A DNA stretch of 64,000 bases, taken from assembly GCA_028285105.1 (NCBI GenBank), contig JANQQE010000031.1, positions 1 to 64,000 on the forward strand. The letters run 5' to 3'. Under the pieces are notes generated by a model, which did no database searches, was not told the origin of the DNA, and saw only the letters and a program-made list of their open reading frames with translations. The position numbers and the translations under genes are program-made. This DNA comes from Alphaproteobacteria bacterium. Lineage in GTDB: Bacteria > Planctomycetota > Phycisphaerae > UBA1845. How positions within the stretch are numbered: the first letter of the stretch is position 1; each line of letters begins with the position of its first letter. This document shows positions 1-64,000 of the stretch, piece after piece.

Positions 1-297
1 CGACGGACGACTATGTTGACTTACTGAACAAATGTCGCTGAGCGTCGGGTATTCTTGAGTATTCACAATCGTCAGCACCCATTTCCATGCATAAAGTCCG
101 CACGCGGGAATCCAGAGTCGCACGAAAAAGGCTACAAGAATCAATACAGAAAAATGTACACGTCGAATTCTCAGCTGCCGGTGAATTGTTCCGCGCGTCG
201 CGGCGTTGACGCCTCATTCTGGATACCCGCGTGCGCGGGTATGACATGATAGCCGCTTGGGAATTGGCTATCCGTGACGCATATTCATATCTGAAAG
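1..297. other. Left-edge intergenic region with REP-like hairpins
   Basis: I see no convincing gene here; the open frames lack family features. The stretch holds a perfect 20-nt palindrome (223-242, arms ATACCCGCG/CGCGGGTAT with a 2-nt loop). A related inverted copy of its left half lies at 99-115, with one mismatch over 17 nt. It is downstream of the serine acetyltransferase gene, so it may also act as a 3' transcript stabiliser or terminator. Confidence 0.6.
223..242. repeat. REP-like palindrome, paired with an inverted half-copy at 99-115
   Basis: A 9-bp perfect stem with a TG loop is preceded by TCTGG and followed by GACAT. This resembles the extragenic palindromes of the form TCTGGAT-CCCGC-GCGGG-ATGACA that are scattered in many genomes. 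The segment 219-235 is the reverse complement of 99-115 except for one base, so the two make a head-to-head pair about 100 bp apart. No REP transposase gene lies nearby. Confidence 0.6.
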
Positions 298-1308
298 TCA
301 AATCTGGAAGTCACCCATCGGCACATCGTCATCGCTTGACGGTTCGGTGAAACAGCGCTTTTGCATTCTCAGAGCTGGGGGCGTGATAGTAACTGTGGCG
401 TTTTCTGGAACGGATGCGGTTACGAAAACAGAACCGCCGATGACGCATCCCTTCTTCAACACCGTTTCGCCGCCGAGAATAATCGCATTGGCGTAAATAG
501 TGACGTCGTCTTCGACTGTCGGGTGGCGTTTGGTTCCGCGAATTACGCGGCCGCGTTCGTCCTTCGGAAACGAGAGGGCACCCAGCGTAACACCCTGATA
601 CACCTTCACGTTGTTGCCGATTTCGGTTGTCTCACCGATAACCACACCTGTCCCGTGATCGATGAAGAAGCTCTGGCCGATCTTCGCGCCCGGGTGAATA
701 TCGACGCCGGTTTTGCGGTGGGCCCATTCGGAAATCATTCGCGGCAGCACCGGTACATCGGCGCGATACAACTCGTGGGCCATGCGATGGACCGCGATGG
801 CGAGCAAGCCCGGGTACGCAAGAATCACCTCGTCGTAGTTAATTGCTGCCGGGTCGCCGTCGTATGCAGCTTGCACGTCGGCAGCGAGCATTTCGCGCAG
901 GTCAACGATGCGTTCAAGAAATGAATACGTGACTTGCTCGGCTCTTAGGTGACAACCCTTGTCATCGGGCTCGCGACCTTCGACTTGAATTTGCTGATAG
1001 CAAAGGCACTTTTTCACCTGGCGATGCAGGAGCCTTGCAATCATCGGGAGCAATTCGCCAACATGGAACGAAACGTTAAATGTTGTCAGATCCTGGCGAC
1101 CGAGAAACCCCGGAAAAAACAGTTCGAGCGACAGCCGGATGAGATGGCTGACTTCCTTCGGTGCCGGCAAAAACTCACAATCGATGTGTCGCGTGCGGTT
1201 GTCATTCTCGTAGCTTTCCACGACGGCTTTGACGAGGTCGGGCAGCTTGTCACCAAGGGTAAATTTGTCGGCCACTTCGCAGGCTTTCGATTGGGTGCTG
1301 AGAATCAA
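298..1308 (-). CDS. epsC: Serine O-acetyltransferase, EpsC type
   Basis: Transfers acetyl from acetyl-CoA to L-serine, giving O-acetylserine for cysteine synthesis in the cytoplasm. The protein has 336 residues. An all-helical N-terminal half (about 1-190) is followed by a left-handed beta-helix of hexapeptide repeats: GVDIHPGAKIGQ, FIDHGTGVVIGET and the EIGNNVKVYQGVTLGAL turn typical of CysE/EpsC, including the catalytic DHGTG. The extended N-terminus matches the longer EpsC subfamily rather than E. coli CysE (273 aa). It is the last gene of a minus-strand run after the importer permease, 66 nt downstream of that stop, so co-transcription is possible though no functional tie is obvious. Family assignment is firm; the operon link is inferred. 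Confidence 0.93.
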   Translation of the reverse strand: MILSTQSKACEVADKFTLGDKLPDLVKAVVESYENDNRTRHIDCEFLPAPKEVSHLIRLSLELFFPGFLGRQDLTTFNVSFHVGELLPMIARLLHRQVKKCLCYQQIQVEGREPDDKGCHLRAEQVTYSFLERIVDLREMLAADVQAAYDGDPAAINYDEVILAYPGLLAIAVHRMAHELYRADVPVLPRMISEWAHRKTGVDIHPGAKIGQSFFIDHGTGVVIGETTEIGNNVKVYQGVTLGALSFPKDERGRVIRGTKRHPTVEDDVTIYANAIILGGETVLKKGCVIGGSVFVTASVPENATVTITPPALRMQKRCFTEPSSDDDVPMGDFQI

Positions 1309-1374
1309 GTATCGGACTGGTTAATTATAGGTGGGGGTGGGTTGCATACAAGAAAGAAGCGTGCGCGTTCAACG

Positions 1375-2418
1375 TCAAGTGCGTTTCGAGCAGAGCAGGA
1401 TCAAGAATACCGGCGTACCGACGATCGCGGTCATTACGCCAATGGGAAGTCGTGCGGTGGTCGTGGCTGTGTTGGTGAGTTGGCCGTACCAATGTGGGGC
1501 GAGGGCGGTGAGGAAATCGCAGCCGATCAGGAATGCTCCACCGATCAAGATCGATGCGGGTAGCACGATGCGATGGTCGAACCCGAAAGCGAGCCTGATC
1601 AGATGCGGGATGATTAAGCCGACGAATCCGATCGGTCCGCACATGGATACGATTGCTGAAACCGCAAGCGAACCGGCGATGATCGAAATGATTTCCAATC
1701 GTTCGACGCTGACGCCTCGGGCAGCGGCCAGTTCCGAGCCGACAGAGTATTGGTTGTAGTCGCGCGCGAACCAAAGCAGAAGCAGGCACGGCGGAATGGT
1801 CAGCGGCAGCAGCATGGTCAGCTCAACGTGCCCATACGTATCAAGCGTGCCCATCAGCCAGCGAACGGTTTTGTGGGTTTCGGAGACGTCGGCGAGAGAC
1901 GTGATGAACATCATCATGCCGGAGCAGAAGAAGCCGATGGTCACGCCGGCAAGGAGCAGCGTGTTGCCGGTGATGCGTGCAGCAGATCGAGCGAGGATCA
2001 ACACGACGATCAGTACGCCAGTCGCGCCGGCAAGCGCTCCGATTGATACGGATGAAACGCCGAGAATCGTCGTGACCCAGTGCAGCTTGTAACAGATCAA
2101 CGCGCCGAGCGAAGCGCCACTGGCGATGCCGACGGTGTATGGCGTGGCCAATGCGTTGCGAAAAAGCGTTTGAAACACTGCACCACATAACGCAAGGACC
2201 GAGCCGGCGACGAGGGCTTTGAGCGTGCGCGGAAATCTCAGTTGCCAGGCAATGGCGTGATGAATGGTGTTGGGCTCGTCTGAAAACCGAGCGCGCCACG
2301 CATCGATGATGCCAATGTCCTGCGTGCCGATACCGGGACTGATCAGGATCATCCCCGCAAGAATAAACCCGCAGATGAGCATCGCCCGGATAAGCGATTT
2401 TTTGGAGAGCGTACCCAT
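1375..2418 (-). CDS. FecCD/BtuC-family ABC importer permease
   Basis: Inner-membrane permease of a type II ABC importer for vitamin B12, haem or ferric siderophores. It has 347 residues and about ten hydrophobic helices. Family landmarks are visible: the PRTLKALVAGSVLALCGA segment near residue 60, the GIASGASLGA loop, and the C-terminal CGPIGFVGLIIPHLIR motif that forms the coupling region with the ATPase. Its ATG overlaps the stop of the upstream ATPase gene (TGATG), indicating translational coupling. The substrate cannot be read from sequence: I found no B12 riboswitch or Fur box upstream of the operon and no TonB receptor in the window. Confidence 0.9.
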   Translation of the reverse strand: MGTLSKKSLIRAMLICGFILAGMILISPGIGTQDIGIIDAWRARFSDEPNTIHHAIAWQLRFPRTLKALVAGSVLALCGAVFQTLFRNALATPYTVGIASGASLGALICYKLHWVTTILGVSSVSIGALAGATGVLIVVLILARSAARITGNTLLLAGVTIGFFCSGMMMFITSLADVSETHKTVRWLMGTLDTYGHVELTMLLPLTIPPCLLLLWFARDYNQYSVGSELAAARGVSVERLEIISIIAGSLAVSAIVSMCGPIGFVGLIIPHLIRLAFGFDHRIVLPASILIGGAFLIGCDFLTALAPHWYGQLTNTATTTARLPIGVMTAIVGTPVFLILLCSKRT

Positions 2419-3263
2419 CAGCCGAACGTCCCGCCGTCGTCAATGATCGTCGACGACCCGGCAACGTTCGGTGTTTGAGCGAGCAGCCACGTTTGGTTTT
2501 CGCACTCGGTCGTCTTGAAGCCCACACCGTAAACAAGTTCCAGCGTATCGGGAACCAGAACCGAATCGACCGAACCGTTGGCTGCGACGTGTCCGGCGGA
2601 TAGGAGCAGGGCGTCGTCAGCAAAACGGCGGGCAAGATTCAGATCGTGCGTGACGACGACGGTGGCTAGGTTCTTGCTGGTGGTTAAATCGCGAAGCAAG
2701 TCGAAGATTTGCAATTGATAGCGAAGGTCGAGTTCTGCCGTCGGTTCGTCGAGAATCAGCATTTCGGGCTCCTGGGCGAGGGCGGCAGCGATGTGGACGC
2801 GCTGGGCCTCTCCGCCAGAAAGCGTGTCCATCCGCCTCGATGCGAAGGGGTTTGTGAATGTTTGATTCATCGAACGTTCAATCGTGATTTTGTCTGATGG
2901 CGATTCAAAGAGCCCAAACCGCCGATGGGGATGGCGACCCAGCGATACAATTTCGGATGCTGATGTCGATGGCGGTGCGATCGGTTTTTGCGGAAGGAAC
3001 GTGATGTGTCGAGCGCGATCGCGCGGACTCATCGATTCGAGCGGTGTATTTTGAAATCGAATGCTGCCGGAGTTCGGTTGCGTCAATCCGGCAAGGAGTC
3101 GAAGCAGCGTACTCTTGCCGGCACCGTTGGGACCAACGACCGCGAGCATGCGACCCTTGCGAATCGCCAGACTGATCGGTCCGAGGAACAAACGGTCGGG
3201 TCGATATCCAAACCGCACACCTTTTAGTTCCATGTTCGTCGGGTCAGTCGCCACGTTTGTCAT
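2418..3263 (-). CDS. FecE/BtuD-type ABC importer ATPase
   Basis: ATP-binding subunit powering the adjacent permease. It has 281 residues with Walker A (GPNGAGKST, about residues 45-53), Q-loop, signature LSGGEAQRV and Walker B LILDEPTAELD followed by the H-loop VTHDLN. The usual domain ends near residue 230; a roughly 45-residue tail follows. The chosen start lies 20 nt inside the upstream binding-protein gene. A second ATG at position 3233 (MELKGVRFGYRPD) would remove the overlap and begins closer to the conserved domain, so it may be the true start. Confidence 0.92.
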   Translation of the reverse strand: MTNVATDPTNMELKGVRFGYRPDRLFLGPISLAIRKGRMLAVVGPNGAGKSTLLRLLAGLTQPNSGSIRFQNTPLESMSPRDRARHITFLPQKPIAPPSTSASEIVSLGRHPHRRFGLFESPSDKITIERSMNQTFTNPFASRRMDTLSGGEAQRVHIAAALAQEPEMLILDEPTAELDLRYQLQIFDLLRDLTTSKNLATVVVTHDLNLARRFADDALLLSAGHVAANGSVDSVLVPDTLELVYGVGFKTTECENQTWLLAQTPNVAGSSTIIDDGGTFG

Positions 3264-4140
3264 CCAACGATTGGAAAATATTCTGAAGTCGTTCGGCGAG
3301 CAACACGACGCGTGGTGACGGAATCAAGACGTAGTCTTCGGTCAACACAACGATGTGCCCACGCTTGGCCGCCTTGATATTTCCGACATCCCTCCATTGT
3401 GCAAGTAATTGCTTTTGCAACTTGTCGGCATTTTCTTCACCGGGCATGGCCTCGATGATGACGTCGGGCTGCTTGCTGACGATGTTTTCGAGGCTGATCT
3501 GCGGATACGGCGTGTCGAGGTTGGCGAACACGTTTTCGCCACCGGCAAATTCGATGACCTGACCAAGATAGGATTTTCGCGACACCGTTGTGATGCCGCC
3601 GAGTTTGTCGGGGCTGCGAAGCGTGAGCAGAACCTTCGGGCGCGTCTTAGTTGCGGTAGACTTGATCTCTTTCAGGCGACTTTTCGTGCGTTTGATCAAT
3701 TCGGTTGCATCTTCGGGGCGACCCAGGATGTCGCCGAGTTCGCGAATCGTGGTGTACAACGTGTCGAGCGTGTCAGTCTTGTCTTCGTAGAATCGGATGT
3801 TGTGATCGCTGCAAAGTTTCTCGACATTGGCGTTACGGCCTCGCATGACGAGCAGGTCCGGGTCGAGGACCAAGATCGATTCCATGTCCGGATCGAAGAG
3901 CCCGCCGATCTTCGGCAGTTTGAGAATCTCGGGTGGATGGGTGGCATAGGAACTGACGGCGACGAGGCGGTCGGCTGCCCCGAGGGCACAGATGATTTCG
4001 GTGTTGCTTGGGGATGTTGCGATGATTCGGCGCGGGAGGGCGTCGGCTTTGGATGACTCGCCGGCAGCCGCGCAGAATGCTAGCGAGAAGAAAAAGGCGA
4101 TGACGGTGACGACTGAGTTGGTGCTTCTTTGAATCCGCAT
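3244..4140 (-). CDS. BtuF/FepB-like periplasmic substrate-binding protein
   Basis: Captures the ligand and hands it to the BtuCD-like pair downstream. I start at the ATG giving MRIQRSTNSVVTVIAFFFSL, a plausible signal peptide ending around CAAAGES; a longer frame runs to 4191. The mature part has the two-lobed TroA fold: RRIIATSPSNTEIICALGAADRLVAVSSYA at the N-lobe, a long linking helix, and the C-lobe pattern TPYPQISLENIVSKQPDVIIEAMPG. At 298 aa it fits the cobalamin/siderophore class III binding proteins. First gene of the operon. Whether the ligand is a corrinoid or iron chelate is not determinable here. Confidence 0.85.
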   Translation of the reverse strand: MRIQRSTNSVVTVIAFFFSLAFCAAAGESSKADALPRRIIATSPSNTEIICALGAADRLVAVSSYATHPPEILKLPKIGGLFDPDMESILVLDPDLLVMRGRNANVEKLCSDHNIRFYEDKTDTLDTLYTTIRELGDILGRPEDATELIKRTKSRLKEIKSTATKTRPKVLLTLRSPDKLGGITTVSRKSYLGQVIEFAGGENVFANLDTPYPQISLENIVSKQPDVIIEAMPGEENADKLQKQLLAQWRDVGNIKAAKRGHIVVLTEDYVLIPSPRVVLLAERLQNIFQSLDDKRGD

Positions 4141-4470
4141 AATCTGCGTAATCAATCCATAGGTTACAGGTGCCGGGTCAGTTGAGGCCATTGTCAGCCA
4201 CGGCGGCGAGCGGTCAAGCGATGGGGAGGATTAGGGCTTTGGCCAATCGATCTCGTTCGCATCCTTGAATGATACTCGGCGGTAAGACTTGTAACGGCCT
4301 AATCGGAAATGACTTGGGTCGGTACGAATTGGAGTAGACATCAGGGGTCAATCGGTGAGAATGTGGAGCGACAGGTCTAAACAAATGAGTGTGCGCCAGG
4401 AATTGAGTGGAAAAGCCAACTCCGTTCGGTGGGAGATTGGGGTTGTGCAGCCGGCAGGTCACTGTGTTTC

Positions 4471-5589
4471 ATGTCTTTGAGGTTCAAGTCTTTGAAATCG
4501 GTTGTTAAATCCAGACTGGCATCTTTGGGTTCGATGCGCTCAGGGTCGGTGCTGTTGTTGGCGGTTTGCCTCGCATGCGTTGTATCCGGGTCGGCGCTGG
4601 GTCAATCGTATTCGGGGGTTCAAGCTCAGTTGGTTGCGCGCAAGACGGTAGTGGTTCCGGGGGATCCGATTGTCCTGGACTTCGTCTTGAGAAACACGAC
4701 CGACGATCTGGTTGTGCTGACTCCACTAGGAATGCAAACGGAGGGATTTTCGCCGGTCTCCACGTTGACGTTACCTCATATATTCAGCGGTTCGGGGTTT
4801 ACCGGTTTAACGATCAAAGGCGACTTTGGACGAACGTGGTCGGACGTATTCGCTTATCAGCCACCGGCAGGTGCGGCTGAACTTCATATCCCGGCACACG
4901 GTATCGTCGGTGTATCGCTTGCGATTGACGAATTCTATCCGCCAGTTCAACGCGCGGGTCGCTACGAGATGGTGTGGACGCCGTACGGTGGAGCGATTCG
5001 CTCGAACAGCGTCACGGTCAACGTCGAACCGCGCAAGCAAGCCGAGGTCTTCACCGATCGCGGAACGATGAAGATTCAGTTCGATTACGATCACGCTCCA
5101 AAACATGTCGCAAATTTCATCGAACTCGCCCGCGAAGGGTTTTACAACCAGCGACAGATTCACCGCATCGATCCGGGATATCTCATCCAGACCGGTTGTC
5201 CCAAAGGCGACGGAACAGGAATGCGCCGCGATGGCAAGACGCTTGACGCGGAATTCAGCGATACACCCATCGATCGCGGGACAGTCTGCATGGCCCGCCT
5301 GGAGTCGGACCCGAATTCTGCGAGTTGTCAGTTTTTCATAACGGCGTCGCGGATTCCTGAGTGGGACGCGCGTTACACGGTTTTCGGTCGGCTTGTCGAT
5401 AAAGAATCGCTTGCGACGCTCGATAAAATCATGGAAATGCCCATCGACGAGGATGGCCGGCCCAAGCATCGGGTGATTGTGAGTTTCGTCCGAGTCGTCG
5501 ATGTACCGCCAGACATTCGCCCGGTAGGCAGCCGCCCGAGTGAATCTCCACCCCCTTCAACGCAGTTGCCAACCGTCCCGGCCAAGTAG
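4471..5589 (+). CDS. Secreted cyclophilin-type peptidyl-prolyl isomerase
   Basis: Catalyses cis-trans isomerisation of Xaa-Pro bonds, probably outside the cytoplasm. A signal peptide (MRSGSVLLLAVCLACVVSGSALGQS) begins at residue 22 of this start; ATGs at 4471 and 4534 are both possible. Residues about 30-180 form an Ig-like domain of unknown role. The cyclophilin core follows: TMKIQFDYDHAPKHVANFIELA, the catalytic Arg in QIHRIDPGYLIQTG, SASCQFFIT and YTVFGRLVD. The C-terminus is a low-complexity Pro/Ser tail. The fusion of an extracellular beta-sandwich with a cyclophilin is uncommon outside Planctomycetota as far as I know. Monocistronic, followed by the SRP RNA. Confidence 0.88.
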   Translation: MSLRFKSLKSVVKSRLASLGSMRSGSVLLLAVCLACVVSGSALGQSYSGVQAQLVARKTVVVPGDPIVLDFVLRNTTDDLVVLTPLGMQTEGFSPVSTLTLPHIFSGSGFTGLTIKGDFGRTWSDVFAYQPPAGAAELHIPAHGIVGVSLAIDEFYPPVQRAGRYEMVWTPYGGAIRSNSVTVNVEPRKQAEVFTDRGTMKIQFDYDHAPKHVANFIELAREGFYNQRQIHRIDPGYLIQTGCPKGDGTGMRRDGKTLDAEFSDTPIDRGTVCMARLESDPNSASCQFFITASRIPEWDARYTVFGRLVDKESLATLDKIMEMPIDEDGRPKHRVIVSFVRVVDVPPDIRPVGSRPSESPPPSTQLPTVPAK

Positions 5590-5634
5590 CCATCGTTTTG
5601 GCCCGCAGCACTTCATCATTTCTGCAAAATGCGA

Positions 5635-5640
5635 TATAGT
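5635..5640 (+). promoter_or_regulatory. Candidate -10 box upstream of the SRP RNA
   Basis: TATAGT, preceded by GCGA, sits about 70 nt before the SRP RNA. I see no good -35 at 17 nt, so this is tentative. Confidence 0.25.
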
Positions 5641-5709
5641 GCGGCGCCTGCCCGCGTTTGAGGCGCATTGGCCATAACGCTCGGGCAAGATTCGCGATTT
5701 TCATCAATC

Positions 5710-5837
5710 GGGGGCGAACATTGACGGCCGGGTCCCATGCAGTGGGCCCAGCAGGCAACGGGTCAGGCTGGAAACAGAGCAGCCCATCTTCTTGGTCCAG
5801 GTGCCGTGGATCAACCTGGCCGTCAATGTTTCGCCGC
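5710..5837 (+). ncRNA. ffs: Signal recognition particle RNA (small bacterial type)
   Basis: RNA scaffold of the signal recognition particle, binding Ffh. The conserved domain IV is recognisable: GGTCAGGCTGGAAACAGAGCAGCC contains the GGTCAGG, GGAA tetraloop and AGCAGCC elements of the Ffh-binding hairpin. The flanks form a long closing helix: GGCGAACATTGACGGCC (5713-5729) pairs with GGCCGTCAATGTTTCGCC (5818-5835) with a single bulged T. Length about 128 nt suits the short SRP RNA without an Alu domain. Its position immediately upstream of dnaX is the commonest location of ffs in bacteria. Exact ends are estimated from the helix. Confidence 0.9.
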
Positions 5838-5891
5838 CGTTCTCATGTTGAATCACCGCGTCGGGACTTTCACCAACCGGAATCATTCGCC

Positions 5892-7370
5892 ATGGCCTAC
5901 GAAGTTCTCGCCAGAAAATATCGAAGTCGCGATTTCGGTGAGATCGTCGGTCAGGGTGCAATTGCAACCACGCTGAAGAATGCGATCGAGATGGGCCGCA
6001 TTCATCACGGGTATTTGTTCACCGGTACGCGCGGGGTGGGCAAGACGTCGATGGCGAGGATTCTCGCCAAGGCGCTGAACTGCCACAAGAGCGACGGGCC
6101 CACAGCTTCGCCATGCAGCGAGTGCGAATCGTGTTCGCGCATCGCCGAGGGCAGCGACCTTGACGTGGTCGAGATCGACGCAGCGAGCAACACCGGTGTC
6201 GATAATATTCGCGAGCTTCGCAGCAACGCGGCGTTTCGGCCCGCACGTTCACGGTTCAAGGTCTACATCATTGACGAAGTCCACATGCTCAGTAGCGGCG
6301 CGTTTAACGCGCTGCTCAAGACGCTCGAGGAACCGCCCGAGCATGTGAAGTTCATCCTTGCCACGACCGAGACGCACAAGGTTCCCGCGACGATTCAAAG
6401 TCGTTGCCAGCGTTTCGATTTCAGAAGTATCAGCCCCGCAGATATTGGCGAGCAGTTGCAATCGATTCTGGATCGCGAAGAGATTACGGCTGACCCGATC
6501 GTGGTGCGAAGGGTTTCGCGTGCGGCGAATGGTTCGATGCGCGATGCACTGTCGCTGCTGGATCAATTGCTCGCATACGGTGCGAGCAACCTGACGGCAG
6601 AGACGATCGAAGATGTTTTGCCTGGCGGTCATGACGAAACGTTGTCGTCATTGGTCGATGCGATCGCTCAGCATGATGCGGCGACCGCATTGGAGTGCGT
6701 GGATCGCTCGCTGGTTTCAGGATATACGCCCGAGCGCTTCTGCGAATCGTTTATCGAGTACGCCCGGACGCTGATGATTTTGGCGATCTGCGGTGGCGAG
6801 TCGGAACTCATCGACCTAGCCGGCAGTCAGCGCGAGCAGTTGGTGGCACAGGCGAGTTCATTCGATGCGGCGTCTTATGTCTACATGATCGGTTTGCTTG
6901 AAGAAACGCGTCGTCGGGTGAAGGCGAGTAGCGCTCCGCGGCCATTGATCGATGCGGTGGCCGTGCGGTTGGCGCTGGCCGAGTCGTTCATCGATGTGAG
7001 CGACGCAATCGAGAAACTTGATCCGGGTGAAACGGCAACACAGACAAAGCAAGCCACACCTTCAAAAAAAAAAGTAGCCAAGCCGGAAACCAAATCGCCA
7101 ATACAAGAGGCGAACGTATCATCTCCCCGTAGGTCGAAACCGGTGACTTCAACTGTGGTGGAAACGCCCGTTGCGGAAAGACCGGTGATTGACGAAGAAG
7201 TTGCGGAACTGCCACCGACAAAACCGCGCAAGGTTGACCGGCGGGTCGGAAGCGTATCGGCAGAAGCGAAACGGAAGATGTCGCAGCGGCCTTTGGTCAG
7301 GCGTGTGTTGGAGCAATCCGGAGGCACACTCATCGATGTTCACAAGGTGGACGCGACGGTAGAAGAATAG
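5892..7370 (+). CDS. dnaX: DNA polymerase III subunit gamma/tau
   Basis: Clamp-loader ATPase that opens the beta clamp and tethers polymerase cores. The start is the ATG giving MAYEVLARKYRSRDF, the usual DnaX N-terminus; the open frame upstream to 5658 overlaps the SRP RNA and is not coding. Walker A GTRGVGKTS, a four-Cys zinc module (CHKSDGPTASPCSECESC), DEVHMLS Walker B and the sensor 1 region LATTETHKVPATIQSRCQRF are all present. At 492 aa it has a basic, Pro/Thr-rich C-terminal linker. An A9 run at 7066-7074 (poly-Lys codons) is the sort of slippery tract used in some bacteria to make the short gamma form, but I see no clear stimulatory stem. Starts the dnaX-ybaB-recR cluster. Confidence 0.95.
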   Translation: MAYEVLARKYRSRDFGEIVGQGAIATTLKNAIEMGRIHHGYLFTGTRGVGKTSMARILAKALNCHKSDGPTASPCSECESCSRIAEGSDLDVVEIDAASNTGVDNIRELRSNAAFRPARSRFKVYIIDEVHMLSSGAFNALLKTLEEPPEHVKFILATTETHKVPATIQSRCQRFDFRSISPADIGEQLQSILDREEITADPIVVRRVSRAANGSMRDALSLLDQLLAYGASNLTAETIEDVLPGGHDETLSSLVDAIAQHDAATALECVDRSLVSGYTPERFCESFIEYARTLMILAICGGESELIDLAGSQREQLVAQASSFDAASYVYMIGLLEETRRRVKASSAPRPLIDAVAVRLALAESFIDVSDAIEKLDPGETATQTKQATPSKKKVAKPETKSPIQEANVSSPRRSKPVTSTVVETPVAERPVIDEEVAELPPTKPRKVDRRVGSVSAEAKRKMSQRPLVRRVLEQSGGTLIDVHKVDATVEE

Positions 7371-7417
7371 TAACAGGTAAAAAAGAAACAAACGAACAGA
7401 AACGGAGTGCCGTGCCA

Positions 7418-7747
7418 ATGTTGGGTGGACTTGGGAACATGATGGACATGATGAAGAGTGCCAAGGATATTCAGGCACGGATGGCCGCCTTTCAGGAAGA
7501 AGTGGAGAAAATGCGCTTCGACGCCGAGACGGGTGGCGGTGCGGTGCGGGTGACGCTCGACGGCAAGTTCAGAATGGTGGATATCAAAATCGAACCTTCT
7601 GCGATGGAAGATCGCGAGTTGCTTGAAGACTTGATCAAGTCGGCGGTGAATTCAGCATCGACGCGGGCGAAGGAAGCCATGAAACAAGAACTGGCGAAGG
7701 TGACCGGGGGGATTAATATCCCCGGGCTCAGCGATATGTTGCCATGA
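7418..7747 (+). CDS. ybaB: YbaB/EbfC-family nucleoid-associated protein
   Basis: Small dimeric DNA-binding protein encoded, as here, between dnaX and recR in very many bacteria. Pattern: MLGGLGNMMDMMKSAKDIQARMAAFQEEVEKM helix, then the sheet GGGAVRVTLDGKFRMVDIKI and a Met/Gly-rich C-terminus ending GINIPGLSDMLP. A GTG at 7412 is an alternative start; the GGAG at 7404-7407 is spaced 10 nt from the ATG and only 4 nt from the GTG, so I prefer the ATG. Confidence 0.93.
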   Translation: MLGGLGNMMDMMKSAKDIQARMAAFQEEVEKMRFDAETGGGAVRVTLDGKFRMVDIKIEPSAMEDRELLEDLIKSAVNSASTRAKEAMKQELAKVTGGINIPGLSDMLP

Positions 7748-7805
7748 TCTATTAAGGCACAAAGGCACAAAAATGCTGGGTCACTAAGTTCGAGTTGAGG
7801 GTGCT

Positions 7806-8402
7806 GTGGGTAAGGTTGAGATTGAATCGCTGGAGTTGTTGAAGGCGGCATTTCAGAAGCTTCCGGGTATTGGACCGCGAAGTGCTGAGCGGTTGGCGTT
7901 TCATATCTTACGCAGCGACCGTGGCGAAGCAGCCCGTCTGGCTGACGCTATTGTCGCAGTCAAAGATCGCGTCATCCATTGCAGCACTTGTTTTAATCTG
8001 ACCGAATCCGATCCATGCAAGTTATGCTCGACAGCCAACCGCGATCACACGCAGGTCTGGGTGGTCGAACAACCGAAGGACGTCATCGCACTTGAACAAA
8101 CCGGTTTGGTTCGCGGCGTGTATCATGTGCTGATGGGGCACATCGCACCGTTGGATGGAATTGAACCAGGCGACCTGACGATCGATGCGCTGATGAAGCG
8201 CGTCAAGGAACAAAGCGTTTCCGAAGTCATCCTCGCAACCAACCCGACCATCGAAGGCGACGGGACGGCGCTTTATCTGGAAAGTTTGCTGGCTGACGCC
8301 AATGTGAAAGTGACGCGTTTGGCGCGCGGTCTGGCGGTCGGTTCGCAGTTGGAGTATGCCAGCCTCGGTATGCTCGAAGCTGCAATTCGCGGGCGCACCT
8401 GA
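7806..8402 (+). CDS. recR: Recombination mediator RecR
   Basis: Works with RecF/RecO to load RecA at gaps. At 198 aa it is the standard length. Order of parts: helix-hairpin-helix KLPGIGPRSAERLAFHIL, a four-Cys zinc finger (CSTCFNLTESDPCKLC), a Toprim domain with VVEQPKDVIALE and the LATNPTIEGDGTALYL segment, then a C-terminal TRLARGLAVGSQLEYAS motif that is nearly invariant in RecR. Starts with GTG. Follows ybaB by 58 nt and closes the dnaX cluster. Confidence 0.96.
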   Translation: MGKVEIESLELLKAAFQKLPGIGPRSAERLAFHILRSDRGEAARLADAIVAVKDRVIHCSTCFNLTESDPCKLCSTANRDHTQVWVVEQPKDVIALEQTGLVRGVYHVLMGHIAPLDGIEPGDLTIDALMKRVKEQSVSEVILATNPTIEGDGTALYLESLLADANVKVTRLARGLAVGSQLEYASLGMLEAAIRGRT

Positions 8403-8540
8403 CACCAAACTTGAATTTAATCCTCGATCACCATGCTCTCATTCGTTTTACGCGCGCCCCAATGCTGCTTCAAGAACCGTTGATCTACGGTAGCCCTGTA
8501 GCGTTTTTTCAAGTTTGTCGGTTTGTCTCCCCGAACAATG

Positions 8541-8546
8541 TATAAT
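8541..8546 (+). promoter_or_regulatory. Perfect -10 box upstream of rpoN
   Basis: TATAAT in the 234-nt gap between recR and rpoN, with weak -35 candidates (TTGTCG at 8515, spaced 20 nt). It suggests rpoN has its own vegetative promoter with a leader of about 85 nt. Confidence 0.4.
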
Positions 8547-8636
8547 GAAGTAGTGGTTTTCACCGCGCGTTGGAAATTGCAGGTGCGGGCGTTAAGCTTG
8601 ATGTGACGTTCTTGTGGTTCGTTTGAATGGTTCGAC

Positions 8637-10133
8637 ATGGCACCGGGTTTATCACAATCTTTGGGTCAGTACATGCGGATGGAGCAGAAGCTCACGCCGC
8701 AGTTGATCCAGTCGATGAGCATTCTGCAATTGAATGCCATGGCCCTCGAAAACCGGGTGGCTGAGGAGTTGGAAAAAAACTTCTCGCTTGAAGAAGGCGC
8801 GCCGGCCAAATCGGAATCCGACGGTGCGGCAAATGAATCAAACGGAGAGCGGCGGCGCAACGAAGCAAATCAGAGCAACGGGGAAGCCGGTCCGGACGAC
8901 ATCAACGGCGAAAGCTTTCAGCGACTCGATCGGTTGACGCGCGAGTACGGTAGCGACGATTCACGCGGGTTCGCCAACAAGGTTTCGCGGGCGGCAGTTG
9001 TGGGCGAACGCGATGCCAAGATGGACGCGATGGCCAATGCGGCAAGCCGTCCCGATAGTCTTGCCGAACACCTGCTCGTTCAGTGGGCGGTCCTCGAACT
9101 CGATGAAGAAACCCGCCGCGCAGGCGAAGCGATCATTTACAGTTTGGAAGACGACGGGTATTTGCGCGTACATCTCGATGAGATTGCCGCAGACAATCGT
9201 CCACCGCTCGAGATGGAAGCGCTCGAAAAGGCGCTGCTGGCGGTTCAGCAGATGGACCCGGTCGGGGTCGCAGCCCGCGACTATCAAGAATGTCTGATGC
9301 TGCAACTCGATGCACTGCCGGGCGACAACCGCATCGAAAAGGAACTCGTGCAGAATCATTTGCGCGATGTGGTTCGCAACCGATATCCCGCGATTGCCAA
9401 AGTCACCGGATTCTCCGTCGGCGAAATCACCGAAGCGGTCAAAGCCATGCAATCGACGCTGCACCTTCATCCCGGTTATACCGTTGTCGAAAGGGAAATT
9501 CCGCGTATCACCCCTGACGTGATGATCGAAGACAGCGAAAGCGGTGGAGGGTTGGACGTGCGGTTGACCCGCGCGAGCAGCCCGCAGTTGCGATTGAGTC
9601 AGTCTGCGATCGACATGCTCCAGGACAAATCGTCGTCCAAGGAAGTCAAAGAATTCGTCCGCAAGCACGTGGAAGCCGCCAGCGCTTTGATCGATGCGAT
9701 TAAATTTCGCCGGGATCGTTTGCGACTGGTGGCGGAGAGGATCGTCGAAAGGCAAGCCGACTTTTTCGAAGTCGGTCCCGAAGGCCTCAAAGTGCTGCGG
9801 ATGAGCGAGTTGGCTGAGGAACTCGAGTGCGATCCGTCAACCATCAGCCGTACGGTGGCGGGCAAGTATGTGCAAACGCCTCGCGGTATCTTCCCCATGC
9901 GGTATTTTTTCACAGGCGGAACGGAGAGTTCGACTGGCGAAAGCACGAGTTGGGACAGCGTCAAGACAAGCGTGCAGAAACTCATCGAAGAGGAAGACAA
10001 GAAAAGTCCGTACAATGACGATCAGGTTGCGTCACTTCTCAACAAGCAGGGCATCGACATTTCCCGCCGCACGGTGGCGAAGTATCGACAGCAATTGGGT
10101 ATCCCTTCTTCGCGGCAACGCAAAGAGTATTGA
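8637..10133 (+). CDS. rpoN: RNA polymerase sigma-54 factor
   Basis: Alternative sigma factor that needs AAA+ enhancer-binding proteins and reads GG/GC (-24/-12) promoters. It has 498 residues. Region I is Gln/Leu-rich (SLGQYMRMEQKLTPQLIQSMSILQLNAMALE), an acidic variable region II spans about 60-115, then the core-binding domain, the HTH (ELAEELECDPSTISRTVAGKYVQTPRGIFPMRYFFT) and the C-terminal RpoN box ISRRTVAKYRQQLGIPSSRQRK. All regions are intact. The cognate activator is not in the window; the PAS kinase 1 kb downstream is a possible upstream sensor, but that link is only positional. Confidence 0.96.
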   Translation: MAPGLSQSLGQYMRMEQKLTPQLIQSMSILQLNAMALENRVAEELEKNFSLEEGAPAKSESDGAANESNGERRRNEANQSNGEAGPDDINGESFQRLDRLTREYGSDDSRGFANKVSRAAVVGERDAKMDAMANAASRPDSLAEHLLVQWAVLELDEETRRAGEAIIYSLEDDGYLRVHLDEIAADNRPPLEMEALEKALLAVQQMDPVGVAARDYQECLMLQLDALPGDNRIEKELVQNHLRDVVRNRYPAIAKVTGFSVGEITEAVKAMQSTLHLHPGYTVVEREIPRITPDVMIEDSESGGGLDVRLTRASSPQLRLSQSAIDMLQDKSSSKEVKEFVRKHVEAASALIDAIKFRRDRLRLVAERIVERQADFFEVGPEGLKVLRMSELAEELECDPSTISRTVAGKYVQTPRGIFPMRYFFTGGTESSTGESTSWDSVKTSVQKLIEEEDKKSPYNDDQVASLLNKQGIDISRRTVAKYRQQLGIPSSRQRKEY

Positions 10134-10137
10134 CCGG

Positions 10138-10196
10138 CATGGTGTACCGATCGCATCGTGTACTGATCGGGATGGCGTACTGATCCCGATGGTGGC
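10138..10196 (+). repeat. Degenerate 16-17-nt tandem repeats after rpoN
   Basis: Three to four imperfect units start at 10138, 10154 and 10171, of the form CATCGTGTACTGATCG. Two of them form a 7-bp stem ATCGGGA/TCCCGAT, so the array could act as a weak terminator. No T-tract follows. Confidence 0.5.
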
Positions 10197-10264
10197 TTCG
10201 ATTTGAAATGAGATTGACAGGCGCACCGTTGACTTAGCCGTCCAACTGACATTAATGTACGCAA

Positions 10265-11128
10265 ATGCGATTGGCCTGCACGTATACCAACCTCGCTCTG
10301 GTCGCATTGTTCCCCTTGACAATTGCCGGTTGCGATTTGTTCCCCAAGCGCAGCGGGATGGCCACCGAACCAGCCGACACGGTTGGCAATTCGCCACAAA
10401 CTTTCAGTTCTAAAACCGATTCGCAAGCTGCATCGCATGCGCCGACGGGAATTGGGTCGGTGCATATGCAGTTTGAAGTTCACCGCGTCGAGATTCCTGT
10501 CGAATCGGAACGTCAATCGCTGTCACTTTGGAAGCATCTCAACGAATCGCTGGGCGATCCGCAGTTGACGGCGCTTCTTGCTCGCAATGGACTGCGCGCG
10601 GGCAAGGGCGATCGCGACGCCTGGCCGGCGATGAAAACCATCATTGAAAATGCCGGCGGGCGAATGGGTTCGTATCGCCACGTTGTGGACAACGGACTCT
10701 CGCTGATCGTAAGCCTTGATCGCGCTGAGGGCGGCGAGTCGTACTTTCTGCATGAGCGCGGCGGTTCTCTGAAAGGTGGTAGTCTCCCGGAAGGAACGAA
10801 GCGCCTGCACATCGACTACTTCGCGCAAGACGGTGACCAACAAAGTGTGCTATTGAAGATCAGGCCGGCATTGCAGGAGGCCAAAGCCCGCGAACGATGG
10901 GTCGAGCAGGATGGCAATATCTCCAGTGTCGAAGATCACGACGGTATCATTTTTGAAGAAGTGGCTGTCTCTATTGCGCTGAAGCCTGATGAGTTTGCGG
11001 TACTCGGCAGCAGCAGACACGCCGACGAAGGATACCTGCTCGGCAGCTTGTGGTTGTCCTCCACTCTCGGCATGCAAAAGCACGAGACGGTTTTGTTCAT
11101 TCGTCCGCAGATGGTGCGCGTGCGTTGA
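10265..11128 (+). CDS. Lipoprotein of unknown function
   Basis: A 287-residue protein with a type II signal peptide: hydrophobic LALVALFPLTIAGC, where the Cys at about residue 23 would be lipidated. After a Ser/Thr-rich linker (about 30-65) a mixed alpha/beta body follows without motifs I recognise. The segment HMQFEVHRVEIP and the end VLFIRPQMVRV show the alternating pattern of secretin N-domain-like or pilus-assembly lipoproteins, but this is only an impression. Followed 19 nt later by the PAS kinase gene, so the two may share a transcript. Confidence 0.75.
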   Translation: MRLACTYTNLALVALFPLTIAGCDLFPKRSGMATEPADTVGNSPQTFSSKTDSQAASHAPTGIGSVHMQFEVHRVEIPVESERQSLSLWKHLNESLGDPQLTALLARNGLRAGKGDRDAWPAMKTIIENAGGRMGSYRHVVDNGLSLIVSLDRAEGGESYFLHERGGSLKGGSLPEGTKRLHIDYFAQDGDQQSVLLKIRPALQEAKARERWVEQDGNISSVEDHDGIIFEEVAVSIALKPDEFAVLGSSRHADEGYLLGSLWLSSTLGMQKHETVLFIRPQMVRVR

Positions 11129-11147
11129 GCAGCCGAAATACACTACA

Positions 11148-12302
11148 ATGAACTCTGACGAAACCGGGATTCCCCCTGACCGGATTCAATCGGTGAATGA
11201 AGTAAACCATCCAGAACACAACGACGATCTGCATCGCCTTTTGTTCAATCAAGCGGGCATGGCGATGGTGGCGGTGAACCATGACGGGTTCATCACCGCG
11301 TGGAACCGAGCGGCGCAGCGGATCTTTGGAGCGTCGGCGGCTGAGATGATCGGCAGCGATTGGGAATCGCTGATCCCCCTTGACGAACGCGATCACGCGA
11401 TGGAACTGATGGACGACTGCCTCGACAATGGAGCAGTCGCCGAGTTTGAATTCGCCATGCGTGACGAGTTGGGCAATCGGCGAAGGCTGGCTGCCATCAT
11501 CACACCGGTGGCCAAGTCCGACGGGCAGCCGCTGGGCGGTCTGGCTTGCGTTCGCGACATCACCAATCGGTTGGTCTTACAGGAGCAACTTGCCTATCGG
11601 ACAAAGATGGCCGCCCTGGGCGAGATGGCTGGAGCCATGTCGCATCACTTCAACAACATGCTTGGAGGCATTGTCACCAGTGTCGATTTTGCGTTGGAGT
11701 CGCGTAACCCGGATGTGCTGGCCAAGGTTCTCAGTTCGACAGCAGAGACGCTGAATCGTTCCACGGAACTGGTCAGCAACTTGCTGGCATTTGCGGAAGG
11801 CGATTTTCGAGATGCGACGTTCTGCGAACTGGGTGAAGTGGTGATCGACATCGTCAAGGAAACGGAGTCACGCGTTCGGGGGAAGGGCATCACGCTGGAG
11901 AGTCGGATCGATCTGATCCCGGTGTTGGCCGTTCCGCGCTCGGCGTTGATGACGACATTACGCAACCTCGTCGATAACGCGATCGAGGCGATGCCTAATG
12001 GTGGAGAGCTTTCCATCACGCTTTCGGACGCAGCCAACACCGCCAAGGAGAATGGAGCCCAGGTGGTCGTCACCGACACCGGTACCGGACTGACCGACGA
12101 AGAAATTTCAAGAATTTTCGAACCCTTCTACACAACCAAGCGAACCGACAGCGACCCGGCATTCAGCCGCGGATTGGGGTTGGCGGTCGCACATGGAATC
12201 CTCAAAGTTCTGAAGGGGGCGTTTGAGGTCAAGTCGAAGCCTGGCGACGGTGCGACGTTCATCGTCTCACTTCCCTATGCTGAAGAAGCGGGCTTATGCT
12301 GA
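11148..12302 (+). CDS. Soluble PAS-domain sensor histidine kinase (NtrB-like)
   Basis: Autophosphorylating sensor kinase without membrane segments. I start at the ATG giving MNSDETGIPPDR; an in-frame extension upstream overlaps the lipoprotein gene. A PAS domain spans about 28-145 (GMAMVAVNHDGFITAWNRAAQRIFG, then the PAC part PLGGLACVRDITNR). The H-box is AALGEMAGAMSHHFNNMLGGI with the phospho-acceptor among its two His residues. ATPase boxes follow: N (LRNLVDNAIEAMPNGG), G1 (VTDTGTGLTDEE), F (IFEPFYTTK) and G2 (SRGLGLAVAHGIL). The architecture resembles NtrB-class kinases, and rpoN lies 1 kb upstream; no receiver or partner regulator is adjacent. Confidence 0.9.
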   Translation: MNSDETGIPPDRIQSVNEVNHPEHNDDLHRLLFNQAGMAMVAVNHDGFITAWNRAAQRIFGASAAEMIGSDWESLIPLDERDHAMELMDDCLDNGAVAEFEFAMRDELGNRRRLAAIITPVAKSDGQPLGGLACVRDITNRLVLQEQLAYRTKMAALGEMAGAMSHHFNNMLGGIVTSVDFALESRNPDVLAKVLSSTAETLNRSTELVSNLLAFAEGDFRDATFCELGEVVIDIVKETESRVRGKGITLESRIDLIPVLAVPRSALMTTLRNLVDNAIEAMPNGGELSITLSDAANTAKENGAQVVVTDTGTGLTDEEISRIFEPFYTTKRTDSDPAFSRGLGLAVAHGILKVLKGAFEVKSKPGDGATFIVSLPYAEEAGLC

Positions 12303-12887
12303 AATCACAGGCAGAAACGGATTCGAATCTGCCCAAAAACTCAAGTGAGAGTTACCTTCAGTTTAGCTGGCACATCTATCTCATACTGCCTATACTCACG
12401 ACGATGAAGTGGTAATTGACGCAGGTCTGCTTCATCATGCGTCGCCAAAAGTCCTAAAGGTATGCTGCATCTGACTTTGATCGCGCTGCTTGTGTAGCCG
12501 CATTGGCGCTGCGCGACTGGTGGCTATAGGAAATGTTGGAAACCTGCCGATACCAAGTGGGGCGTGTGCCAGGAATCAATCTGTGCCAAGAGTCTCATTG
12601 GAGGCGCGCCCAAACGAGGGGGGCTGGTTTACTGCAACGTTGCAAACGTTCATCACCGATTCCGGGCGTCCGGAGGGGTTTGCAACGAAACACAACGATG
12701 TCGGTATCACTCCGGTGAGGGGGGATTCAAAATCGCTGCCATGACGAGCGTTGCGTTTGTCGGCGGCTGATATCGTAGGCTCCCGTGTTAAGACCCGATC
12801 AAGTTTGAAGGGATGGCAGCTTGCAGGGATGGCCGCGGTGATTCGATCGTTGAGGCCTGGTGGCTTTGAACGTCTGTTTTCTTCCGA
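12303..12887. other. 585-nt intergenic region, no gene recognised
   Basis: Open frames here are short and lack family patterns or ribosome sites. I looked for RNase P, 6S and riboswitch signatures and found none. A G-rich patch near 12617 and the palindrome GCAACGTTGC near 12634 stand out slightly. It probably holds the kinase terminator and the promoter of the DUF1571 gene. Confidence 0.5.
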
Positions 12888-14000
12888 ATGAGTAACCCAT
12901 TGAATATCAATCCACAAAACAGAAACCGGCGCGATGCGGTCATGGTTGGACTTTGCATTGTTGTGGCTTTCAGCATGCACTGTCAGCGCGATTCGCAGGT
13001 GACCATGTTTGCCGGTCCGGGTGAAGGCCCGAAGACTGCCGAAGCGAAAGCGCATAGTCAACCTGACAGTAAGCCTGCGGTTGCAAGCAAGACACATTCG
13101 CGCCAGATCAAGACGGTCGATGCCGAATTCACCCCTGCGACCGAATCGCAGGTTGCTGATGCCTCTAGCAACAAAGCAGCCCAGCGTGATACGACCCAAA
13201 GCGAGTCGTCTAACGGAGCATTGGCGCCCGGTGGAGGTGTTGCATCGACGGCATCCATCCAAGCCAAGCCGATCGCTTTGCCCGAAATTGACAAGAATGA
13301 ATCATTCGCACGGCGCGATCCGCTTGGCTTTCTTCGATTCTGCTGGGACAACTACAAGCAGGAGATACAGGACTATCGATGCACGTTCACGAAGCACGAG
13401 CGTATCAAAGGCGAATTCAAACCTGAGCAGGTGGCAGACGTTCGGTTTCGCGAAAATCCGTTCAGCGTGGACATGACATTCACGAAAAACGTCGGCGAGT
13501 GTGCTCGCGCGTTATACGTTGCCAACAAGTGGGTCGATGACGAAGGCAATCAGCAGGCATGGGCCAAACCCGGGGGCGCTATCGTTCGTTTGCTGATCTC
13601 CAAAATCCTCCAGCCGATTCACGGCACCCGAGCGCAAAAGGCTTCGCGTCGCACCATCGATCAGTTCGGGTTCGGAAAGTCGTTTGAACTCATCATCAAG
13701 TATTCGGTCAAGGCCAAAGAGGTAGACGCCCTTTCGCTGAAGTACATTGGCGAAGGCTCAATCGATGGCAGACCGACCTATAAGTTCGAGCGCATCCTGC
13801 CATACGATGGCGACGAATCGAACTATCCCGATCACCTTCTGGAATTCCACATCGATAAGCAATGGCTGCTTCCCGTCGCCTGCATCGCCTACAGCGACCA
13901 AGCCGGTGAAGACCTGCTGGGAAGCTATATCTACACGGACGTCGTCTTGAATCCCGGCTACACGCCTGAAGATTTCGACCCGGATGTCATCAACTTTTAG
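12888..14000 (+). CDS. DUF1571 family secreted/anchored protein
   Basis: A 370-residue protein. One N-terminal hydrophobic stretch (AVMVGLCIVVAFSMHC, about 17-32) could be a signal anchor or a lipobox-like end at Cys32. A long low-complexity linker rich in Ala/Ser/Gln/Lys spans about 40-135. The C-terminal domain begins at RRDPLGFLRFCWDNYKQEIQDYRCTFTKHERI and continues to NPFSVDMTFTKNVGECARALYVANKW; this is the DUF1571 pattern, a family common in Planctomycetota with an LolA/LolB-like beta-sheet feel. Function is unknown. I see no ribosome site upstream of the ATG. Confidence 0.8.
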   Translation: MSNPLNINPQNRNRRDAVMVGLCIVVAFSMHCQRDSQVTMFAGPGEGPKTAEAKAHSQPDSKPAVASKTHSRQIKTVDAEFTPATESQVADASSNKAAQRDTTQSESSNGALAPGGGVASTASIQAKPIALPEIDKNESFARRDPLGFLRFCWDNYKQEIQDYRCTFTKHERIKGEFKPEQVADVRFRENPFSVDMTFTKNVGECARALYVANKWVDDEGNQQAWAKPGGAIVRLLISKILQPIHGTRAQKASRRTIDQFGFGKSFELIIKYSVKAKEVDALSLKYIGEGSIDGRPTYKFERILPYDGDESNYPDHLLEFHIDKQWLLPVACIAYSDQAGEDLLGSYIYTDVVLNPGYTPEDFDPDVINF

Positions 14001-14136
14001 GTCGACTGCTCGCCGAAAATCACAAACCGGGTCGTCTATCCGGCGATCAATCTCCTGCGGTCGTGTGACGCGGTTTCCGAGTTGGCCGCCACTTTGAGTT
14101 GACCATCACGAACATCGTTTCTATGTTTGGCGCTGA

Positions 14137-15234
14137 GTGAACGTAGTCAGCGAGGATATAGCTGTGGATCGAAGCGATACCCAATCAGGTTTGAATCTTG
14201 TCACCGGTGGCACGGGACTCCTTGGCAGCCACTTTGTCGAACAGTTGGTCAAGCGAGGCCGACGTGTGCGGGCACTGGTGCGACCAGGAAGCGACACGCG
14301 GTTCCTGGAATCGCTCGGTGTCGAGTTGTCTGAGGGCGACATGACCGATAAGGCGTCGCTTCTGCGGGCGTGCGAAGGCGTGTCGATTGTCTACCATGCG
14401 GCTGCCCGAGTTGGCGACTGGGGTCCGTGGCATGAGTTTGTAGAGATCACCATTGCGGGTACGCGAAAACTTCTGGAGTCTGCGATTGCGGCTGGCGTCA
14501 AACGGTTTTTGCACATCAGTTCGATCAGCGCGTATGGCCACCCCAATCGAGCGGGTCTGGTCGTCGATGAATCGCATGAACTTGGCGTGAATCTTCATCA
14601 TTGGAGCTATTACTCGCGCGCCAAAGTCGAAGCCGAGAAATTGGTTTGGGCGGCGCATGAACGGGGCGACATTGAAGTGACGGTGATTCGTCCGAGTTGG
14701 TTATACGGTCCGCGCGACCGGGCGACGATCGGTCGTCTCTGCGATTCGATCCGCAAGGGTAAGATCAAACTCATCGGTGACGGTAACAATCGTCTTAATG
14801 TCGTTCATGCGGGCAATGTCGCCGAGGGTGGTATTGCAGCCGCCGAACGGAATGACTGCGCCGGTGAGGCGTTTAATTGCAGCAATGATGGCGTTCTGAC
14901 GCAAAAGCAGTATTTCAACCTAGTCGCTAAAGCATTGGGCGAACCGGAGGTGACCCGGAAGGTGCCATATGGCGTTGCGTACAACGCGGCGTTCGTGTTC
15001 GAAATCATGGGCCATCTTTTTCGCCGCACGACACCGCCATTGGTCACGCGTTATTCGGTGTGGTTGATGGGACGCAAGACGTTCTTCGAATGCCGCAAGG
15101 CCCGCGAGAAACTCGCGTGGACACCGACCGTCAAGTACGAGGACGGTATCCCCGAAGCCGTCGCCGATTACCTGTCGCAGCAGGGCGAGAGACCAGCAAC
15201 CCCGATGTCGGCAAAGGAAATGGTCGCAACCTGA
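14137..15234 (+). CDS. NAD-dependent epimerase/dehydratase (extended SDR, 3-beta-HSD-like)
   Basis: A Rossmann-fold oxidoreductase of 365 aa starting with GTG. It has the nucleotide-binding motif TGGTGLLGSHF (about 25-35), acidic ALVRPGS turn, catalytic Ser in ISSISAYG, and the YSRAKVEAEKL Tyr-x3-Lys pair, followed by RPSWLYGPRDR. The C-terminal substrate part has VTRKVPYGVAYNAAFVFEIMGH, typical of the hopanoid-associated/3-beta-hydroxysteroid dehydrogenase-like branch. Substrate unknown: sterol, hopanoid or nucleotide sugar are all possible. A separate signal-peptide protein begins 86 nt downstream. Confidence 0.85.
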   Translation: MNVVSEDIAVDRSDTQSGLNLVTGGTGLLGSHFVEQLVKRGRRVRALVRPGSDTRFLESLGVELSEGDMTDKASLLRACEGVSIVYHAAARVGDWGPWHEFVEITIAGTRKLLESAIAAGVKRFLHISSISAYGHPNRAGLVVDESHELGVNLHHWSYYSRAKVEAEKLVWAAHERGDIEVTVIRPSWLYGPRDRATIGRLCDSIRKGKIKLIGDGNNRLNVVHAGNVAEGGIAAAERNDCAGEAFNCSNDGVLTQKQYFNLVAKALGEPEVTRKVPYGVAYNAAFVFEIMGHLFRRTTPPLVTRYSVWLMGRKTFFECRKAREKLAWTPTVKYEDGIPEAVADYLSQQGERPATPMSAKEMVAT

Positions 15235-15320
15235 TTGGGTTGCTGTCGTTTCGCACCATTGTCATGCGTTTCAAATTCGCGGTTGTATGCTCGTGTGTGT
15301 CGCCTACAATCGCTTTTGTC

Positions 15321-18300
15321 ATGCAAAACAACTTTTCAAATCCAATTCGTCCAGTCGCGTTTTTCGTGCGAATGGCTGCATTCGTTTGCGCGATTTTCTT
15401 GAATTTCGGGGTCGTCGCCCTCGGCCAACAAGCATCTCCAAATGATGGCGATCCGGCTACTCCAAGCGATACAAGTACTACGGGTGAATCGAGTACTTCA
15501 GACGCAACAGCCCCGTCTGAAAAGCCCGCACTTCCCGAAAAAGCAGCAGAGGCCATCACACCGCTGCCGGTCCCAAAAACGAAGGAAGATTTCGAGCGTG
15601 TCAGTCAGGCAATCAACAGGCAATTGGACCAGTTACCAACAGATGCAGTCGGTCCTGAACCGACCACGGGCAGCCAGCAAAAGTCCGAGGCTGTCGCAGC
15701 TGCCCGAGAGGTCTTGACGAAGTGCCTAGAGCAACTTGCCGTTTACGAAGAAATGCTGAAGAAGGCGGCGACGCTCGGTTCGGAAGAGCAAATCAACCAG
15801 CGCACCACCGACATTGACGGCTACCGAAGTCGCACAGCCCAACTTCAAGCCTGGATGAAAGAAAAGCCGACATCGGTCGATCAATCCGAAATCGAAAAGC
15901 GCCGCGCGGACATAGCGGCTGAGTACAAACACATCAATGCCTTAACCGACACGACGAACAAGCAGCAGACCAATCGCACCAACACAATCGGTGAGTTTAC
16001 GCAGCGCGAGTCCGACGCCACGAAGACGGCAGCCGATGCAAGGTTTGAACTAGACACGCTGATTAAAAAGCTTCCGGACGAGTCAGTGGAAGGCATCGAC
16101 GCAGCCACTGCAAGGGATATCCACCAACTTCGTTTGATTTCAAAAGTCTGGAAGGTATTTCTTGCCGATTTGCGGATTGAGCAACTGGCTGCCCAGAAGA
16201 TCAACTTGAATCTTGAGATGTCGGCGACCGATCTGGTGCTGCCTGAGTTGAAGGCATACGTCAAAGCGTTGGGCGACTATCGAACGCGTCTGGAAACCCG
16301 TGCGTCGGTCGGAGAATCGGAGACGATTGAGCAGGAACTCAAGAAGGCCAAGACACCGACAGAGATCGCCTACTGGGATTACCGCAATCTGATCGCGACG
16401 ACGCAGAAAGAGTTTCTCAGTCACCGCGATGGTATCCGCAATCGCTATCGTGAGAGCGACAAGAACGACTTATCGCGAGACATGAAGCAGGTCCGGGCCA
16501 AATACAATCGATTGCAGGATCGGTTGTCGCGAATTGGCGGAACGGAGAAAACCGCAGCATATCGAAGGCTCGTCGATTTGTCCGAAGACTATACCGCGCG
16601 TCTGGCTCAATTGAATGCAGAACTCGATCTCGCCCGCATCGAACTGGATGAACTGCTCATCGCCCAGGACGACGCCGCAGAAGAAATCGCAGTTGCCCGA
16701 AATGAACTCAAAGAGGCAACGTCGAAACTTACGGAACTGCCCGAGCAGGAGTTGTTCGCCGCGCGGTCGGCAGAGTTAGCCGCCAAGTATCGGCCCGCAC
16801 TCGATGAAACGATCAGCGAAGTCATCGCGGCCGCCCGTGGTTCGGTCAATCGTCTTGAAGAGTCGGCCAAGGAATTGACGGTGTTTCTCGACGACCTCGC
16901 CCGATACCGACAGGGTTTGTACTGGTCGTACACGCTTGCCCGCAGTCAGCATATCGGCGGTAAAATCAAATCTGCCTACGACGAAGTCGCATCGGGGCAA
17001 TCTTCAGCGCAGATCAAGGATGGGTTCGCCCAATTGAAGACCACGTCGGCGGTGCTTCAGCCGTCGGTGTTTCGCGTTGGGGCGATTGTGATTGTCATTG
17101 GCGTCATTTTGGGATTCGTCATACGGGCTCGGGCCAATCGCATTGCGGCCAAAACCGAAGAAGACGTCACCGCAGCACTGCAAGCCGGTAACATCAGCGA
17201 AGTCGGGATGACCAGTCGGTTTCGCATTCAAATCGCCAACATCACCGCCTATTGCGTGGTGATCGGATTGCCATTGGCGATGATCGCGGGTTGGATTTTC
17301 CTTTCGCGCTTTCGCGACAATCCATTGGCTATCCTTGTGATGCGGGTTGCGCTGGTGGGCTTAACCGCCGTCATCACGCGGGCTGCTCTGGTTCATTTGT
17401 TCGGTTCGGGCAAACCGCGTTTCAAAATCATTCCCTGTTCGAACAATGTTGCGCAATACTACCGCCGTTGGACCGGTGTATTCTGGTGGGTAACGGTTGT
17501 CCTGTGCGTTCCGGTTGTCGTTCTCAATACGATAGAAGCCGCCTCAGCCCTGCATGACGGTCTTTGGGGCGTGTACTGCACGGTGGCGTTGATATTGGCT
17601 GTGCTGTTTCTGCGCGACCGCAACTCGGTCGTTCGCGTCTTGGGGCGAAAGTTCGCCCAACGTCGGCCCATCATTTTCGGAGCGATTGTGCAGGCGTATC
17701 CGGTTCTTGTGCTTGCGCTGTTGGGGTTGTTGGTGGCTGAGGTAGTTGGGTATGGGGCGCTCGTGGATTACCTGGCGCGAAACGTGGTCCATACGGTGAC
17801 CGCATTTGCGTTGGCGGTGTTGCTCGGCGATGTATTGGGCGACCTTCGGAGGAAAGCCGTCCCGCAGAAAGTCACTGAAGAATCCGACGATGGCGAAACC
17901 GATGCCGATCACGAGTTCGATGAATTGCTCGGTGGGGTCGAGTCGCGCGAGTTGGGTCTGGTCATTGGCGGGATCACTGGCGTTTTTCAGTGGGTGGTTT
18001 GGGTTGGTGCCATCGTCTGGATCTGTGCAGCCTGGGGGATGACGCGCCTGTCGGCACAGTCGGTGCTGACGTACAAGTTGGCTGGCAGTGAAGAGCATGC
18101 GGTGACGATTTGGCGGGTGATCGCCGCGATTGTTGCGTTGTTTGCAATCCTGAAAGTCTCAAAAGCCATCCGCGCGACGCTAAACGCAAAAATCTATCCG
18201 ACGTATGCGGGTATCAACCGCGGCGCGCAGGCGACGATCAATGCGTTGCTGCACTACATGTTGATCGTGGTGGGATTGTACATTTCGCTTCGATTGGTTC

Positions 18301-19022
18301 ATGTGAACCTTGGGGCGCTGGCCGTCCTGTTTGGCGGTCTGGGACTTGGGTTAGGACTTGGATTGCAGCCGCTGCTCGTGAACTTCATGAGCGGGTTGCT
18401 GCTGTTTGCCGAGCGTCACGTCAAAGTCGGCGATATCGTTGAGGTCAACGGCGAACTTGGCGAAGTCGTACGGATCAGCATGCGCTCGACGCAGATCAAA
18501 TCATTCGACAACATCGACCGCATTGTACCCAACTCCGACTTTATCACCAGCAGCGTGACCAACTGGACGCTGAACAACGATACGAAAATCCGCGGCAAGA
18601 TTTCCGTCGGGGTTGCGTATGGCACCGATGTTGCGCGGGTGCGTGACCTGCTTCTGGAAATCGCACGAGCTGAACCATCGGTGGTCGCCGATCCGGAACC
18701 GCAGGTGTGGTTCGTAAACTTCGGTGAAAGTAGTCTCGACTTCATCGCGGCGATGTGGTTTTTGACTCCGGGCGAACGTTGGTCGGGTATGATTAACATG
18801 CGTTACGAAATCGACCGCCGCTTTAAGGAAGAAGACATCGAGATTCCGTTCCCACAACGCACACTGTCGTTCTTGCCCGATTCCAAGGTAGCGGTTCAAC
18901 AGTCCGGCAAAATGGTGCAACCGGAATTCCCAAATCACCCACCGCAACCAGATCACTCGCGCAAACCAGATCAGCCTCGCCAAGAAACGGAGAATGAACT
19001 GGAGAAGATTCGGCAGCCATGA
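15321..19022 (+). CDS. Large MscS-family mechanosensitive channel with coiled-coil periplasmic region
   Basis: Tension-gated ion channel of the MscK/MscM size class, 1233 aa from this start (ATG 15264 is an alternative). A signal peptide ends near VVALGQQ. Residues about 30-590 are acidic, Glu/Lys/Ala/Gln-rich and helical, with long coiled-coil stretches. About ten membrane helices follow from roughly residue 590. The MscS core is at the C-terminus: LGALAVLFGGLGLGLGLGLQPLLVNFMSGLLLFAERHVKVGD (Gly-rich pore helix TM3) then the beta domain VNGELGEVVRISMRSTQIKSFDN and IVPNSDFI. The Pro/Gln/Glu-rich tail ends in a 4-nt overlap with namZ (ATGA), implying translational coupling between channel and muramidase. 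Confidence 0.9.
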   Translation: MQNNFSNPIRPVAFFVRMAAFVCAIFLNFGVVALGQQASPNDGDPATPSDTSTTGESSTSDATAPSEKPALPEKAAEAITPLPVPKTKEDFERVSQAINRQLDQLPTDAVGPEPTTGSQQKSEAVAAAREVLTKCLEQLAVYEEMLKKAATLGSEEQINQRTTDIDGYRSRTAQLQAWMKEKPTSVDQSEIEKRRADIAAEYKHINALTDTTNKQQTNRTNTIGEFTQRESDATKTAADARFELDTLIKKLPDESVEGIDAATARDIHQLRLISKVWKVFLADLRIEQLAAQKINLNLEMSATDLVLPELKAYVKALGDYRTRLETRASVGESETIEQELKKAKTPTEIAYWDYRNLIATTQKEFLSHRDGIRNRYRESDKNDLSRDMKQVRAKYNRLQDRLSRIGGTEKTAAYRRLVDLSEDYTARLAQLNAELDLARIELDELLIAQDDAAEEIAVARNELKEATSKLTELPEQELFAARSAELAAKYRPALDETISEVIAAARGSVNRLEESAKELTVFLDDLARYRQGLYWSYTLARSQHIGGKIKSAYDEVASGQSSAQIKDGFAQLKTTSAVLQPSVFRVGAIVIVIGVILGFVIRARANRIAAKTEEDVTAALQAGNISEVGMTSRFRIQIANITAYCVVIGLPLAMIAGWIFLSRFRDNPLAILVMRVALVGLTAVITRAALVHLFGSGKPRFKIIPCSNNVAQYYRRWTGVFWWVTVVLCVPVVVLNTIEAASALHDGLWGVYCTVALILAVLFLRDRNSVVRVLGRKFAQRRPIIFGAIVQAYPVLVLALLGLLVAEVVGYGALVDYLARNVVHTVTAFALAVLLGDVLGDLRRKAVPQKVTEESDDGETDADHEFDELLGGVESRELGLVIGGITGVFQWVVWVGAIVWICAAWGMTRLSAQSVLTYKLAGSEEHAVTIWRVIAAIVALFAILKVSKAIRATLNAKIYPTYAGINRGAQATINALLHYMLIVVGLYISLRLVHVNLGALAVLFGGLGLGLGLGLQPLLVNFMSGLLLFAERHVKVGDIVEVNGELGEVVRISMRSTQIKSFDNIDRIVPNSDFITSSVTNWTLNNDTKIRGKISVGVAYGTDVARVRDLLLEIARAEPSVVADPEPQVWFVNFGESSLDFIAAMWFLTPGERWSGMINMRYEIDRRFKEEDIEIPFPQRTLSFLPDSKVAVQQSGKMVQPEFPNHPPQPDHSRKPDQPRQETENELEKIRQP

Positions 19023-20254
19023 AGCATTCAATCGGTCGGGCAATTGTTTTCATGTTGGCAGTGGCAACGACAGTGTATGCCAATGAGCCAAAGATCCAAC
19101 TCGGTGTCGATGTTCTTCGCACGCAGGACTTCAAGCCACTCGATGGTAAGCGCGTCGGTCTGATTACCAACCCGACCGGTGTGAGCGGCGACTTACAATC
19201 GACGGTCGATCTGCTTCATGCTGCGAAGAATGTCAGGCTCGTCTCGCTCTACGGTCCCGAGCATGGCGTGCGCGGAGATGCGTATGCGGGCGACAACGTG
19301 GAAAGCGGAATCGACCCAGATACCAAGCTACCGGTCTATTCGCTCTACGGTGCCACCCGCAAACCGACCGACGACATGCTCGAAGGCATCGATACGCTGG
19401 TCTTTGATATTCAGGACATCGGGTCGCGCTCTTACACATTCATCAGCACCATGACCGTAGCCATGCAAGCCGCCGCCGAGCACGAGTTGCAATTTGTCGT
19501 ACTCGACCGCCCCAACCCGCTCGGCGGGAATCGCATCGAAGGCAAGCCGCTCGACATGGCGTTCCGATCGTTTATCGGGTTTCTGCCGATTCCGTATCTG
19601 CACGGGATGACCGTTGGTGAACTGGCTCAGATGATCAACGACGAGGGTTGGCTCGAAGACGGGGCAAAGTGCGATCTGACTGTCATACCGATGAAGGGCT
19701 GGCATCGCACGATGAGTTTTGACGATTGCGGTCTGGTCTGGGTTCCAACGTCCACCCATGTTCCGAGAGCGGAGTCGTCGTTCTTCTATGCGGCCACAGG
19801 AATCATGGGCGAGTTGCACGTTGTCAGCGAAGGGGTGGGCTATCCGTTACCGTTCGAATTGGTTGGTTTGCCCGATGTCAGTGCCGCAACGTTTGCATCG
19901 CAACTCGATGAGCGCAAGCTTCCGGGTGTGCGGTTTCGACCGATCTATTTCAAACCCTACTATGGCCCCAACAAGGGAAAGATGTGCGGTGGGGCACAGG
20001 TCCACTTGACCGATCCCGACATTGTGCATCTGACGGGAATTCAATTTCACGTGATGGACGTCGTCCGCAAGTCCTTCCCCGATCACAAGCTGTTCGACAG
20101 CAAGCGAAAGCGCTCGTTCGACAAAGCATGCGGCACCGATGAAATCCGCGAACTCTTCGAAGCCGACAAACCGATCGATGCAATAATGGCCAAGTGGAAT
20201 GAAGGCGTCGAAGATTTTCGCAGCGCCCGCGCGAAGTATCTGCTGTACAGATAA
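19019..20254 (+). CDS. namZ: Exo-beta-N-acetylmuramidase NamZ (DUF1343)
   Basis: Cleaves terminal MurNAc from the non-reducing end of peptidoglycan fragments, outside the cytoplasm. The 411-aa protein has a signal peptide (IVFMLAVATTVYA) and then the DUF1343 pattern: LGVDVLRTQDFKPLDGKRVGLITNPTGV, SLYGPEHGVRGDAYAGD with the conserved Glu-His, LPVYSLYGATRKPTDDML, DTLVFDIQDIGSRSYTFIST and the VLDRPNPLGG segment, ending with YFKPYYGPNKGKMCGG. Length matches B. subtilis NamZ. It overlaps the MscS gene by 4 nt. The next genes, on both strands, are other envelope hydrolases, consistent with a peptidoglycan-scavenging neighbourhood. Confidence 0.92.
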   Translation: MKHSIGRAIVFMLAVATTVYANEPKIQLGVDVLRTQDFKPLDGKRVGLITNPTGVSGDLQSTVDLLHAAKNVRLVSLYGPEHGVRGDAYAGDNVESGIDPDTKLPVYSLYGATRKPTDDMLEGIDTLVFDIQDIGSRSYTFISTMTVAMQAAAEHELQFVVLDRPNPLGGNRIEGKPLDMAFRSFIGFLPIPYLHGMTVGELAQMINDEGWLEDGAKCDLTVIPMKGWHRTMSFDDCGLVWVPTSTHVPRAESSFFYAATGIMGELHVVSEGVGYPLPFELVGLPDVSAATFASQLDERKLPGVRFRPIYFKPYYGPNKGKMCGGAQVHLTDPDIVHLTGIQFHVMDVVRKSFPDHKLFDSKRKRSFDKACGTDEIRELFEADKPIDAIMAKWNEGVEDFRSARAKYLLYR

Positions 20255-20287
20255 GTCAACCCGTTACCGATAAGCCAACCCGTTATT
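20250..20287. repeat. Tandem 19-nt duplication between convergent stop codons
   Basis: Two adjacent units, GATAAGTCAACCCGTTACC and GATAAGCCAACCCGTTATT, share 16 of 19 positions. The namZ stop lies in the first and the esterase stop, on the other strand, in the second. Probably a slippage duplication; no hairpin is formed. Confidence 0.6.
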
Positions 20288-21050
20288 GGTGCTGCTCAAG
20301 CATCCAGGCAATGACTTCGAGGTCCCCATAGGTTGGATCCCATGAGTTGTGCTTGACGCCGGGATACTCGGTGTACTTGATGTCACCACCTGCTGCTTGC
20401 ACGGCTTGCACCATTTCGCGCGAGCGGTCGGGCGAGACCACGTTGTCTTCGTCGCCGTGAAAACACCAAATGGGAATCCGCGTTAGCGCATCGACATCGA
20501 ACGGTTCACCGCCACCGCAAACCGGTGCCAACGCCGCGAATCGGTCGGTGTAGGTTCGGCCAACCGTCCAGGTACCAAATCCACCCATCGACAAACCTGT
20601 CAATACGATGCGCTTGGTGTCAACGTTGTACTTATCCATCGCCTCATCTAGGATGCCCATCACGACCGTTTCCATCATGCCGGTCCAGCGGCGATCGTCG
20701 GGACACTGTGGCATGATAACGATACAAGGGAATCGCTCGGGGTTGGCTTTGATTGCCTTGCCAAGGCCGACCGTCGTGTGCTTAACGCCGTCGCTACCAC
20801 GCTCGCCCAATCCGTGCAGGAACAGGATTGCCGGATATGCGGTCGCGCTTGAATAATTTTTCGGAACATGTACGGCGTATGGAAACGTCTCGCTGCTGTT
20901 TTCCGGTGAGTATGTATGCGATTGGAAAGTCACTTCGTTGCTATCGGGCATGGATGAATCGCTCCAGAAATCCTTCGGGGCAGAGCAGCCGGTCACCGCA
21001 AGACAGATCATGATTACCGCCAAAAAACGTTTGATGCGTCGTTTATGCAT
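20283..21050 (-). CDS. Alpha/beta-hydrolase lipoprotein (prolyl-oligopeptidase/esterase type)
   Basis: Serine hydrolase tethered to the envelope. I start at the ATG giving MHKRRIKRFLAVIMICLAVTGC, a clear lipobox with Cys near residue 22; an upstream in-frame ATG at 21080 is less likely. The oxyanion region is AILFLHGLGERG, the nucleophile Ser sits in LTGLSMGGFGTW, the acid is in WCFHGDEDNVV and the catalytic His in YPGVKHNSWD. This is the arrangement of planctomycete esterases of the PHB-depolymerase/carboxylesterase group. Substrate unknown; deacetylation of glycans or cell-wall material would suit the neighbours, but that is inference. Convergent with namZ. Confidence 0.87.
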   Translation of the reverse strand: MHKRRIKRFLAVIMICLAVTGCSAPKDFWSDSSMPDSNEVTFQSHTYSPENSSETFPYAVHVPKNYSSATAYPAILFLHGLGERGSDGVKHTTVGLGKAIKANPERFPCIVIMPQCPDDRRWTGMMETVVMGILDEAMDKYNVDTKRIVLTGLSMGGFGTWTVGRTYTDRFAALAPVCGGGEPFDVDALTRIPIWCFHGDEDNVVSPDRSREMVQAVQAAGGDIKYTEYPGVKHNSWDPTYGDLEVIAWMLEQHQ

Positions 21051-21223
21051 GGCATGCGTCTCTTTTCGAATGGTCTGCAAAGGGGCGAAATCGTCGGGGC
21101 GTATTTATTGGGCTTCTACCAATCCGCAAACCCGCCTTGGCCAAACGATTGCTCGATTCCGCAATTGTTTCATTGCTGTCAGCCGGTAGAGTATCGTCAG
21201 GATAAGCAGCTGTCGAAGATGGG

Positions 21224-23071
21224 ATGGAACGGAAAATGATTCAGATACTTTTTGTGATGATGGCCCTGACCTTGACAATCGGACATGACACCAAGTCGCC
21301 GACAACGTTGGATGCAACGGTGGCCAAGACGATCGAATCGTTCGAGCCGTTCTGGAAACCGCCGGTGCATTCGCTCAATGGCATTACCGTAGTGATCGAT
21401 CCGATCGGTGGCAGTGCAGCGACCGCACCCGAACGCACTTGCGAAGACAACAACGTCTTGACCGCGTCGTATCTGTGGCACTTTGTCAGGAATGCCGGCG
21501 GGAAGGCGATCGTCGGGCGATTGGGCGACGGGCCTGCCAACATCGATCAAAGCGGATCGATCACGCCCTTGGAATTTGCCCGCGACCCGAAGCGCACCGC
21601 GTACATCGCGGTTCAGTTCGATCGCAATACCGAGCAAGCCGCCTTTTACTTTGCGTCGGGCGATACCGGTGATAATCAAAATGCCCTTAGTCAACATTTG
21701 ATCGCGGCATCAGCGAAAATGCATGCCAAGGTAGAACTCTCAAAATCGATTCGCGCCGAATTGACCAAAGGAGAAGGCGTCATCTGTCAATTCGCCGCGA
21801 TGACGCCATCGGTGTGCAAAGTTGTTTTGCTATGTCCGGAGCGCGGTAATCGCCGGGAGCAGCGCGACCGGGCTGTCTGTCGAAAAACAGCGCAGCAGTT
21901 GTGCGAAGGCTTGATCCGATCGTTTGGCGATGTGGTTGAACCCGTTGAGGAAAAACCGAATTCGCTTCCAGGCAATTACGACCGCGTCGGTGCATCACGT
22001 GCCCGCAGTGCAGCGCGCCGAATCTGGCCGGATAAGAACCTGCCGGGAGATAAAGTCCAGTGGTTCATCGACATGTACAAGCGGGTCGCGATCAAGAACT
22101 CGAATCTGTGCTATTTCAATGTGTCGGCGAAGCAAAACGAATACGGATTCAGTCTCGAAGGAGCGAGCAACGTTTCAAGAGTCGTGAATGGATTGATGTT
22201 CGCCCTCAACGAAGTGGGAATCGAGCGGGTGACGAATAACGTTCGGACGTTGCCGGATGTTAAGAAACTCGCCGGAAAGACCTATGGTGCTTGCACGGCT
22301 GGCATGGTGCGAACTTACAATCGACCGGGAAACCCTGACGGGATGACGTCCCGGGCATTGCAAACGCAACTGCTGTATGGAGAGCCGCTCTACGTGCTCG
22401 ATCGGGATGGTGGCTTCCTATTGGTGCAGGCGACGGATGGGTACTGGGGTTGGGCTCCCGAGTCGTCGGTGCGGTTGATGGATGCAGATGAATTTCACCA
22501 CTATCGATTGCATCCGCGTGGGGCGGTCATCACCGACATCGAGTTCGAGTCGATGCGAATTCCGCGTGGGGCCATGTTGCCTTTGGCTGGCAAGAGCGAA
22601 GGGCGCACGCAGGTGCTGTTACCGACGGGCAAACTTTTTCCGGTGGCATCTTCATCGGTACGCAGCGACGATCCGAAAACGAATCGCGGAACGCAACGTG
22701 TGCGTGCTGCGCTCGATTTGCTGCAAACGCCATACCTGTTTGGCGGTCGGTCGCCATTGGGAATCGATTGCAGCGGGTTGATGACCAACGTATGCAAGCG
22801 CGTCAACTTGCCAGCGGCGCGCGATGCCTGGCAGCAAGCCATCGGTGGAGATTTGACAGCTACATCCTGGGATCGCGAAGGCATCGAACCGGGCGATCAG
22901 ATTTTCTTTATGGACAGCAGCGGTAAGATTTACCACACGGGCATCGCGATTTCGGATCACCACGTGCTTCATGCTGCGCCGCCGGGTGTGCAGATCGGGA
23001 GTTTGAAGGAAGGCGATCGGTTGTTTGATGCTCGCCTTCACCGCGATTTTTTTGTGGCCAAGCGACCTTAA
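21224..23071 (+). CDS. NlpC/P60 endopeptidase with SH3 domains on a degenerate amidase domain
   Basis: Secreted cell-wall peptidase of 615 aa (alternative ATG at 21236). The N-terminal signal is short (IQILFVMMALTLTIG). Residues about 50-230 follow the Amidase_3 layout (ITVVIDPIGGS, then a helix, then GGKAIVGR), but the zinc ligand of the canonical GHGG is Ile, and IAVQFDRN stands where HANA is expected; the domain looks catalytically dead. About 340-480 hold two bacterial SH3-like units (YGEPLYVLDRDGGFLLVQATDGYWGWAPESSV). The C-terminal NlpC/P60 domain is intact: Cys in GIDCSGLM, His in HTGIAI and H in VLHAAPPG. It likely cuts gamma-D-Glu-diaminopimelate bonds. DUF1611 follows 59 nt downstream. 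Confidence 0.87.
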   Translation: MERKMIQILFVMMALTLTIGHDTKSPTTLDATVAKTIESFEPFWKPPVHSLNGITVVIDPIGGSAATAPERTCEDNNVLTASYLWHFVRNAGGKAIVGRLGDGPANIDQSGSITPLEFARDPKRTAYIAVQFDRNTEQAAFYFASGDTGDNQNALSQHLIAASAKMHAKVELSKSIRAELTKGEGVICQFAAMTPSVCKVVLLCPERGNRREQRDRAVCRKTAQQLCEGLIRSFGDVVEPVEEKPNSLPGNYDRVGASRARSAARRIWPDKNLPGDKVQWFIDMYKRVAIKNSNLCYFNVSAKQNEYGFSLEGASNVSRVVNGLMFALNEVGIERVTNNVRTLPDVKKLAGKTYGACTAGMVRTYNRPGNPDGMTSRALQTQLLYGEPLYVLDRDGGFLLVQATDGYWGWAPESSVRLMDADEFHHYRLHPRGAVITDIEFESMRIPRGAMLPLAGKSEGRTQVLLPTGKLFPVASSSVRSDDPKTNRGTQRVRAALDLLQTPYLFGGRSPLGIDCSGLMTNVCKRVNLPAARDAWQQAIGGDLTATSWDREGIEPGDQIFFMDSSGKIYHTGIAISDHHVLHAAPPGVQIGSLKEGDRLFDARLHRDFFVAKRP

Positions 23072-23130
23072 CCGCCCCAGACAATTCTCCCGTACACATC
23101 GATTGCATCGATCAAGTAAGGACTACAACG

Positions 23131-24159
23131 TTGAGTCTCAGACGCATTTGCATATTGACCGACGGTCATCTCGATACGTTTACAGCCAAGACGGCGCTTG
23201 GGTTGCTTCGGTATTGTCCGGAGGAAGTGGTTGCGGTTCTCGATCGCAAGCACGTGGGCGAGTCGCTTGTCGATATTGTCGGAACCGGTGCAGACGTTCC
23301 GATCGTTGGGTCGGTTGAAGATGCCTGCAAGCTCAACGCGAATCAACTGTTGATGGGGGTTGCGCTACCGGGAGGACAACTGCCAGATACATGGCGCGAG
23401 TTTCTGGAACACGGTTTGCAATTCGGGATGGATATCGTAAGCGGTATGCACGCCCGACTCAATGACGACGTGCGGTTTGCGCAACTGGCCAAGGAAAACG
23501 ACTGCACGCTAATCGACGTACGCAATCCCGGTCCACCGCCACCCGTCGGCAGTGGCAGGGCGGTTTCTACCCGTGCGAAACGAATCCTCACGGTTGGAAG
23601 CGACTGCAACGTGGGCAAGCGCGTGACGGCATTGGAAGTTGCCTATGAGCTAAAGAAACGCAACGTCAATGTCGAATTCTTCGCCACGGGGCAAACGGGC
23701 ATCATGATTTCAGGCGGTGGTGTACCGGCTGACGCGGTCATCTCGGATTTTCTGACGGGTTACATTGAACAAGGCGTGGTTGAATTGGGCGACGCGGATT
23801 ACGTGTTGGTCGAAGGGCAGGGTTCGCTGCTGAATCCGGCATTTTCGCCAGTGACGTTGGGGTTGATTCACGGGGCGATGCCCGACGCAATGATTCTTTG
23901 CCACCATCCACCTCGCAAGAATATGCGGGCGACGGAATTTTCGGTTGCGGATTTGGGTGAGTCGATCGTGCTGCACGAAGCGATCATGCGCCCGCTGCAT
24001 CCAAGCAAAGTGATCGCCGTGTCCGTGAATTGTTTTGGCATGGAATCGGCGGCTGCTGACGATGCGGTCAAGGCGATTTCAGAACAAACCGGTTTACCTG
24101 CCGTCGATCCGATTCGATCGGGACCGACACTTCTCGCCGAAACAATTCTCGCGCTCTGA
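23131..24159 (+). CDS. DUF1611 P-loop protein (DgcN-like, D-glutamate metabolism)
   Basis: A cytoplasmic P-loop protein of 342 aa, starting with TTG. N-terminal Rossmann-like half (about 1-140, including GMDIVSGMHARLNDD) precedes the P-loop GSDCNVGKRVTALEVAYEL, then FFATGQTGIMISGGGVPADAVISDFLTGYIE and the VLVEGQGSLLNPAFSPVTLGLIHG segment that are hallmarks of DUF1611. Characterised relatives (DgcN) N-acetylate D-glutamate in a catabolic route. Here it follows an NlpC/P60 peptidase that would release D-Glu-containing peptides, so a role in using peptidoglycan-derived D-Glu is plausible. The usual partner (DgcA or a dipeptide epimerase of the enolase superfamily) is not in this window. Confidence 0.85.
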   Translation: MSLRRICILTDGHLDTFTAKTALGLLRYCPEEVVAVLDRKHVGESLVDIVGTGADVPIVGSVEDACKLNANQLLMGVALPGGQLPDTWREFLEHGLQFGMDIVSGMHARLNDDVRFAQLAKENDCTLIDVRNPGPPPPVGSGRAVSTRAKRILTVGSDCNVGKRVTALEVAYELKKRNVNVEFFATGQTGIMISGGGVPADAVISDFLTGYIEQGVVELGDADYVLVEGQGSLLNPAFSPVTLGLIHGAMPDAMILCHHPPRKNMRATEFSVADLGESIVLHEAIMRPLHPSKVIAVSVNCFGMESAAADDAVKAISEQTGLPAVDPIRSGPTLLAETILAL

Positions 24160-24167
24160 CTTGCGCT

Positions 24168-24635
24168 TTAATCGGGCGACTCGTTTAGCGTTGGCTGAAT
24201 CTCCGGGATATGGGCTTCTTCCGGAGCGGGGGCTTCGGGACGCCGGCGGAACCCTTGAATTTGCGGGCTGTCTTCGGGCTTTTCGGACGGATGAACCGCA
24301 AAGACCTCGACGCGCACAATCTCTTCGAATGGAACGCTGACGACAAACGCACCGACGCGGTATTGGTCGTCCACCGGTTCGCACTCGAAGGTCAGGTGGG
24401 CTTTGGTCGGAACCTGGGCGAGTTGCTTGATTTCGTAGCTGAATCCGTCTCGCAGGTAGATGAGTTCGCGCGTTTCGACTGTTTCGAAGAATTCCTTGAA
24501 TTCCTCATTTTCCAGGCACGTTTCGTGATCAACGTCCGGGTAATGCGATGCCGTGCAGCGATAGCGGGCTTCTTCTCGTTGCTGCTGAAACGCGATACCA
24601 TGGAACCAGTCGTAATCAAACATGGAATTTATCAT
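24168..24635 (-). CDS. Hypothetical acidic cytoplasmic protein
   Basis: A 155-residue protein with no signal peptide or membrane segment; ATG 24623 (MFDYDWFHGIAFQQQ) is an alternative start. Composition is acidic with a beta-rich middle (LTFECEPVDDQYRVGAFVVSVPFEEIVRVEVFAVH) and a Pro/Glu-rich tail. I favour this strand over the overlapping plus-strand frame because its amino-acid pattern is protein-like throughout. Convergent with the DUF1611 gene, 8 nt between the stops. I do not recognise a family. Confidence 0.6.
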   Translation of the reverse strand: MINSMFDYDWFHGIAFQQQREEARYRCTASHYPDVDHETCLENEEFKEFFETVETRELIYLRDGFSYEIKQLAQVPTKAHLTFECEPVDDQYRVGAFVVSVPFEEIVRVEVFAVHPSEKPEDSPQIQGFRRRPEAPAPEEAHIPEIQPTLNESPD

Positions 24636-24774
24636 CTTCGTTAGACGTTGAGGAAGGTAGCCAGATTCGAGCCTACAGAATTGGCGAGAACCAACTGACC
24701 ATAGGGCCGCATCGAATGCGTGTCAATGTCGCCTTACGTCTGGATATCGACCGAATCTTCGGGGTGCGTGCGTT

Positions 24775-25758
24775 GTGAATTCGATCGACCTCAAGGAGCG
24801 GATTATCGGCTTCTCAGCCGAGTTCGGGTTCGAACGCTGCGGAATAGCGTCGGCTGATGGCATCGAACGAGCCGAATATTATCGGCGCTGGTTGAAGCAG
24901 GGTCGGGCAGGCTCGATGGATTACCTGCATCGCCATCAAGAGCAGCGGGTCGATGCGTCCGAATTGCTGCCCGGTGCCAAGAGCGTCATCGTCTGTGCCC
25001 TCAATTATCACCAACCTGATCCATCGCGAGTAGACGAACAGGGGGCTGACACATCGGAGGCAGCGGCGAGAGGCAGGGTCGCGATGTATGCCTGGGGCGA
25101 CGACTACCACAAGGTCATCAAGCGAAAGCTGTTCGCAATGGTCGATCGGCTTCGCTGTGAAATCACTGAACCTTTCGAGGCGAAGGCCTGCGTCGATACA
25201 GCCCCCATTCTCGAACGCGAATATGCCGCGCGGTCAGGCGTGGGTTGGATCGGTAAGAACACGTTGGTTCTCAATCCGGTGTTGGGCAGCTATTTTTTTC
25301 TCGGGTTGATCGTCACGACGTTGGAGTTACCGCCCGACACGCCATCGCCCGATCATTGCGGGACATGTACGCGGTGTCTGGAGGCATGTCCGACGGATGC
25401 TTTCCCCACGGCTTATGAAATGGATGCGTCGCGATGCATCAGCTATCTGACGATCGAACATCGGGCGGAGGCGGTTTCTGACGAACTGCAATCGAAAATG
25501 GGCGACTGGGTCTTTGGGTGCGACATTTGCCAGCAGGTATGCCCGCACAATTCGGATGTGCCGGTGACGAACGAGCCGAAGTTCACCATTCGTCCGCCGG
25601 GACCGCGACCTGGTCTCGAAGCCATGCAATCGATGACGGATGAAGAATATCGCGAGCAACTTAAGGGAAGTGCCATCAAAAGAGCGAAACCGGATATGCT
25701 TCGTCGCAACGCGAAGATCGCACAGCATAACCTTCGGGCGAATTCTGAAATGAAGTGA
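24775..25758 (+). CDS. queG: Epoxyqueuosine reductase QueG
   Basis: Cobalamin- and Fe-S-dependent enzyme that reduces epoxyqueuosine to queuosine in tRNA, the last step of the pathway. It has 327 aa and a GTG start. N-terminal cobalamin-binding part: FGFERCGIASADGIERAEYYRRWL, LLPGAKSVIVCALNYH and the AARSGVGWIGKNTLVLNP motif. The two [4Fe-4S] motifs are CGTCTRCLEACPTDA and CDICQQVCPHN. Shorter than E. coli QueG (379 aa) because the C-terminal HEAT-like repeat is absent, as in many shorter homologues. It needs B12, and a possible B12-type importer is encoded at the left end of the window. Confidence 0.95.
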   Translation: MNSIDLKERIIGFSAEFGFERCGIASADGIERAEYYRRWLKQGRAGSMDYLHRHQEQRVDASELLPGAKSVIVCALNYHQPDPSRVDEQGADTSEAAARGRVAMYAWGDDYHKVIKRKLFAMVDRLRCEITEPFEAKACVDTAPILEREYAARSGVGWIGKNTLVLNPVLGSYFFLGLIVTTLELPPDTPSPDHCGTCTRCLEACPTDAFPTAYEMDASRCISYLTIEHRAEAVSDELQSKMGDWVFGCDICQQVCPHNSDVPVTNEPKFTIRPPGPRPGLEAMQSMTDEEYREQLKGSAIKRAKPDMLRRNAKIAQHNLRANSEMK

Positions 25759-25761
25759 ACT

Positions 25762-27330
25762 TTACTTGCGTAGAAGTATGTTCAACTCGTCGCATTTCAG
25801 GATCTTTGCGACGACGGCGAATACGGTCGCACCTCCGCCGACCGCAATCATCAATCGAACAACATCGTTGATTGGAAGGGCGGTGCCGATTGTGGAGTTT
25901 TCGTCGAGCAGCCACAGCGCTGCGGCCATGACCGCGGATGCGATGAAGGCTTTCAATCCGGACCATGCCATCGATCCCCAGCGCATTTCGCAGATGTCTT
26001 TCTTCAGGAATACGCCGAGTAGCCCGACTTGAATCGCGGCGGTGATAGCGGTTGCCAGGGCGACGCCGGCTTCTCGCAGACTGGTTTTGACAAGCAGAAT
26101 ATTGAGCGCGAAGTTTAGCCCAACCATCGCAACCGAAATGCGCACCGGCGTTTTCATGTTTTCTTTTGCGTAGTAGCCCCGCACCATAATCTGTTGCAAC
26201 GAGTACGCCCACAGTCCGAGGCTGTAGCAGACCAATGCGGTCACAACCCTGTCGGTGTCGGCTGACGTGAATTCGCCGCGCTGGTACAGCAATCGCACGA
26301 GCAGCGGGGCGATCATGATGAGCCCGACAGCTGACGGAATGGCGATAAACAGCGACGTGCGTAATCCCGAGTCGAAAGACTTGGCAAAACCGTCGTCGTC
26401 ACTTTCAGCCGCCCGTTGGCTAAGCAGCGGAAAAATAGCCGTCGCAATGGCCGTCGCGAAGACACCGAGAGGCAAGTGGCCCAGGTATTGCGCATATCCG
26501 AGAGTCGCTGGCCCCTTTCCGTCTTCAACCAACAAATATGCGATCATCGAATCGACAAACGTGTTGAGTTGAATTGCAGAAACGCCGACGATCATCGGTA
26601 CAATCAGCATGACCACCCGCTGAACAGAAGGCGATCGCCAATCGAAATTTGCAACGATTCTGAATTTAATGGCCCGCAACCAGACGACCTGAATGACCAC
26701 CTGCAATATGCCCGCAACAAGAACACTGTATGCGATGAGTTTCAAGTGAGCGTGCGGGTCCAGTTCCATGTACTCACCGCAGATCCACGTCGTCGCAATG
26801 ATGATAACGTTCAGCAGGATGGGGGCGATCGCCGGTGCGGCGAAACGGTGGAGGCTGTTGAGGACGCCGGCGAGGAGGGCTGTCGCGCAGATCAGCACCA
26901 TGTAAGGCAGCAGGATGATCGTCAGTTGAAGCACCGGATGTGGCGATTTCGCTTGGGCGATCAGCAATCCGACTTCGGCGACGATCAACATCGCGGTCAA
27001 AATCGCAACGACCAGCGTCAGCACGCCACCGGCAAGGCGCTTGGCCGCTTCGTCACCGTCAGCACTTCGACACTTCGCGAAAACAGGAATGAATGAGGAC
27101 GTCAGCGCTCCTTCGCCAAACAATCGGCGCGTGAGATTCGGGATTTGAAAGGCGATGCGAAAGTCGCTCAGCGGGGCGCTGATCCCGAAGAAATAACCGT
27201 AGGCCATCTCGCGCGCGAGCCCAAGCACGCGCGATGCCAAAGTCATCAGCGAAATAAGTTTGGCCGATCCAACAAATCGATGTTCACGTGACACGGGCGT
27301 ATATATAGGACGAGCGGGAGGTTCAGACAA
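25762..27330 (-). CDS. murJ: Lipid II flippase MurJ
   Basis: Flips lipid-linked peptidoglycan precursors across the inner membrane. The 522-aa protein has 14 predicted helices of the MOP exporter fold. Family marks: SLMTLASRVLGLAREM and PNLTRRLFGEGALTSSFIPVF near the N-terminus (the conserved RxFGEG and P-F), DSMIAYLL, GPATLGYAQYLGHLPLGVFATAIATAIFPLLS and YYAKENMKTPVRIS. All the main signature positions are there. Convergent with queG, with only 3 nt between the coding regions. A single copy within an ordinary chromosomal context, so probably the essential MurJ. Confidence 0.95.
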   Translation of the reverse strand: MSEPPARPIYTPVSREHRFVGSAKLISLMTLASRVLGLAREMAYGYFFGISAPLSDFRIAFQIPNLTRRLFGEGALTSSFIPVFAKCRSADGDEAAKRLAGGVLTLVVAILTAMLIVAEVGLLIAQAKSPHPVLQLTIILLPYMVLICATALLAGVLNSLHRFAAPAIAPILLNVIIIATTWICGEYMELDPHAHLKLIAYSVLVAGILQVVIQVVWLRAIKFRIVANFDWRSPSVQRVVMLIVPMIVGVSAIQLNTFVDSMIAYLLVEDGKGPATLGYAQYLGHLPLGVFATAIATAIFPLLSQRAAESDDDGFAKSFDSGLRTSLFIAIPSAVGLIMIAPLLVRLLYQRGEFTSADTDRVVTALVCYSLGLWAYSLQQIMVRGYYAKENMKTPVRISVAMVGLNFALNILLVKTSLREAGVALATAITAAIQVGLLGVFLKKDICEMRWGSMAWSGLKAFIASAVMAAALWLLDENSTIGTALPINDVVRLMIAVGGGATVFAVVAKILKCDELNILLRK

Positions 27331-27559
27331 GCGCGAAGAATTGCAATTCGGTCGTGATGAAAAAGGGGTGGAAAAATAAAGTTGAATTCGCTACTGTCGA
27401 GCAACCGATCGCACTAGAATCCCATCACGATTTTTGTCAGGATTGGATGAGTGCATGATTGGGTGTTGTTTTTCGGTTGATGACGTTGCAGTTCAGGAAT
27501 GCATCACTTACTCAAGACGAAGCGGCTGACCGACCGCTTCAAAATTGGAGGCATGGATC

Positions 27560-27898
27560 ATGACCCACATTGTTGCGGAACCTTGCGTAGCTTGTAAATT
27601 CACCGACTGTGTTGCTGTTTGTCCGGTGGATTGCTTTCACGAGGGCGTTAACTTTCTCGTGATCGATCCCGACGTATGCATCGATTGTGGTTTGTGCGTG
27701 CCGGAATGTCCGACGGAGGCCATCTTCGCTGAAGACGACCTGCCCGAGAAATGGTCCGACTACGTCGAGATCAATGCCAAGTACACACCCGATTGGCCGG
27801 TCATCGACACCCAGAAGGAACCGCTCGCCGAAGCGGAAGAAATGAAGGAAGTCGAAGACAAGAAGGAAATGCTGGACCCGAACGCATTCCAGGAATAG
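27560..27898 (+). CDS. fdxA: 7Fe ferredoxin (FdxA/FdI type), copy 1
   Basis: Small soluble electron carrier with one [3Fe-4S] and one [4Fe-4S] cluster. It has 112 aa from the ATG preceded by GGAG. All nine cysteines of Azotobacter FdI are conserved with an offset of one: Cys 9, 12, 17, 21, 25 in [17 protein letters not shown] and Cys 40, 43, 46, 50 in [11 protein letters not shown]. The acidic C-terminal half ([20 protein letters not shown]) is the FdI extension. It is followed after 57 nt by a second, about 79% identical copy. Electron partner unknown; QueG nearby is an Fe-S enzyme needing reductant, but that is speculation. Confidence 0.95.
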
Positions 27899-27955
27899 GA
27901 ATCCGACGTTTGCCGTTTTGCTGGATCTTTTGAGTTTGCATTGGAGAATTAAGTC

Positions 27956-28294
27956 GTGGCACATATTGTGGCCGAGCCATGTGTGGCTTGTAAGTACACC
28001 GACTGTGTAGCCGTTTGCCCGGTCGATTGTTTTCATGAGGGCATCAACTTTTTGGTGATCGATCCCGTTGAATGTATCGATTGCACGCAGTGTGTGCCCG
28101 AGTGTCCAACTGAGGCGATTTTTGCCGAGGACGACTTGCCGGAGAAGTGGTCGGAATATATTGAGATCAACGCGAAGCTGACGCCTGAGTGGCCGGTCAT
28201 CGACGCCCAGAAAGACCCGCTGCCCGAAGCTGAAGACTTGAAGGACTATGAAGGCAAACGCGAATTTCTCGACCCCGGTGCCTGGCAGGAATAG
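27956..28294 (+). CDS. fdxA: 7Fe ferredoxin (FdxA/FdI type), copy 2
   Basis: Tandem paralogue of the preceding gene, also 112 aa, GTG start after a GGAG site. The same nine Cys are kept. I count 23 differences between the copies, mostly in the C-terminal third and in the residues around the second cluster (CIDCTQC against CIDCGLC, preceded by VE against DV). These differences could shift the redox potential. A strong hairpin terminator ends the pair. Confidence 0.95.
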
Positions 28295-28339
28295 CAGAAC
28301 CACGGGAACAGCAAAGCCAATTGTTAACTAAACCAAATA

Positions 28340-28380
28340 GGGCACGCACTTGACGATTCGGGTGCGTGCTCTTTTCTTTT
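28340..28380 (+). terminator. Rho-independent terminator of the ferredoxin operon
   Basis: GGGCACGCAC (28340-28349) pairs with GTGCGTGCTC (28362-28371) in a 10-bp stem with one G-U, followed by TTTTCTTTT. The T-tract runs to within a few bases of the next start codon, so the queuosine hydrolase gene needs its own or readthrough transcription. Confidence 0.85.
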
Positions 28381-28384
28381 GCGA

Positions 28385-29365
28385 ATGATCGATTCGTTGA
28401 ATCAGAAGCTAACGGTTGAGGCTATTCTGCCGTCGGTCGTACGGGTTGTCGATCGCTTGCAGCACGTGACCATCAACGAAGCGGCAGTGGGGCGGTTTGC
28501 CAAAGCGTTGGCCGACGGGCCGCGAATCGCCGGTCCCGAAGATAACGCGCTTTTGTTTCGAGGGACGCGCGCGGAGTGTGCGAATTTCTGTCTGCTCTGT
28601 GATGCGCTCAATTTTTGTTTCTGGTCGGATCAGGGATGGGAACTCGAGTATCACGGTACTCTTTGGACGCGCACCCATGCCATGATTGCTGGCGTGCTGC
28701 GAGCCATCGAATGCGATCGCACGTGGCTCGATGCCGACCGATGGCGGAACGCGTCAGCCGACGACATTGCTACGATCTTCGCCGGATCGGGAAGCATTCC
28801 GTTGCCCGATGATCGACTTCGCATTATGAACGAAACCGGGGCGGTGCTTGCCGATCGATTTGGCGGCCAGTTCATCAAGGTTGTCGAAGAGGCGGACGAA
28901 GATGCTTCAAGAATTGTCGCGACGCTCGCCGAAGCCTTCCTGTCGTTTCGCGATGTGGCGGTTCACATGGGTGATTCTGTCGTGTTTCTCAAGCGGGCCC
29001 AGATTTGCGTCGCCGATCTTCACCGGACTTGGGTCGCCAATGGGCTTACCGGCATTGATGGCCTCTCGAAGTTAACGGTTTTCGCCGACTATCGCCTTCC
29101 GCAGTTGTTCCGCCATGTCGGGGCGATGGTGCTGGACGATCAACTCGCAGCCAACGTGGATGCCGAAAGGGAAGTTGTGGCTGGTTCGATTGAAGAGATT
29201 GAACTTCGGGCTGTCACGATCTGGATTGCGGATCGATTGGTTCAACAAATCCGTCGGATGGGCCATCGGATCGATGCCTGGGAATTGGATTACACGTTGT
29301 GGCTCAAAGCCCGCTCGCCCGAGGTATGCGTACCGCACCATCGAACGATTTCGATTTATTATTAA
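28385..29365 (+). CDS. Queuosine salvage hydrolase (Qng1/DUF2419 family)
   Basis: Releases queuine base from queuosine 5'-phosphate (nucleosidase), allowing the base to be reused. The 326-aa protein matches the DUF2419/Qng1 layout: LLCDALNFCFWSDQGWELEYHGTLWTRTHAMIAGVLRAIE, an FRDVAVHMG helix, KRAQICVADL, LSKLTVFADYRLPQLFRHVGAMVLDDQL and the C-terminal GSIEEIELRAVTIWIADRLV with IDAWELDYTLW. A TTG six bases upstream of the ATG is also possible. Best known from eukaryotes and some bacteria; finding it 3 kb from queG in the same window suggests the organism both makes and recycles queuosine. Confidence 0.87.
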   Translation: MIDSLNQKLTVEAILPSVVRVVDRLQHVTINEAAVGRFAKALADGPRIAGPEDNALLFRGTRAECANFCLLCDALNFCFWSDQGWELEYHGTLWTRTHAMIAGVLRAIECDRTWLDADRWRNASADDIATIFAGSGSIPLPDDRLRIMNETGAVLADRFGGQFIKVVEEADEDASRIVATLAEAFLSFRDVAVHMGDSVVFLKRAQICVADLHRTWVANGLTGIDGLSKLTVFADYRLPQLFRHVGAMVLDDQLAANVDAEREVVAGSIEEIELRAVTIWIADRLVQQIRRMGHRIDAWELDYTLWLKARSPEVCVPHHRTISIYY

Positions 29366-29392
29366 TCGAGTTATACGGCGAATGCTGGGCGA

Positions 29393-30034
29393 TCAGATAC
29401 TGGTCGAAATCACCGGATCGATCGCGACGCAGATATCGCGAAGCACGACCAGCGGCGACTGATCAGCATTGATGTGCGCGATCAAGTCTTGGTCGTAACA
29501 TTCCAAAACGGGAAGCGTCGATTCTTCGTACACCTTGATTCGATTGCGAATGACTTCTTCTTTCGCGTCGTCGGGTCGGCCCGATTTCGATGCGCGGAGC
29601 TTCAATCGCTCGACGAGTTTGTCTCGATCCTTCATGTTGAGGTGAACGACTTTAATCACTTCAACATACTCGCCAATGAGTTTCACCTGAGACGGCGTTC
29701 GCGGGATACCGTCGAGCAGCAGCGTGTGATACTTTGGATTGATCTGTCCGGTTGCGACCATTCCGACGACCACCTGATTCCAAAGTCGAACGGTCAGTTC
29801 GTCGGGCACCAACATCCCTTTGGTCGCATACGAGAGGAATTCTTTCCCAAGATCGCTTTCCTTATCCAGCGCGCGAAAGATGTCGCCCATTGCGAGGTGA
29901 ACCATGTGCGGCATACCCGCGAGGGCCGCTCCTTGCGTACCTTTTCCGCATCCCGGATATCCAAAGAACAAGATGGCACGATAAGCTGCACTTCCCAAGA
30001 CCGTTCCTCCACCTGGAAATGGTACTAGATTCAA
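29393..30034 (-). CDS. Adenylate kinase-family nucleoside monophosphate kinase
   Basis: Phosphorylates AMP or a related NMP using ATP. It has 213 aa, with Walker A GYPGCGKGTQG near residues 25-35, the NMP-binding HLAMGDIFRALDKESDLG (Arg54-type residue), GMLVPDELTVRLWNQVV, the DGIPRTPSQ motif and a short LID (KLRASKSGRPDDAKEEVIRNRIKVYEE) without the zinc-finger insertion. The first ten residues before the core are not conserved and the start could be later. Its start overlaps the upstream parvulin gene by 4 nt. Probably a second adenylate kinase, with the main adk expected elsewhere near ribosomal protein genes. Confidence 0.88.
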   Translation of the reverse strand: MNLVPFPGGGTVLGSAAYRAILFFGYPGCGKGTQGAALAGMPHMVHLAMGDIFRALDKESDLGKEFLSYATKGMLVPDELTVRLWNQVVVGMVATGQINPKYHTLLLDGIPRTPSQVKLIGEYVEVIKVVHLNMKDRDKLVERLKLRASKSGRPDDAKEEVIRNRIKVYEESTLPVLECYDQDLIAHINADQSPLVVLRDICVAIDPVISTSI

Positions 30035-31188
30035 TCGATTCGTTGGGCCTGCCGTTTGGCATATTGCTGGGCCAAAACTGGATCGTTTATTTTTACATCG
30101 GCGCCTTCATGCAACGACCTGTAGAGACCTTGCATTTGGGCATCTATACGTTGCTCACAAAGACGCTTCTCCAATTCAGGTCGAACATCAGCCCAGTTAG
30201 TTTCTCCGTTTGCGACTTTTTTCTCAAGTTTCACCAGATGCCACCATGGCCCAGCTTGGATGGGTGCAGATACCTCGCCGACTTCCAGCCCAAAAGCAGT
30301 CGACCTAATCGATTGGGGGATTTCACGCGAGCCTTTACCGAACGGGCTCAGCAGTCCGCCAGTCGGCCCGGTTCGCAGGTTCGCACTGTGGCGGGTTGCG
30401 GCTTCTGAAAAGTCCAGCCCATCGGCAAGCATCGTTCGCAGTTTTTCGGTATCGGGGCGATTGGGCAGTTGGATATGTCGGGCGATTACCTGATCCCCAA
30501 AATGTTCTGCAAATTCTCGCTTCAGATCGGCATTGGAAAACCGCATCTGAGCGTTGGCGATCGCGCGCAGATAGGCGTTGCATTTAATGGTCGATAGGAA
30601 TTGGAGCCGGGAGATATCGCGCCGTTCGAGGATTCCGCGAAGGATTCGCTCGGCTTCGTCGCGATTAAACTTGGAATCGTCGCTGCCGGATGCGAGCGGA
30701 GACAAAAGCATCTTCAACCGTCGGTCGTACTCATCCTGGACATCGATATCGGTGACGGATAAACCGAGTTCTTCGCAGCGCTGGATGGCTTGTTCCAGGA
30801 CGATGAGTTGATCGAACGCATCGATACCATGATTCTTGAGCATTTGGCGGGAAATATGATTGCGAGCGATGTCGCGGCCATTGATCGTGGCGATTGCGAA
30901 TCGCGGTGTTGAGTTGCGTTCGTCGGCGCTTGGGGCGGTGTCGTTCTCGATGAACGAACGTTTTCTCGCTTTGGTTTTCTTGTCGCTGCCTTCTGCATCC
31001 GACGCATTGATAATTTGGCGTGGCGGTTCGTTGTAACGTTGAGCCACCGCATCGCGGACGGTTGGGCTTTCAATGTCTTTCGAGGCAGTGCAACCGCCAA
31101 TCGCCAGCGCGGTGGCGAGTCCGGCCAATACAGTGGTGGCGTCGCGATTTAAGAATGTTAAGGTGTCCCAGGCGAATGCTCGAAACAT
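30031..31188 (-). CDS. Parvulin-type peptidyl-prolyl isomerase lipoprotein (SurA/PrsA-like)
   Basis: Extracytoplasmic folding factor. From the ATG at 31188 the N-terminus is hydrophobic and ends in LAIGGC, a lipobox with lipidated Cys near residue 33; a TTG-started longer frame reaches 31224. Residues about 95-230 make a SurA-like helical chaperone domain (INGRDIARNHISRQMLKNHGIDAFDQLIVLEQAIQR). The rotamase core follows: QVIARHIQLPN, GLDFSEAATRHSANLRTGPTGGLLSPFGKGSREIP, GLEVGEVSAPIQAGPWWHLVKLE. All this is the standard PpiC arrangement. Divergent from the MBL-hydrolase gene; coupled to the adenylate kinase gene. Confidence 0.88.
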   Translation of the reverse strand: MFRAFAWDTLTFLNRDATTVLAGLATALAIGGCTASKDIESPTVRDAVAQRYNEPPRQIINASDAEGSDKKTKARKRSFIENDTAPSADERNSTPRFAIATINGRDIARNHISRQMLKNHGIDAFDQLIVLEQAIQRCEELGLSVTDIDVQDEYDRRLKMLLSPLASGSDDSKFNRDEAERILRGILERRDISRLQFLSTIKCNAYLRAIANAQMRFSNADLKREFAEHFGDQVIARHIQLPNRPDTEKLRTMLADGLDFSEAATRHSANLRTGPTGGLLSPFGKGSREIPQSIRSTAFGLEVGEVSAPIQAGPWWHLVKLEKKVANGETNWADVRPELEKRLCEQRIDAQMQGLYRSLHEGADVKINDPVLAQQYAKRQAQRID

Positions 31189-31256
31189 GGATGGGACGGT
31201 AGCAAGGGCAATTTGCCCCGTCAACCGATACGCAACGGTCGCTCAGGGATCGCAAT

Positions 31257-32060
31257 ATGCCCGAAACGCAAGCAGTGAAGGTGACATTTCTGGGTACGGG
31301 TACGTCGCACGGCGTGCCGATGATTGGCTGCGATTGTGCGGTGTGTAAGTCGACGGACCCGCGCGACAAGCGTACGCGAACGAGCGTTCTGGTTGAGACT
31401 TGCGGAAAGGCATTTCTGATTGATACGTCGCCAGAGCTTCGTCTTCAGTGTATCGCCAACGGTGTGAACCACATCGACGCGGTATTGTTCACGCATGCTC
31501 ATGCCGACCACGTTACCGGGATGGATGACTTGCGACGGTTCAACTGGTTGAGTCGTTCAACGCTCGATTGTTACGGGACGTCTGCCACGTTGGATGCGAT
31601 TCGGTCGATGTTTGCGTACATCTTTCAGGATGACCCGGATTATCCTTCACACAAACCATCGCTTCAGCTGATCGAAATCGACGATCAACCACTGGTCGAA
31701 GATCAGCTGCTGACCATTGGCGGTGTCAACGTACTTCCGGTTCCGCTGATGCACGGCCCGCTTCCGGTGCTTGGATTTCGTTTCGGCAATATCGCCTATT
31801 GTACCGATTGCAACGAAATTCCGGCCCATTCCATGAAGCGGTTGGAAGGACTCGACGTGCTGATCCTCGACGCCCTTCGAGACTCGCCGCATCCGACGCA
31901 TTTCAATCTCGAAGAAGCCATCGCCATGGCCAGCCGCATCGGCGCGAAGCGCACATGGTTCACCCACATTGCTCACGCACTCGGGCACGAATCGACCAAC
32001 GCAATCCTTCCGGAATCGATGGCGCTGGCGCACGACGGGCTGGTCGTCGATTCCCATTGA
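31257..32060 (+). CDS. MBL-fold phosphodiesterase (PhnP-like)
   Basis: Metallo-beta-lactamase-fold hydrolase of 267 aa. It begins with VTFLGTGTSHGVPMIGCDCAVCKSTDPRDKRTRTS, whose Cys triplet is the structural zinc site of the PhnP branch, then the metal-binding HAHADHVTGMDDLR and later HPTHFN and WFTHIAHALGHE. PhnP hydrolyses 5-phosphoribosyl 1,2-cyclic phosphate, but no phn genes are present here, and many bacteria use this family for other cyclic phosphates. Divergent from the parvulin gene, sharing a 68-nt promoter region. Confidence 0.88.
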   Translation: MPETQAVKVTFLGTGTSHGVPMIGCDCAVCKSTDPRDKRTRTSVLVETCGKAFLIDTSPELRLQCIANGVNHIDAVLFTHAHADHVTGMDDLRRFNWLSRSTLDCYGTSATLDAIRSMFAYIFQDDPDYPSHKPSLQLIEIDDQPLVEDQLLTIGGVNVLPVPLMHGPLPVLGFRFGNIAYCTDCNEIPAHSMKRLEGLDVLILDALRDSPHPTHFNLEEAIAMASRIGAKRTWFTHIAHALGHESTNAILPESMALAHDGLVVDSH

Positions 32061-32297
32061 CACGCTCGTCGATCCTGTCCGAGCCTTGAACTGTCACAAG
32101 CTTGGCAGCGTAGAACAATCTGCCGGTGCTAGGTTGGTTGGACGATTCATGTTGGCTGGACAGGCGTGCTGTACTCCATCATAGTATGGCCATAAATCGA
32201 ATCGCGCCATGTCGATGCGGGGCCGAGGGCTCAAAGCGCGTCGAAGGCCGAAATCTTTGCTGCGACGTTTCTGTGCTGTGGAGTTTCTGAATTGACG

Positions 32298-33515
32298 ATG
32301 TTGGCCGATCAAACTGTTTGGTCTCAGAAACCGGTGCTGTCGCTTGCGGAGATTGTCGGGGCGTACTGGCCCATTCTCGCGTTTTCATTCGGTATCTCAC
32401 TTCTGGCGACGCCGATTTGCAGGTTGTTTGCCAAACGCCTCAATATCGTGGACCGCCCCGACGACTGGCTCAAACCGCACAAGCAACCGATTCCGTATCT
32501 TGGCGGTGTTGCGATTTTTCTGGCATGGGCGGGCGGAATCATTTTCGGTTCGTGGTGGATTGGTCGGCTCGACCCGTGGGCGGAAATCAAATGGGCGGAC
32601 CTCGCACCGCTGACCCTGCAAAGTCCGATGCTGCTGGGCATACTCATCGGCGGAACCGCGATCATGGCGCTGGGTCTTTTTGACGATCTGCGGATGGCGT
32701 CTCCGATCGTCAAGTTGGCGGGCAACATCACCGTCGCACTCATTCTTGTTTTTGTCGGACTGGGCGATGACTTCGTCGGGAAGGCATTGCAAAACTTCGG
32801 CGTCAGCATGTCGGACCAGGACCGGTGGATCGGCTGGGTTTACACCGTTCCGCTGACTGTATTCATCGTTGTCGGTGCGTGCAATGCGACCAATCTGCTC
32901 GACGGCATGGATGGATTGTGCAGCGGAGTATTGGGCATTATTTCGTTCGGATTTCTGGTACTCGCGGTGCATCTGCACATGTATGGTGCGTGGCAACATG
33001 ACAACGTGATTCGCATGCTCGTGACGCTGTCGATGATGGGTGGGGCGCTGGGTTTCTTGCCCTACAACCGAAACCCCGCGAGCATCTTCATGGGCGATGC
33101 GGGTTCGATGCTTCTGGGTTTCACCGCAGCCGTGATGATTCTAATGTTTGCCGAAGACCAGATTCTCAAATGGATGCTGGGTGCGATCGTCGTTGTCGGG
33201 CTGCCCATTTCCGACATGACCCTGGCATTGTTGCGTCGGTGGAGGGCCCAGCGACCGCTGATGATGGGTGACCGGAGTCATTTTTACGATCAACTGCGTG
33301 ATCGGGGGATGAGCGTCAAGAAAGTGGTGGTCATCAGTTACGTGCTGGCAGCATTCTTCGCTGCGGCTGGCTGTATCGTCCCGATTTTTTTCAGATCTCG
33401 TTATGTGGTACCCATCTACGCCATGCTCGGCGTCTTGACGCTCGTTGCGATTAAGAAGTTTCGAATGCTGCGTGTCGATTCGCCTGCGACGGAACCGGGC
33501 CCCAAGGACACATAA
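32298..33515 (+). CDS. Polyprenyl-phosphate HexNAc-1-phosphate transferase (WecA/TagO/MraY family)
   Basis: Integral membrane enzyme joining a sugar-1-phosphate to undecaprenyl phosphate, the first step of many glycan pathways. The 405-aa protein (start ATG 32298; a TTG six bases upstream is in frame) has about 11 helices. Motifs: NIVDRPDDWLKPHKQPIPYLGGVAIF, the Asp pair in LGLFDDLRMASPIVK, NATNLLDGMDGLCSG, and the catalytic loop FLPYNRNPASIFMGDAGSMLLGF, ending with RRWRAQRPLMMGDRSHFYDQLRDRG (the HIHH-like loop of WecA). The C-terminal pattern fits GlcNAc-1-P transferases better than MraY. Convergent with pilT. Confidence 0.92.
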   Translation: MLADQTVWSQKPVLSLAEIVGAYWPILAFSFGISLLATPICRLFAKRLNIVDRPDDWLKPHKQPIPYLGGVAIFLAWAGGIIFGSWWIGRLDPWAEIKWADLAPLTLQSPMLLGILIGGTAIMALGLFDDLRMASPIVKLAGNITVALILVFVGLGDDFVGKALQNFGVSMSDQDRWIGWVYTVPLTVFIVVGACNATNLLDGMDGLCSGVLGIISFGFLVLAVHLHMYGAWQHDNVIRMLVTLSMMGGALGFLPYNRNPASIFMGDAGSMLLGFTAAVMILMFAEDQILKWMLGAIVVVGLPISDMTLALLRRWRAQRPLMMGDRSHFYDQLRDRGMSVKKVVVISYVLAAFFAAAGCIVPIFFRSRYVVPIYAMLGVLTLVAIKKFRMLRVDSPATEPGPKDT

Positions 33516-33548
33516 GAACAGTTGGTGGTTCTGCCGAACCGAATTCGC

Positions 33549-34778
33549 TCAAGCCCATGCCGGAAGTTTGCGCTTTTTGGGTTCGACCTCTGCATTCATG
33601 CGCATCGATATTCGCTTGGGATCGGTGGCGTAGTCGAGTGCGGTGGCAAGGTCGAGTTTGCCGGCTTGCAGATGTTCTATGAGGACTTCGTCGATGGTGA
33701 TCATACCGTCACTTTTGCCGGTAAGGATAGCATCGCCGATCGCCACCAGATTGTTCGAGCGAATCGCGCTGGTCACCGGCAAGTTGCTGAACATCACTTC
33801 ATAGGCCAGGACGCGACGTTGGTTGGGTTGCGCATGCGGTAGCAGGTGTTGGCTTAGCACCATCCGCAGGTTGACAGCAAGTTGCGCACAAATCTCATCG
33901 CTGCGTTCGCGGGGGAAGAGGTCGGTGAATCGGCTGACGGCGCCTTTCGCATCGCGTGTGTGGACGGTGGACAGCACCAGATGCCCCGTCTCTGCCGCGG
34001 TCAGTGCCATTTGCGCAGTTTCGCGATCGCGAATTTCACCGACGAGAATGACATCGGGGTCTTGTCGCAGCCCGTACTTCAAACCAGCCGCAAAACTGTA
34101 AACGTCGACACCGACTTCGCGCTGCGTGATGAGTGCGTTGTCGCCATATCCGTGAACGTATTCGATTGGTTCCTCAATCGTGATGACGCGGCTTGTCGAA
34201 TTCTTGATGATTTCCTGAAGGATAACCGCAAGTGTTGTACTCTTACCCGAACCGGTGACGCCGGTGACCAATACCAGACCGTTGCGAAATCCGACGACAC
34301 GTTTGATGACGTCTTGCGGGAGGCCCGCCCATTCTGCGGTGGGGACCGTACCCGGAACGACGCGGACGCATGCGCCAATGCGTCCATGCGCATAAAACAC
34401 GTTGACGCGGTATCGCTGAAGCGCGCCATCCACTTCGGATTCAAACGAAAAGTCCAGATCGTGCGAGAATGATTCACCGAGTTTGTCAGCCGCTTTTCGA
34501 GCGTCGGAATCGATGTTGTCGCGAATGGACGGTGGGCACACCGACGCCAGCATGTCGGCTAGTGCATCATTGGCAATCGCACTGCCGAACGACTGCAACT
34601 GACCGTGTACGCGAATGCGGGGGCGTTCGTCTCCCAGAACGTGAAGGTCAGACGCTTCGGCTCGTACTGTGTCAGCCAGCAGTGTCTGGAGCGATGATGT
34701 GTCAGCCGCGAGCGGACTCGTGTTTTCTGCTGCTTCAAAGTCTGCGAATGGTTGCGAGTTAGAACCTGGTTCGATCAC
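33549..34778 (-). CDS. pilT: Type IV pilus retraction/twitching ATPase PilT
   Basis: Hexameric ATPase that disassembles the pilus. It is 409 aa long with a roughly 40-residue extra N-terminus. The N-domain is [20 protein letters not shown]; the ATPase has Walker [15 protein letters not shown], an Asp box [11 protein letters not shown]-like ([12 protein letters not shown]), Walker [33 protein letters not shown] and the C-terminal retraction motif region [26 protein letters not shown]. The canonical AIRNLIRE retraction motif is represented by [15 protein letters not shown]. Divergent from the PilZ hybrid-kinase gene 360 nt away, which fits a surface-motility/attachment role. Other pil genes are not in the window. 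Confidence 0.9.
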
Positions 34779-35138
34779 GACAATTGCTCCGCCGGGCGCT
34801 GACTAACTGATTGACCGGTTTGAAAGACCGGCTAACGGTGTTCAAATGTACATCGGCCAACGGAGTTACGTGCCAGCGTTGCGCTATGAGTTGGTGCCTG
34901 CCGAAAAACGATTCAACAAGCTATCAGACGTTACATCCAAGTTTGTGGAAGCGTCAGAGGTCTGCGTTTATCGGACAGGCTCGGCGGGGGTTTGAAGTTG
35001 CACGAATCGTACATTCATCATGCCGATACAGCCACTGGCTGGCACATTTAGAACCTTACGAGTGTCGTTGCAACGTTGCGTTTGCAATCGCGCGCCACAT
35101 CATCGCGAAGTCGTCGCGTAACAAAGGGAGTCGCTGCC
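34779..35138. other. 360-nt divergent promoter region between pilT and the PilZ kinase
   Basis: No coding potential I would trust. I looked for a -24/-12 sigma-54 promoter: TGGCAC at 35040 lacks the downstream GC element. A Shine-Dalgarno AAGGGAG at 35124-35130 precedes the GTG start of the kinase gene. Confidence 0.5.
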
Positions 35139-37460
35139 GTGTCAAGTGCCTCAACGAACCAGTCTGCAAGTCTATTATCGATTGCCCAGGAGAACGGGCA
35201 ACCTGACAGCGATTCGGGGCTGCGCAAACACACGCGCTACACCTTGGGCATGCGCGTCGAGATCTCAACCGATCCGAGTGCTGGAACGGACGTGCAGTCC
35301 GTGTTGGTACACAACGTCTCTGCCGGTGGCATCGGTGTGTGGACGGAGCGCCAGTTCGCTGTGGGCAGCAATCTTTCCGTACTCGATGTTGAGGGCAGTT
35401 GTTGGATCGACGGAACGGTTCAGCATGCGTCACCCGGAGTCCATGGCTATCTCGTGGGCATTCAGTTTGCGGAAAATCTGTCAACCCTCGACGGTATTGA
35501 CGGGCAAAGTGATTCGGCGGAAAAACAAAGTCCATTCAATGAACTGGCGGCATCACAAACCGCAAAGAGTTCACGATCCGCTCTTTGCCTGCCGCTGACG
35601 TTGGCCCGCATCTTGAAGGGCGGAATCATCGGAACGGTTATAGCAGCTGGTGTCTACCTTGGGCTGTTCATCCTGGATTTTGAGATATTCCCCAGCGAAA
35701 TCGCGATCGGTTTCGGAGGGGCGATCCTCATCGGTGCAAGTTTGAGCATGATCGGTGTGCGACGTGAACGTCGCTTTTTGGAAGGCATCAGCGCAGCCAT
35801 CAATGCGCTGGCTGAAGACGAATCGATTGAAGACCTGCCCGCCGCGCCGACGACCTGCCACAACGCCATCAACCGCAGCATTCAGAAACTGGGCAACCAC
35901 CACCGACAGAAAAATGTTGAAAGTCGCATTCAACGCCAGGCGAATCTTGAACTCGAGGAAGTCAAGTCGGGCATTCTTTCAATCGTTTCATATGACATTT
36001 GTCAGCCGCTCAACGCGATTCAGCAACATGCTGAGGTTTTGCGCGAAGAAGTCGATTCGCTCTCGCGCGAGAGTCGCCTCGATTTGATCGAAACGATCGC
36101 GCAGCAGAGCACCAGTATCGCCCAACAAATCGGTGACCTGGAAGAATTGCAACGTCTTGATAAAGAGACCCACGAATCAGCAGAAACGTTCGGTACTGCG
36201 TGTTGTCTCGAAGATGCCATTGCAGAATCCGTAGCGAGTTTCGAGGCGTTGGCGGAGTCACGATCGATTGGCCTGCGTCTCGATTGCCCGACGTCGCTTC
36301 CGCCAGCTCTTGCCGATGCAGACAAGATTTCGCGCGCGCTTCGGCGATTGATGTCCAACGCCATCGCAGGCACGCCCACCGGCGGATCGGTCCAGGTCAA
36401 TGTCGAAGAACGTCCGTGCGAGTTGGTGGTTTCCGTCGCCGACAACGGCGCAGGCATTCCTCGCGAACGTTGGGGTGCTGCTTTTGACCGGGCTGCAATC
36501 GCCGATGCCTCCGATGAAGCAAAGTTTGAACCGCGCGTGGGATTGGGTTTGTACATCGCCCGCCGCATCGTGGAGTCATACCAGGGACGCATCTGGCTGG
36601 ACAGTGAGTTGGAAAATGGGGCTGTGGTCTACTTCGCGATTCCGACCATCGACACGACGGCTGACGAACCCGTTTCGATCGAACCGTTTGCGGGCAACTG
36701 TCGCGTGGTGGTTTGCGACTCCGATCCGGAATTGGCTTCGATGATGGCCCAGGCGCTGCGTCAGCAGAACTACCATGTGTCCATCGCCCATTGCGGTTCG
36801 CGACTCGTCGATCTGCTTGATCGCGAACCGTTCGATGTTGTCCTGACCGATGTGCAACTTCCCGACATGAGTACGAGCGAACTTTTGACCGCACTCCATG
36901 GCCGCCGAGACATGGGATTCGCAACGATTCTGCACAGCTTTGAAGACGGTTTGGAAAGTGCCCATCGCATGCCCATCGTAGCCTACCTGCATCGGCCAGC
37001 CGACCGCCGTCGGTTGTATGAAGCCGTCGCGCTGGCTGCCAAACGACGACTTGCGACCGGTCAAACGATTTTCCTTCTCGAACACGGTTCTGTGGAAACG
37101 CGGAGACTGCGTGGTGCGATGGAAGAAGCTGGTCACGTCGTAGTGTCCTGCGGAACCATGAAGGATCTGTCGCGACTGCTCCGCTGCTACCGCTGCGACA
37201 GCTACATCGTTCCGCAAGCGGCGGTCCGAGGCGATTGGGGCGAAGTGTTGAAGATTCAGGGACACGACGGTGACGCTGGGGCGATGATGGGAGGCATTCA
37301 GCCGATCGTTCTCGTAGATGAAGTTCGCAAGAGTGAACGGGGCGTCAGCGATCAATTCGGGATCAAAGTTGTGGCATATCGGCCGGGCTTTGAATCTGAC
37401 GTTGTCGCTTCTCTGGAACCCGAGCGGGCTGATCAGGCTGAACTTGTGGGGGCACCATAA
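35139..37460 (+). CDS. PilZ-domain membrane hybrid kinase lacking the phospho-acceptor His
   Basis: A 773-aa signalling protein; the GTG start follows AAGGGAG by 8 nt. An N-terminal PilZ domain has both c-di-GMP motifs, RKHTR (about residue 28) and NVSAGGIG (about 58). Two hydrophobic helices sit at about 168-215. The dimerisation helix reads LSIVSYDICQPLNAI: in HisKA the position after Ser is the phosphorylated His, here Tyr (codon TAT). The HATPase domain is otherwise complete (MSNAIAGTP, DNGAGIP, GLGLYIARRIVE). A receiver domain follows with Asp in VVLTDVQLPD, and a second degenerate receiver-like segment to the end. So c-di-GMP may modulate ATP binding or partner contact rather than autophosphorylation. 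Confidence 0.85.
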   Translation: MSSASTNQSASLLSIAQENGQPDSDSGLRKHTRYTLGMRVEISTDPSAGTDVQSVLVHNVSAGGIGVWTERQFAVGSNLSVLDVEGSCWIDGTVQHASPGVHGYLVGIQFAENLSTLDGIDGQSDSAEKQSPFNELAASQTAKSSRSALCLPLTLARILKGGIIGTVIAAGVYLGLFILDFEIFPSEIAIGFGGAILIGASLSMIGVRRERRFLEGISAAINALAEDESIEDLPAAPTTCHNAINRSIQKLGNHHRQKNVESRIQRQANLELEEVKSGILSIVSYDICQPLNAIQQHAEVLREEVDSLSRESRLDLIETIAQQSTSIAQQIGDLEELQRLDKETHESAETFGTACCLEDAIAESVASFEALAESRSIGLRLDCPTSLPPALADADKISRALRRLMSNAIAGTPTGGSVQVNVEERPCELVVSVADNGAGIPRERWGAAFDRAAIADASDEAKFEPRVGLGLYIARRIVESYQGRIWLDSELENGAVVYFAIPTIDTTADEPVSIEPFAGNCRVVVCDSDPELASMMAQALRQQNYHVSIAHCGSRLVDLLDREPFDVVLTDVQLPDMSTSELLTALHGRRDMGFATILHSFEDGLESAHRMPIVAYLHRPADRRRLYEAVALAAKRRLATGQTIFLLEHGSVETRRLRGAMEEAGHVVVSCGTMKDLSRLLRCYRCDSYIVPQAAVRGDWGEVLKIQGHDGDAGAMMGGIQPIVLVDEVRKSERGVSDQFGIKVVAYRPGFESDVVASLEPERADQAELVGAP

Positions 37461-37678
37461 GGCGCAAATCGCGAGCAGGAGCAAAAGCGGCTGCGTCCCA
37501 ACCGCCACTTCCACAATCCCACCCATTTCCCTGCCGCACACCGCCAATCCGCCCCCCAGAGCCCGGAATGGGCAATACTGCACTCGCAACTCAGGATTCT
37601 GCACACCCAATTCAGAATTCAAATTGTGTCGGAAGTTATGTGCCTTTGAATCTGCGTCTTGCGGCGGTGATACTTTGG

Positions 37679-37697
37679 TGATATATTAAGTATATCA
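37679..37697 (+). promoter_or_regulatory. Palindromic operator upstream of the SPFH-Arc pair
   Basis: TGATATA-TTAAG-TATATCA is a perfect inverted repeat (7-bp arms, 5-nt spacer) in AT-rich DNA 26 nt before the SPFH start codon. It overlaps the likely promoter, with the ribosome site AAGGAG just downstream. GntR/YtrA-type or ribbon-helix-helix repressors bind such sites; the Arc-like protein two genes on is one candidate, a regulator elsewhere another. Confidence 0.65.
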
Positions 37698-37723
37698 TAT
37701 CAATACTTCAAGGAGACACCTCG

Positions 37724-38617
37724 ATGACCAAAGAACGATCCATCAAAACTGCAAACGGATGGCCTACACTTTTCATCCTCTTAGCGGTCTTCCTTGTGGA
37801 CGCCTACGCGATCTATCTGCCGATTCGAAGGCTCGCGGATGGCGGATTCGATGCGGGATGGCTCGCGTTGCTTATTGCCGCAGGGCTTGGGTTCATCGTT
37901 TGGACGATCCTGATGTGCGGTTTTTTTACGCTTCAGCCCAACATGTCAGCCGTCTTGCTTCTTTTTGGGAAGTACAAGGGGACGACGCGGGAGGAGGGAT
38001 TCCGCTGGGCGAATCCGTTCTTGACGAAGCAAAAGGTTTCGCTGCGGGCTCACAACCTCAACGGCGAAAAGCTCAAGGTGAACGACCGCAACGGTAATCC
38101 CATTGAGATTGCGTTGGTCGTGGTCTGGCGGGTGGCAGACACGGCTGAGGCGGTGTTCGATGTTGAAGACTTTGAACACTACGTTGCGATCCAAAGCGAA
38201 TCGGCGCTGCGGCATCTGGCGACGAAGTATCCGTACGACACCGGTGAGAGCGACGAAGAACTTTCGTTACGCGGTTCAATCGACGAAGTGTCCAACGATT
38301 TGCAGGAAGAGCTGGCAGAACGATTGTCGAAAGCCGGGGTCATCATCGACGAAGCCCGTCTCAGTCACCTTGCCTATGCCCAGGAGATTGCAGGCGCGAT
38401 GCTCCAACGTCAACAAGCCGAAGCCATCGTGGCTGCGCGGCGACGAATTGTCGATGGGGCAGTGGGGATGGTTGAGATGGCCCTCGAAAAACTGGAAGAA
38501 CACGACACTGTCAAACTCGACGACGAACGAAAAGCGACAATGGTCAGTAACCTGTTGGTCGTGTTGTGCGGTGAGAAAGCCGCACACCCGGTCGTCAATG
38601 CCGGTTCGCTGTACTAG
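37724..38617 (+). CDS. SPFH-domain (stomatin/flotillin-like) membrane protein
   Basis: A membrane-microdomain scaffold-type protein of 297 aa. Two N-terminal hydrophobic helices (about 14-35 and 46-68) precede the SPFH domain: [76 protein letters not shown] and [50 protein letters not shown], the last part a charged coiled coil. It is followed 78 nt later by a small Arc-type DNA-binding protein, an arrangement I have seen recurrently for this SPFH subtype. Molecular role not established. Confidence 0.88.
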
Positions 38618-38695
38618 CCGGCTCACCATACCAACTGAGCGAGTCGATCCAGCGTTTGAACCCAGCCGATTCTTTGGAGCTGCCAGGAAGGCGCA

Positions 38696-38887
38696 ATGGC
38701 CGAAAAGAAATCGATCCTGTTGAGACTCCCGCCTGAGCTTTGGGCGGAGGTCAAACGTTTTGCAGACGCGGAACTGCGAAGCGTCAACGGTCAGATTGAG
38801 TACATTCTGCGCGAAGCGATAAAGGACCGCACGGGGAAAGACGCAGGCGCAGATGCATCGGATTCAAACAGGAATGACGATGCGTGA
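38696..38887 (+). CDS. Arc-family ribbon-helix-helix protein
   Basis: A 63-aa protein with the RHH pattern: a beta strand KKSILLRLPPELWAEVKRFADAELRSVNGQIEYILREAIKDR, where strand residues alternate and the two helices match Arc/MetJ. A polar Asp/Ala-rich tail follows. It lies directly after the SPFH gene and is probably co-transcribed; it could autoregulate through the TGATATA palindrome upstream, or alternatively help regulate SPFH assembly. The ribosome site GGAAGG precedes the ATG. Confidence 0.85.
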   Translation: MAEKKSILLRLPPELWAEVKRFADAELRSVNGQIEYILREAIKDRTGKDAGADASDSNRNDDA

Positions 38888-39299
38888 AGTTGTTTGCCAA
38901 ATATCAACAATTATCAAATATCAAGTGGGATGGCCAAAGCAGGTTGGATGTTCTGAGCCCACAAGGAATGTGTGAGTAAAAATAAGTTGGGCGAGCCCGT
39001 CGCTCCTCCTCCATTCGACGAGCCCGCCGCTTTATCTGGCGACGGACGATAACGCTGCATACCGACCAGTTGATTTGTAGACGAGCATCCTAACGGAATT
39101 GATTTGGGATTTCACGTCCGAATTACATCGAAAAATTGATTGCATGTTATCGGTCTATTTCTGCGCAATCGATACAATCGTTACAATGTGAATCTTCACT
39201 ACGCTTGATGCCGCAGTGACTTGTGCAAGCGGTCCGGTCACAACGCAAATTCGATTCCCGAATCAAGCAGTCTTCGAAACGATATTAATTTACTGTTTC
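38888..39299. other. 412-nt intergenic region, no gene recognised
   Basis: Lies between the Arc gene and the 3' end of the citryl-CoA-lyase-like gene. A near-repeat GCGAGCCCGTCGCT/ACGAGCCCGCCGCT occurs at about 38992-39033. Most of the rest is AT-rich and non-coding in appearance. Confidence 0.5.
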
Positions 39300-40088
39300 T
39301 CAACCGTGCTTATCAACGCTGCGTTTCGCCGGGCCGTCGTACTCGCTCCTATAAGGATCAATATTGCGCATTTTCTTTTCGCGGATCATTTCTTCCCTTG
39401 CTTGTGCGATCAGTCCCGGGATGCGAGCGATCATAAAGAGACCGTTCATCACATCTGGCTCAAATCCCATTTCGAGTAACACAGCACTGGTCGCGCCGTT
39501 GATGTTTATGGGCAAGGTCTTGCCCAATTGCCTGGCCAGGCCGGCTTCGATGAGACGGCAGGTTTCAACAAATCTGCCACAAACGCCCGCTTGTCCTGCC
39601 AGTTCGAACAAACGCGGGGTACGCGGGTCGGCACGGTGCATTGGATGTCCAAACCCTGCGACGCGGTAGTTGCGGGTGCGGTATTCGCTCAGCACTTTCG
39701 CAGTCGCGTCTTCGAGTGAAATGGAATCAGTCTCGGCGCGTTCGGTTATTTCGAGAATCGCTCTGGCGCAATCTTCAATCGCGCCGCCGTGGTAACGATT
39801 GATGTTGAGTACACCGGCAGCGACACAGGCATTCAGCGGCGCCCCCGTCGACGCAGCCAAACGCGCACTGTTGACTGATGGGGCGGTGGGCCCATGATCG
39901 ATCGATGAAACGATCATCGCGGTGATCAGTTTTCCAACGGCGGGACTGGGCAAATCGCCTCGAAAGAGCAAATAGATGGCTTGGCCGAAATCGACGCTGC
40001 CCATCAATTCCTCAATGGGGTAACCGCGCAACAGGATTTCGTTCGGTTTGGTGGAAGTGATTGCCGTTTTGAACGGAGGCGTTTTCAT
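39300..40088 (-). CDS. Short citrate-synthase-fold protein, citryl-CoA lyase-like
   Basis: A 262-aa member of the citrate synthase superfamily, far shorter than citrate synthase (about 430 aa) and close to stand-alone citryl-CoA lyase or the C-terminal part of ATP-citrate lyase. It shows both His regions, SSIDHGPTAPSVNSARLAAS and GFGHPMHRADPR, and the Gly-rich NRYHGGAIEDC. The position of the catalytic Asp (N-x-D-G in relatives) reads PININGATSAVLLEMGF, that is Asn, codon AAC. Then the typical FMIARIPGLIAQAREEM. Activity may therefore be altered. No citrate-pathway genes are adjacent; divergent from the PTPS gene. Confidence 0.8.
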   Translation of the reverse strand: MKTPPFKTAITSTKPNEILLRGYPIEELMGSVDFGQAIYLLFRGDLPSPAVGKLITAMIVSSIDHGPTAPSVNSARLAASTGAPLNACVAAGVLNINRYHGGAIEDCARAILEITERAETDSISLEDATAKVLSEYRTRNYRVAGFGHPMHRADPRTPRLFELAGQAGVCGRFVETCRLIEAGLARQLGKTLPININGATSAVLLEMGFEPDVMNGLFMIARIPGLIAQAREEMIREKKMRNIDPYRSEYDGPAKRSVDKHG

Positions 40089-40227
40089 GATCTTGCCAGT
40101 ATGACCGAAACGTCGAGTGCATTCCAGAGTTGCTCAATTGGGCTTCCCAATCTTTCGAATCGTTTGGCTTCCGGCTCGACGCCACAATCACAAGCCGTAG
40201 AATCATGATGTGTATAGCGATCTGATC

Positions 40228-41016
40228 ATGGAATTGACGCGCGAAGTGCGGTTTTCGCTGACCGAAGTTGCCGCCAACACCAAACCGCGAAACTCGTGGG
40301 CAGGTTGGCCAGCATCCGATCGGTTGGCGCCGTATCTGCTGTTACGCGTGACCGTGCGCGGTGTGGTCGATCGACGGACCGGTTATTTGTGCAACATCGT
40401 TACACTCGATCGAGCCGTTCGCGACGTGGCGATCCCGTTGATGCGTGAAACCAATCAACGCGATCTGGCGAACGGTGCGACCCACGAAGAAGTGTTGCGA
40501 CACATCATTCGCCCGCTCGAAGACGTCATGCCCGAAGGCGCGGAATTGATTCGACTCGAATTGCGAGCGACGCCATTCCTGGCGTACACTTGGAACAAAG
40601 GGAATTCAGAGATGGTTCAAATCACCCAATCATTTGAGTTTGCTGCCGCCCATCGCTTGCACTGCGCAGACTTAAGCGATGAGGAAAACCGACGCATATT
40701 TGGCAAGTGTACCAACCCGAATGGGCATGGGCATAACTATGTTGTTGAAGTGACGGTCGGAGGCGAACCGGATGCGAAATCCGGTATGTTGCTTGGAGTT
40801 GATCGGCTGGAACGAATCGTGAATGAACGCGTGATCGATGTGTTCGATCACAAACATTTGAATCTCGACTGTGCTGACTTTGCAGAGACGAATCCCAGCG
40901 TGGAAAACATCACCCGAGCGATTTGGAATCGTCTAAACGGCGCGTTTGATCCCGTGACTTTGAAAAAAGTCCGCGTGTACGAAACGCCAAAGACGTACGC
41001 CGAGTACTGCGGTTAA
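40228..41016 (+). CDS. Two-domain 6-pyruvoyl-tetrahydropterin synthase-family protein
   Basis: A tandem PTPS fold of 262 aa from the ATG at 40228. The N-terminal half (about 1-115: LTREVRFSLTEVAANTK, YLLLRVTVRGVVDRRTGYLCNI) keeps the T-fold strand pattern but has no zinc His residues. The C-terminal half is complete: FEFAAAHRLHC (zinc His), FGKCTNPNGHGHNYVVEV, then LLGVDRLERIV, FDHKHLNLD and ETPKTYAEY. The motif Cys-x5-HGH is that of PTPS-II (tetrahydrobiopterin type), while QueD has Cys-x3-HGH. So folate, biopterin or queuosine use is open; queG and qng1 nearby are suggestive only. Confidence 0.87.
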   Translation: MELTREVRFSLTEVAANTKPRNSWAGWPASDRLAPYLLLRVTVRGVVDRRTGYLCNIVTLDRAVRDVAIPLMRETNQRDLANGATHEEVLRHIIRPLEDVMPEGAELIRLELRATPFLAYTWNKGNSEMVQITQSFEFAAAHRLHCADLSDEENRRIFGKCTNPNGHGHNYVVEVTVGGEPDAKSGMLLGVDRLERIVNERVIDVFDHKHLNLDCADFAETNPSVENITRAIWNRLNGAFDPVTLKKVRVYETPKTYAEYCG

Positions 41017-41030
41017 TTGGAGTATTGCGG

Positions 41031-41537
41031 CTAGCCGCTAGGTGCTGACGACAATGCCGCGACCGCCAGTCGCACTGCCTCATCGGGCGTACTCGCCTTG
41101 ATGACGTCCTCATGAACGTCCCACGACCCCAGACCGATGACCGTTTTTCCCAGTCGAAGCGCGTAGGCGATCTCTGAAAGCGTTCCGAATCCGCCGCCAA
41201 CGGCAATATACGCCATCGCGCTGTTGACGATGACGCTGTTGCGGGATTCACCCAATCCGGTGGCGATGGACAGGTCGAGGTAATCGTTGCCATCGTGGGT
41301 GTCGTTGGATGGGAGAATGCCCACGACGATCTGCCTGCAACCTGTATCGGCGTCGCCTAGCGCATCGCGAAATCCACGAGCGGTTTCGCGCATCACGCCC
41401 TCGAGCCCCCCGCAAATGATCGAACAGCCGGCGCGGGCGAGCAATCGACCGACTTCGTGGGCCTGCTGGTTGGTGCGGTCTGATTCTGTCCCTGCACCAA
41501 TGACGCCAACGAGGTTTCGATTCAGCCGATGCTTCAT
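41031..41537 (-). CDS. SLOG/LOG-family protein (TIGR00725-like)
   Basis: A Rossmann-like protein of 168 aa related to lysine-decarboxylase-like cytokinin phosphoribohydrolases (LOG). Features: VGVIGAGTESDRTNQQAHEVGRLLARAGCSIICGGLEGVMRETARGF and the GGGFGTLSEIAYALRLGKTVIGLG nucleotide-binding motif (usual PGGxGTxxE here reads GGGFGTLSE). It probably binds a nucleotide-like ligand. The gene overlaps nothing but starts 4 nt from the dodecin stop, so the two form an operon. Confidence 0.87.
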   Translation of the reverse strand: MKHRLNRNLVGVIGAGTESDRTNQQAHEVGRLLARAGCSIICGGLEGVMRETARGFRDALGDADTGCRQIVVGILPSNDTHDGNDYLDLSIATGLGESRNSVIVNSAMAYIAVGGGFGTLSEIAYALRLGKTVIGLGSWDVHEDVIKASTPDEAVRLAVAALSSAPSG

Positions 41538-41541
41538 GGCG

Positions 41542-41748
41542 CTAATCGTCAATGACGAAAGTGACTTTCATGTTGACGCGGTAAGAGCAAATCTTTCCGT
41601 CCTTGACGTCAACTTTCATTTCATTCACCCAGGCGCCGCTGATATTCTTGAGTGTTTTACTGGCGCGGGTGATTCCGACGTCCATCGCGTCCGCAAAGCT
41701 CTTGTCGGAACTGGCTGAGATTTCGGTTATCTTGGCAACTGACGACAT
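41542..41748 (-). CDS. Dodecin (flavin-storage dodecamer)
   Basis: A 68-aa protein that assembles into a hollow dodecamer binding flavins. Start: the ATG preceded by AAGGAGATACACA; a longer in-frame ATG at 41775 has no ribosome site. It reads VAKITEISASSDKSFADAMDVGITRASKTLKNISGAWVNEMKVDVKDGKICSYRVNMKVTFVID, with the conserved helix and the Trp of the flavin-stacking position. First gene of a two-gene minus-strand unit. Confidence 0.93.
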   Translation of the reverse strand: MSSVAKITEISASSDKSFADAMDVGITRASKTLKNISGAWVNEMKVDVKDGKICSYRVNMKVTFVIDD

Positions 41749-42091
41749 TGTGTATCTCCTTGTTGTGGACTTCATGACCTATAAACCTTTGCTATGTTGA
41801 GCATGATAGCACGTTTCAGATGAAGATGCGTTTGGTTTATGTCGAATGTGTGTCGTCATGAAACCTTGAACCTTGCAACGCCTTGGCGATACAATCGTGC
41901 AGGTTTAATTTCGTGGCGTGGCGCGATCTCGCGCACCGTCATTTTGTTGCGAATCACTGTCATGGCTGCCAACGCCGGGCAACGCTGGCGGCAAACCTAA
42001 GCGATTCGAAATCAAGCTTTTGGAGTTTATTCGGAATCGTCGCGCCGCGTTGGCGGAACGACATGGATTCCGCTCAGGAGGAGAACAGCAA

Positions 42092-44035
42092 GTGCGAGAC
42101 CGCATCAATTCGTGCAGCGTCGTGGCTTATGGTTTTTGTGTTGCGACAGCTGTTGTAGCGCTGACCAACGTTGAAGCGTTTGCTGCGCTGCCAACCGGTA
42201 CAACGCTCGAAGATTTTTTCATGCCCGGAACGCAACCGGGTATCGGAAAAGGTGCCGACCTGCAAGAACCCCTGGCTGGGGCTTTCGAGCAGTGCATTTT
42301 ATGCCACCAAGCCGGATCTCCAACGGTTACGTTTGATGAAACGACAGCCCCTTTCGATCGATGGGCTGCAAGCATGATGGGCCAAGCCGCCCGCGATCCG
42401 ATCTTCTATGCGGCGCTCGCCATTGCTGAGCAAGATGCGGACTTTGCGGGCGCGTATTGCCTTCGTTGTCACACGCCAACGGGATGGGCCGAAGGGCGCG
42501 TGGCTGGCCCGGGAATGACCGACGGTTCGGCAATGACCGGCAAAGACTTTGACGGTGTTTCATGTTCGATTTGCCACCGAATGGTCGATCCTGTTTACAA
42601 ACCCGGTGTCAGTCCAGCCGTGGATTCGGGGATTCTTGCGAGCGTAACCGGTGGCGTACCAGTAAATCCCGGCTCGGGACAGTATATTTTTGATCCGATC
42701 GATCGCCGCCGTGGGCCTTACGATCTGGTGGCGGATCATGGCGGGTTCTTCCCGTACCACGATTTTGAGATTTCGCCGTTTCATCAAACGTCTGCGCTTT
42801 GTGCGACGTGTCACGATGTCAGCAACCCGCTGTTCACCAAGCAGCCCGACGGTTCGTACGCACTAAATGATCTCGATGCTGAACATCCAACACAGGACAA
42901 GTTCGATCAATTCCCGGTCGAGCGAACGTACAGCGAATGGGCACAGAGTTCGTTCGCGCTTTCTTCGATCAATATGGGCGGACGATTCGGCGGGAATCTG
43001 CCGGCAGTCAGTTCATGCCAGGATTGCCACATGGAGGACACGACGGGTGACGGGTGCCGCTTCCCGCCGACCTTCACGCGTACCGATCTTGCACAGCACA
43101 ACTTCAACGGTGCGAACAGTTGGGTGCTAAGCGCGGTGCGCCATCTGTATCCGGACAATGAGACCGGTCTTTCTGCGCAAAGCGTTACCGATTCGATTGC
43201 AAGAAACGAGTCGATGCTCGTCCGTGCTTCGGATTTGGAAACGTATGTCGATGGCGACACGTTGACGGTTCGGATCATCAACTTCAGTGGGCACAAACTG
43301 CCGACCGGTTATGGCGAAGGTCGGCGCATGTGGATTAACGTTCGATTCTTTGACGAAACCGATGCGCTTGTTGCCGAGCGTGGGGCGTACGATGTAACGT
43401 CGGCAGGTTTGACGACGGCTGACACGAAGGTCTATGAAGTGAAGCACGGCCTCGACGCGGAAATGGCTAATTCGACCGGGCTGCCGATTGGCGAATCGTT
43501 CCACTTTGCGCTCAACAACGAGGTACTGCTGGACAATCGCATCCCACCGTTGGGATTTATCAACACAAATTTCGAATCGATTCAAGCCGAACCGGTTGGG
43601 TACGCCTATGCCGATGGGCAGAACTGGGATGACACCGATTACACGATTCCACCGACTGCCGTCAGTGTCGAGGTGGCGGTGTATCACCAGACAACGTCAA
43701 AGGAATACATCGAGTTCCTGCGAGACACCAACACGACGAATACGGCTGGCGATCTTGCGTACGATATGTGGGAGATGTTCGGAAAGAGTGCGCCGGTGGA
43801 AATGGATTTCGTGTCGCGCGATTTGTTTATCGCGGGCGATGGTGACGGTGATGGCGACATCGATGTGGACGATCTGCCGGCATTCGTAGATTGCATGGCC
43901 GGTCCGGATGCTCCTCCTGCACCGCTGGATGCCAATTGGGATTCGCAGGATTGCCTCGACGTGTACAACTTTGACGTCGATACCGACGTGGACCTAGAGG
44001 ACTTCACCGCGATGATGGATTCGGTCGAACCCTAG
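42092..44035 (+). CDS. Secreted pentaheme c-type cytochrome with dockerin-like tail
   Basis: Extracytoplasmic multiheme protein of 647 aa. GTG start 10 nt after AGGAGG; signal peptide to about EAFAALP. Five heme-attachment motifs: CILCH, CLRCH, CSICH, CATCH and CQDCH, spread over about 40-310, in the arrangement of cytochrome c554-like proteins. The middle (about 340-560) is beta-sandwich-like with GHKLPTGYGEGRRMWI, a pattern that also occurs in planctomycete cytochrome-family proteins. The C-terminus has EF-hand/dockerin-like repeats GDGDGDIDVDDLPAF and DVDTDVDLEDF. Probably electron transfer at the cell surface; reductant and acceptor unknown. A longer in-frame extension upstream to 41918 is unlikely. 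Confidence 0.9.
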   Translation: MRDRINSCSVVAYGFCVATAVVALTNVEAFAALPTGTTLEDFFMPGTQPGIGKGADLQEPLAGAFEQCILCHQAGSPTVTFDETTAPFDRWAASMMGQAARDPIFYAALAIAEQDADFAGAYCLRCHTPTGWAEGRVAGPGMTDGSAMTGKDFDGVSCSICHRMVDPVYKPGVSPAVDSGILASVTGGVPVNPGSGQYIFDPIDRRRGPYDLVADHGGFFPYHDFEISPFHQTSALCATCHDVSNPLFTKQPDGSYALNDLDAEHPTQDKFDQFPVERTYSEWAQSSFALSSINMGGRFGGNLPAVSSCQDCHMEDTTGDGCRFPPTFTRTDLAQHNFNGANSWVLSAVRHLYPDNETGLSAQSVTDSIARNESMLVRASDLETYVDGDTLTVRIINFSGHKLPTGYGEGRRMWINVRFFDETDALVAERGAYDVTSAGLTTADTKVYEVKHGLDAEMANSTGLPIGESFHFALNNEVLLDNRIPPLGFINTNFESIQAEPVGYAYADGQNWDDTDYTIPPTAVSVEVAVYHQTTSKEYIEFLRDTNTTNTAGDLAYDMWEMFGKSAPVEMDFVSRDLFIAGDGDGDGDIDVDDLPAFVDCMAGPDAPPAPLDANWDSQDCLDVYNFDVDTDVDLEDFTAMMDSVEP

Positions 44036-44041
44036 ATCCGA

Positions 44042-44097
44042 AGGGTCCGCTGTGCGGACCGGTTGTTCAATCCGAAATGGTCCGCACAGCGGACCCT
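44042..44097. repeat. Nested palindrome pair GGTCCGC-GCGGACC
   Basis: AGGGTCCGCTGTGCGGACC (44042-44060) and its exact reverse complement (44079-44097) are separated by 18 nt. Each arm is itself a hairpin GGTCCGC-NNN-GCGGACC. It sits right after the cytochrome stop. It looks like a dispersed intergenic repeat unit of the genome rather than a standard terminator. Confidence 0.75.
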
Positions 44098-44115
44098 ACA
44101 GATGAATTAAATTCC

Positions 44116-44148
44116 ACGACCCATGCCGTTTGCGGCTGGGTCGTTTTT
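44116..44148 (+). terminator. Rho-independent terminator after the cytochrome gene
   Basis: ACGACCCA pairs with TGGGTCGT (8 bp), continued by GCCG/CGGC around a TTTG loop, then TTTTT. About 80 nt after the cytochrome stop and 70 nt before the dehydrogenase start. Confidence 0.85.
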
Positions 44149-44219
44149 CATTTGTGGCAATACTGCGTTACACTTCGGAAAGTCTCGTATCTTCAAACTT
44201 ATTCGACGAGGGATTGAAT

Positions 44220-45311
44220 ATGCCATCCGTCCGCGCAGCCGTCATGTCCGCGCCGCACAAGCCCGTAGAGGTACGCGAACTCTCCGAACCGGAATTGGAA
44301 ATGAACTCGGCGCTGATGAAGGTTACATCAAGCGAGGTCTGCGGAACCGATGTGCATCTCTTGCACGGGCAACTTGCTGGTGTCCCGTACCCAATTATTC
44401 CCGGCCACGTGTCGGTTGGCGTGCTCGAAAAGATTCGCGGTAACGTTTGCGACGTGAGCGGACGAGCTTTTGCGGAAGGCGACAGCGTGACATTTCTCGA
44501 TGTGCATCGAACGTGTCACGCATGTTGGCATTGCCTGGTGGCGAAGGCTTCGACGCGCTGTCCGTCGCGAAAAGTTTATGGCATTACCTATGGCGTCGAA
44601 GACGGGCTGACCGGCGGGTGGGCTGAGAAGCTTTACTTGATGAACGGTACGCACGTTATTTCCCTCGACGGTGTCGACCCCATCGGATTCATGGCTGGCG
44701 GATGCGGACTGCCGACGGCACTGCACGCGGTGGATCGCAGCAATATTCAAATCGGCGAATCGGTGCTGGTATTGGGGGCAGGACCGGTAGGGTTGGCCGC
44801 TGTCGCACTGGCTCATTTGCGTGGGGCGGCGAAGGTTTTGTGCATCGGCGCACCGGCTCACCGATTGAAAATCGCCGAGATGATGGGTGCATCCAGATCG
44901 CTCTGCATCGACGACGCGACGGTTGAAGATCGCACTGCCTGGGTCATGCAGCAAACCGACGGTCGAGGGGTGGACGTCAGCATCGAAGCGACGGGCGCGC
45001 CGGTGGCTGTCAAACAGGCGATGAACTGGACGCGCGATGCGGGAAGGGTGACGGTGGTGGGGCAGTACACCGACGCGGGCAAGGTTGACATCAATCCGCA
45101 CACGGAGTTAAACCGAAAGCACCTCGACATTCGCGGTGTGTGGGGTTCGGACTATTCGCATTTCTATCGCAGCGTGCAATTGCTGAAGGATGAACGGATG
45201 CGAACAGCATTGTCGGCAATCGCCTTCGAGCGCTATAACCTGGAACAGGCCAACGAAGCCTTAGCCGACGTCGAATCCGGCAAGAGCGTCAAAGCCTTGA
45301 TCGTTGCATAG
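44220..45311 (+). CDS. Zinc-dependent medium-chain alcohol dehydrogenase
   Basis: MDR-family oxidoreductase, 363 aa from the ATG that follows GAGGGATTGA. Catalytic zinc Cys in SEVCGTDVHLLHG, the second ligand region PGHVSVGVLE (the usual GHE has Val for Glu), four-Cys structural zinc site CHACWHCLVAKASTRC. Then the Rossmann motif VLVLGAGPVGLAAVALAHLRGAAKVLCIG and SIEATGAPVAVKQAM. Related to sorbitol/threonine dehydrogenase-type enzymes. Substrate not predictable. A palindrome and a secreted-protein gene follow. Confidence 0.88.
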   Translation: MPSVRAAVMSAPHKPVEVRELSEPELEMNSALMKVTSSEVCGTDVHLLHGQLAGVPYPIIPGHVSVGVLEKIRGNVCDVSGRAFAEGDSVTFLDVHRTCHACWHCLVAKASTRCPSRKVYGITYGVEDGLTGGWAEKLYLMNGTHVISLDGVDPIGFMAGGCGLPTALHAVDRSNIQIGESVLVLGAGPVGLAAVALAHLRGAAKVLCIGAPAHRLKIAEMMGASRSLCIDDATVEDRTAWVMQQTDGRGVDVSIEATGAPVAVKQAMNWTRDAGRVTVVGQYTDAGKVDINPHTELNRKHLDIRGVWGSDYSHFYRSVQLLKDERMRTALSAIAFERYNLEQANEALADVESGKSVKALIVA

Positions 45312-45327
45312 ATATTGCACACCGTCG

Positions 45328-45346
45328 GGTGCGACCCGGTCGCACC
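45328..45346. repeat. Palindrome GGTGCGAC-CCG-GTCGCACC
   Basis: A perfect 8-bp hairpin 17 nt after the dehydrogenase stop and before the next gene, without a T-tract. Its size and style match the GGTCCGC hairpin 1.25 kb upstream, though the sequence differs. Confidence 0.6.
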
Positions 45347-45368
45347 GGCTAAACCCAAGGAGCATGCG

Positions 45369-45914
45369 ATGAATCGAAAAACATTTGGAATCGCTTGTGC
45401 GTTCGCCGCATTGGCAGTGGGCATTTTTCAAACCGCAATCGCCGACGAACAGTCAAAGGAAAAACAACCGGCTACCAAAGAATCTGCCGCCAGCAAATTG
45501 AACGAAAAGGAAAAGGCGTTCGCTAAGTTGCTCACTGGTGCGGTTCTCGAAGGCACCTGGCGGATGACGTATTTCGATAAGCCGGGCGAAGAAATGAAAC
45601 TCGGCGATCCCAAAACCGATCGTTACGAAATTGTTTCTGCGGTTAAAAGCGGCGATGAGAATTGGGTCATCACCGCAAGAATCGTCTATGCCGACCGCGA
45701 CGTGAACCTGCCCGTCCCCGTTCGCGTCGTGTGGGCTGACGATACACCGATGATCACGCTAACCGAATTGACCATGCCCATTCTCGGAACCTACTCGGCA
45801 AGGGTCATCTTCCATCACGGTTTTTACAGTGGGGTATGGTATGGTGCGGGCTACGGTGGGGTGATGTCTGGGCAGGTCAGCAAGTCGAAAGAGTCCGATA
45901 CATCAGGACATTGA
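45369..45914 (+). CDS. Small secreted protein of unknown function
   Basis: A 181-aa protein, ATG 5 nt after AGGAGC. Signal peptide KTFGIACAFAALAVGIFQTAIA, then a Lys/Glu-rich linker (about 23-45) and a beta-rich domain: LLTGAVLEGTWRMTYFDKPGE, NWVITARIVYADRDVNLPVPVRVVWADDTPMITLTELTMPILGTYSARVIFHHGFYSGVWYGAGYGGVMSGQV. The repeating Gly/Tyr/Trp end looks like a lipocalin-like or jelly-roll barrel. Its last third is duplicated, decayed, at 47002-47140. Confidence 0.78.
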   Translation: MNRKTFGIACAFAALAVGIFQTAIADEQSKEKQPATKESAASKLNEKEKAFAKLLTGAVLEGTWRMTYFDKPGEEMKLGDPKTDRYEIVSAVKSGDENWVITARIVYADRDVNLPVPVRVVWADDTPMITLTELTMPILGTYSARVIFHHGFYSGVWYGAGYGGVMSGQVSKSKESDTSGH

Positions 45915-46099
45915 GATGTCGATCCACGAATCCTTAATGGTTGGATATGCATGGATTGGCATAGAGTTTCTGATTGCGAGGTCAATTGTTAGAATCACGG
46001 AATGGACCCGATTGACGGCAATGGCATAGGATCAGTGCCGGTGCCGACATCCAGATACGATCAATATATAAATCCGCAAGCATTGGTCACGAGGAATTC

Positions 46100-46930
46100 A
46101 TGATTACACGAACGCTACAAAGCATGCGCCATTCCCTTCGCGGTTCATTTGTCGGGAAGATGCTGCGCTCAGTCGGAATAACCGGTATGGGCCGACGTCT
46201 CTATGACAACCTCGTGGTCAAGCAGGGGACACACGAATGCAACGTCATGGGCGTGCCGATGAAATTCGTTGTGCGCTCCGCAATCGAGGTGTCTCGAATC
46301 GACTCGTTACAGGGCGAAGAGCCTTTCGTCGAGAGAATGTTAAACTCGTTGAAACCGGGCGATGTTTTCTATGACATAGGTGCCAACATTGGCATGATTT
46401 CCATCCTGATCGCCAAAAAGATGGATGGAAAGCAACTGAGTATTTGCTGTTTTGAACCCGAGCCAGCCAACGCGCAGGAGTTGCGTAGCAATCTTCAACT
46501 AAACGGACTCAACGATCTGGTCGTCAATCAGTTCGCTCTTGGAGATAAAGAAGGTGCCTGCGAGCTATTTGTGGTGGATGAAGTCGGGGCTGGCTCACAC
46601 TCGTTGGCATCCGGGTATCAGCAAGGTTCAAGAGCCGTCGAGATCGAGATCAAAAGCGGCGACCAATTCGCGGAGAGCAGCGGTTCGTATCCCAATGTGA
46701 TCAAGCTAGATGTCGAGGGGGCTGAATTGTCGGTCCTGCGAGGTTTTGAGCAAACGCTAAAGGCGGGTCGGCTTCGCGAACTGTTTGTCGAAGTACATCC
46801 AGAAGCGATGGGTCACTTCGGGGACACGCCCGACGAACTCAAGCGTTGGATGGAAAACCACAACTACGAGTGCAAGTGGGGCGACAAGCGCGGCGGCCAA
46901 TTCCATCAGCACTATGTTTTTGCCGGTTGA
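46100..46930 (+). CDS. FkbM-family SAM-dependent methyltransferase
   Basis: A 276-aa class I methyltransferase. SAM motif I is VFYDIGANIGMISILIAKKM (about 90-110), followed by CCFEPEPANAQELRSNLQLNGL and the catalytic-region INVIKLDVEGAELSVLRGFEQTL (reads VIKLDVEGAE), a hallmark of FkbM. Homologues methylate sugars or polyketide hydroxyls. The gene sits alone between the secreted-protein gene and its decayed copy, with a TTGTTAGAA-rich leader, so it may be a recent arrival; the genes on either side give no substrate hint. Confidence 0.87.
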   Translation: MITRTLQSMRHSLRGSFVGKMLRSVGITGMGRRLYDNLVVKQGTHECNVMGVPMKFVVRSAIEVSRIDSLQGEEPFVERMLNSLKPGDVFYDIGANIGMISILIAKKMDGKQLSICCFEPEPANAQELRSNLQLNGLNDLVVNQFALGDKEGACELFVVDEVGAGSHSLASGYQQGSRAVEIEIKSGDQFAESSGSYPNVIKLDVEGAELSVLRGFEQTLKAGRLRELFVEVHPEAMGHFGDTPDELKRWMENHNYECKWGDKRGGQFHQHYVFAG

Positions 46931-47001
46931 TTCTCCTGAACCAGACTTGTCATAAATTAAGCCCATCGGTCACAACGGTTCCAATGCGTGTTGTACAACG
47001 C

Positions 47002-47140
47002 CTTCTCGACAAGTGGCATCTTCCACCCTGTTGCTTAATGCAGCGTTCGGTATGGTGAGGGATACGGTGGGGTGATGTCTGGGCAGGTTTCCAAGAAAAA
47101 CTCAAAAACCATCGTGAGAGAAACAACTTGCACTCCGTAG
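47002..47140 (+). pseudogene. Decayed copy of the 3' end of the 45369-45914 gene
   Basis: Reading in one frame, FSTSGIFHPVA, stop, CSVRYGEGYGGVMSGQVSKK aligns with YSARVIFHHGFYSGVWYGAGYGGVMSGQVSKS in the intact gene. An in-frame TAA near 47034 and a 3-nt indel break it. The nucleotide run ACGGTGGGGTGATGTCTGG is identical in both. It lacks a start and the 5' two thirds. The two copies flank the FkbM methyltransferase. Confidence 0.8.
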
Positions 47141-47195
47141 TTATTACTGGCGAGGTCGAGTCCTTGACATTGCGCTGGAACTACGGGAAAGCTCG

Positions 47196-47534
47196 ATGAA
47201 TCTGACCCATTTCGTTTTCTGCAAGATTCACTATGCAACCGATTGGCATGCGATGACTGCGGTCGATTACTGCCTGGTCGGATTCAATCTCGTTGAGGCC
47301 TCGTTTTGGTTTGGGTGTGCTGCATATGCGCTTCGACGAAACGCAGTACATCATCGCTCCAAACAGGAATTGGTTTATGGCGCGTTGTTTGTACTATTTG
47401 GCGTGACCGACGTCGTCGAGACGATTCAGGTTTCGAACCCTCTAATTTGGATCAAGCTGTTCATTTTGATTCCGCTTTTTGTCAGTCGCAATCGAGTTCT
47501 CCAGACCTACGATCCACGTCCAAAACTCGTCTAG
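47196..47534 (+). CDS. Small integral membrane protein, unknown function
   Basis: A 112-aa protein with three hydrophobic segments: AVDYCLVGFNLVEASFWFGCAAYAL, LVYGALFVLFGVTDVVETI and LIWIKLFILIPLFV. ATG about 15 nt after AACTACGGGAAAG; no clear ribosome site. Charged ends, no enzyme motifs. Standing alone before the convergent matrixin gene. Family not recognised. Confidence 0.6.
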   Translation: MNLTHFVFCKIHYATDWHAMTAVDYCLVGFNLVEASFWFGCAAYALRRNAVHHRSKQELVYGALFVLFGVTDVVETIQVSNPLIWIKLFILIPLFVSRNRVLQTYDPRPKLV

Positions 47535-47581
47535 CGTTGTGAACATTTTGGTCGCAGCGATTCAGGCGGCAAACCTGAAAC

Positions 47582-49174
47582 TCATTGCTCTTGCCAGTTC
47601 ACCCTGTCATGCATCTGCATCAACAACGGTTGCTTATTCGATGGAACCGGTTGGAATACATCCATCGGCGTCAGTTTTAGCTCGCCAGCCGGAACTTTCT
47701 TGCCTTCCAGTACTCTGACGCCGCAGTCGCTGCAATCGGTTCCGAAGTCGCAAAATTGTTCAAATCCGTCTCCGCCGTCGTCGCATTCGCCGTCCTGTGC
47801 GAAGAAGCATGAATCGTCGCAGAACTGTTGACCGCCTCCGTCGGGTGGAGTGACATCTACGCTGGAGCAATCCGGTGCGTCGGTCTTGATGGCTTCCCAT
47901 GTGCCTACGAATCCGCCGGCAGTTTCTACATTTCCTGTGATGGTATCGCCGAAGATGACCCCTTCAAATCCGAAGAAGAAGTCAGGCGAAATCATCAGCA
48001 TGTTGCCTTCGGCGTCGGCGGCACCGAACAACTCGACGATCGATTCAAAACCAAATTGCAGCACCGCAATCTCGCCCAGCACGCAACCCTCTGTGTCGAT
48101 GCCAACAGCCACCGGCGTGCCGTCATTGGCTACCCCGCAGTACAGACCGGCAATATCGCCGACATTGCCGCCGCCAAAGTTTGGCGTGAATGGATCGGTG
48201 TCCTGATCGACTTCGTCACCGTCGCTGATTCCGTCGCCATCGGTGTCGGCATTGAGCGGATTCAATCCGAATACGACCTCGAAATCGATGAGGCCGTCGT
48301 TGTCGGTGTCAAAATCGTTCGGATCGGTACCGGTGATGAAGAGTTCCGTGTCGGTGTCGAGTCCGTCACCATCTGGGTCGTCGGTTGCGACTTCAGACGG
48401 ATCGGTTGGAACGTCGGTGGGTGTCTCAGGGCGGTCGGGCCGGCGTGGCATGACGCCACCATCGCGCGCTCCGTACAGTTCCTGGACACCGGCAATATCG
48501 TCCTGATCCAAGCCGAGTTTGCGCTGACCCGGTCGATAACTGGGAAACATGATCGCCGCTTCCACTTCGCTGTGACCGAGGCCAAGTCCGTGGCCCAATT
48601 CGTGAATCGCAGTCTCGAGCAAGCGTATTTCCGAACCGCTGGCATTGTTATCCGCCCAGGTTTCGGCATCGTCGAAATGACAGTCGCCTGCATTGGGCCC
48701 ACCACTGCCCGGCGGGAAATAGCAATGTGCAAGCACACCGCTGGCCCCATCGAACGCACCACCCTGATCGGCTTGTGCGGGGCAGGTCTGGTTTGTTGCA
48801 TCGTAAAGTTCGCAGTGATCGCCCGTACCAAAACCAATGACCATATCTGCGTCGCCAGCCGCATCGACGCGCTGAAAATTGAGGGGGACCACGTCGGACC
48901 AGACTTGCAAGGCGTCGGCGATGATCTCGGCTTGCGTGCCTTCGGGAAGGTCGGCCGAAAAACTTTGGATGAAGTAGGTGAGGTTCTGTTTCTGCCAGCG
49001 CGTTTTGAGCGAGAAGTCGGCGAGAAATTCCGATTCCTGCGAATCGGGCAGCCCGTCATAACGCGTTTCCTGTGCACTCGGGCTGTCGTCACTGGGCGGC
49101 ATCGTTTGGCAGCCCGAGAAAGCGATCGCGCTAACTGCCGTCACTGTTGCGAACATCGAAGTCCTACGCTGCAT
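47582..49174 (-). CDS. Matrixin-family metalloprotease lipoprotein with calcium-binding repeats
   Basis: Secreted zinc protease of 530 aa. ATG 7 nt after GGGAGG. Signal ends at IAFSGC, a lipobox. The catalytic domain (about 60-240) has the zinc motif [12 protein letters not shown] (HExxHxxGxxH) and Met-turn AIMFPSY, as in matrix metalloproteinases; no Cys-switch propeptide is visible. Then thrombospondin type 3-like Ca repeats ([46 protein letters not shown]), a beta-rich domain and a Cys-rich module [19 protein letters not shown]. Substrate unknown; likely degrades extracellular protein. The long plus-strand frame over it is a shadow. Confidence 0.92.
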
Positions 49175-49312
49175 TTTCGAGCCTCCCGACAGATTTTTGA
49201 GCCAATTCGAATCGGAATGTCGCATGTTGTTTCAGATCGACGTTCACCGATTGTAACCCAAGGATAGACTCGACACGTCGATTCGTCGATATTGATATTG
49301 ACGGCTACAAGT

Positions 49313-49318
49313 TATAAT
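49313..49318 (+). promoter_or_regulatory. Candidate -10 box for the lipoprotein gene
   Basis: TATAAT, with TTGATA at 49292-49297 (15-nt spacing) as a possible -35; about 65 nt before the start of the Gly-rich lipoprotein gene. Confidence 0.4.
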
Positions 49319-49382
49319 CGCTGTGTCGTCGTTGGCAAAACCATAAACTGAATGTTCGCAAGAACCAAAGCGCAACAGGCCC

Positions 49383-50036
49383 ATGATTTCTTCTCGCATC
49401 GTCTGCATTTTGCTCATGGTCGGCATCACTGCGATAAGCGGTTGCCAGAACCCTCCACCCGACGACGGGGGCGGTAATGGCGATGGCAGCGGAGGTGGGG
49501 GTGGAAATGGAAATGGCGGCAATGGAAGTGGTGGTGAGGGAGGCAGCAGTGGCGATGTACCCTTCGTTGCTGGCGAGACCAAACGGGTCGCATTGCAAAG
49601 TGGCTGTGCGCAGACAGTGTTGGAGTGTTCGACGGTTCACCCGATCGTCGTGCTGGATGTGCTGCCAGAGGAAGGCCAGTTTGTGACAGAAAGTGACACA
49701 GGATTCGTCGTTGTTGGAAGCAACGAAGACGGTTCGGAAGTACTCCGATTTCGCGGAAGTCGCAGTGTGCCCGGTCAAGGCGCAACCGGGTTGACTTATC
49801 GCTGGAGTACGGGGGCCACCGATGACGATCCGACAACGCTCGCACCGGGTGAAACATTTTCGACCGAACCCGACCCGACCGTACGGATGGGCGTCGGGTT
49901 TCATTACGTTCGTCTCACCGTTCGCAATGACAACGCCATCGCAGGCGATCCTTCAACGGATGACATCACCACGAGCTTCGTCGAGGTGGAGGTCGAAGTG
50001 CGTTTTTCGCAAGGTTCGGATTTCTTCGCGAAGTGA
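49383..50036 (+). CDS. Gly-rich-linker lipoprotein of unknown function
   Basis: A 217-aa lipoprotein. The signal ends at ITAISGC; lipidated Cys about 21. A flexible linker of Gly/Asn/Asp/Ser (about 27-57) holds the domain away from the membrane. The mature domain is beta-rich (VLRFRGSRSVPGQGATGLTYRWSTGATD, VRLTVRNDNAIAGDPSTDDITTSFVEVEVEVRF), resembling a PKD/cadherin-like sandwich. No enzyme motif. Gene order: convergent with mutY, 7 nt between stops. Confidence 0.75.
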   Translation: MISSRIVCILLMVGITAISGCQNPPPDDGGGNGDGSGGGGGNGNGGNGSGGEGGSSGDVPFVAGETKRVALQSGCAQTVLECSTVHPIVVLDVLPEEGQFVTESDTGFVVVGSNEDGSEVLRFRGSRSVPGQGATGLTYRWSTGATDDDPTTLAPGETFSTEPDPTVRMGVGFHYVRLTVRNDNAIAGDPSTDDITTSFVEVEVEVRFSQGSDFFAK

Positions 50037-50043
50037 GCCGACC

Positions 50044-51120
50044 CTACACCGCTGACAGAATCTTTTGAAATGCCTTGGGAAGCGGCAGGGCTTCATCGCG
50101 TTTTGCCCATTGATACGCTTTGGGTAAGCGTGTTTTATTGCAACTTGCACGGTAGACATTGAAGCGGACCGTTCGATGCGTGAGTTGATGCTGCACACCG
50201 CGCGACCGGCCGATTTCACCGAGCGATTTGCAGATAGAAGCTGGTAGAATTTTTGCGCAGACCGAATCGATCGACTCGCCGTTCGCTTCGACATTCGGCA
50301 GTTCCCACATGCCTGCCCATAATCCTGAATTGTCTCTTTGGTGCAACAACACATGTCCTTTGGCTTCAATAACCAATGCGGTGAGATCAAGGTGTTTGGG
50401 CTTGATACGTTTTCGAACGGTGGGAATGACATCGACCAGATTTCGTTGCTTGGCCAAACATTCTCCTGCTAATGGGCAAGTATTGCAGATTGGCGATTTC
50501 GGATTGCATACAGTTGCGCCAAGATCCATGAGGGCTTGATTGAAGTCTCCGCATCGTTTTTTGGGTATCACACTTTCGGAAAGACTCCAAAGCGTCCCGA
50601 CTGTTTGAGACTCACTGGGCGACGCTTGAATCGCGAATATGCGGGCGAGTACACGTTTCACGTTGCCATCAAGTATCGGTGCGGAAACGCCAAACGCGAT
50701 CGAAGCAATCGCGCCAGCCGAATACCTGCCAACCCCGGGCAATTTCATCAAGCCATCGACAGTATCCGGGAATGCACCATCAAATAATTCAGCCACCATT
50801 TTTGCGGCGTCATGTAAATTGTGCGCACGTCGGTAGTAGCCTAGTCCCGCCCACATCGCCAAAACGTCTTCGCGAGAGGCAGCCGCGAGTGCAAACACAT
50901 CCGGAAACGCTTCGAGAAACTTCGCATAGTAGGGGGCGACGGTCGCAGTCTGCGTCTGTTGAAGCATCATCTCAGACAACCACACCGCGTATGGATCGGG
51001 ACGATCGCTGCGCCACGGCAGGTCGCGGCGGTTGCGGTCGTACCACTTCAACAGGCGTCGCCTCAAACGCGGGATGTCAACGTTGCAGGAGGTTCGGGTT
51101 CGATGGCGGGCGGTAGGCAT
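50044..51120 (-). CDS. mutY: A/G-specific adenine glycosylase MutY
   Basis: Removes adenine mispaired with 8-oxoguanine. I start at MPTARHRTRTSC; a longer frame to 51210 is less likely. 358 aa: catalytic Glu region WLSEMMLQQTQTATVAPYYAKFLEAFP, helix-hairpin-helix LMKLPGVGRYSAGAIASIAFG with the catalytic Asp in APILDGNVKRVLAR, and the [4Fe-4S] motif CNPKSPICNTCPLAGEC. A NUDIX-like C-terminal domain recognising oxoG follows (ALVIEAKGHVLLHQRDNSGLWAGMWELPN). All parts present. Divergent from the M14 peptidase gene at 51290. Confidence 0.94.
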   Translation of the reverse strand: MPTARHRTRTSCNVDIPRLRRRLLKWYDRNRRDLPWRSDRPDPYAVWLSEMMLQQTQTATVAPYYAKFLEAFPDVFALAAASREDVLAMWAGLGYYRRAHNLHDAAKMVAELFDGAFPDTVDGLMKLPGVGRYSAGAIASIAFGVSAPILDGNVKRVLARIFAIQASPSESQTVGTLWSLSESVIPKKRCGDFNQALMDLGATVCNPKSPICNTCPLAGECLAKQRNLVDVIPTVRKRIKPKHLDLTALVIEAKGHVLLHQRDNSGLWAGMWELPNVEANGESIDSVCAKILPASICKSLGEIGRSRGVQHQLTHRTVRFNVYRASCNKTRLPKAYQWAKRDEALPLPKAFQKILSAV

Positions 51121-51289
51121 GTACACATTGTGGGCCGTCGACGTGTTCGCGCCAACCTGCCCATTGAGAAGCGCCCTTGCCTGAAACCGCGATTCGACAT
51201 AGCCTTGCATCGGCGCGTTGCGAACGCCAAATCCAAATTTCAGGATCGATCACTAACGCTAAGTCAGATAGTCAAGGAGGACCACGGTC

Positions 51290-52021
51290 ATGTCGGCATC
51301 CCAGTCGCTTCGTCGCTTTCAAATCATCGCAGTGCTGGCCCTCGGAATGTGTTTCTTTACCGGATGCACATCGATGACGACGACTGTTGTCGGCATGTCA
51401 GTGGAAGATCGGCCCATCGAATGCCAGAGAATCGGCTTCGGACGTGACACGGTTTTGATTCTTGCCACGATTCACGGGAATGAGGCGGCAGGCACGCCAT
51501 TGGTCAGTCGGTTGGCCGAGCATTTGGAAGAGAACCCAAAGCTCCTCAAAGGGCGCAAGGTCGTCATCATACCCGTGGCCAACCCGGACGGTTACGTTCA
51601 TAACTCGCGCTTCAATGTCAATGGCGTCGATCTGAATCGCAACTTCCCAGCCGACAACTTTGACGCATCGCAACGTCACGGGGCGTATGCCCTTTGCGAA
51701 CCGGAGAGTCGTGCGATCAAAGCCGTCCTCGATAAGTTTAAGCCATCGCGCATCGTCAGTATTCATCAACCGGTTGCGTGCATTGATTACGACGGGCCAG
51801 CCGCTGAACTTGCGGCGGCGATGGGGCAGCGCACGAATCTTCCTGTCAAACGAATCGGAAGCCGGCCCGGATCGCTGGGTTCGTACGCAGGGCTGACATT
51901 GAACACGCCGATCATCACATTCGAACTGCCCGCAACAGCAAGTTCGATGGACCGAGAATCGCTTTGGAATGCGTACGGCGAATCGCTGATCGCGGCAATT
52001 CGATATCCGGACGGTGCGTAA
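51290..52021 (+). CDS. M14-family zinc peptidase lipoprotein (MpaA-like murein peptide amidase)
   Basis: A 243-aa short M14 peptidase. ATG about 10 nt after AAGGAGG. Lipobox MCFFTGC. Zinc site: ILATIHGNEAAGTP (His and Glu) and the later third ligand in VSIHQPVAC; VANPDGY and GVDLNRNFP (Arg-Asn-Phe substrate binding) and the catalytic Glu in IITFELPA. MpaA-like members cut D-gamma-glutamyl-diaminopimelate. The size and motif order match, so cell-wall peptide breakdown is likely, in keeping with the other envelope enzymes in the window. Divergent from mutY. Confidence 0.88.
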   Translation: MSASQSLRRFQIIAVLALGMCFFTGCTSMTTTVVGMSVEDRPIECQRIGFGRDTVLILATIHGNEAAGTPLVSRLAEHLEENPKLLKGRKVVIIPVANPDGYVHNSRFNVNGVDLNRNFPADNFDASQRHGAYALCEPESRAIKAVLDKFKPSRIVSIHQPVACIDYDGPAAELAAAMGQRTNLPVKRIGSRPGSLGSYAGLTLNTPIITFELPATASSMDRESLWNAYGESLIAAIRYPDGA

Positions 52022-52270
52022 CTTTCAAGCCCAACGTCGTATATTTACCGAACCCAACTTTAGACAGCGCTTGGCGTTTCCAATGCGTGTCTCGTCTGTG
52101 TCCGGGCGGTGTTCCGTGTTTCGATGTTGTCATCATGCAAGCAATGCCAGCCGCCGGCGCGCATTGACCCATCGTTCGCCATCCTTCTATAATCGCAAAC
52201 TGGACGGTTGAGAATGTCGGTAGAATTTCTGTCGGCAGATATTCCAAATCAGGGGAAGGAATCACTCCAA

Positions 52271-53965
52271 ATGATCAGGTGCATTGCGCCGTGGAAGATT
52301 TCATGCGCGGTAGTCGGGTTGGTCTTTGCCTTCGGTGTGGCGGTATCGGCGCAAGACGGAGCACAACAGGTCGAGGTACGATTGCGTCGAGATGAGCCAT
52401 TGCGCGCGATGGACGCATTGCAAACCGTCGCAACCAAACAGCAACTCATCGATTTGGGATTCGATCTTGCCCGCTGCGGTCACTATCCAGCCAACGGCGT
52501 ATTTCGACTTGAAATCGACTCCGAAGAAGACGTCCGCTTGCTCAACGAAAATGGATTTGATGTTGTCGAAACCGAAGACCCGGGATTGCGGGGCGGGTTG
52601 ATCGAGACGTCGTACTTCGACCCTGGCGAGATTCTGACGATGCTGAATCAGACGGCATCAGACCATCCAGGTATTACCGAGTTAATCACCATCGGGACCA
52701 CGTTGGAAGGACGCCCGATCCGCGGGATTGTCATTTCGAATAACCCAGGCGTCGATGAGGATGAACCCGCAATTCAATTCAACGCCCAGCATCACGCGCG
52801 TGAAGTGGCTACGTCGCATGTGGTGATCGATCTCATCAATCGCCTTACCGACCAATACGGAATCGATTCTGAAATCACCGACTGGGTGAACAACTACGAA
52901 ACGGTTTGCATTCCGATGGTTAATCCAGACGGCGTGCAATACGTGTTCAACTCGGACAACAATTGGCGCAAGAATCGTCGCCCCAATTCCGGTTGCGGAA
53001 GCGGGAGCGGGGTTGGCGTCGATCTCAATCGCAATTATCCATACCTCTGGGGACCGGGTTGCGGTTCTTCCAGCTCATGTTTCAGCCTGGTTTATCGGGG
53101 ACCTTCCTCCGCATCCGAACTCGAAACGCAGGCGATGATGAACTTGCAGGACGAGTATCGTTTTACCATCGCAACCTCGTACCACTCGTCGGGACGCTTC
53201 ATCGATTACCCCTACGCATGCAGCGATGGATCAGCCGCCGGACGCATGCCTGAGCATGGGATCATTCACGAAATGATGGTTGCGATGGCGGGTGCCATAT
53301 CAGCCGTCGACGGCGTCACATACACGCCGTTTACCCCGGTACCGTTTGGTGGCGTCAATGGCGACGACACCAGTTGGTACTACGCCCATGAAGGCGTGTA
53401 TCCGTTTATCGTTGAGATCGGCACGTCATTCGCGCCCTCGTTTTCGCTGGTGCCCGGAATCGTCAATCGAAATCGTGCGGGCTGGGAGTATCTTTATGAT
53501 CGGCTCGGACAAGCCCGCATTGACGTGCGTGTGGTCGATCATTTGACCGGTTTGCCTTTGGAGGCAAAGGTCGAAATGCTCCAGCAGGATGCAGCAAATA
53601 TCCTATTCGACACAGGTGAATTCGACCGTTTCAGCGAACCGATCCACGGGCGTTCACGCTGGGTCACCGAAGCGAACCACACGTATACCATGCGCATTTC
53701 AAAGAGCGGTTATCAAACGCGGACCGTCGACGTGCCCGTCGTCAACTCACCCGTGGATGTGCCAGTACTACTGCTTGCCAACGGCGTTTCGCTGGGCGAC
53801 GAAAAGCAGGACGGTGATGTTGACCTGGCGGATTACTCGGAATTTCAGAAGTGTTTCGACGTTGCGCCAATTCAAACCGAATGCCGCATTTTCGACATGA
53901 ACGCCGACGAAGCTGTCAACTTCGACGACCTTGGCGAATGGACCGCAGCGCTGACAGGTCCGTAA
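52271..53965 (+). CDS. Secreted M14 zinc carboxypeptidase with dockerin-like tail
   Basis: 564 aa from the ATG after GGGGAAGGA; signal peptide ends near AVSAQDG. Residues about 30-105 look like a short propeptide or adhesion domain. The M14 catalytic domain has FNAQHHAREVATSHVVI (His and Glu ligands), PMVNPDGVQYV, GVDLNRNYPYLWG, SYHSSGRFIDYPY (His) and the general base Glu in FIVEIGTSF. Then a carboxypeptidase-regulatory-like domain (ARIDVRVVDHLTGLPLEAKVEMLQQD) and an EF-hand/dockerin-like end QDGDVDLADYSEF and NADEAVNFDDLGEW. Probably a digestive exoenzyme. An upstream in-frame start at 52208 is less likely. Confidence 0.92.
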   Translation: MIRCIAPWKISCAVVGLVFAFGVAVSAQDGAQQVEVRLRRDEPLRAMDALQTVATKQQLIDLGFDLARCGHYPANGVFRLEIDSEEDVRLLNENGFDVVETEDPGLRGGLIETSYFDPGEILTMLNQTASDHPGITELITIGTTLEGRPIRGIVISNNPGVDEDEPAIQFNAQHHAREVATSHVVIDLINRLTDQYGIDSEITDWVNNYETVCIPMVNPDGVQYVFNSDNNWRKNRRPNSGCGSGSGVGVDLNRNYPYLWGPGCGSSSSCFSLVYRGPSSASELETQAMMNLQDEYRFTIATSYHSSGRFIDYPYACSDGSAAGRMPEHGIIHEMMVAMAGAISAVDGVTYTPFTPVPFGGVNGDDTSWYYAHEGVYPFIVEIGTSFAPSFSLVPGIVNRNRAGWEYLYDRLGQARIDVRVVDHLTGLPLEAKVEMLQQDAANILFDTGEFDRFSEPIHGRSRWVTEANHTYTMRISKSGYQTRTVDVPVVNSPVDVPVLLLANGVSLGDEKQDGDVDLADYSEFQKCFDVAPIQTECRIFDMNADEAVNFDDLGEWTAALTGP

Positions 53966-54027
53966 GCGCAAGATTCACAGTTTTTAAGGGCACACTGGTT
54001 TTTAGGGCACACTGGCAGTCGCAACGC

Positions 54028-54207
54028 CTACGATTTCTTATAATTGCGGTGATAAGCCCAATGCTGAACCACGGCAGCGACCGCGCAACCGATTGTAGCC
54101 AAGTAAGCGATGCTCTTGCTTTGTGGCATGCCGCTCCACAACGAACCGCAAACAGCCAACCAAAGCAGTAGGTTGATTTCGATCGAATAGAACATCAGCT
54201 TCATCAT
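54028..54207 (-). CDS. Small two-helix membrane protein, 59 aa
   Basis: Short gene read on the minus strand. Starts MMKLMFYSIEINLLLWLAV and ends HRNYKKS. GGAG lies 5 nt before the first ATG. Two hydrophobic helices (about 7-22 and 34-49) with a polar loop between and a basic C-terminus. It lies 70 nt from the tmRNA start on the opposite strand, so the two share a divergent promoter region. Family not recognised; the ribosome site and composition make it a likely gene. Confidence 0.6.
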   Translation of the reverse strand: MMKLMFYSIEINLLLWLAVCGSLWSGMPQSKSIAYLATIGCAVAAVVQHWAYHRNYKKS

Positions 54208-54240
54208 TCAATCTCCGTTTCCCAATTCTGTCGAGATGCA

Positions 54241-54246
54241 TATAAT
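54241..54246 (+). promoter_or_regulatory. -10 box of the tmRNA promoter
   Basis: TATAAT, 30 nt before the mature 5' end of tmRNA, which would give a short leader removed by RNase P. A -35 is not obvious (TTTCCC at the right spacing). Confidence 0.5.
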
Positions 54247-54276
54247 GATGGGTTGACCGCACAAGCGTCAAACATC

Positions 54277-54627
54277 GGGGGCGATTGGATTCGACCGGGT
54301 GAGACGAGGTGTAAGTCGCGTGCCCAGGTTGCCGGGAGGCCTGGTAAAACACCTGGCAAAACCATTATATGCCAACACTCAGTTGCGCATGGCAGCCTAA
54401 ATAGGCTACCCGTCCTCCAGCCGACGCCTACTAGGCTGGTTGGACGTCGCTAGTGGGCTGGTCCAGTGACGACGCCTGACCGTCACCGGACGAGAAAACA
54501 GTCGGGCTGGACAAAGGCGAAGCCTGTCGATGGGCGTCGCCGGCGTCGAGAAATAAACCACCGACTATGCACGTAGAAGCTTACATTAAGCCACCGCGGG
54601 ACGGGGGTTCGATTCCCCCCGCCTCCA
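54277..54627 (+). ncRNA. ssrA: Transfer-messenger RNA (tmRNA)
   Basis: Rescues stalled ribosomes and tags the nascent chain for proteolysis. The 5' end GGGGGCGATTGGATTCGAC and the 3' end GGTTCGATTCCCCCCGCCTCCA form the alanine-tRNA-like domain; GGGGGCG pairs with CGCCTCC through the acceptor stem with one G-U. The tag reading frame ends ...GCA-GCC-TAA at 54398-54400 and, from the likely resume codon GCA at 54356, encodes AKPLYANTQLRMAA. Length about 351 nt. The -CCA tail is not encoded (ATA follows the discriminator A). The tag ends MAA rather than the usual LAA. Confidence 0.95.
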
Positions 54628-54796
54628 ATATTTTCAACTCTGGACGCTGAGTGACATCTCGTGTCATTTCGTACCCAAGTAGAGCGTCCGCAATAGGTTG
54701 CAGTTCATTTCTTGGACCGAATTCGTTGTCACAAGAGGACATCCGGAAATCTCAGCGCCATTCGGGGTCATGCCTTGCTGGTGAGCGAGCGTGTTG

Positions 54797-57508
54797 TCAA
54801 GGAAGCTCGTCCCGCACCAACTCGACCCAGCCGACCACCACACGTGGCAGTACCGGGGCCTGATTCCTCTGTATATCGCGTGAGATGTAGAACGCTGTGC
54901 CATCGGCCACCATGTCAAGCCAGTAAACATCATTGATCCCGTCCAACTCGAATAGCACCTCGGGTGGCTCGGGAAGGAAGTCGCCGTCTTCTGTCACGGT
55001 GAAGTCAACTGCACGCATCACCATCGGCTCTTCATCTTCGTTCAAGTAGTACAGCCTCTTCGCATCGGGAGCCCAAGTCGCCAGGCTCCCACCACCCACC
55101 GATGCCTGAATAACCTTCGATGGGTTGGCGATCGAAGTGACGAGTATCTCGGATCGGTTGCTCGAGCTGTCGGCATATGCCAGCCAGAGATCGTCGGGGG
55201 ATAACTGTACGCTGCCCGGGCGACGCTTGGTCATCAGGATCTTCTTGCTCAACTCGTCCGCGAGAATCTGCTGGTCGTTGATTCGAATCGGGTACAAACC
55301 CAGAAATTGATTCTCTACCCACACCTCGGCGACGAGCGTTTGTCCGTCGCGAGAGATCTGCCGTGGGCTGATTCGTTCAAGCTGTGTCCGGTCCTGTTTC
55401 AGCACATCGGTGGCGGCTGTGCCGACCCGGTGACGGCCGACCCGCCATTCCCCACCGATATCGCGAAATCCGAAAAGCATCGTCGTGTTGTCCGGATGCC
55501 ATACGGGTGTGCCCACGATGTCCCGTTCACTCTCCCCGGGGACCGGCCGTGCGATGCCACGGGCGAGTTCCATCACCTCCATCATCCGGCGTCCGCCTTC
55601 CCGATTCAAAATGGCAAGGCGCGTACCGTTGTCGTTGATCGACAAGCCTGAGTTTCCGGGAAGCTCCAGATCCATTGATTGCCACTCGCCCGTTAGCGAC
55701 AGTGTCCCTACCTCGACGGGTGTCTTCCCACTGGATCCTGAAACATAGATCAGATCACCACTCTCGGTCAGATCGAAATCCGGAGGGCCCCATTGCCGAT
55801 TGTCTTCAAGACCGCGCAGCAGACTGACTTCCGACGAAGTCACCTGGCCTTGGGCAGCGTCGAAGGCGACGGCCATGAGCGCGTCCTCACGCTGGAACAC
55901 CAGGTGCCCGCTGGCAAGGAACCGCGCGTGAGCGCCGCTGCGGATCAACTCGCGCGGCTCGCCTCCGTCGACCGGCACGATCATGATGAACGCGTTGTCC
56001 CATCCGGGGCTCGCCAGGCGATGGAATACCGCCCAGCGCCCGCCGGGGGCAACCCTCGGAAATGCGTCCATGTATTCCTGTGGGGGTAAGCCCTGGAACT
56101 CTGTTTTCTGGTAGAGCGGTTCGGGCGTGCCGCCGCTTGCTGCGACGCGATGCACCGGCTCCGTCCAGTCGGGAACAAACAGGATCTCATCGGTGTCGGT
56201 CCATGTCCCGCCGTGCATGTACCGGATATCGCAGATGGTGACCGACGGGCCACCATCGAGCGGCACCTTGCGGAGCCGACCGTCCGCATCGTCGAAGAAC
56301 ATCCAGTCCCCGCCGTGTGAGAACCCATACCCCAGGAATGTTCCACCGGTATCCACCTCGGTGAAGCCACCAGATGCGAGGTCTCGCAAGACGATGCATT
56401 GCTCTTGATTCCTCTCCACACCGAGCAGAACATACCGCCCATCGCGGCTGAAAACGGGGCGAGCGTATCGGTGCAACTCATACTTGCCTGCGAGGTCGAT
56501 CGCGAGGGAGATGGGACGAGGCGCGGGCGGCGTGGGGGCCAGCAACTCGCGCCCGAAGATCAGTCCGCCGACCAGCGCCAACAGAACCGCGACGACCACG
56601 AACGCCCCCGCAGCGAGTCCGGGTCGTGCGACCGGTGTTGCGCCCGGTTCGTCCATGCTCCCGCTCAACAATTCCAGGCGTGCGTCGCCAATGTCGCGGT
56701 AGCGCTGCTTCTTATCCCGCTGTAGACAACGCCGCAGGACGCGTCGAATCCTCGCCGGTGTGCCAACTGGAAGCGCGCCCAGATCAAAGCCCTTGTGTAG
56801 CACTGCGCCGATCGAGTCGCTTACCGTCTCACCAGCAAACGGGCTCGCACCAGTCAGCATCTCATAGAGCACTACACCGAACGTCCAGATGTCCGTGCGC
56901 TTATCGACGCGCTTGCCGCGCGCTTGCTCGGGACTCATGTATGCGGCTGTCCCCAGAATTATTCCCGGCATCGTCGGACTGGCGCCAATCGGCGAAGTTA
57001 TTGTGGGTGAATCCGCCAGGCTCGAATCAGCTGCAAGCTCGTCACTGCGAGCCAGGCCAAAGTCGAGCACCTTGCCCCGGCCGTCTTCATTGACAATTAC
57101 GTTGCCCGGCTTCAAATCACGGTGGATGACGCCGGCATCATGCGCGGCTTCCAAACCTGCGGCGATCTGCACCGCGATGCCAACCGCCTCGTCGATGTCG
57201 AGCGACCCACGCTTCAGCCGCGAAGCCAATGTTTCGCCCTGCACATACTCCAGCACGAGGTACTTTGCACCTTCGTACTCCTCCAGCCCGTATATGCTGG
57301 CGATGTTGTGGTGATTGAGCTGCGCGAGTACCTTCGCCTCGCGCTCGAATCGCGCCAAAAGATCGGCGCTGGCGCTCAAATGCTCGGGCAGCGACTTGAT
57401 CGCTACGTCGCGCTCAAGTCGTGCATCGCGGGCGAGATACACCACGCCCATCCCGCCGCGGCCGAGTTCGCGTATAATCGAATAGGGTCCTAACTGGCTC
57501 ATTTCCAT
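54797..57508 (-). CDS. Membrane Ser/Thr protein kinase with beta-propeller-type C-terminus
   Basis: Hanks-type kinase of 903 aa. Kinase domain about 5-275: GRGGMGVVYLARD, VAIK, HRDLKPGNVIV, DFGLAR, the activation segment with GTAAYMSPEQARG, and DIWTFGVVLYEMLTG. One transmembrane helix at about 300-325 (AAGAFVVVAVLLALVGGLIFG). The extracellular part consists of TolB/WD40-like repeats (YVLLGVERNQEQ, GGTWTDTDEILFVPDW, HPDNTTMLFGFRDIGG, LSPDDLWLAYADSSSN), typical of bacterial PknB-like kinases with propeller sensors. Visibly higher GC than most neighbours. It ends 170 nt from the 3' end of ssrA on the opposite strand, a common insertion site, so it may be acquired. Confidence 0.9.
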   Translation of the reverse strand: MEMSQLGPYSIIRELGRGGMGVVYLARDARLERDVAIKSLPEHLSASADLLARFEREAKVLAQLNHHNIASIYGLEEYEGAKYLVLEYVQGETLASRLKRGSLDIDEAVGIAVQIAAGLEAAHDAGVIHRDLKPGNVIVNEDGRGKVLDFGLARSDELAADSSLADSPTITSPIGASPTMPGIILGTAAYMSPEQARGKRVDKRTDIWTFGVVLYEMLTGASPFAGETVSDSIGAVLHKGFDLGALPVGTPARIRRVLRRCLQRDKKQRYRDIGDARLELLSGSMDEPGATPVARPGLAAGAFVVVAVLLALVGGLIFGRELLAPTPPAPRPISLAIDLAGKYELHRYARPVFSRDGRYVLLGVERNQEQCIVLRDLASGGFTEVDTGGTFLGYGFSHGGDWMFFDDADGRLRKVPLDGGPSVTICDIRYMHGGTWTDTDEILFVPDWTEPVHRVAASGGTPEPLYQKTEFQGLPPQEYMDAFPRVAPGGRWAVFHRLASPGWDNAFIMIVPVDGGEPRELIRSGAHARFLASGHLVFQREDALMAVAFDAAQGQVTSSEVSLLRGLEDNRQWGPPDFDLTESGDLIYVSGSSGKTPVEVGTLSLTGEWQSMDLELPGNSGLSINDNGTRLAILNREGGRRMMEVMELARGIARPVPGESERDIVGTPVWHPDNTTMLFGFRDIGGEWRVGRHRVGTAATDVLKQDRTQLERISPRQISRDGQTLVAEVWVENQFLGLYPIRINDQQILADELSKKILMTKRRPGSVQLSPDDLWLAYADSSSNRSEILVTSIANPSKVIQASVGGGSLATWAPDAKRLYYLNEDEEPMVMRAVDFTVTEDGDFLPEPPEVLFELDGINDVYWLDMVADGTAFYISRDIQRNQAPVLPRVVVGWVELVRDELP

Positions 57509-57851
57509 GTTTCAGAGCGTATTTGATGTTGCCGTTCTTTGCTAGCGACGAGTATCTGACCTTCTGGCTTACCTGAGCAGCTCAGGCCGAACCTCCGGCC
57601 AACAACGATCGTGTTCCTGGAGTACGAATCGTCACCACGGTTGGATCCGGGGGGCGCGTGCTGAATTTCGAATCGGTATCTCTATGAGACCAGGCAACGC
57701 CTCGTCAGACCCGAGCCGGTCTGGCGTCATGACATTTCGGATTGGCAATCCAGATCCCGGATTTCATCAAAGTGAGTTTCTGCTTGGTCCGGCAAGATCC
57801 GCTGGTAAGATGAATTGCCCTCAAAAGCCTAAAGCGAGCCAGGAGTGTCGA

Positions 57852-60047
57852 GTGCCCAGATCAAATCATTGGTTGTATGCCGTATTACTCTGCTGGCTTC
57901 TGACCGGGCACGTGCGCGCGCAAGCTACCGCGAAGTCCGCACCCGTATTTGTGCGCGGTTTCGCCCCGGACGCCGCGGTCCTTAGAACGGGGCGGCAAGA
58001 GATGCTGGTTGCCGTCGTCAAGTGCATTCGTAGACCCTCCGGTCAGCTCAGCGTAAGAATGAGTGTTCCATCAAACGTCAAGCTCCTGAGCAGCGCTGAC
58101 GTTCCGCTGGTCAAACTCGAAGCGGGCGAAATTACCCGAGTGGAATGGCATGTGGTGGCGAGCGAACCGTTGCGGGCCACTGCCGAGATTCACATCCTCG
58201 ATGCGGACTCGAAGCAGATCGATTCAAAACGAATCTCCATCCGATTTGAATCACCCATCGACGCCAAAACGGAAAGCTATGTTCCAATTCCGAAAACTCA
58301 AGACAGCGAGCATTTGATTCTCGCGCACTATTGCCCGCTTTGGAAATACGGTGCCCATAGCATGGGATGGGATACAATTGAGCCGTGGCCCGAACGCAAG
58401 CCGGCGATAGGCTTTTACGATGAGGGAACACCGCTGGTCGCGGATTGGCAGATCAATTACGCCCTTGAACATGGCATCGATGGTTTCATCTTCACATGGG
58501 ATAAGGCCTGGTTAAATCCGGCGATTACAAATTCGCCGGGTGAAGGTTTGACCAACGGTTTTCTCCGATCACGTTTTCTCAACAAATCCAAGTTCTGCAT
58601 TAACTGGGCAGATCAATATTACACATCAACGCGTCAGGAATTACTCGATCAGATTTTTCCGTTTTGGTTGGAACATTTCTTCAAACATCCTTCATACGTT
58701 TGTATCGACAATCGTCCCGTACTCTTTGTGACACATCCGGAACAAGTTGCATCCTGGATGGGTGGCATCGAGGAATCGAAAAATTTATTCGAAGAGCTTC
58801 GGAACCGCTGTCGAAAGCATGGATTCGATGGACTGACCATCGTGGGATGTGTTCCCACAGCAGAACCGGATCGTCTCAAGACAATTGCCCGGGCCGGTTT
58901 CGATGCAACGTCGGCCTATATTTTCTGGGCTGATTTGTGGAATGAAGCAAAAAAAGATGTGGAAGGCATCCCGACGTTTTCTCACGCAGCAGCACTAGAG
59001 GTTCATGGGGAGTTGTTGACGCAGCGGCAGCAACACGGCGTGCTTCCGGATATCGTAACGGTGCAGATGGGTTGGGATTCTCGTCCATGGCATGGCGTCG
59101 ACACGCCTTATTATCTGGAAGGCACGACCGTCGAGGCATTCGAGAAGGCATGCAAGAAGGCGAAACAAATCGTCCAATCGAACGATCAGGACCAAATCGA
59201 CGGGCAAGTTGTCGTCATTGATAACTGGAACGAGTTTGGCGAAGGCCATTTCATCGAACCGACTGCTGGCTACGGATTCGAGTTTCTGGATGCTGTCAAG
59301 AATGTATTCGTCGATGATCCCAAGCCTTGCACACATATCGTGCCGACTGACCTTGTGATCGATCGGCCCGATCACGTATTTGAGCAATGTCGTGGAATCA
59401 TGCACAAGCCCTATCGCCGTGCGAAAGTTGAATCCAAAGGGCTTGTCGCAGCGTGGCTGTTCGACAGAGAACACGAATACATTGCAGAGGATTCTTCTGG
59501 AGCCGGTTTTCACGCATTGAAGAGCGCGGCTGATCCTGTCTCTGGAGTCAAGGGCCTCGCATTTCAAAGCAAGCCGTTTGGCTACGCCTGTCTGGGGGCC
59601 GACGACGCATTTTATCCGCAAGACGGTGTGACAGTGCAATTCTGGTACAAGGCTTATAAGCCTCAGGAAAATGCGTTTATCGTCAACACAGCCGCGGAGG
59701 AGAATACCGGTTACGGAGTAGCGATGAGAAACGGCAAGCTAGCATTCTTTGTGAATTGGACGCAGTTGGTCGAGACGCCACAAGTCATTCCCTTAGGAGT
59801 CTGGACCCATGTCGCGGCCACCTGCGACAACCGCAAAATGACCCTATATGTCGATGGCGAATCAAAAGTCAGTGCCGACAACGGTCAACAAATCCGCCCG
59901 GCCCACAAAGGGACAATTGCAATCGGTGCATACAGTCCAGGGGCGACCAACTTCCAAGGCGCAATTGACGAACTCAAGATCCACCGTCGCGCCCTTAGCG
60001 CGAATGAAATCCGTATTGCTGCATCAATTGGGGCAGGTTCTCAGTAG
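57852..60047 (+). CDS. Secreted GH99-like/WbsX-domain protein with LamG module
   Basis: A 731-aa exported carbohydrate-active protein. I choose the GTG 6 nt after AGGAG: MPRSNHWLYAVLLCWLLTG is then a clean signal peptide ending at RAQ; longer frames start at 57810 and 57684. After a beta-rich domain (about 30-140) comes the WbsX/GH99-like barrel: LILAHYCPLWKYG, YALEHGIDGFIFTWDKAWLN, PSYVCIDNRPVLFV, TVQMGWDSRPWHG and VVVIDNWNEFGEGHFIEPTAG, whose WNE-x-GEG is the family hallmark. The last 200 residues are a LamG jelly-roll (VAAWLFDRE to DELKIHRRALSANEI). Family members act on mannosidic or other glycans; exact substrate unknown. Confidence 0.85.
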   Translation: MPRSNHWLYAVLLCWLLTGHVRAQATAKSAPVFVRGFAPDAAVLRTGRQEMLVAVVKCIRRPSGQLSVRMSVPSNVKLLSSADVPLVKLEAGEITRVEWHVVASEPLRATAEIHILDADSKQIDSKRISIRFESPIDAKTESYVPIPKTQDSEHLILAHYCPLWKYGAHSMGWDTIEPWPERKPAIGFYDEGTPLVADWQINYALEHGIDGFIFTWDKAWLNPAITNSPGEGLTNGFLRSRFLNKSKFCINWADQYYTSTRQELLDQIFPFWLEHFFKHPSYVCIDNRPVLFVTHPEQVASWMGGIEESKNLFEELRNRCRKHGFDGLTIVGCVPTAEPDRLKTIARAGFDATSAYIFWADLWNEAKKDVEGIPTFSHAAALEVHGELLTQRQQHGVLPDIVTVQMGWDSRPWHGVDTPYYLEGTTVEAFEKACKKAKQIVQSNDQDQIDGQVVVIDNWNEFGEGHFIEPTAGYGFEFLDAVKNVFVDDPKPCTHIVPTDLVIDRPDHVFEQCRGIMHKPYRRAKVESKGLVAAWLFDREHEYIAEDSSGAGFHALKSAADPVSGVKGLAFQSKPFGYACLGADDAFYPQDGVTVQFWYKAYKPQENAFIVNTAAEENTGYGVAMRNGKLAFFVNWTQLVETPQVIPLGVWTHVAATCDNRKMTLYVDGESKVSADNGQQIRPAHKGTIAIGAYSPGATNFQGAIDELKIHRRALSANEIRIAASIGAGSQ

Positions 60048-60071
60048 AAGTGACTGATAAAAAAGCTGCGA

Positions 60072-60180
60072 TCTACATGAGCCGAAGCGGCGAACGAAAG
60101 CTGCAAAATCAGCGAGGTCCACTTCACCATCCAGATCAGTCTTTGCATGTTCTTCGGTGAGTGTGTTGCGCGCGGGGCAC
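60072..60180 (-). pseudogene. Decayed fragment of a dockerin-tailed protein
   Basis: On the minus strand one frame reads LTEEHAKTDLDGEVDLADFAAFVRRFGSC, an obvious relative of the EF-hand/dockerin-like tails of the secreted proteins in this window. Upstream the frame has no start, and an adjacent frame with a stop (TAG at 60185-60187) runs alongside, so this looks like the 3' remnant of a frameshifted gene that once lay downstream of the prepilin gene. The rest of 60048-60369 holds nothing else I recognise. Confidence 0.45.
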
Positions 60181-60369
60181 CGACCTAGGTGCCATCCAGT
60201 GTAGAACCTGTATCATAACTTCCCAAAGATGTTTCGATTATAAGTTTGCGCCAAGGCAGAGATTCTGGTTGTTGTTCGGCGACACATCCGACGAGGGCCC
60301 AACCGTCGAACTCGATCCCCGCCCGTAAGACGATTTTGATATGTGCCCTAGACGCGCAAGTGGATGGCG

Positions 60370-61440
60370 CTAATTCCACACAAGCGTTCGGAAATTCGAC
60401 ACCGTTGAATCAGAAATCCCCCGAAAGTCGTTGTTCACCGTTCCCGGGAATCCGTAGAAGACCACGAAGTTTGAGATACTGAGCGCCTTCGACTTTACGG
60501 CAGCCGCATGGCCATCAAAATAGGTGGCTTGCGTGTAGCCATCAATCTGCTCTTTGGCAAATTTGATTGCCGCAGTCTGTCGCAAATTGGAATCCGTCTC
60601 GAACACCTTCAAAGGGGCTTTGCGGCGATGCGGCGGCGCGTAGGGCAGCACATTTCCGCTCCAATCGCTTTGATACGTTCCGTCCTGTTGCAGAAATGTG
60701 AAAAAAGCGCTGACTCGCGAGCGATACCAAGCATCTCCGATCGCCCATTCCTCACCTGGGCGGGCAATTCGCGACAGGGTGGTTGGTCCGACCAAATCGC
60801 CGTCCTGAACCAACTGATCAAAAGTGGCTTCGGATGGCGGGCTGGCACCAAAATAATTCGGTGGATTGGTCTTGCGTGGATTGTCCGCGAAACCGCTGAC
60901 ATCTGGATCGGCTGATGCGTCACCATAGTTGTTCAAAACGTAGTGGAACGGAAAAAGGCCTGATTTTCCCGTGTTGGCACGATATCGCTCAAAATGCTCC
61001 TCGGACAGAATGCGTTCAAGGCTTGGGCATTTGGCCACGCCGTCAGAGACGTTCGTACGCAGCCCGCCGCCTTTCTGATTCATCACCGAACTGAGCATGA
61101 AGCTGACTTGCCGCCTCATGGCGTACTTGGCCTGCGATTCGCTGAAGCCTTCGTCCAAATAGTTCTGAATTGTTTGATTGCGATAAAGGGCTGGGTGTGC
61201 GGGCCCGGGAAGACGCCCATCGTATTCTGTGGCGTATAGCATGAGACCCTGTCCGAGGGCACGCAGGTTGCTGAGACAAACCGTCGCTTTTGTTTGCTCA
61301 CGCGCTTTCTTAAGAGACGGTAAAAGAATCGAGATCAATAGCGCGATGATCGAAACTACGACCAGTAACTCCACCAAAGTGAAGGCACGCTCCCGGAGAC
61401 TCGTCGCTGATCGACCGACACTTTTGCGCAAATGACTCAT
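60370..61440 (-). CDS. Prepilin-like protein with N-terminal methylation motif (type II secretion/DUF1559-like)
   Basis: 356 aa from the ATG giving MSHLRKSVGRSATSL. The type IV prepilin leader is RERAFTLVELLVVVSIIALLISILLPSLKKAREQ: cleavage before the Phe of F-T-L-V-E, the Glu5 residue present, then the hydrophobic helix. A long globular domain follows (NLRALGQGLMLYATEYDGRLP, then a planctomycete-specific body ending in QATYFDGHAAAV and FVVFYGFPGTV). Planctomycetes encode very many of these; they are likely pseudopilin-like surface or secretion components. An in-frame start at 61548 is possible but the leader would then be abnormally long. Confidence 0.88.
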   Translation of the reverse strand: MSHLRKSVGRSATSLRERAFTLVELLVVVSIIALLISILLPSLKKAREQTKATVCLSNLRALGQGLMLYATEYDGRLPGPAHPALYRNQTIQNYLDEGFSESQAKYAMRRQVSFMLSSVMNQKGGGLRTNVSDGVAKCPSLERILSEEHFERYRANTGKSGLFPFHYVLNNYGDASADPDVSGFADNPRKTNPPNYFGASPPSEATFDQLVQDGDLVGPTTLSRIARPGEEWAIGDAWYRSRVSAFFTFLQQDGTYQSDWSGNVLPYAPPHRRKAPLKVFETDSNLRQTAAIKFAKEQIDGYTQATYFDGHAAAVKSKALSISNFVVFYGFPGTVNNDFRGISDSTVSNFRTLVWN

Positions 61441-61995
61441 AACAATGCACCTTGATTCAATTCGACTCTTCTGCTGTAACCGCGCTATGACGCACGATCC
61501 ATATTCCGGAGGTCTTCTCTTGGCTTCGCGGTCCGCCCGCTTGATCAAACTTCAAGCCCGCTAAGCTATTTTTTGCGCCCCAACGTTGGGATTCAAGACA
61601 CTTCTCAATCTATTCTATCGATTTAATTCGCTTTTGTGAATAATTTTATTTGCCCCAAACTCGGGTCAATTCATCCGTCGCAGGGATCGGCCAGACGGCA
61701 TAGTGATTAGAGGTTCTATTTGCCGTTATCTATTTTGAAATAAGAAGTTATGTTTGTTCTTGATGTCGTTAATGGTGACATTGACGATCCGCTTCACTCT
61801 CACTTGCGGTGAAGCTTTCAAGATTTACACAGGCGAGATGGCGCTTCAGGGGCGTTGAAGCGGACAAAAGGTAGCGCGTAGACTTGGTGTGGTGGGGCGT
61901 CGGGCAAGATTCCGGGCGTCTGTAATGAAGGAAGCAGATTCGATGTGCGATTGGCACGCTCGAATCGAGGGCATTGGAAAGGATCGAAGGAAATC
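61441..61995. other. 555-nt divergent promoter region
   Basis: AT-rich DNA (about 61560-61760) between the divergent prepilin-like gene and the amidase gene. Short frames here lack ribosome sites and family patterns. AAGGA before the ATG at 61996 marks the amidase start. I found no operator palindrome of note. Confidence 0.5.
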
Positions 61996-64000
61996 ATGGC
62001 CCCAAACGAGTCAAAGATCTTCGCGCTCAACAAGGTTACGCTGGCCATACTGATTTCGTGTGCGACGACGGTTGCCGAATCGACGACGAACGATGTGTCT
62101 TCGATCGAACAAACGTTACATCAACTTTCGACAACGCCCGGTGAATTCAATTCCGGATTGCTCCCCGAAGGCGTCACGCTGGCGCATCACGAATGGCGTA
62201 ATGGCCTGCTTCGTGTCGAATTGAATCTTCCATTGCACACACCTGATTGGCAGACCAGCTTATTTGACATGCAGCGAATCTCTCACGCACTAGGACATCG
62301 ATTCGAGCACCGTGAAGATTTTCGCGGTGTAGAAACGTGGATTCGATCATCCAGGAAACAGAAACTCCAGAGCCTTGAATCGTTCGCAATTCGACATGAC
62401 GCATCAAAAGAGGTCCGCGACACAAGCGCAGCTCAATACGCGATTGACACTTCCGAAGACCGGGCTGTGCAAGAGTCTACCGCTATGTTTAGCGAAAGCA
62501 CACGATCAGGAATCGGTGGTCCCACGGCGAGCGCGCCGACGCAACCGACCGGCGCGCTTACTGGCGTGGTCGTGTACTGCGCCGCTGGACACGGGTGGAC
62601 GGCCGGTACAACACAGTGGGCGCTGCAACGCGACGCCGAATTGTTCGGTATGAACGAAGACTACGGCAACATCGACCAACTGAATTATTTCGTTCACTAT
62701 GCGTTCAATGCCGGAGCGACCGTTGTTCCGTTTCGCCCCGTCGGATATCAAACCGAAGAGATCGTTGTCGACAATGCCGTCCCTGAGGTGACTTACAGTG
62801 GCGCATGGACATCGAATACAAGCAATCCGACGTACTATGGACAAAATGCCGGGGATCGCTATCGCTTTTCTTCCGCCAGTCCAACGGAAACCGCAACTGC
62901 CCGCTACACCCCGAATATCAGCGTGACCGATTTCTACCCGGTTTACTGTTTTGCCATCCCGGGCACGAATCGCGTTCCGCAGACTTATCGAATCAAGCAC
63001 AGCGGAGGGATCGGAGAGGTCGTTGTCGACCATCGCGAAGTTGGAAACGGTTGGGTGTGGTTGGGCGAGTATCACTTCGTCGCTGGTGAGGACAACTACG
63101 TCGAAATCTCCAACGCATCACCGACCATCGGCGTGGTGATCGCCGACGCAATCCGCTGGGGCAACGGCATCGGCGATATCCCCGCTACCAGCCAAAACAT
63201 AGTGAGCGGTTACCCGCGCGACGAGGAGGCTCAACGCTATTGGGCGCAAAGCGAGTTGGGCAACAATGCAAACGGTTACAATGCCGCCAGCATTTGGGAT
63301 TCCGCGGGGTCGCATGTTTCCGACAACATCAGCACCGGAAGCCGTTGGGCGCGGGAGATGAATCAGGTGCCGGCAGGTGGCGTACTTGCGGATCGTTGGA
63401 AGCGCATCTACTTGGAATTCCACACCAACGCCTCCACCGGAGCTGCGCGGGGCACGATTGCGCTAACCAGTTCATCAAACCCGACCACGAACCAAACCAC
63501 TTATGCGACGACCATCGCCGAGGAAGTCGAAGGGGACATGCTTGCCTTGAGTGGACCAACGGGAATCTTTGAACACGATTGGGCCGACCGTCCGTTCCCG
63601 ACCCTGGCTGGTTCGTTCGGGGCGATCAGCACAACCGGAAACAGCAACGAATTCGACGCCACGATTATCGAAGTCGCTTTTCACGACAATGAGCAGGATG
63701 CCGAGTTGTTGCGTGATGCCCGCGTTCGGGCGGCGGTGGCTCGCTCCAGTGTTCAGGGGATTATCCGATTCCTCAATGGCCTGCCCGGCAGTCAGGTTCC
63801 TTTGGTGTTTCCGCCCGCCCGACCTAGGGCTGTTCATGTATCTGATTTAGGAGACGGTGACATTACCCTCGCCTGGTCCGAGCCAACGGTCGACGGTGCC
63901 CATGGCGATGCCCCCGATGGGTACGTCGTTTATTCCTCGACGAACGGGTTCGGGTTTACGATCGAAACCATGGTCGAAGATGCCCAGTCCGGGACTCCGC
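61996..64000 (+). CDS. N-acetylmuramoyl-L-alanine amidase split by a golvesin-type domain (partial)
   Basis: Runs off the right edge; 668 codons visible from an ATG preceded by AAGGA. A hydrophobic N-terminus (ALNKVTLAILISCATTVAES) is the signal. Residues about 188-255 hold the first half of an Amidase_3 domain: VVVYCAAGHGWTAG (zinc His) and a helix-strand NYFVHYAFNAGATVVPFRP. Residues about 275-390 form a golvesin C-terminal-like beta domain (YRFSSASPTETATARYTP, GNGWVWLGEYHFVAGEDNYVEIS). The amidase then resumes: RIYLEFHTNAS (His), GTIALTSSSNPT, and IIEVAFHDNEQDAELL with the catalytic Glu. From about 614 a fibronectin type III-like domain begins. All catalytic residues look intact. Confidence 0.87.
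   Translation, partial: MAPNESKIFALNKVTLAILISCATTVAESTTNDVSSIEQTLHQLSTTPGEFNSGLLPEGVTLAHHEWRNGLLRVELNLPLHTPDWQTSLFDMQRISHALGHRFEHREDFRGVETWIRSSRKQKLQSLESFAIRHDASKEVRDTSAAQYAIDTSEDRAVQESTAMFSESTRSGIGGPTASAPTQPTGALTGVVVYCAAGHGWTAGTTQWALQRDAELFGMNEDYGNIDQLNYFVHYAFNAGATVVPFRPVGYQTEEIVVDNAVPEVTYSGAWTSNTSNPTYYGQNAGDRYRFSSASPTETATARYTPNISVTDFYPVYCFAIPGTNRVPQTYRIKHSGGIGEVVVDHREVGNGWVWLGEYHFVAGEDNYVEISNASPTIGVVIADAIRWGNGIGDIPATSQNIVSGYPRDEEAQRYWAQSELGNNANGYNAASIWDSAGSHVSDNISTGSRWAREMNQVPAGGVLADRWKRIYLEFHTNASTGAARGTIALTSSSNPTTNQTTYATTIAEEVEGDMLALSGPTGIFEHDWADRPFPTLAGSFGAISTTGNSNEFDATIIEVAFHDNEQDAELLRDARVRAAVARSSVQGIIRFLNGLPGSQVPLVFPPARPRAVHVSDLGDGDITLAWSEPTVDGAHGDAPDGYVVYSSTNGFGFTIETMVEDAQSGTP

Follow-up and report, generated by a model that had tools for sequence, protein, structure and literature searches.

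Gene Content and Domain Architecture of the Locus

The gene at 35139-37460 of the window (the whole stretch of 64,000 nucleotides analysed here) encodes a 773-aa protein in which a PilZ domain is joined to a histidine kinase core and two receiver-type domains (Table 1). The reading frame begins with a GTG codon at 35139, a start that is common to the congeners at the same point, and is open from 35076. Four Pfam matches were obtained, all above the gathering cut-offs: PilZ (residues 29-115), HisKA (277-342), HATPase_c (393-502), and Response_reg (523-630). Two hydrophobic segments detected by hydropathy lie between the PilZ domain and the kinase core and are also found in most relatives. The C-terminal domain was aligned with the receiver of the same family by hhalign (P = 2e-7, against 0.6-0.9 for control domains), indicating a second receiver-like domain that lacks the Asp.

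Table 1. Coordinates of the features at the locus (positions in the window).
Feature	Position	Strand	Evidence
Divergent PilT/PilU-family ATPase	33549..34778	-	TIGR01420; conserved neighbour in the genus only
Probable hybrid pseudo-kinase, PilZ - two TM helices - HisKA(Tyr) - HATPase_c - receiver - pseudo-receiver, 773 aa	35139..37460	+	Pfam; full-length open orthologues in congeners
PilZ domain, R29xxxR33 and N59xS61xxG64	35223..35483	+	Pfam, motif alignment
Two predicted transmembrane helices, residues 163-181 and 188-206	35625..35756	+	Hydropathy
DHp (HisKA) domain	35967..36164	+	Pfam
Tyr285 (TAT), phospho-acceptor position; His, Gln, His, and Ser in congeners	35991..35993	+	Alignment
ATP-binding (HATPase_c) domain	36315..36644	+	Pfam, alignment to canonical relatives
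Receiver domain; Asp571 at 36849-36851; D527/D529 kept	36705..37028	+	Pfam, alignment
Second, Asp-less receiver-like domain (residues about 640-763)	37056..37427	+	hhalign
SPFH/Band 7 protein	37724..38617	+	Pfam; downstream neighbour conserved in the genus

The motifs RxxxR and (D/N)xSxxG are the c-di-GMP motifs of PilZ receptors, and their presence in this protein suggests that its PilZ domain probably binds c-di-GMP. A preliminary description of the gene had reported an intact N-terminal PilZ domain (RxxxR, NxSxxG) and a preserved receiver Asp, and both were confirmed, the receiver having D571 together with the acids D527 and D529. It had overlooked the two hydrophobic helices, the Asp-less receiver-like domain, and the damage to the N, F, and G2 boxes. 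The PilZ residues R29, R33, S61, G63, and G64 and the receiver residues D527, D571, and S600 were invariant in 17 of 17 orthologues. Regarding the receiver switch residues, Ser600 is present, and Arg619 (36993-36995) occupies the position where Lys is usual, a substitution that is family-wide and extends to the canonical members.

As had been described, the gene lies beside a divergent pilT, whose product matched TIGR01420 with 328 bits (cut-off 319). In other genera, neither the pilT nor the SPFH gene adjoins the canonical copies. Since the whole region is syntenic in the genus and pilT is not adjoining elsewhere, the neighbourhood provides only a hint of a pilus role for the protein. Elsewhere in the window, 57684-60047 encodes one protein that matches a WbsX-type glycosyltransferase and also contains a laminin-G-like domain.

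Variation at the Phospho-Acceptor Site

The gene was present in all five genomes of the genus, and the four congeners, with open full-length frames, were 50-76% identical to the window protein. The relatives in other genera (canonical relatives) showed about 28-36% identity. In the tree, the genus was placed on one fully supported stem with a length of 1.4 changes per site.

The reported replacement of the phospho-acceptor His by Tyr was verified (SIVSYDICQPL, residue 285), since in alignments with solved kinases such as HK853 (2c2a), Tyr285 falls on the His of SHELRTPL. Among the 22 HisKA matches of the window genome, all 21 others have His at this position, and the canonical relatives carry SHDLRTPL, SHDMRTPL, or SHDLRTPM in 13 of 13 readable sequences, the 14th being masked at the site. 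Within the genus, the residue is Tyr in the window genome, His in G002 and G004, Gln in G001, and Ser in G003 (read from contig C173). The emphasis that had been placed on Tyr, with conservation among orthologues as the proposed check, was not supported, as Tyr occurs in one of the five genomes; a DivL-like function of a conserved Tyr was rejected on the same ground. His in orthologues had in turn been taken to imply a sequencing error or a local mutation. His was indeed found in two congeners, but that implication was wrong, since the other two have Gln and Ser. An error of sequencing or assembly, or a mutation private to one genome, would need the change of one base (CAT to TAT) and would agree with the two His-bearing congeners, but it is hardly credible with Gln and Ser in two further congeners and with neighbouring positions altered genus-wide; a sequencing error was thus rejected as the source of Tyr. 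The site is therefore neither a conserved Tyr nor an artefact, because His, Gln, and Ser also occur at it and the sites around it are altered throughout the genus.

The H-box residue D286, beside the acceptor site, is kept, and in the two genus members that retain the His it is likewise followed by Asp. At the +4 position, where Thr or Asn serves the phosphatase function of HisKA kinases, the window protein has Gln289, and the Thr was lost in all five genomes. The two G003 loci L044 and L045 (contigs C173 and C271) overlap within the gene at 91% DNA identity and represent strain variants or two copies.

In addition, a second pseudo-kinase of the same family, independent of the genus, was observed in G100 (L040:406-2601), in which the whole H-box is gone and there is no HisKA match; His replaces the N-box Asn, the partner genes are absent, and the PilZ arginines and the receiver Asp are kept. 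L040 grouped with a canonical member of its own family. One shared origin of its losses and those of the genus was disfavoured (AU p = 0.022; L040 is a long branch), and the tree indicates, with the same long-branch caveat, that the G100 copy lost the H-box independently. Parsimony on the tree required the His to have been lost four times, on three separate occasions within the genus and once in L040. Another His, His297 (36027-36029) in the DHp domain, 12 residues past the acceptor, is present in all five genomes of the genus and in L040, and the canonical relatives have Tyr there.

Decay of the Kinase Core

The preliminary description had the ATP-binding domain as preserved, which is true of its recognition by HATPase_c and of N407 and the G1 box, and not of the N, F, and G2 boxes. 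Relative to the canonical relatives, the window protein carries N403R and K410A (N box), F452A (F box), and G466R (G2 box), while the Mg-binding N407, D435, G437, and G439 of G1, and GLGL of G2 are kept. The scores were reduced in both domains, with 33.9 bits for HisKA and 65.8 bits for HATPase_c against 69.3 and 108.9 bits in a canonical relative. At alignment columns that do not vary among 11 canonical relatives, Thr289, Asn403, Lys410, and Phe452 were found to be changed in all five genomes of the genus, including the two with His, and the first Gly of G2 in four of five; one congener (L005) had lost GLG of G2. Changes at such columns were not significantly more frequent in the kinase domains than in PilZ and REC (Fisher P = 0.10-0.12). 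Because Thr289, Lys410, and Phe452 are changed even in the two His-keeping members, the pattern suggests that the phosphotransfer chemistry was degraded first, in the genus ancestor, and that the His drifted afterwards. Weak kinase activity is possible in these two congeners, and since N407 and the G1 residues D435, G437, and G439 are kept, the window protein may still bind ATP.

Of the features of an active kinase, the window protein thus has an intact G1 box, and lacks the acceptor His, the Thr/Asn at +4, and unchanged N, F, and G2 boxes. A kinase that is altered yet still active, in which Tyr285 or the genus-wide His297 accepts phosphate from ATP, would agree with the retention of N407, the G1 box, GLGL of G2, and D286, and with a His at 297 in all five genomes where canonical relatives have Tyr. 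This is very unlikely, as Tyr is not conserved at 285, Thr289, Lys410, Phe452, and Gly466 are lost, and His297 lies 12 residues downstream of the site and is shared by L040, which has no H-box at all; moreover, DivL, with Tyr550, was found to be without kinase and phosphatase activity (PMC4211667). The earlier view that the protein is something other than a kinase is well supported by the loss of phosphotransfer and ATP-handling residues.

Loss of Partner Genes

The canonical copies head an apparent operon encoding the kinase, a stand-alone receiver (about 130 aa), and a GAF-HD-GYP protein (about 470 aa), the latter with HD and HHExxDGxGYP motifs that place it in the c-di-GMP phosphodiesterase family. 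The receiver, and the GAF plus HD domains, were confirmed by Pfam. The three genes nearly abut or often overlap (L046, L047, L048, L050-L053, L055, L057, L058, L074, and L075). In all 14 canonical genomes, a receiver orthologue (58-75% identity) lies next to the kinase, and 12 of the 14 also have the HD-GYP gene there; G005 is without it, and in G020 the contig ends. In G027 (L057, near 6006-6767), the HD-GYP gene of the operon was found in two distant pieces (17005-17781 and 272763-273671).

In the five genomes of the genus and in G100, no orthologue of the receiver was found genome-wide, the best matches being ordinary paralogues with at most 39% identity. The same was true of the HD-GYP protein, with best matches of 1e-58 and 36% identity, where full-length orthologues gave E < 1e-118. 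The five genomes of the genus, with 90-98% completeness, agree on the absence, although a gene may be missing through incomplete assembly. The coincidence of partner loss with phosphosite loss is suggestive, resting on two independent events and not statistically strong. The gene content of the canonical operon makes a c-di-GMP feedback circuit likely, in which PilZ would sense the messenger, a phosphorelay would run via the receivers, and the HD-GYP protein would act on the messenger. GGDEF matches numbered 9-14 in each of the five genomes of the genus, so c-di-GMP synthesis is plausible in all of them.

Selective Constraint on Individual Domains

The genus/outgroup comparison was made for each domain as the ratio of genus to outgroup divergence, which was 0.82 for the ATP-binding (CA) domain, 0.58 for PilZ, 0.63 for DHp, and 0.45 for REC. 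In 2000 bootstrap replicates, the CA ratio exceeded that of REC every time and was higher than that of PilZ (P = 0.017); the additional relaxation of CA relative to DHp alone was not significant (P = 0.12). Conservation inside the genus was highest for DHp (77%) and REC (74%) and, among the folded domains, lowest for the ATP domain (61%), whereas the canonical relatives conserve this domain better than either REC or PilZ. Among the folded domains, constraint has therefore been lost most in the ATP-binding domain. The dN values were 0.06-0.10 for PilZ, DHp, and REC and 0.20 for CA, well below dS in every domain (dS > 1, near saturation). Because dN is far below dS throughout while phosphotransfer and ATP residues are lost, the gene is, by these measures, under purifying selection and kept for something other than ordinary kinase function.

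These results also bear on a gene on its way out, that is, a kinase drifting after the loss of its partners with little function left. The long stem branch, the drifting catalytic residues, and the missing partner genes are what such a gene would show, but the frames of the congeners are full-length and open, dN is far lower than dS in each domain, and PilZ, DHp, and REC are strongly constrained, with DHp the most conserved within the genus; this alternative is unlikely. The preliminary description had proposed a c-di-GMP-gated ATPase or scaffold. For the ATPase, in which the HATPase domain would hydrolyse ATP without phosphotransfer, there are an HATPase_c match well above the cut-off and the remaining adenine-binding and Mg-binding residues. 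Against this, the domain has lost the most constraint, the N-box Lys410, the F-box Phe452, and one G2 Gly are changed, one congener is without GLG of G2, and histidine-kinase domains rarely turn over ATP in the absence of an acceptor, so that the ATPase half of the proposal is quite improbable and the scaffold is the better half.

Proposed Function and Origin

The 773-aa protein is, in our judgement, probably a membrane-anchored pseudo-kinase scaffold that likely binds c-di-GMP and has been orphaned from its phosphorelay. Its ancestor would have been a membrane-anchored hybrid histidine kinase with the PilZ domain as c-di-GMP input, and comparison with the canonical copies places it at the head of the operon with the stand-alone receiver and the GAF-HD-GYP gene, where it may have worked in the circuit outlined above. 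In the genus ancestor, the two partner genes would have vanished, and phosphotransfer would have decayed with the loss of the +4 Thr, the Lys of the N box, and the Phe of the F box; the acceptor His, missing from three of the five members, would have been lost separately in each of them after that. The part that conservation indicates to be still under selection would be a dimeric scaffold consisting of PilZ, the DHp helices, and the receiver with its complete acid pocket. Binding of c-di-GMP to PilZ may cause a conformational change in the membrane-bound DHp dimer that would be read via protein contacts, and no phosphate would be transferred from residue 285 of the protein itself. Such contacts could be made by the DHp surface with a second kinase or with a response regulator, as in DivL; alternatively, a different kinase could phosphorylate the receiver.

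A broader reading is offered more tentatively, as a real possibility: a c-di-GMP phosphorelay of PilZ hybrid kinase, receiver, and HD-GYP phosphodiesterase may have been dismantled at least twice, with the partners gone, the phosphosite lost, and the PilZ-DHp-receiver body kept in a new contact-based role, giving a PilZ-gated counterpart of DivL. How pseudo-histidine kinases arise is seldom visible, and few cases are known, DivL above all. Here, the acceptor position is occupied by His, Gln, Ser, or Tyr in different congeneric genomes, in which catalytic neighbours are already lost, and the change of the acceptor can be tied to the loss of a specific receiver and of a gene of the c-di-GMP phosphodiesterase family. 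With PilZ as input and HD-GYP as output, the operon of the canonical relatives points to a testable feedback circuit for c-di-GMP.

Comparison with Known Systems

No description of a PilZ histidine kinase of this kind was found among the papers searched, a weak indication that none exists. PilZ receptors of the YcgR type share the RxxxR and (D/N)xSxxG motifs and differ in having no kinase or receiver domains. By analogy, the closest precedent would be DivL of Caulobacter crescentus, which works by binding a response regulator (PMC4211667) and whose structure (4q20) was among the solved structures matched by the window protein (E 7e-15). Both have Tyr at the acceptor position and keep the fold of the DHp and ATP domains, and a contact-based role is proposed for the window protein as well. 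In contrast, DivL has PAS domains, its N, G1, F, and G2 boxes are all intact, and almost all of its homologues carry the Tyr (PMC4211667), whereas the window protein, in which no PAS domain was matched by Pfam, has PilZ, transmembrane helices, and receivers, a Tyr found in one of five genomes of the genus, and boxes that are partly lost.

The nearest c-di-GMP-binding hybrid kinase is SgmT of Myxococcus xanthus, in which a single chain likewise combines the kinase with a domain that binds c-di-GMP; that domain is a degenerate GGDEF at the C-terminus, in place of the N-terminal PilZ of the window protein's family, and SgmT retains its acceptor His336 (PMC3509222). A pseudokinase variant of ChrS from Corynebacterium glutamicum is similar in being a DHp protein that lacks kinase activity and acts as a modulator of a related kinase, and its heterodimers were seen in two-hybrid assays; it differs in being a laboratory-evolved frameshift in a heme sensor, with neither a natural lineage nor a c-di-GMP input (PMC9491836).
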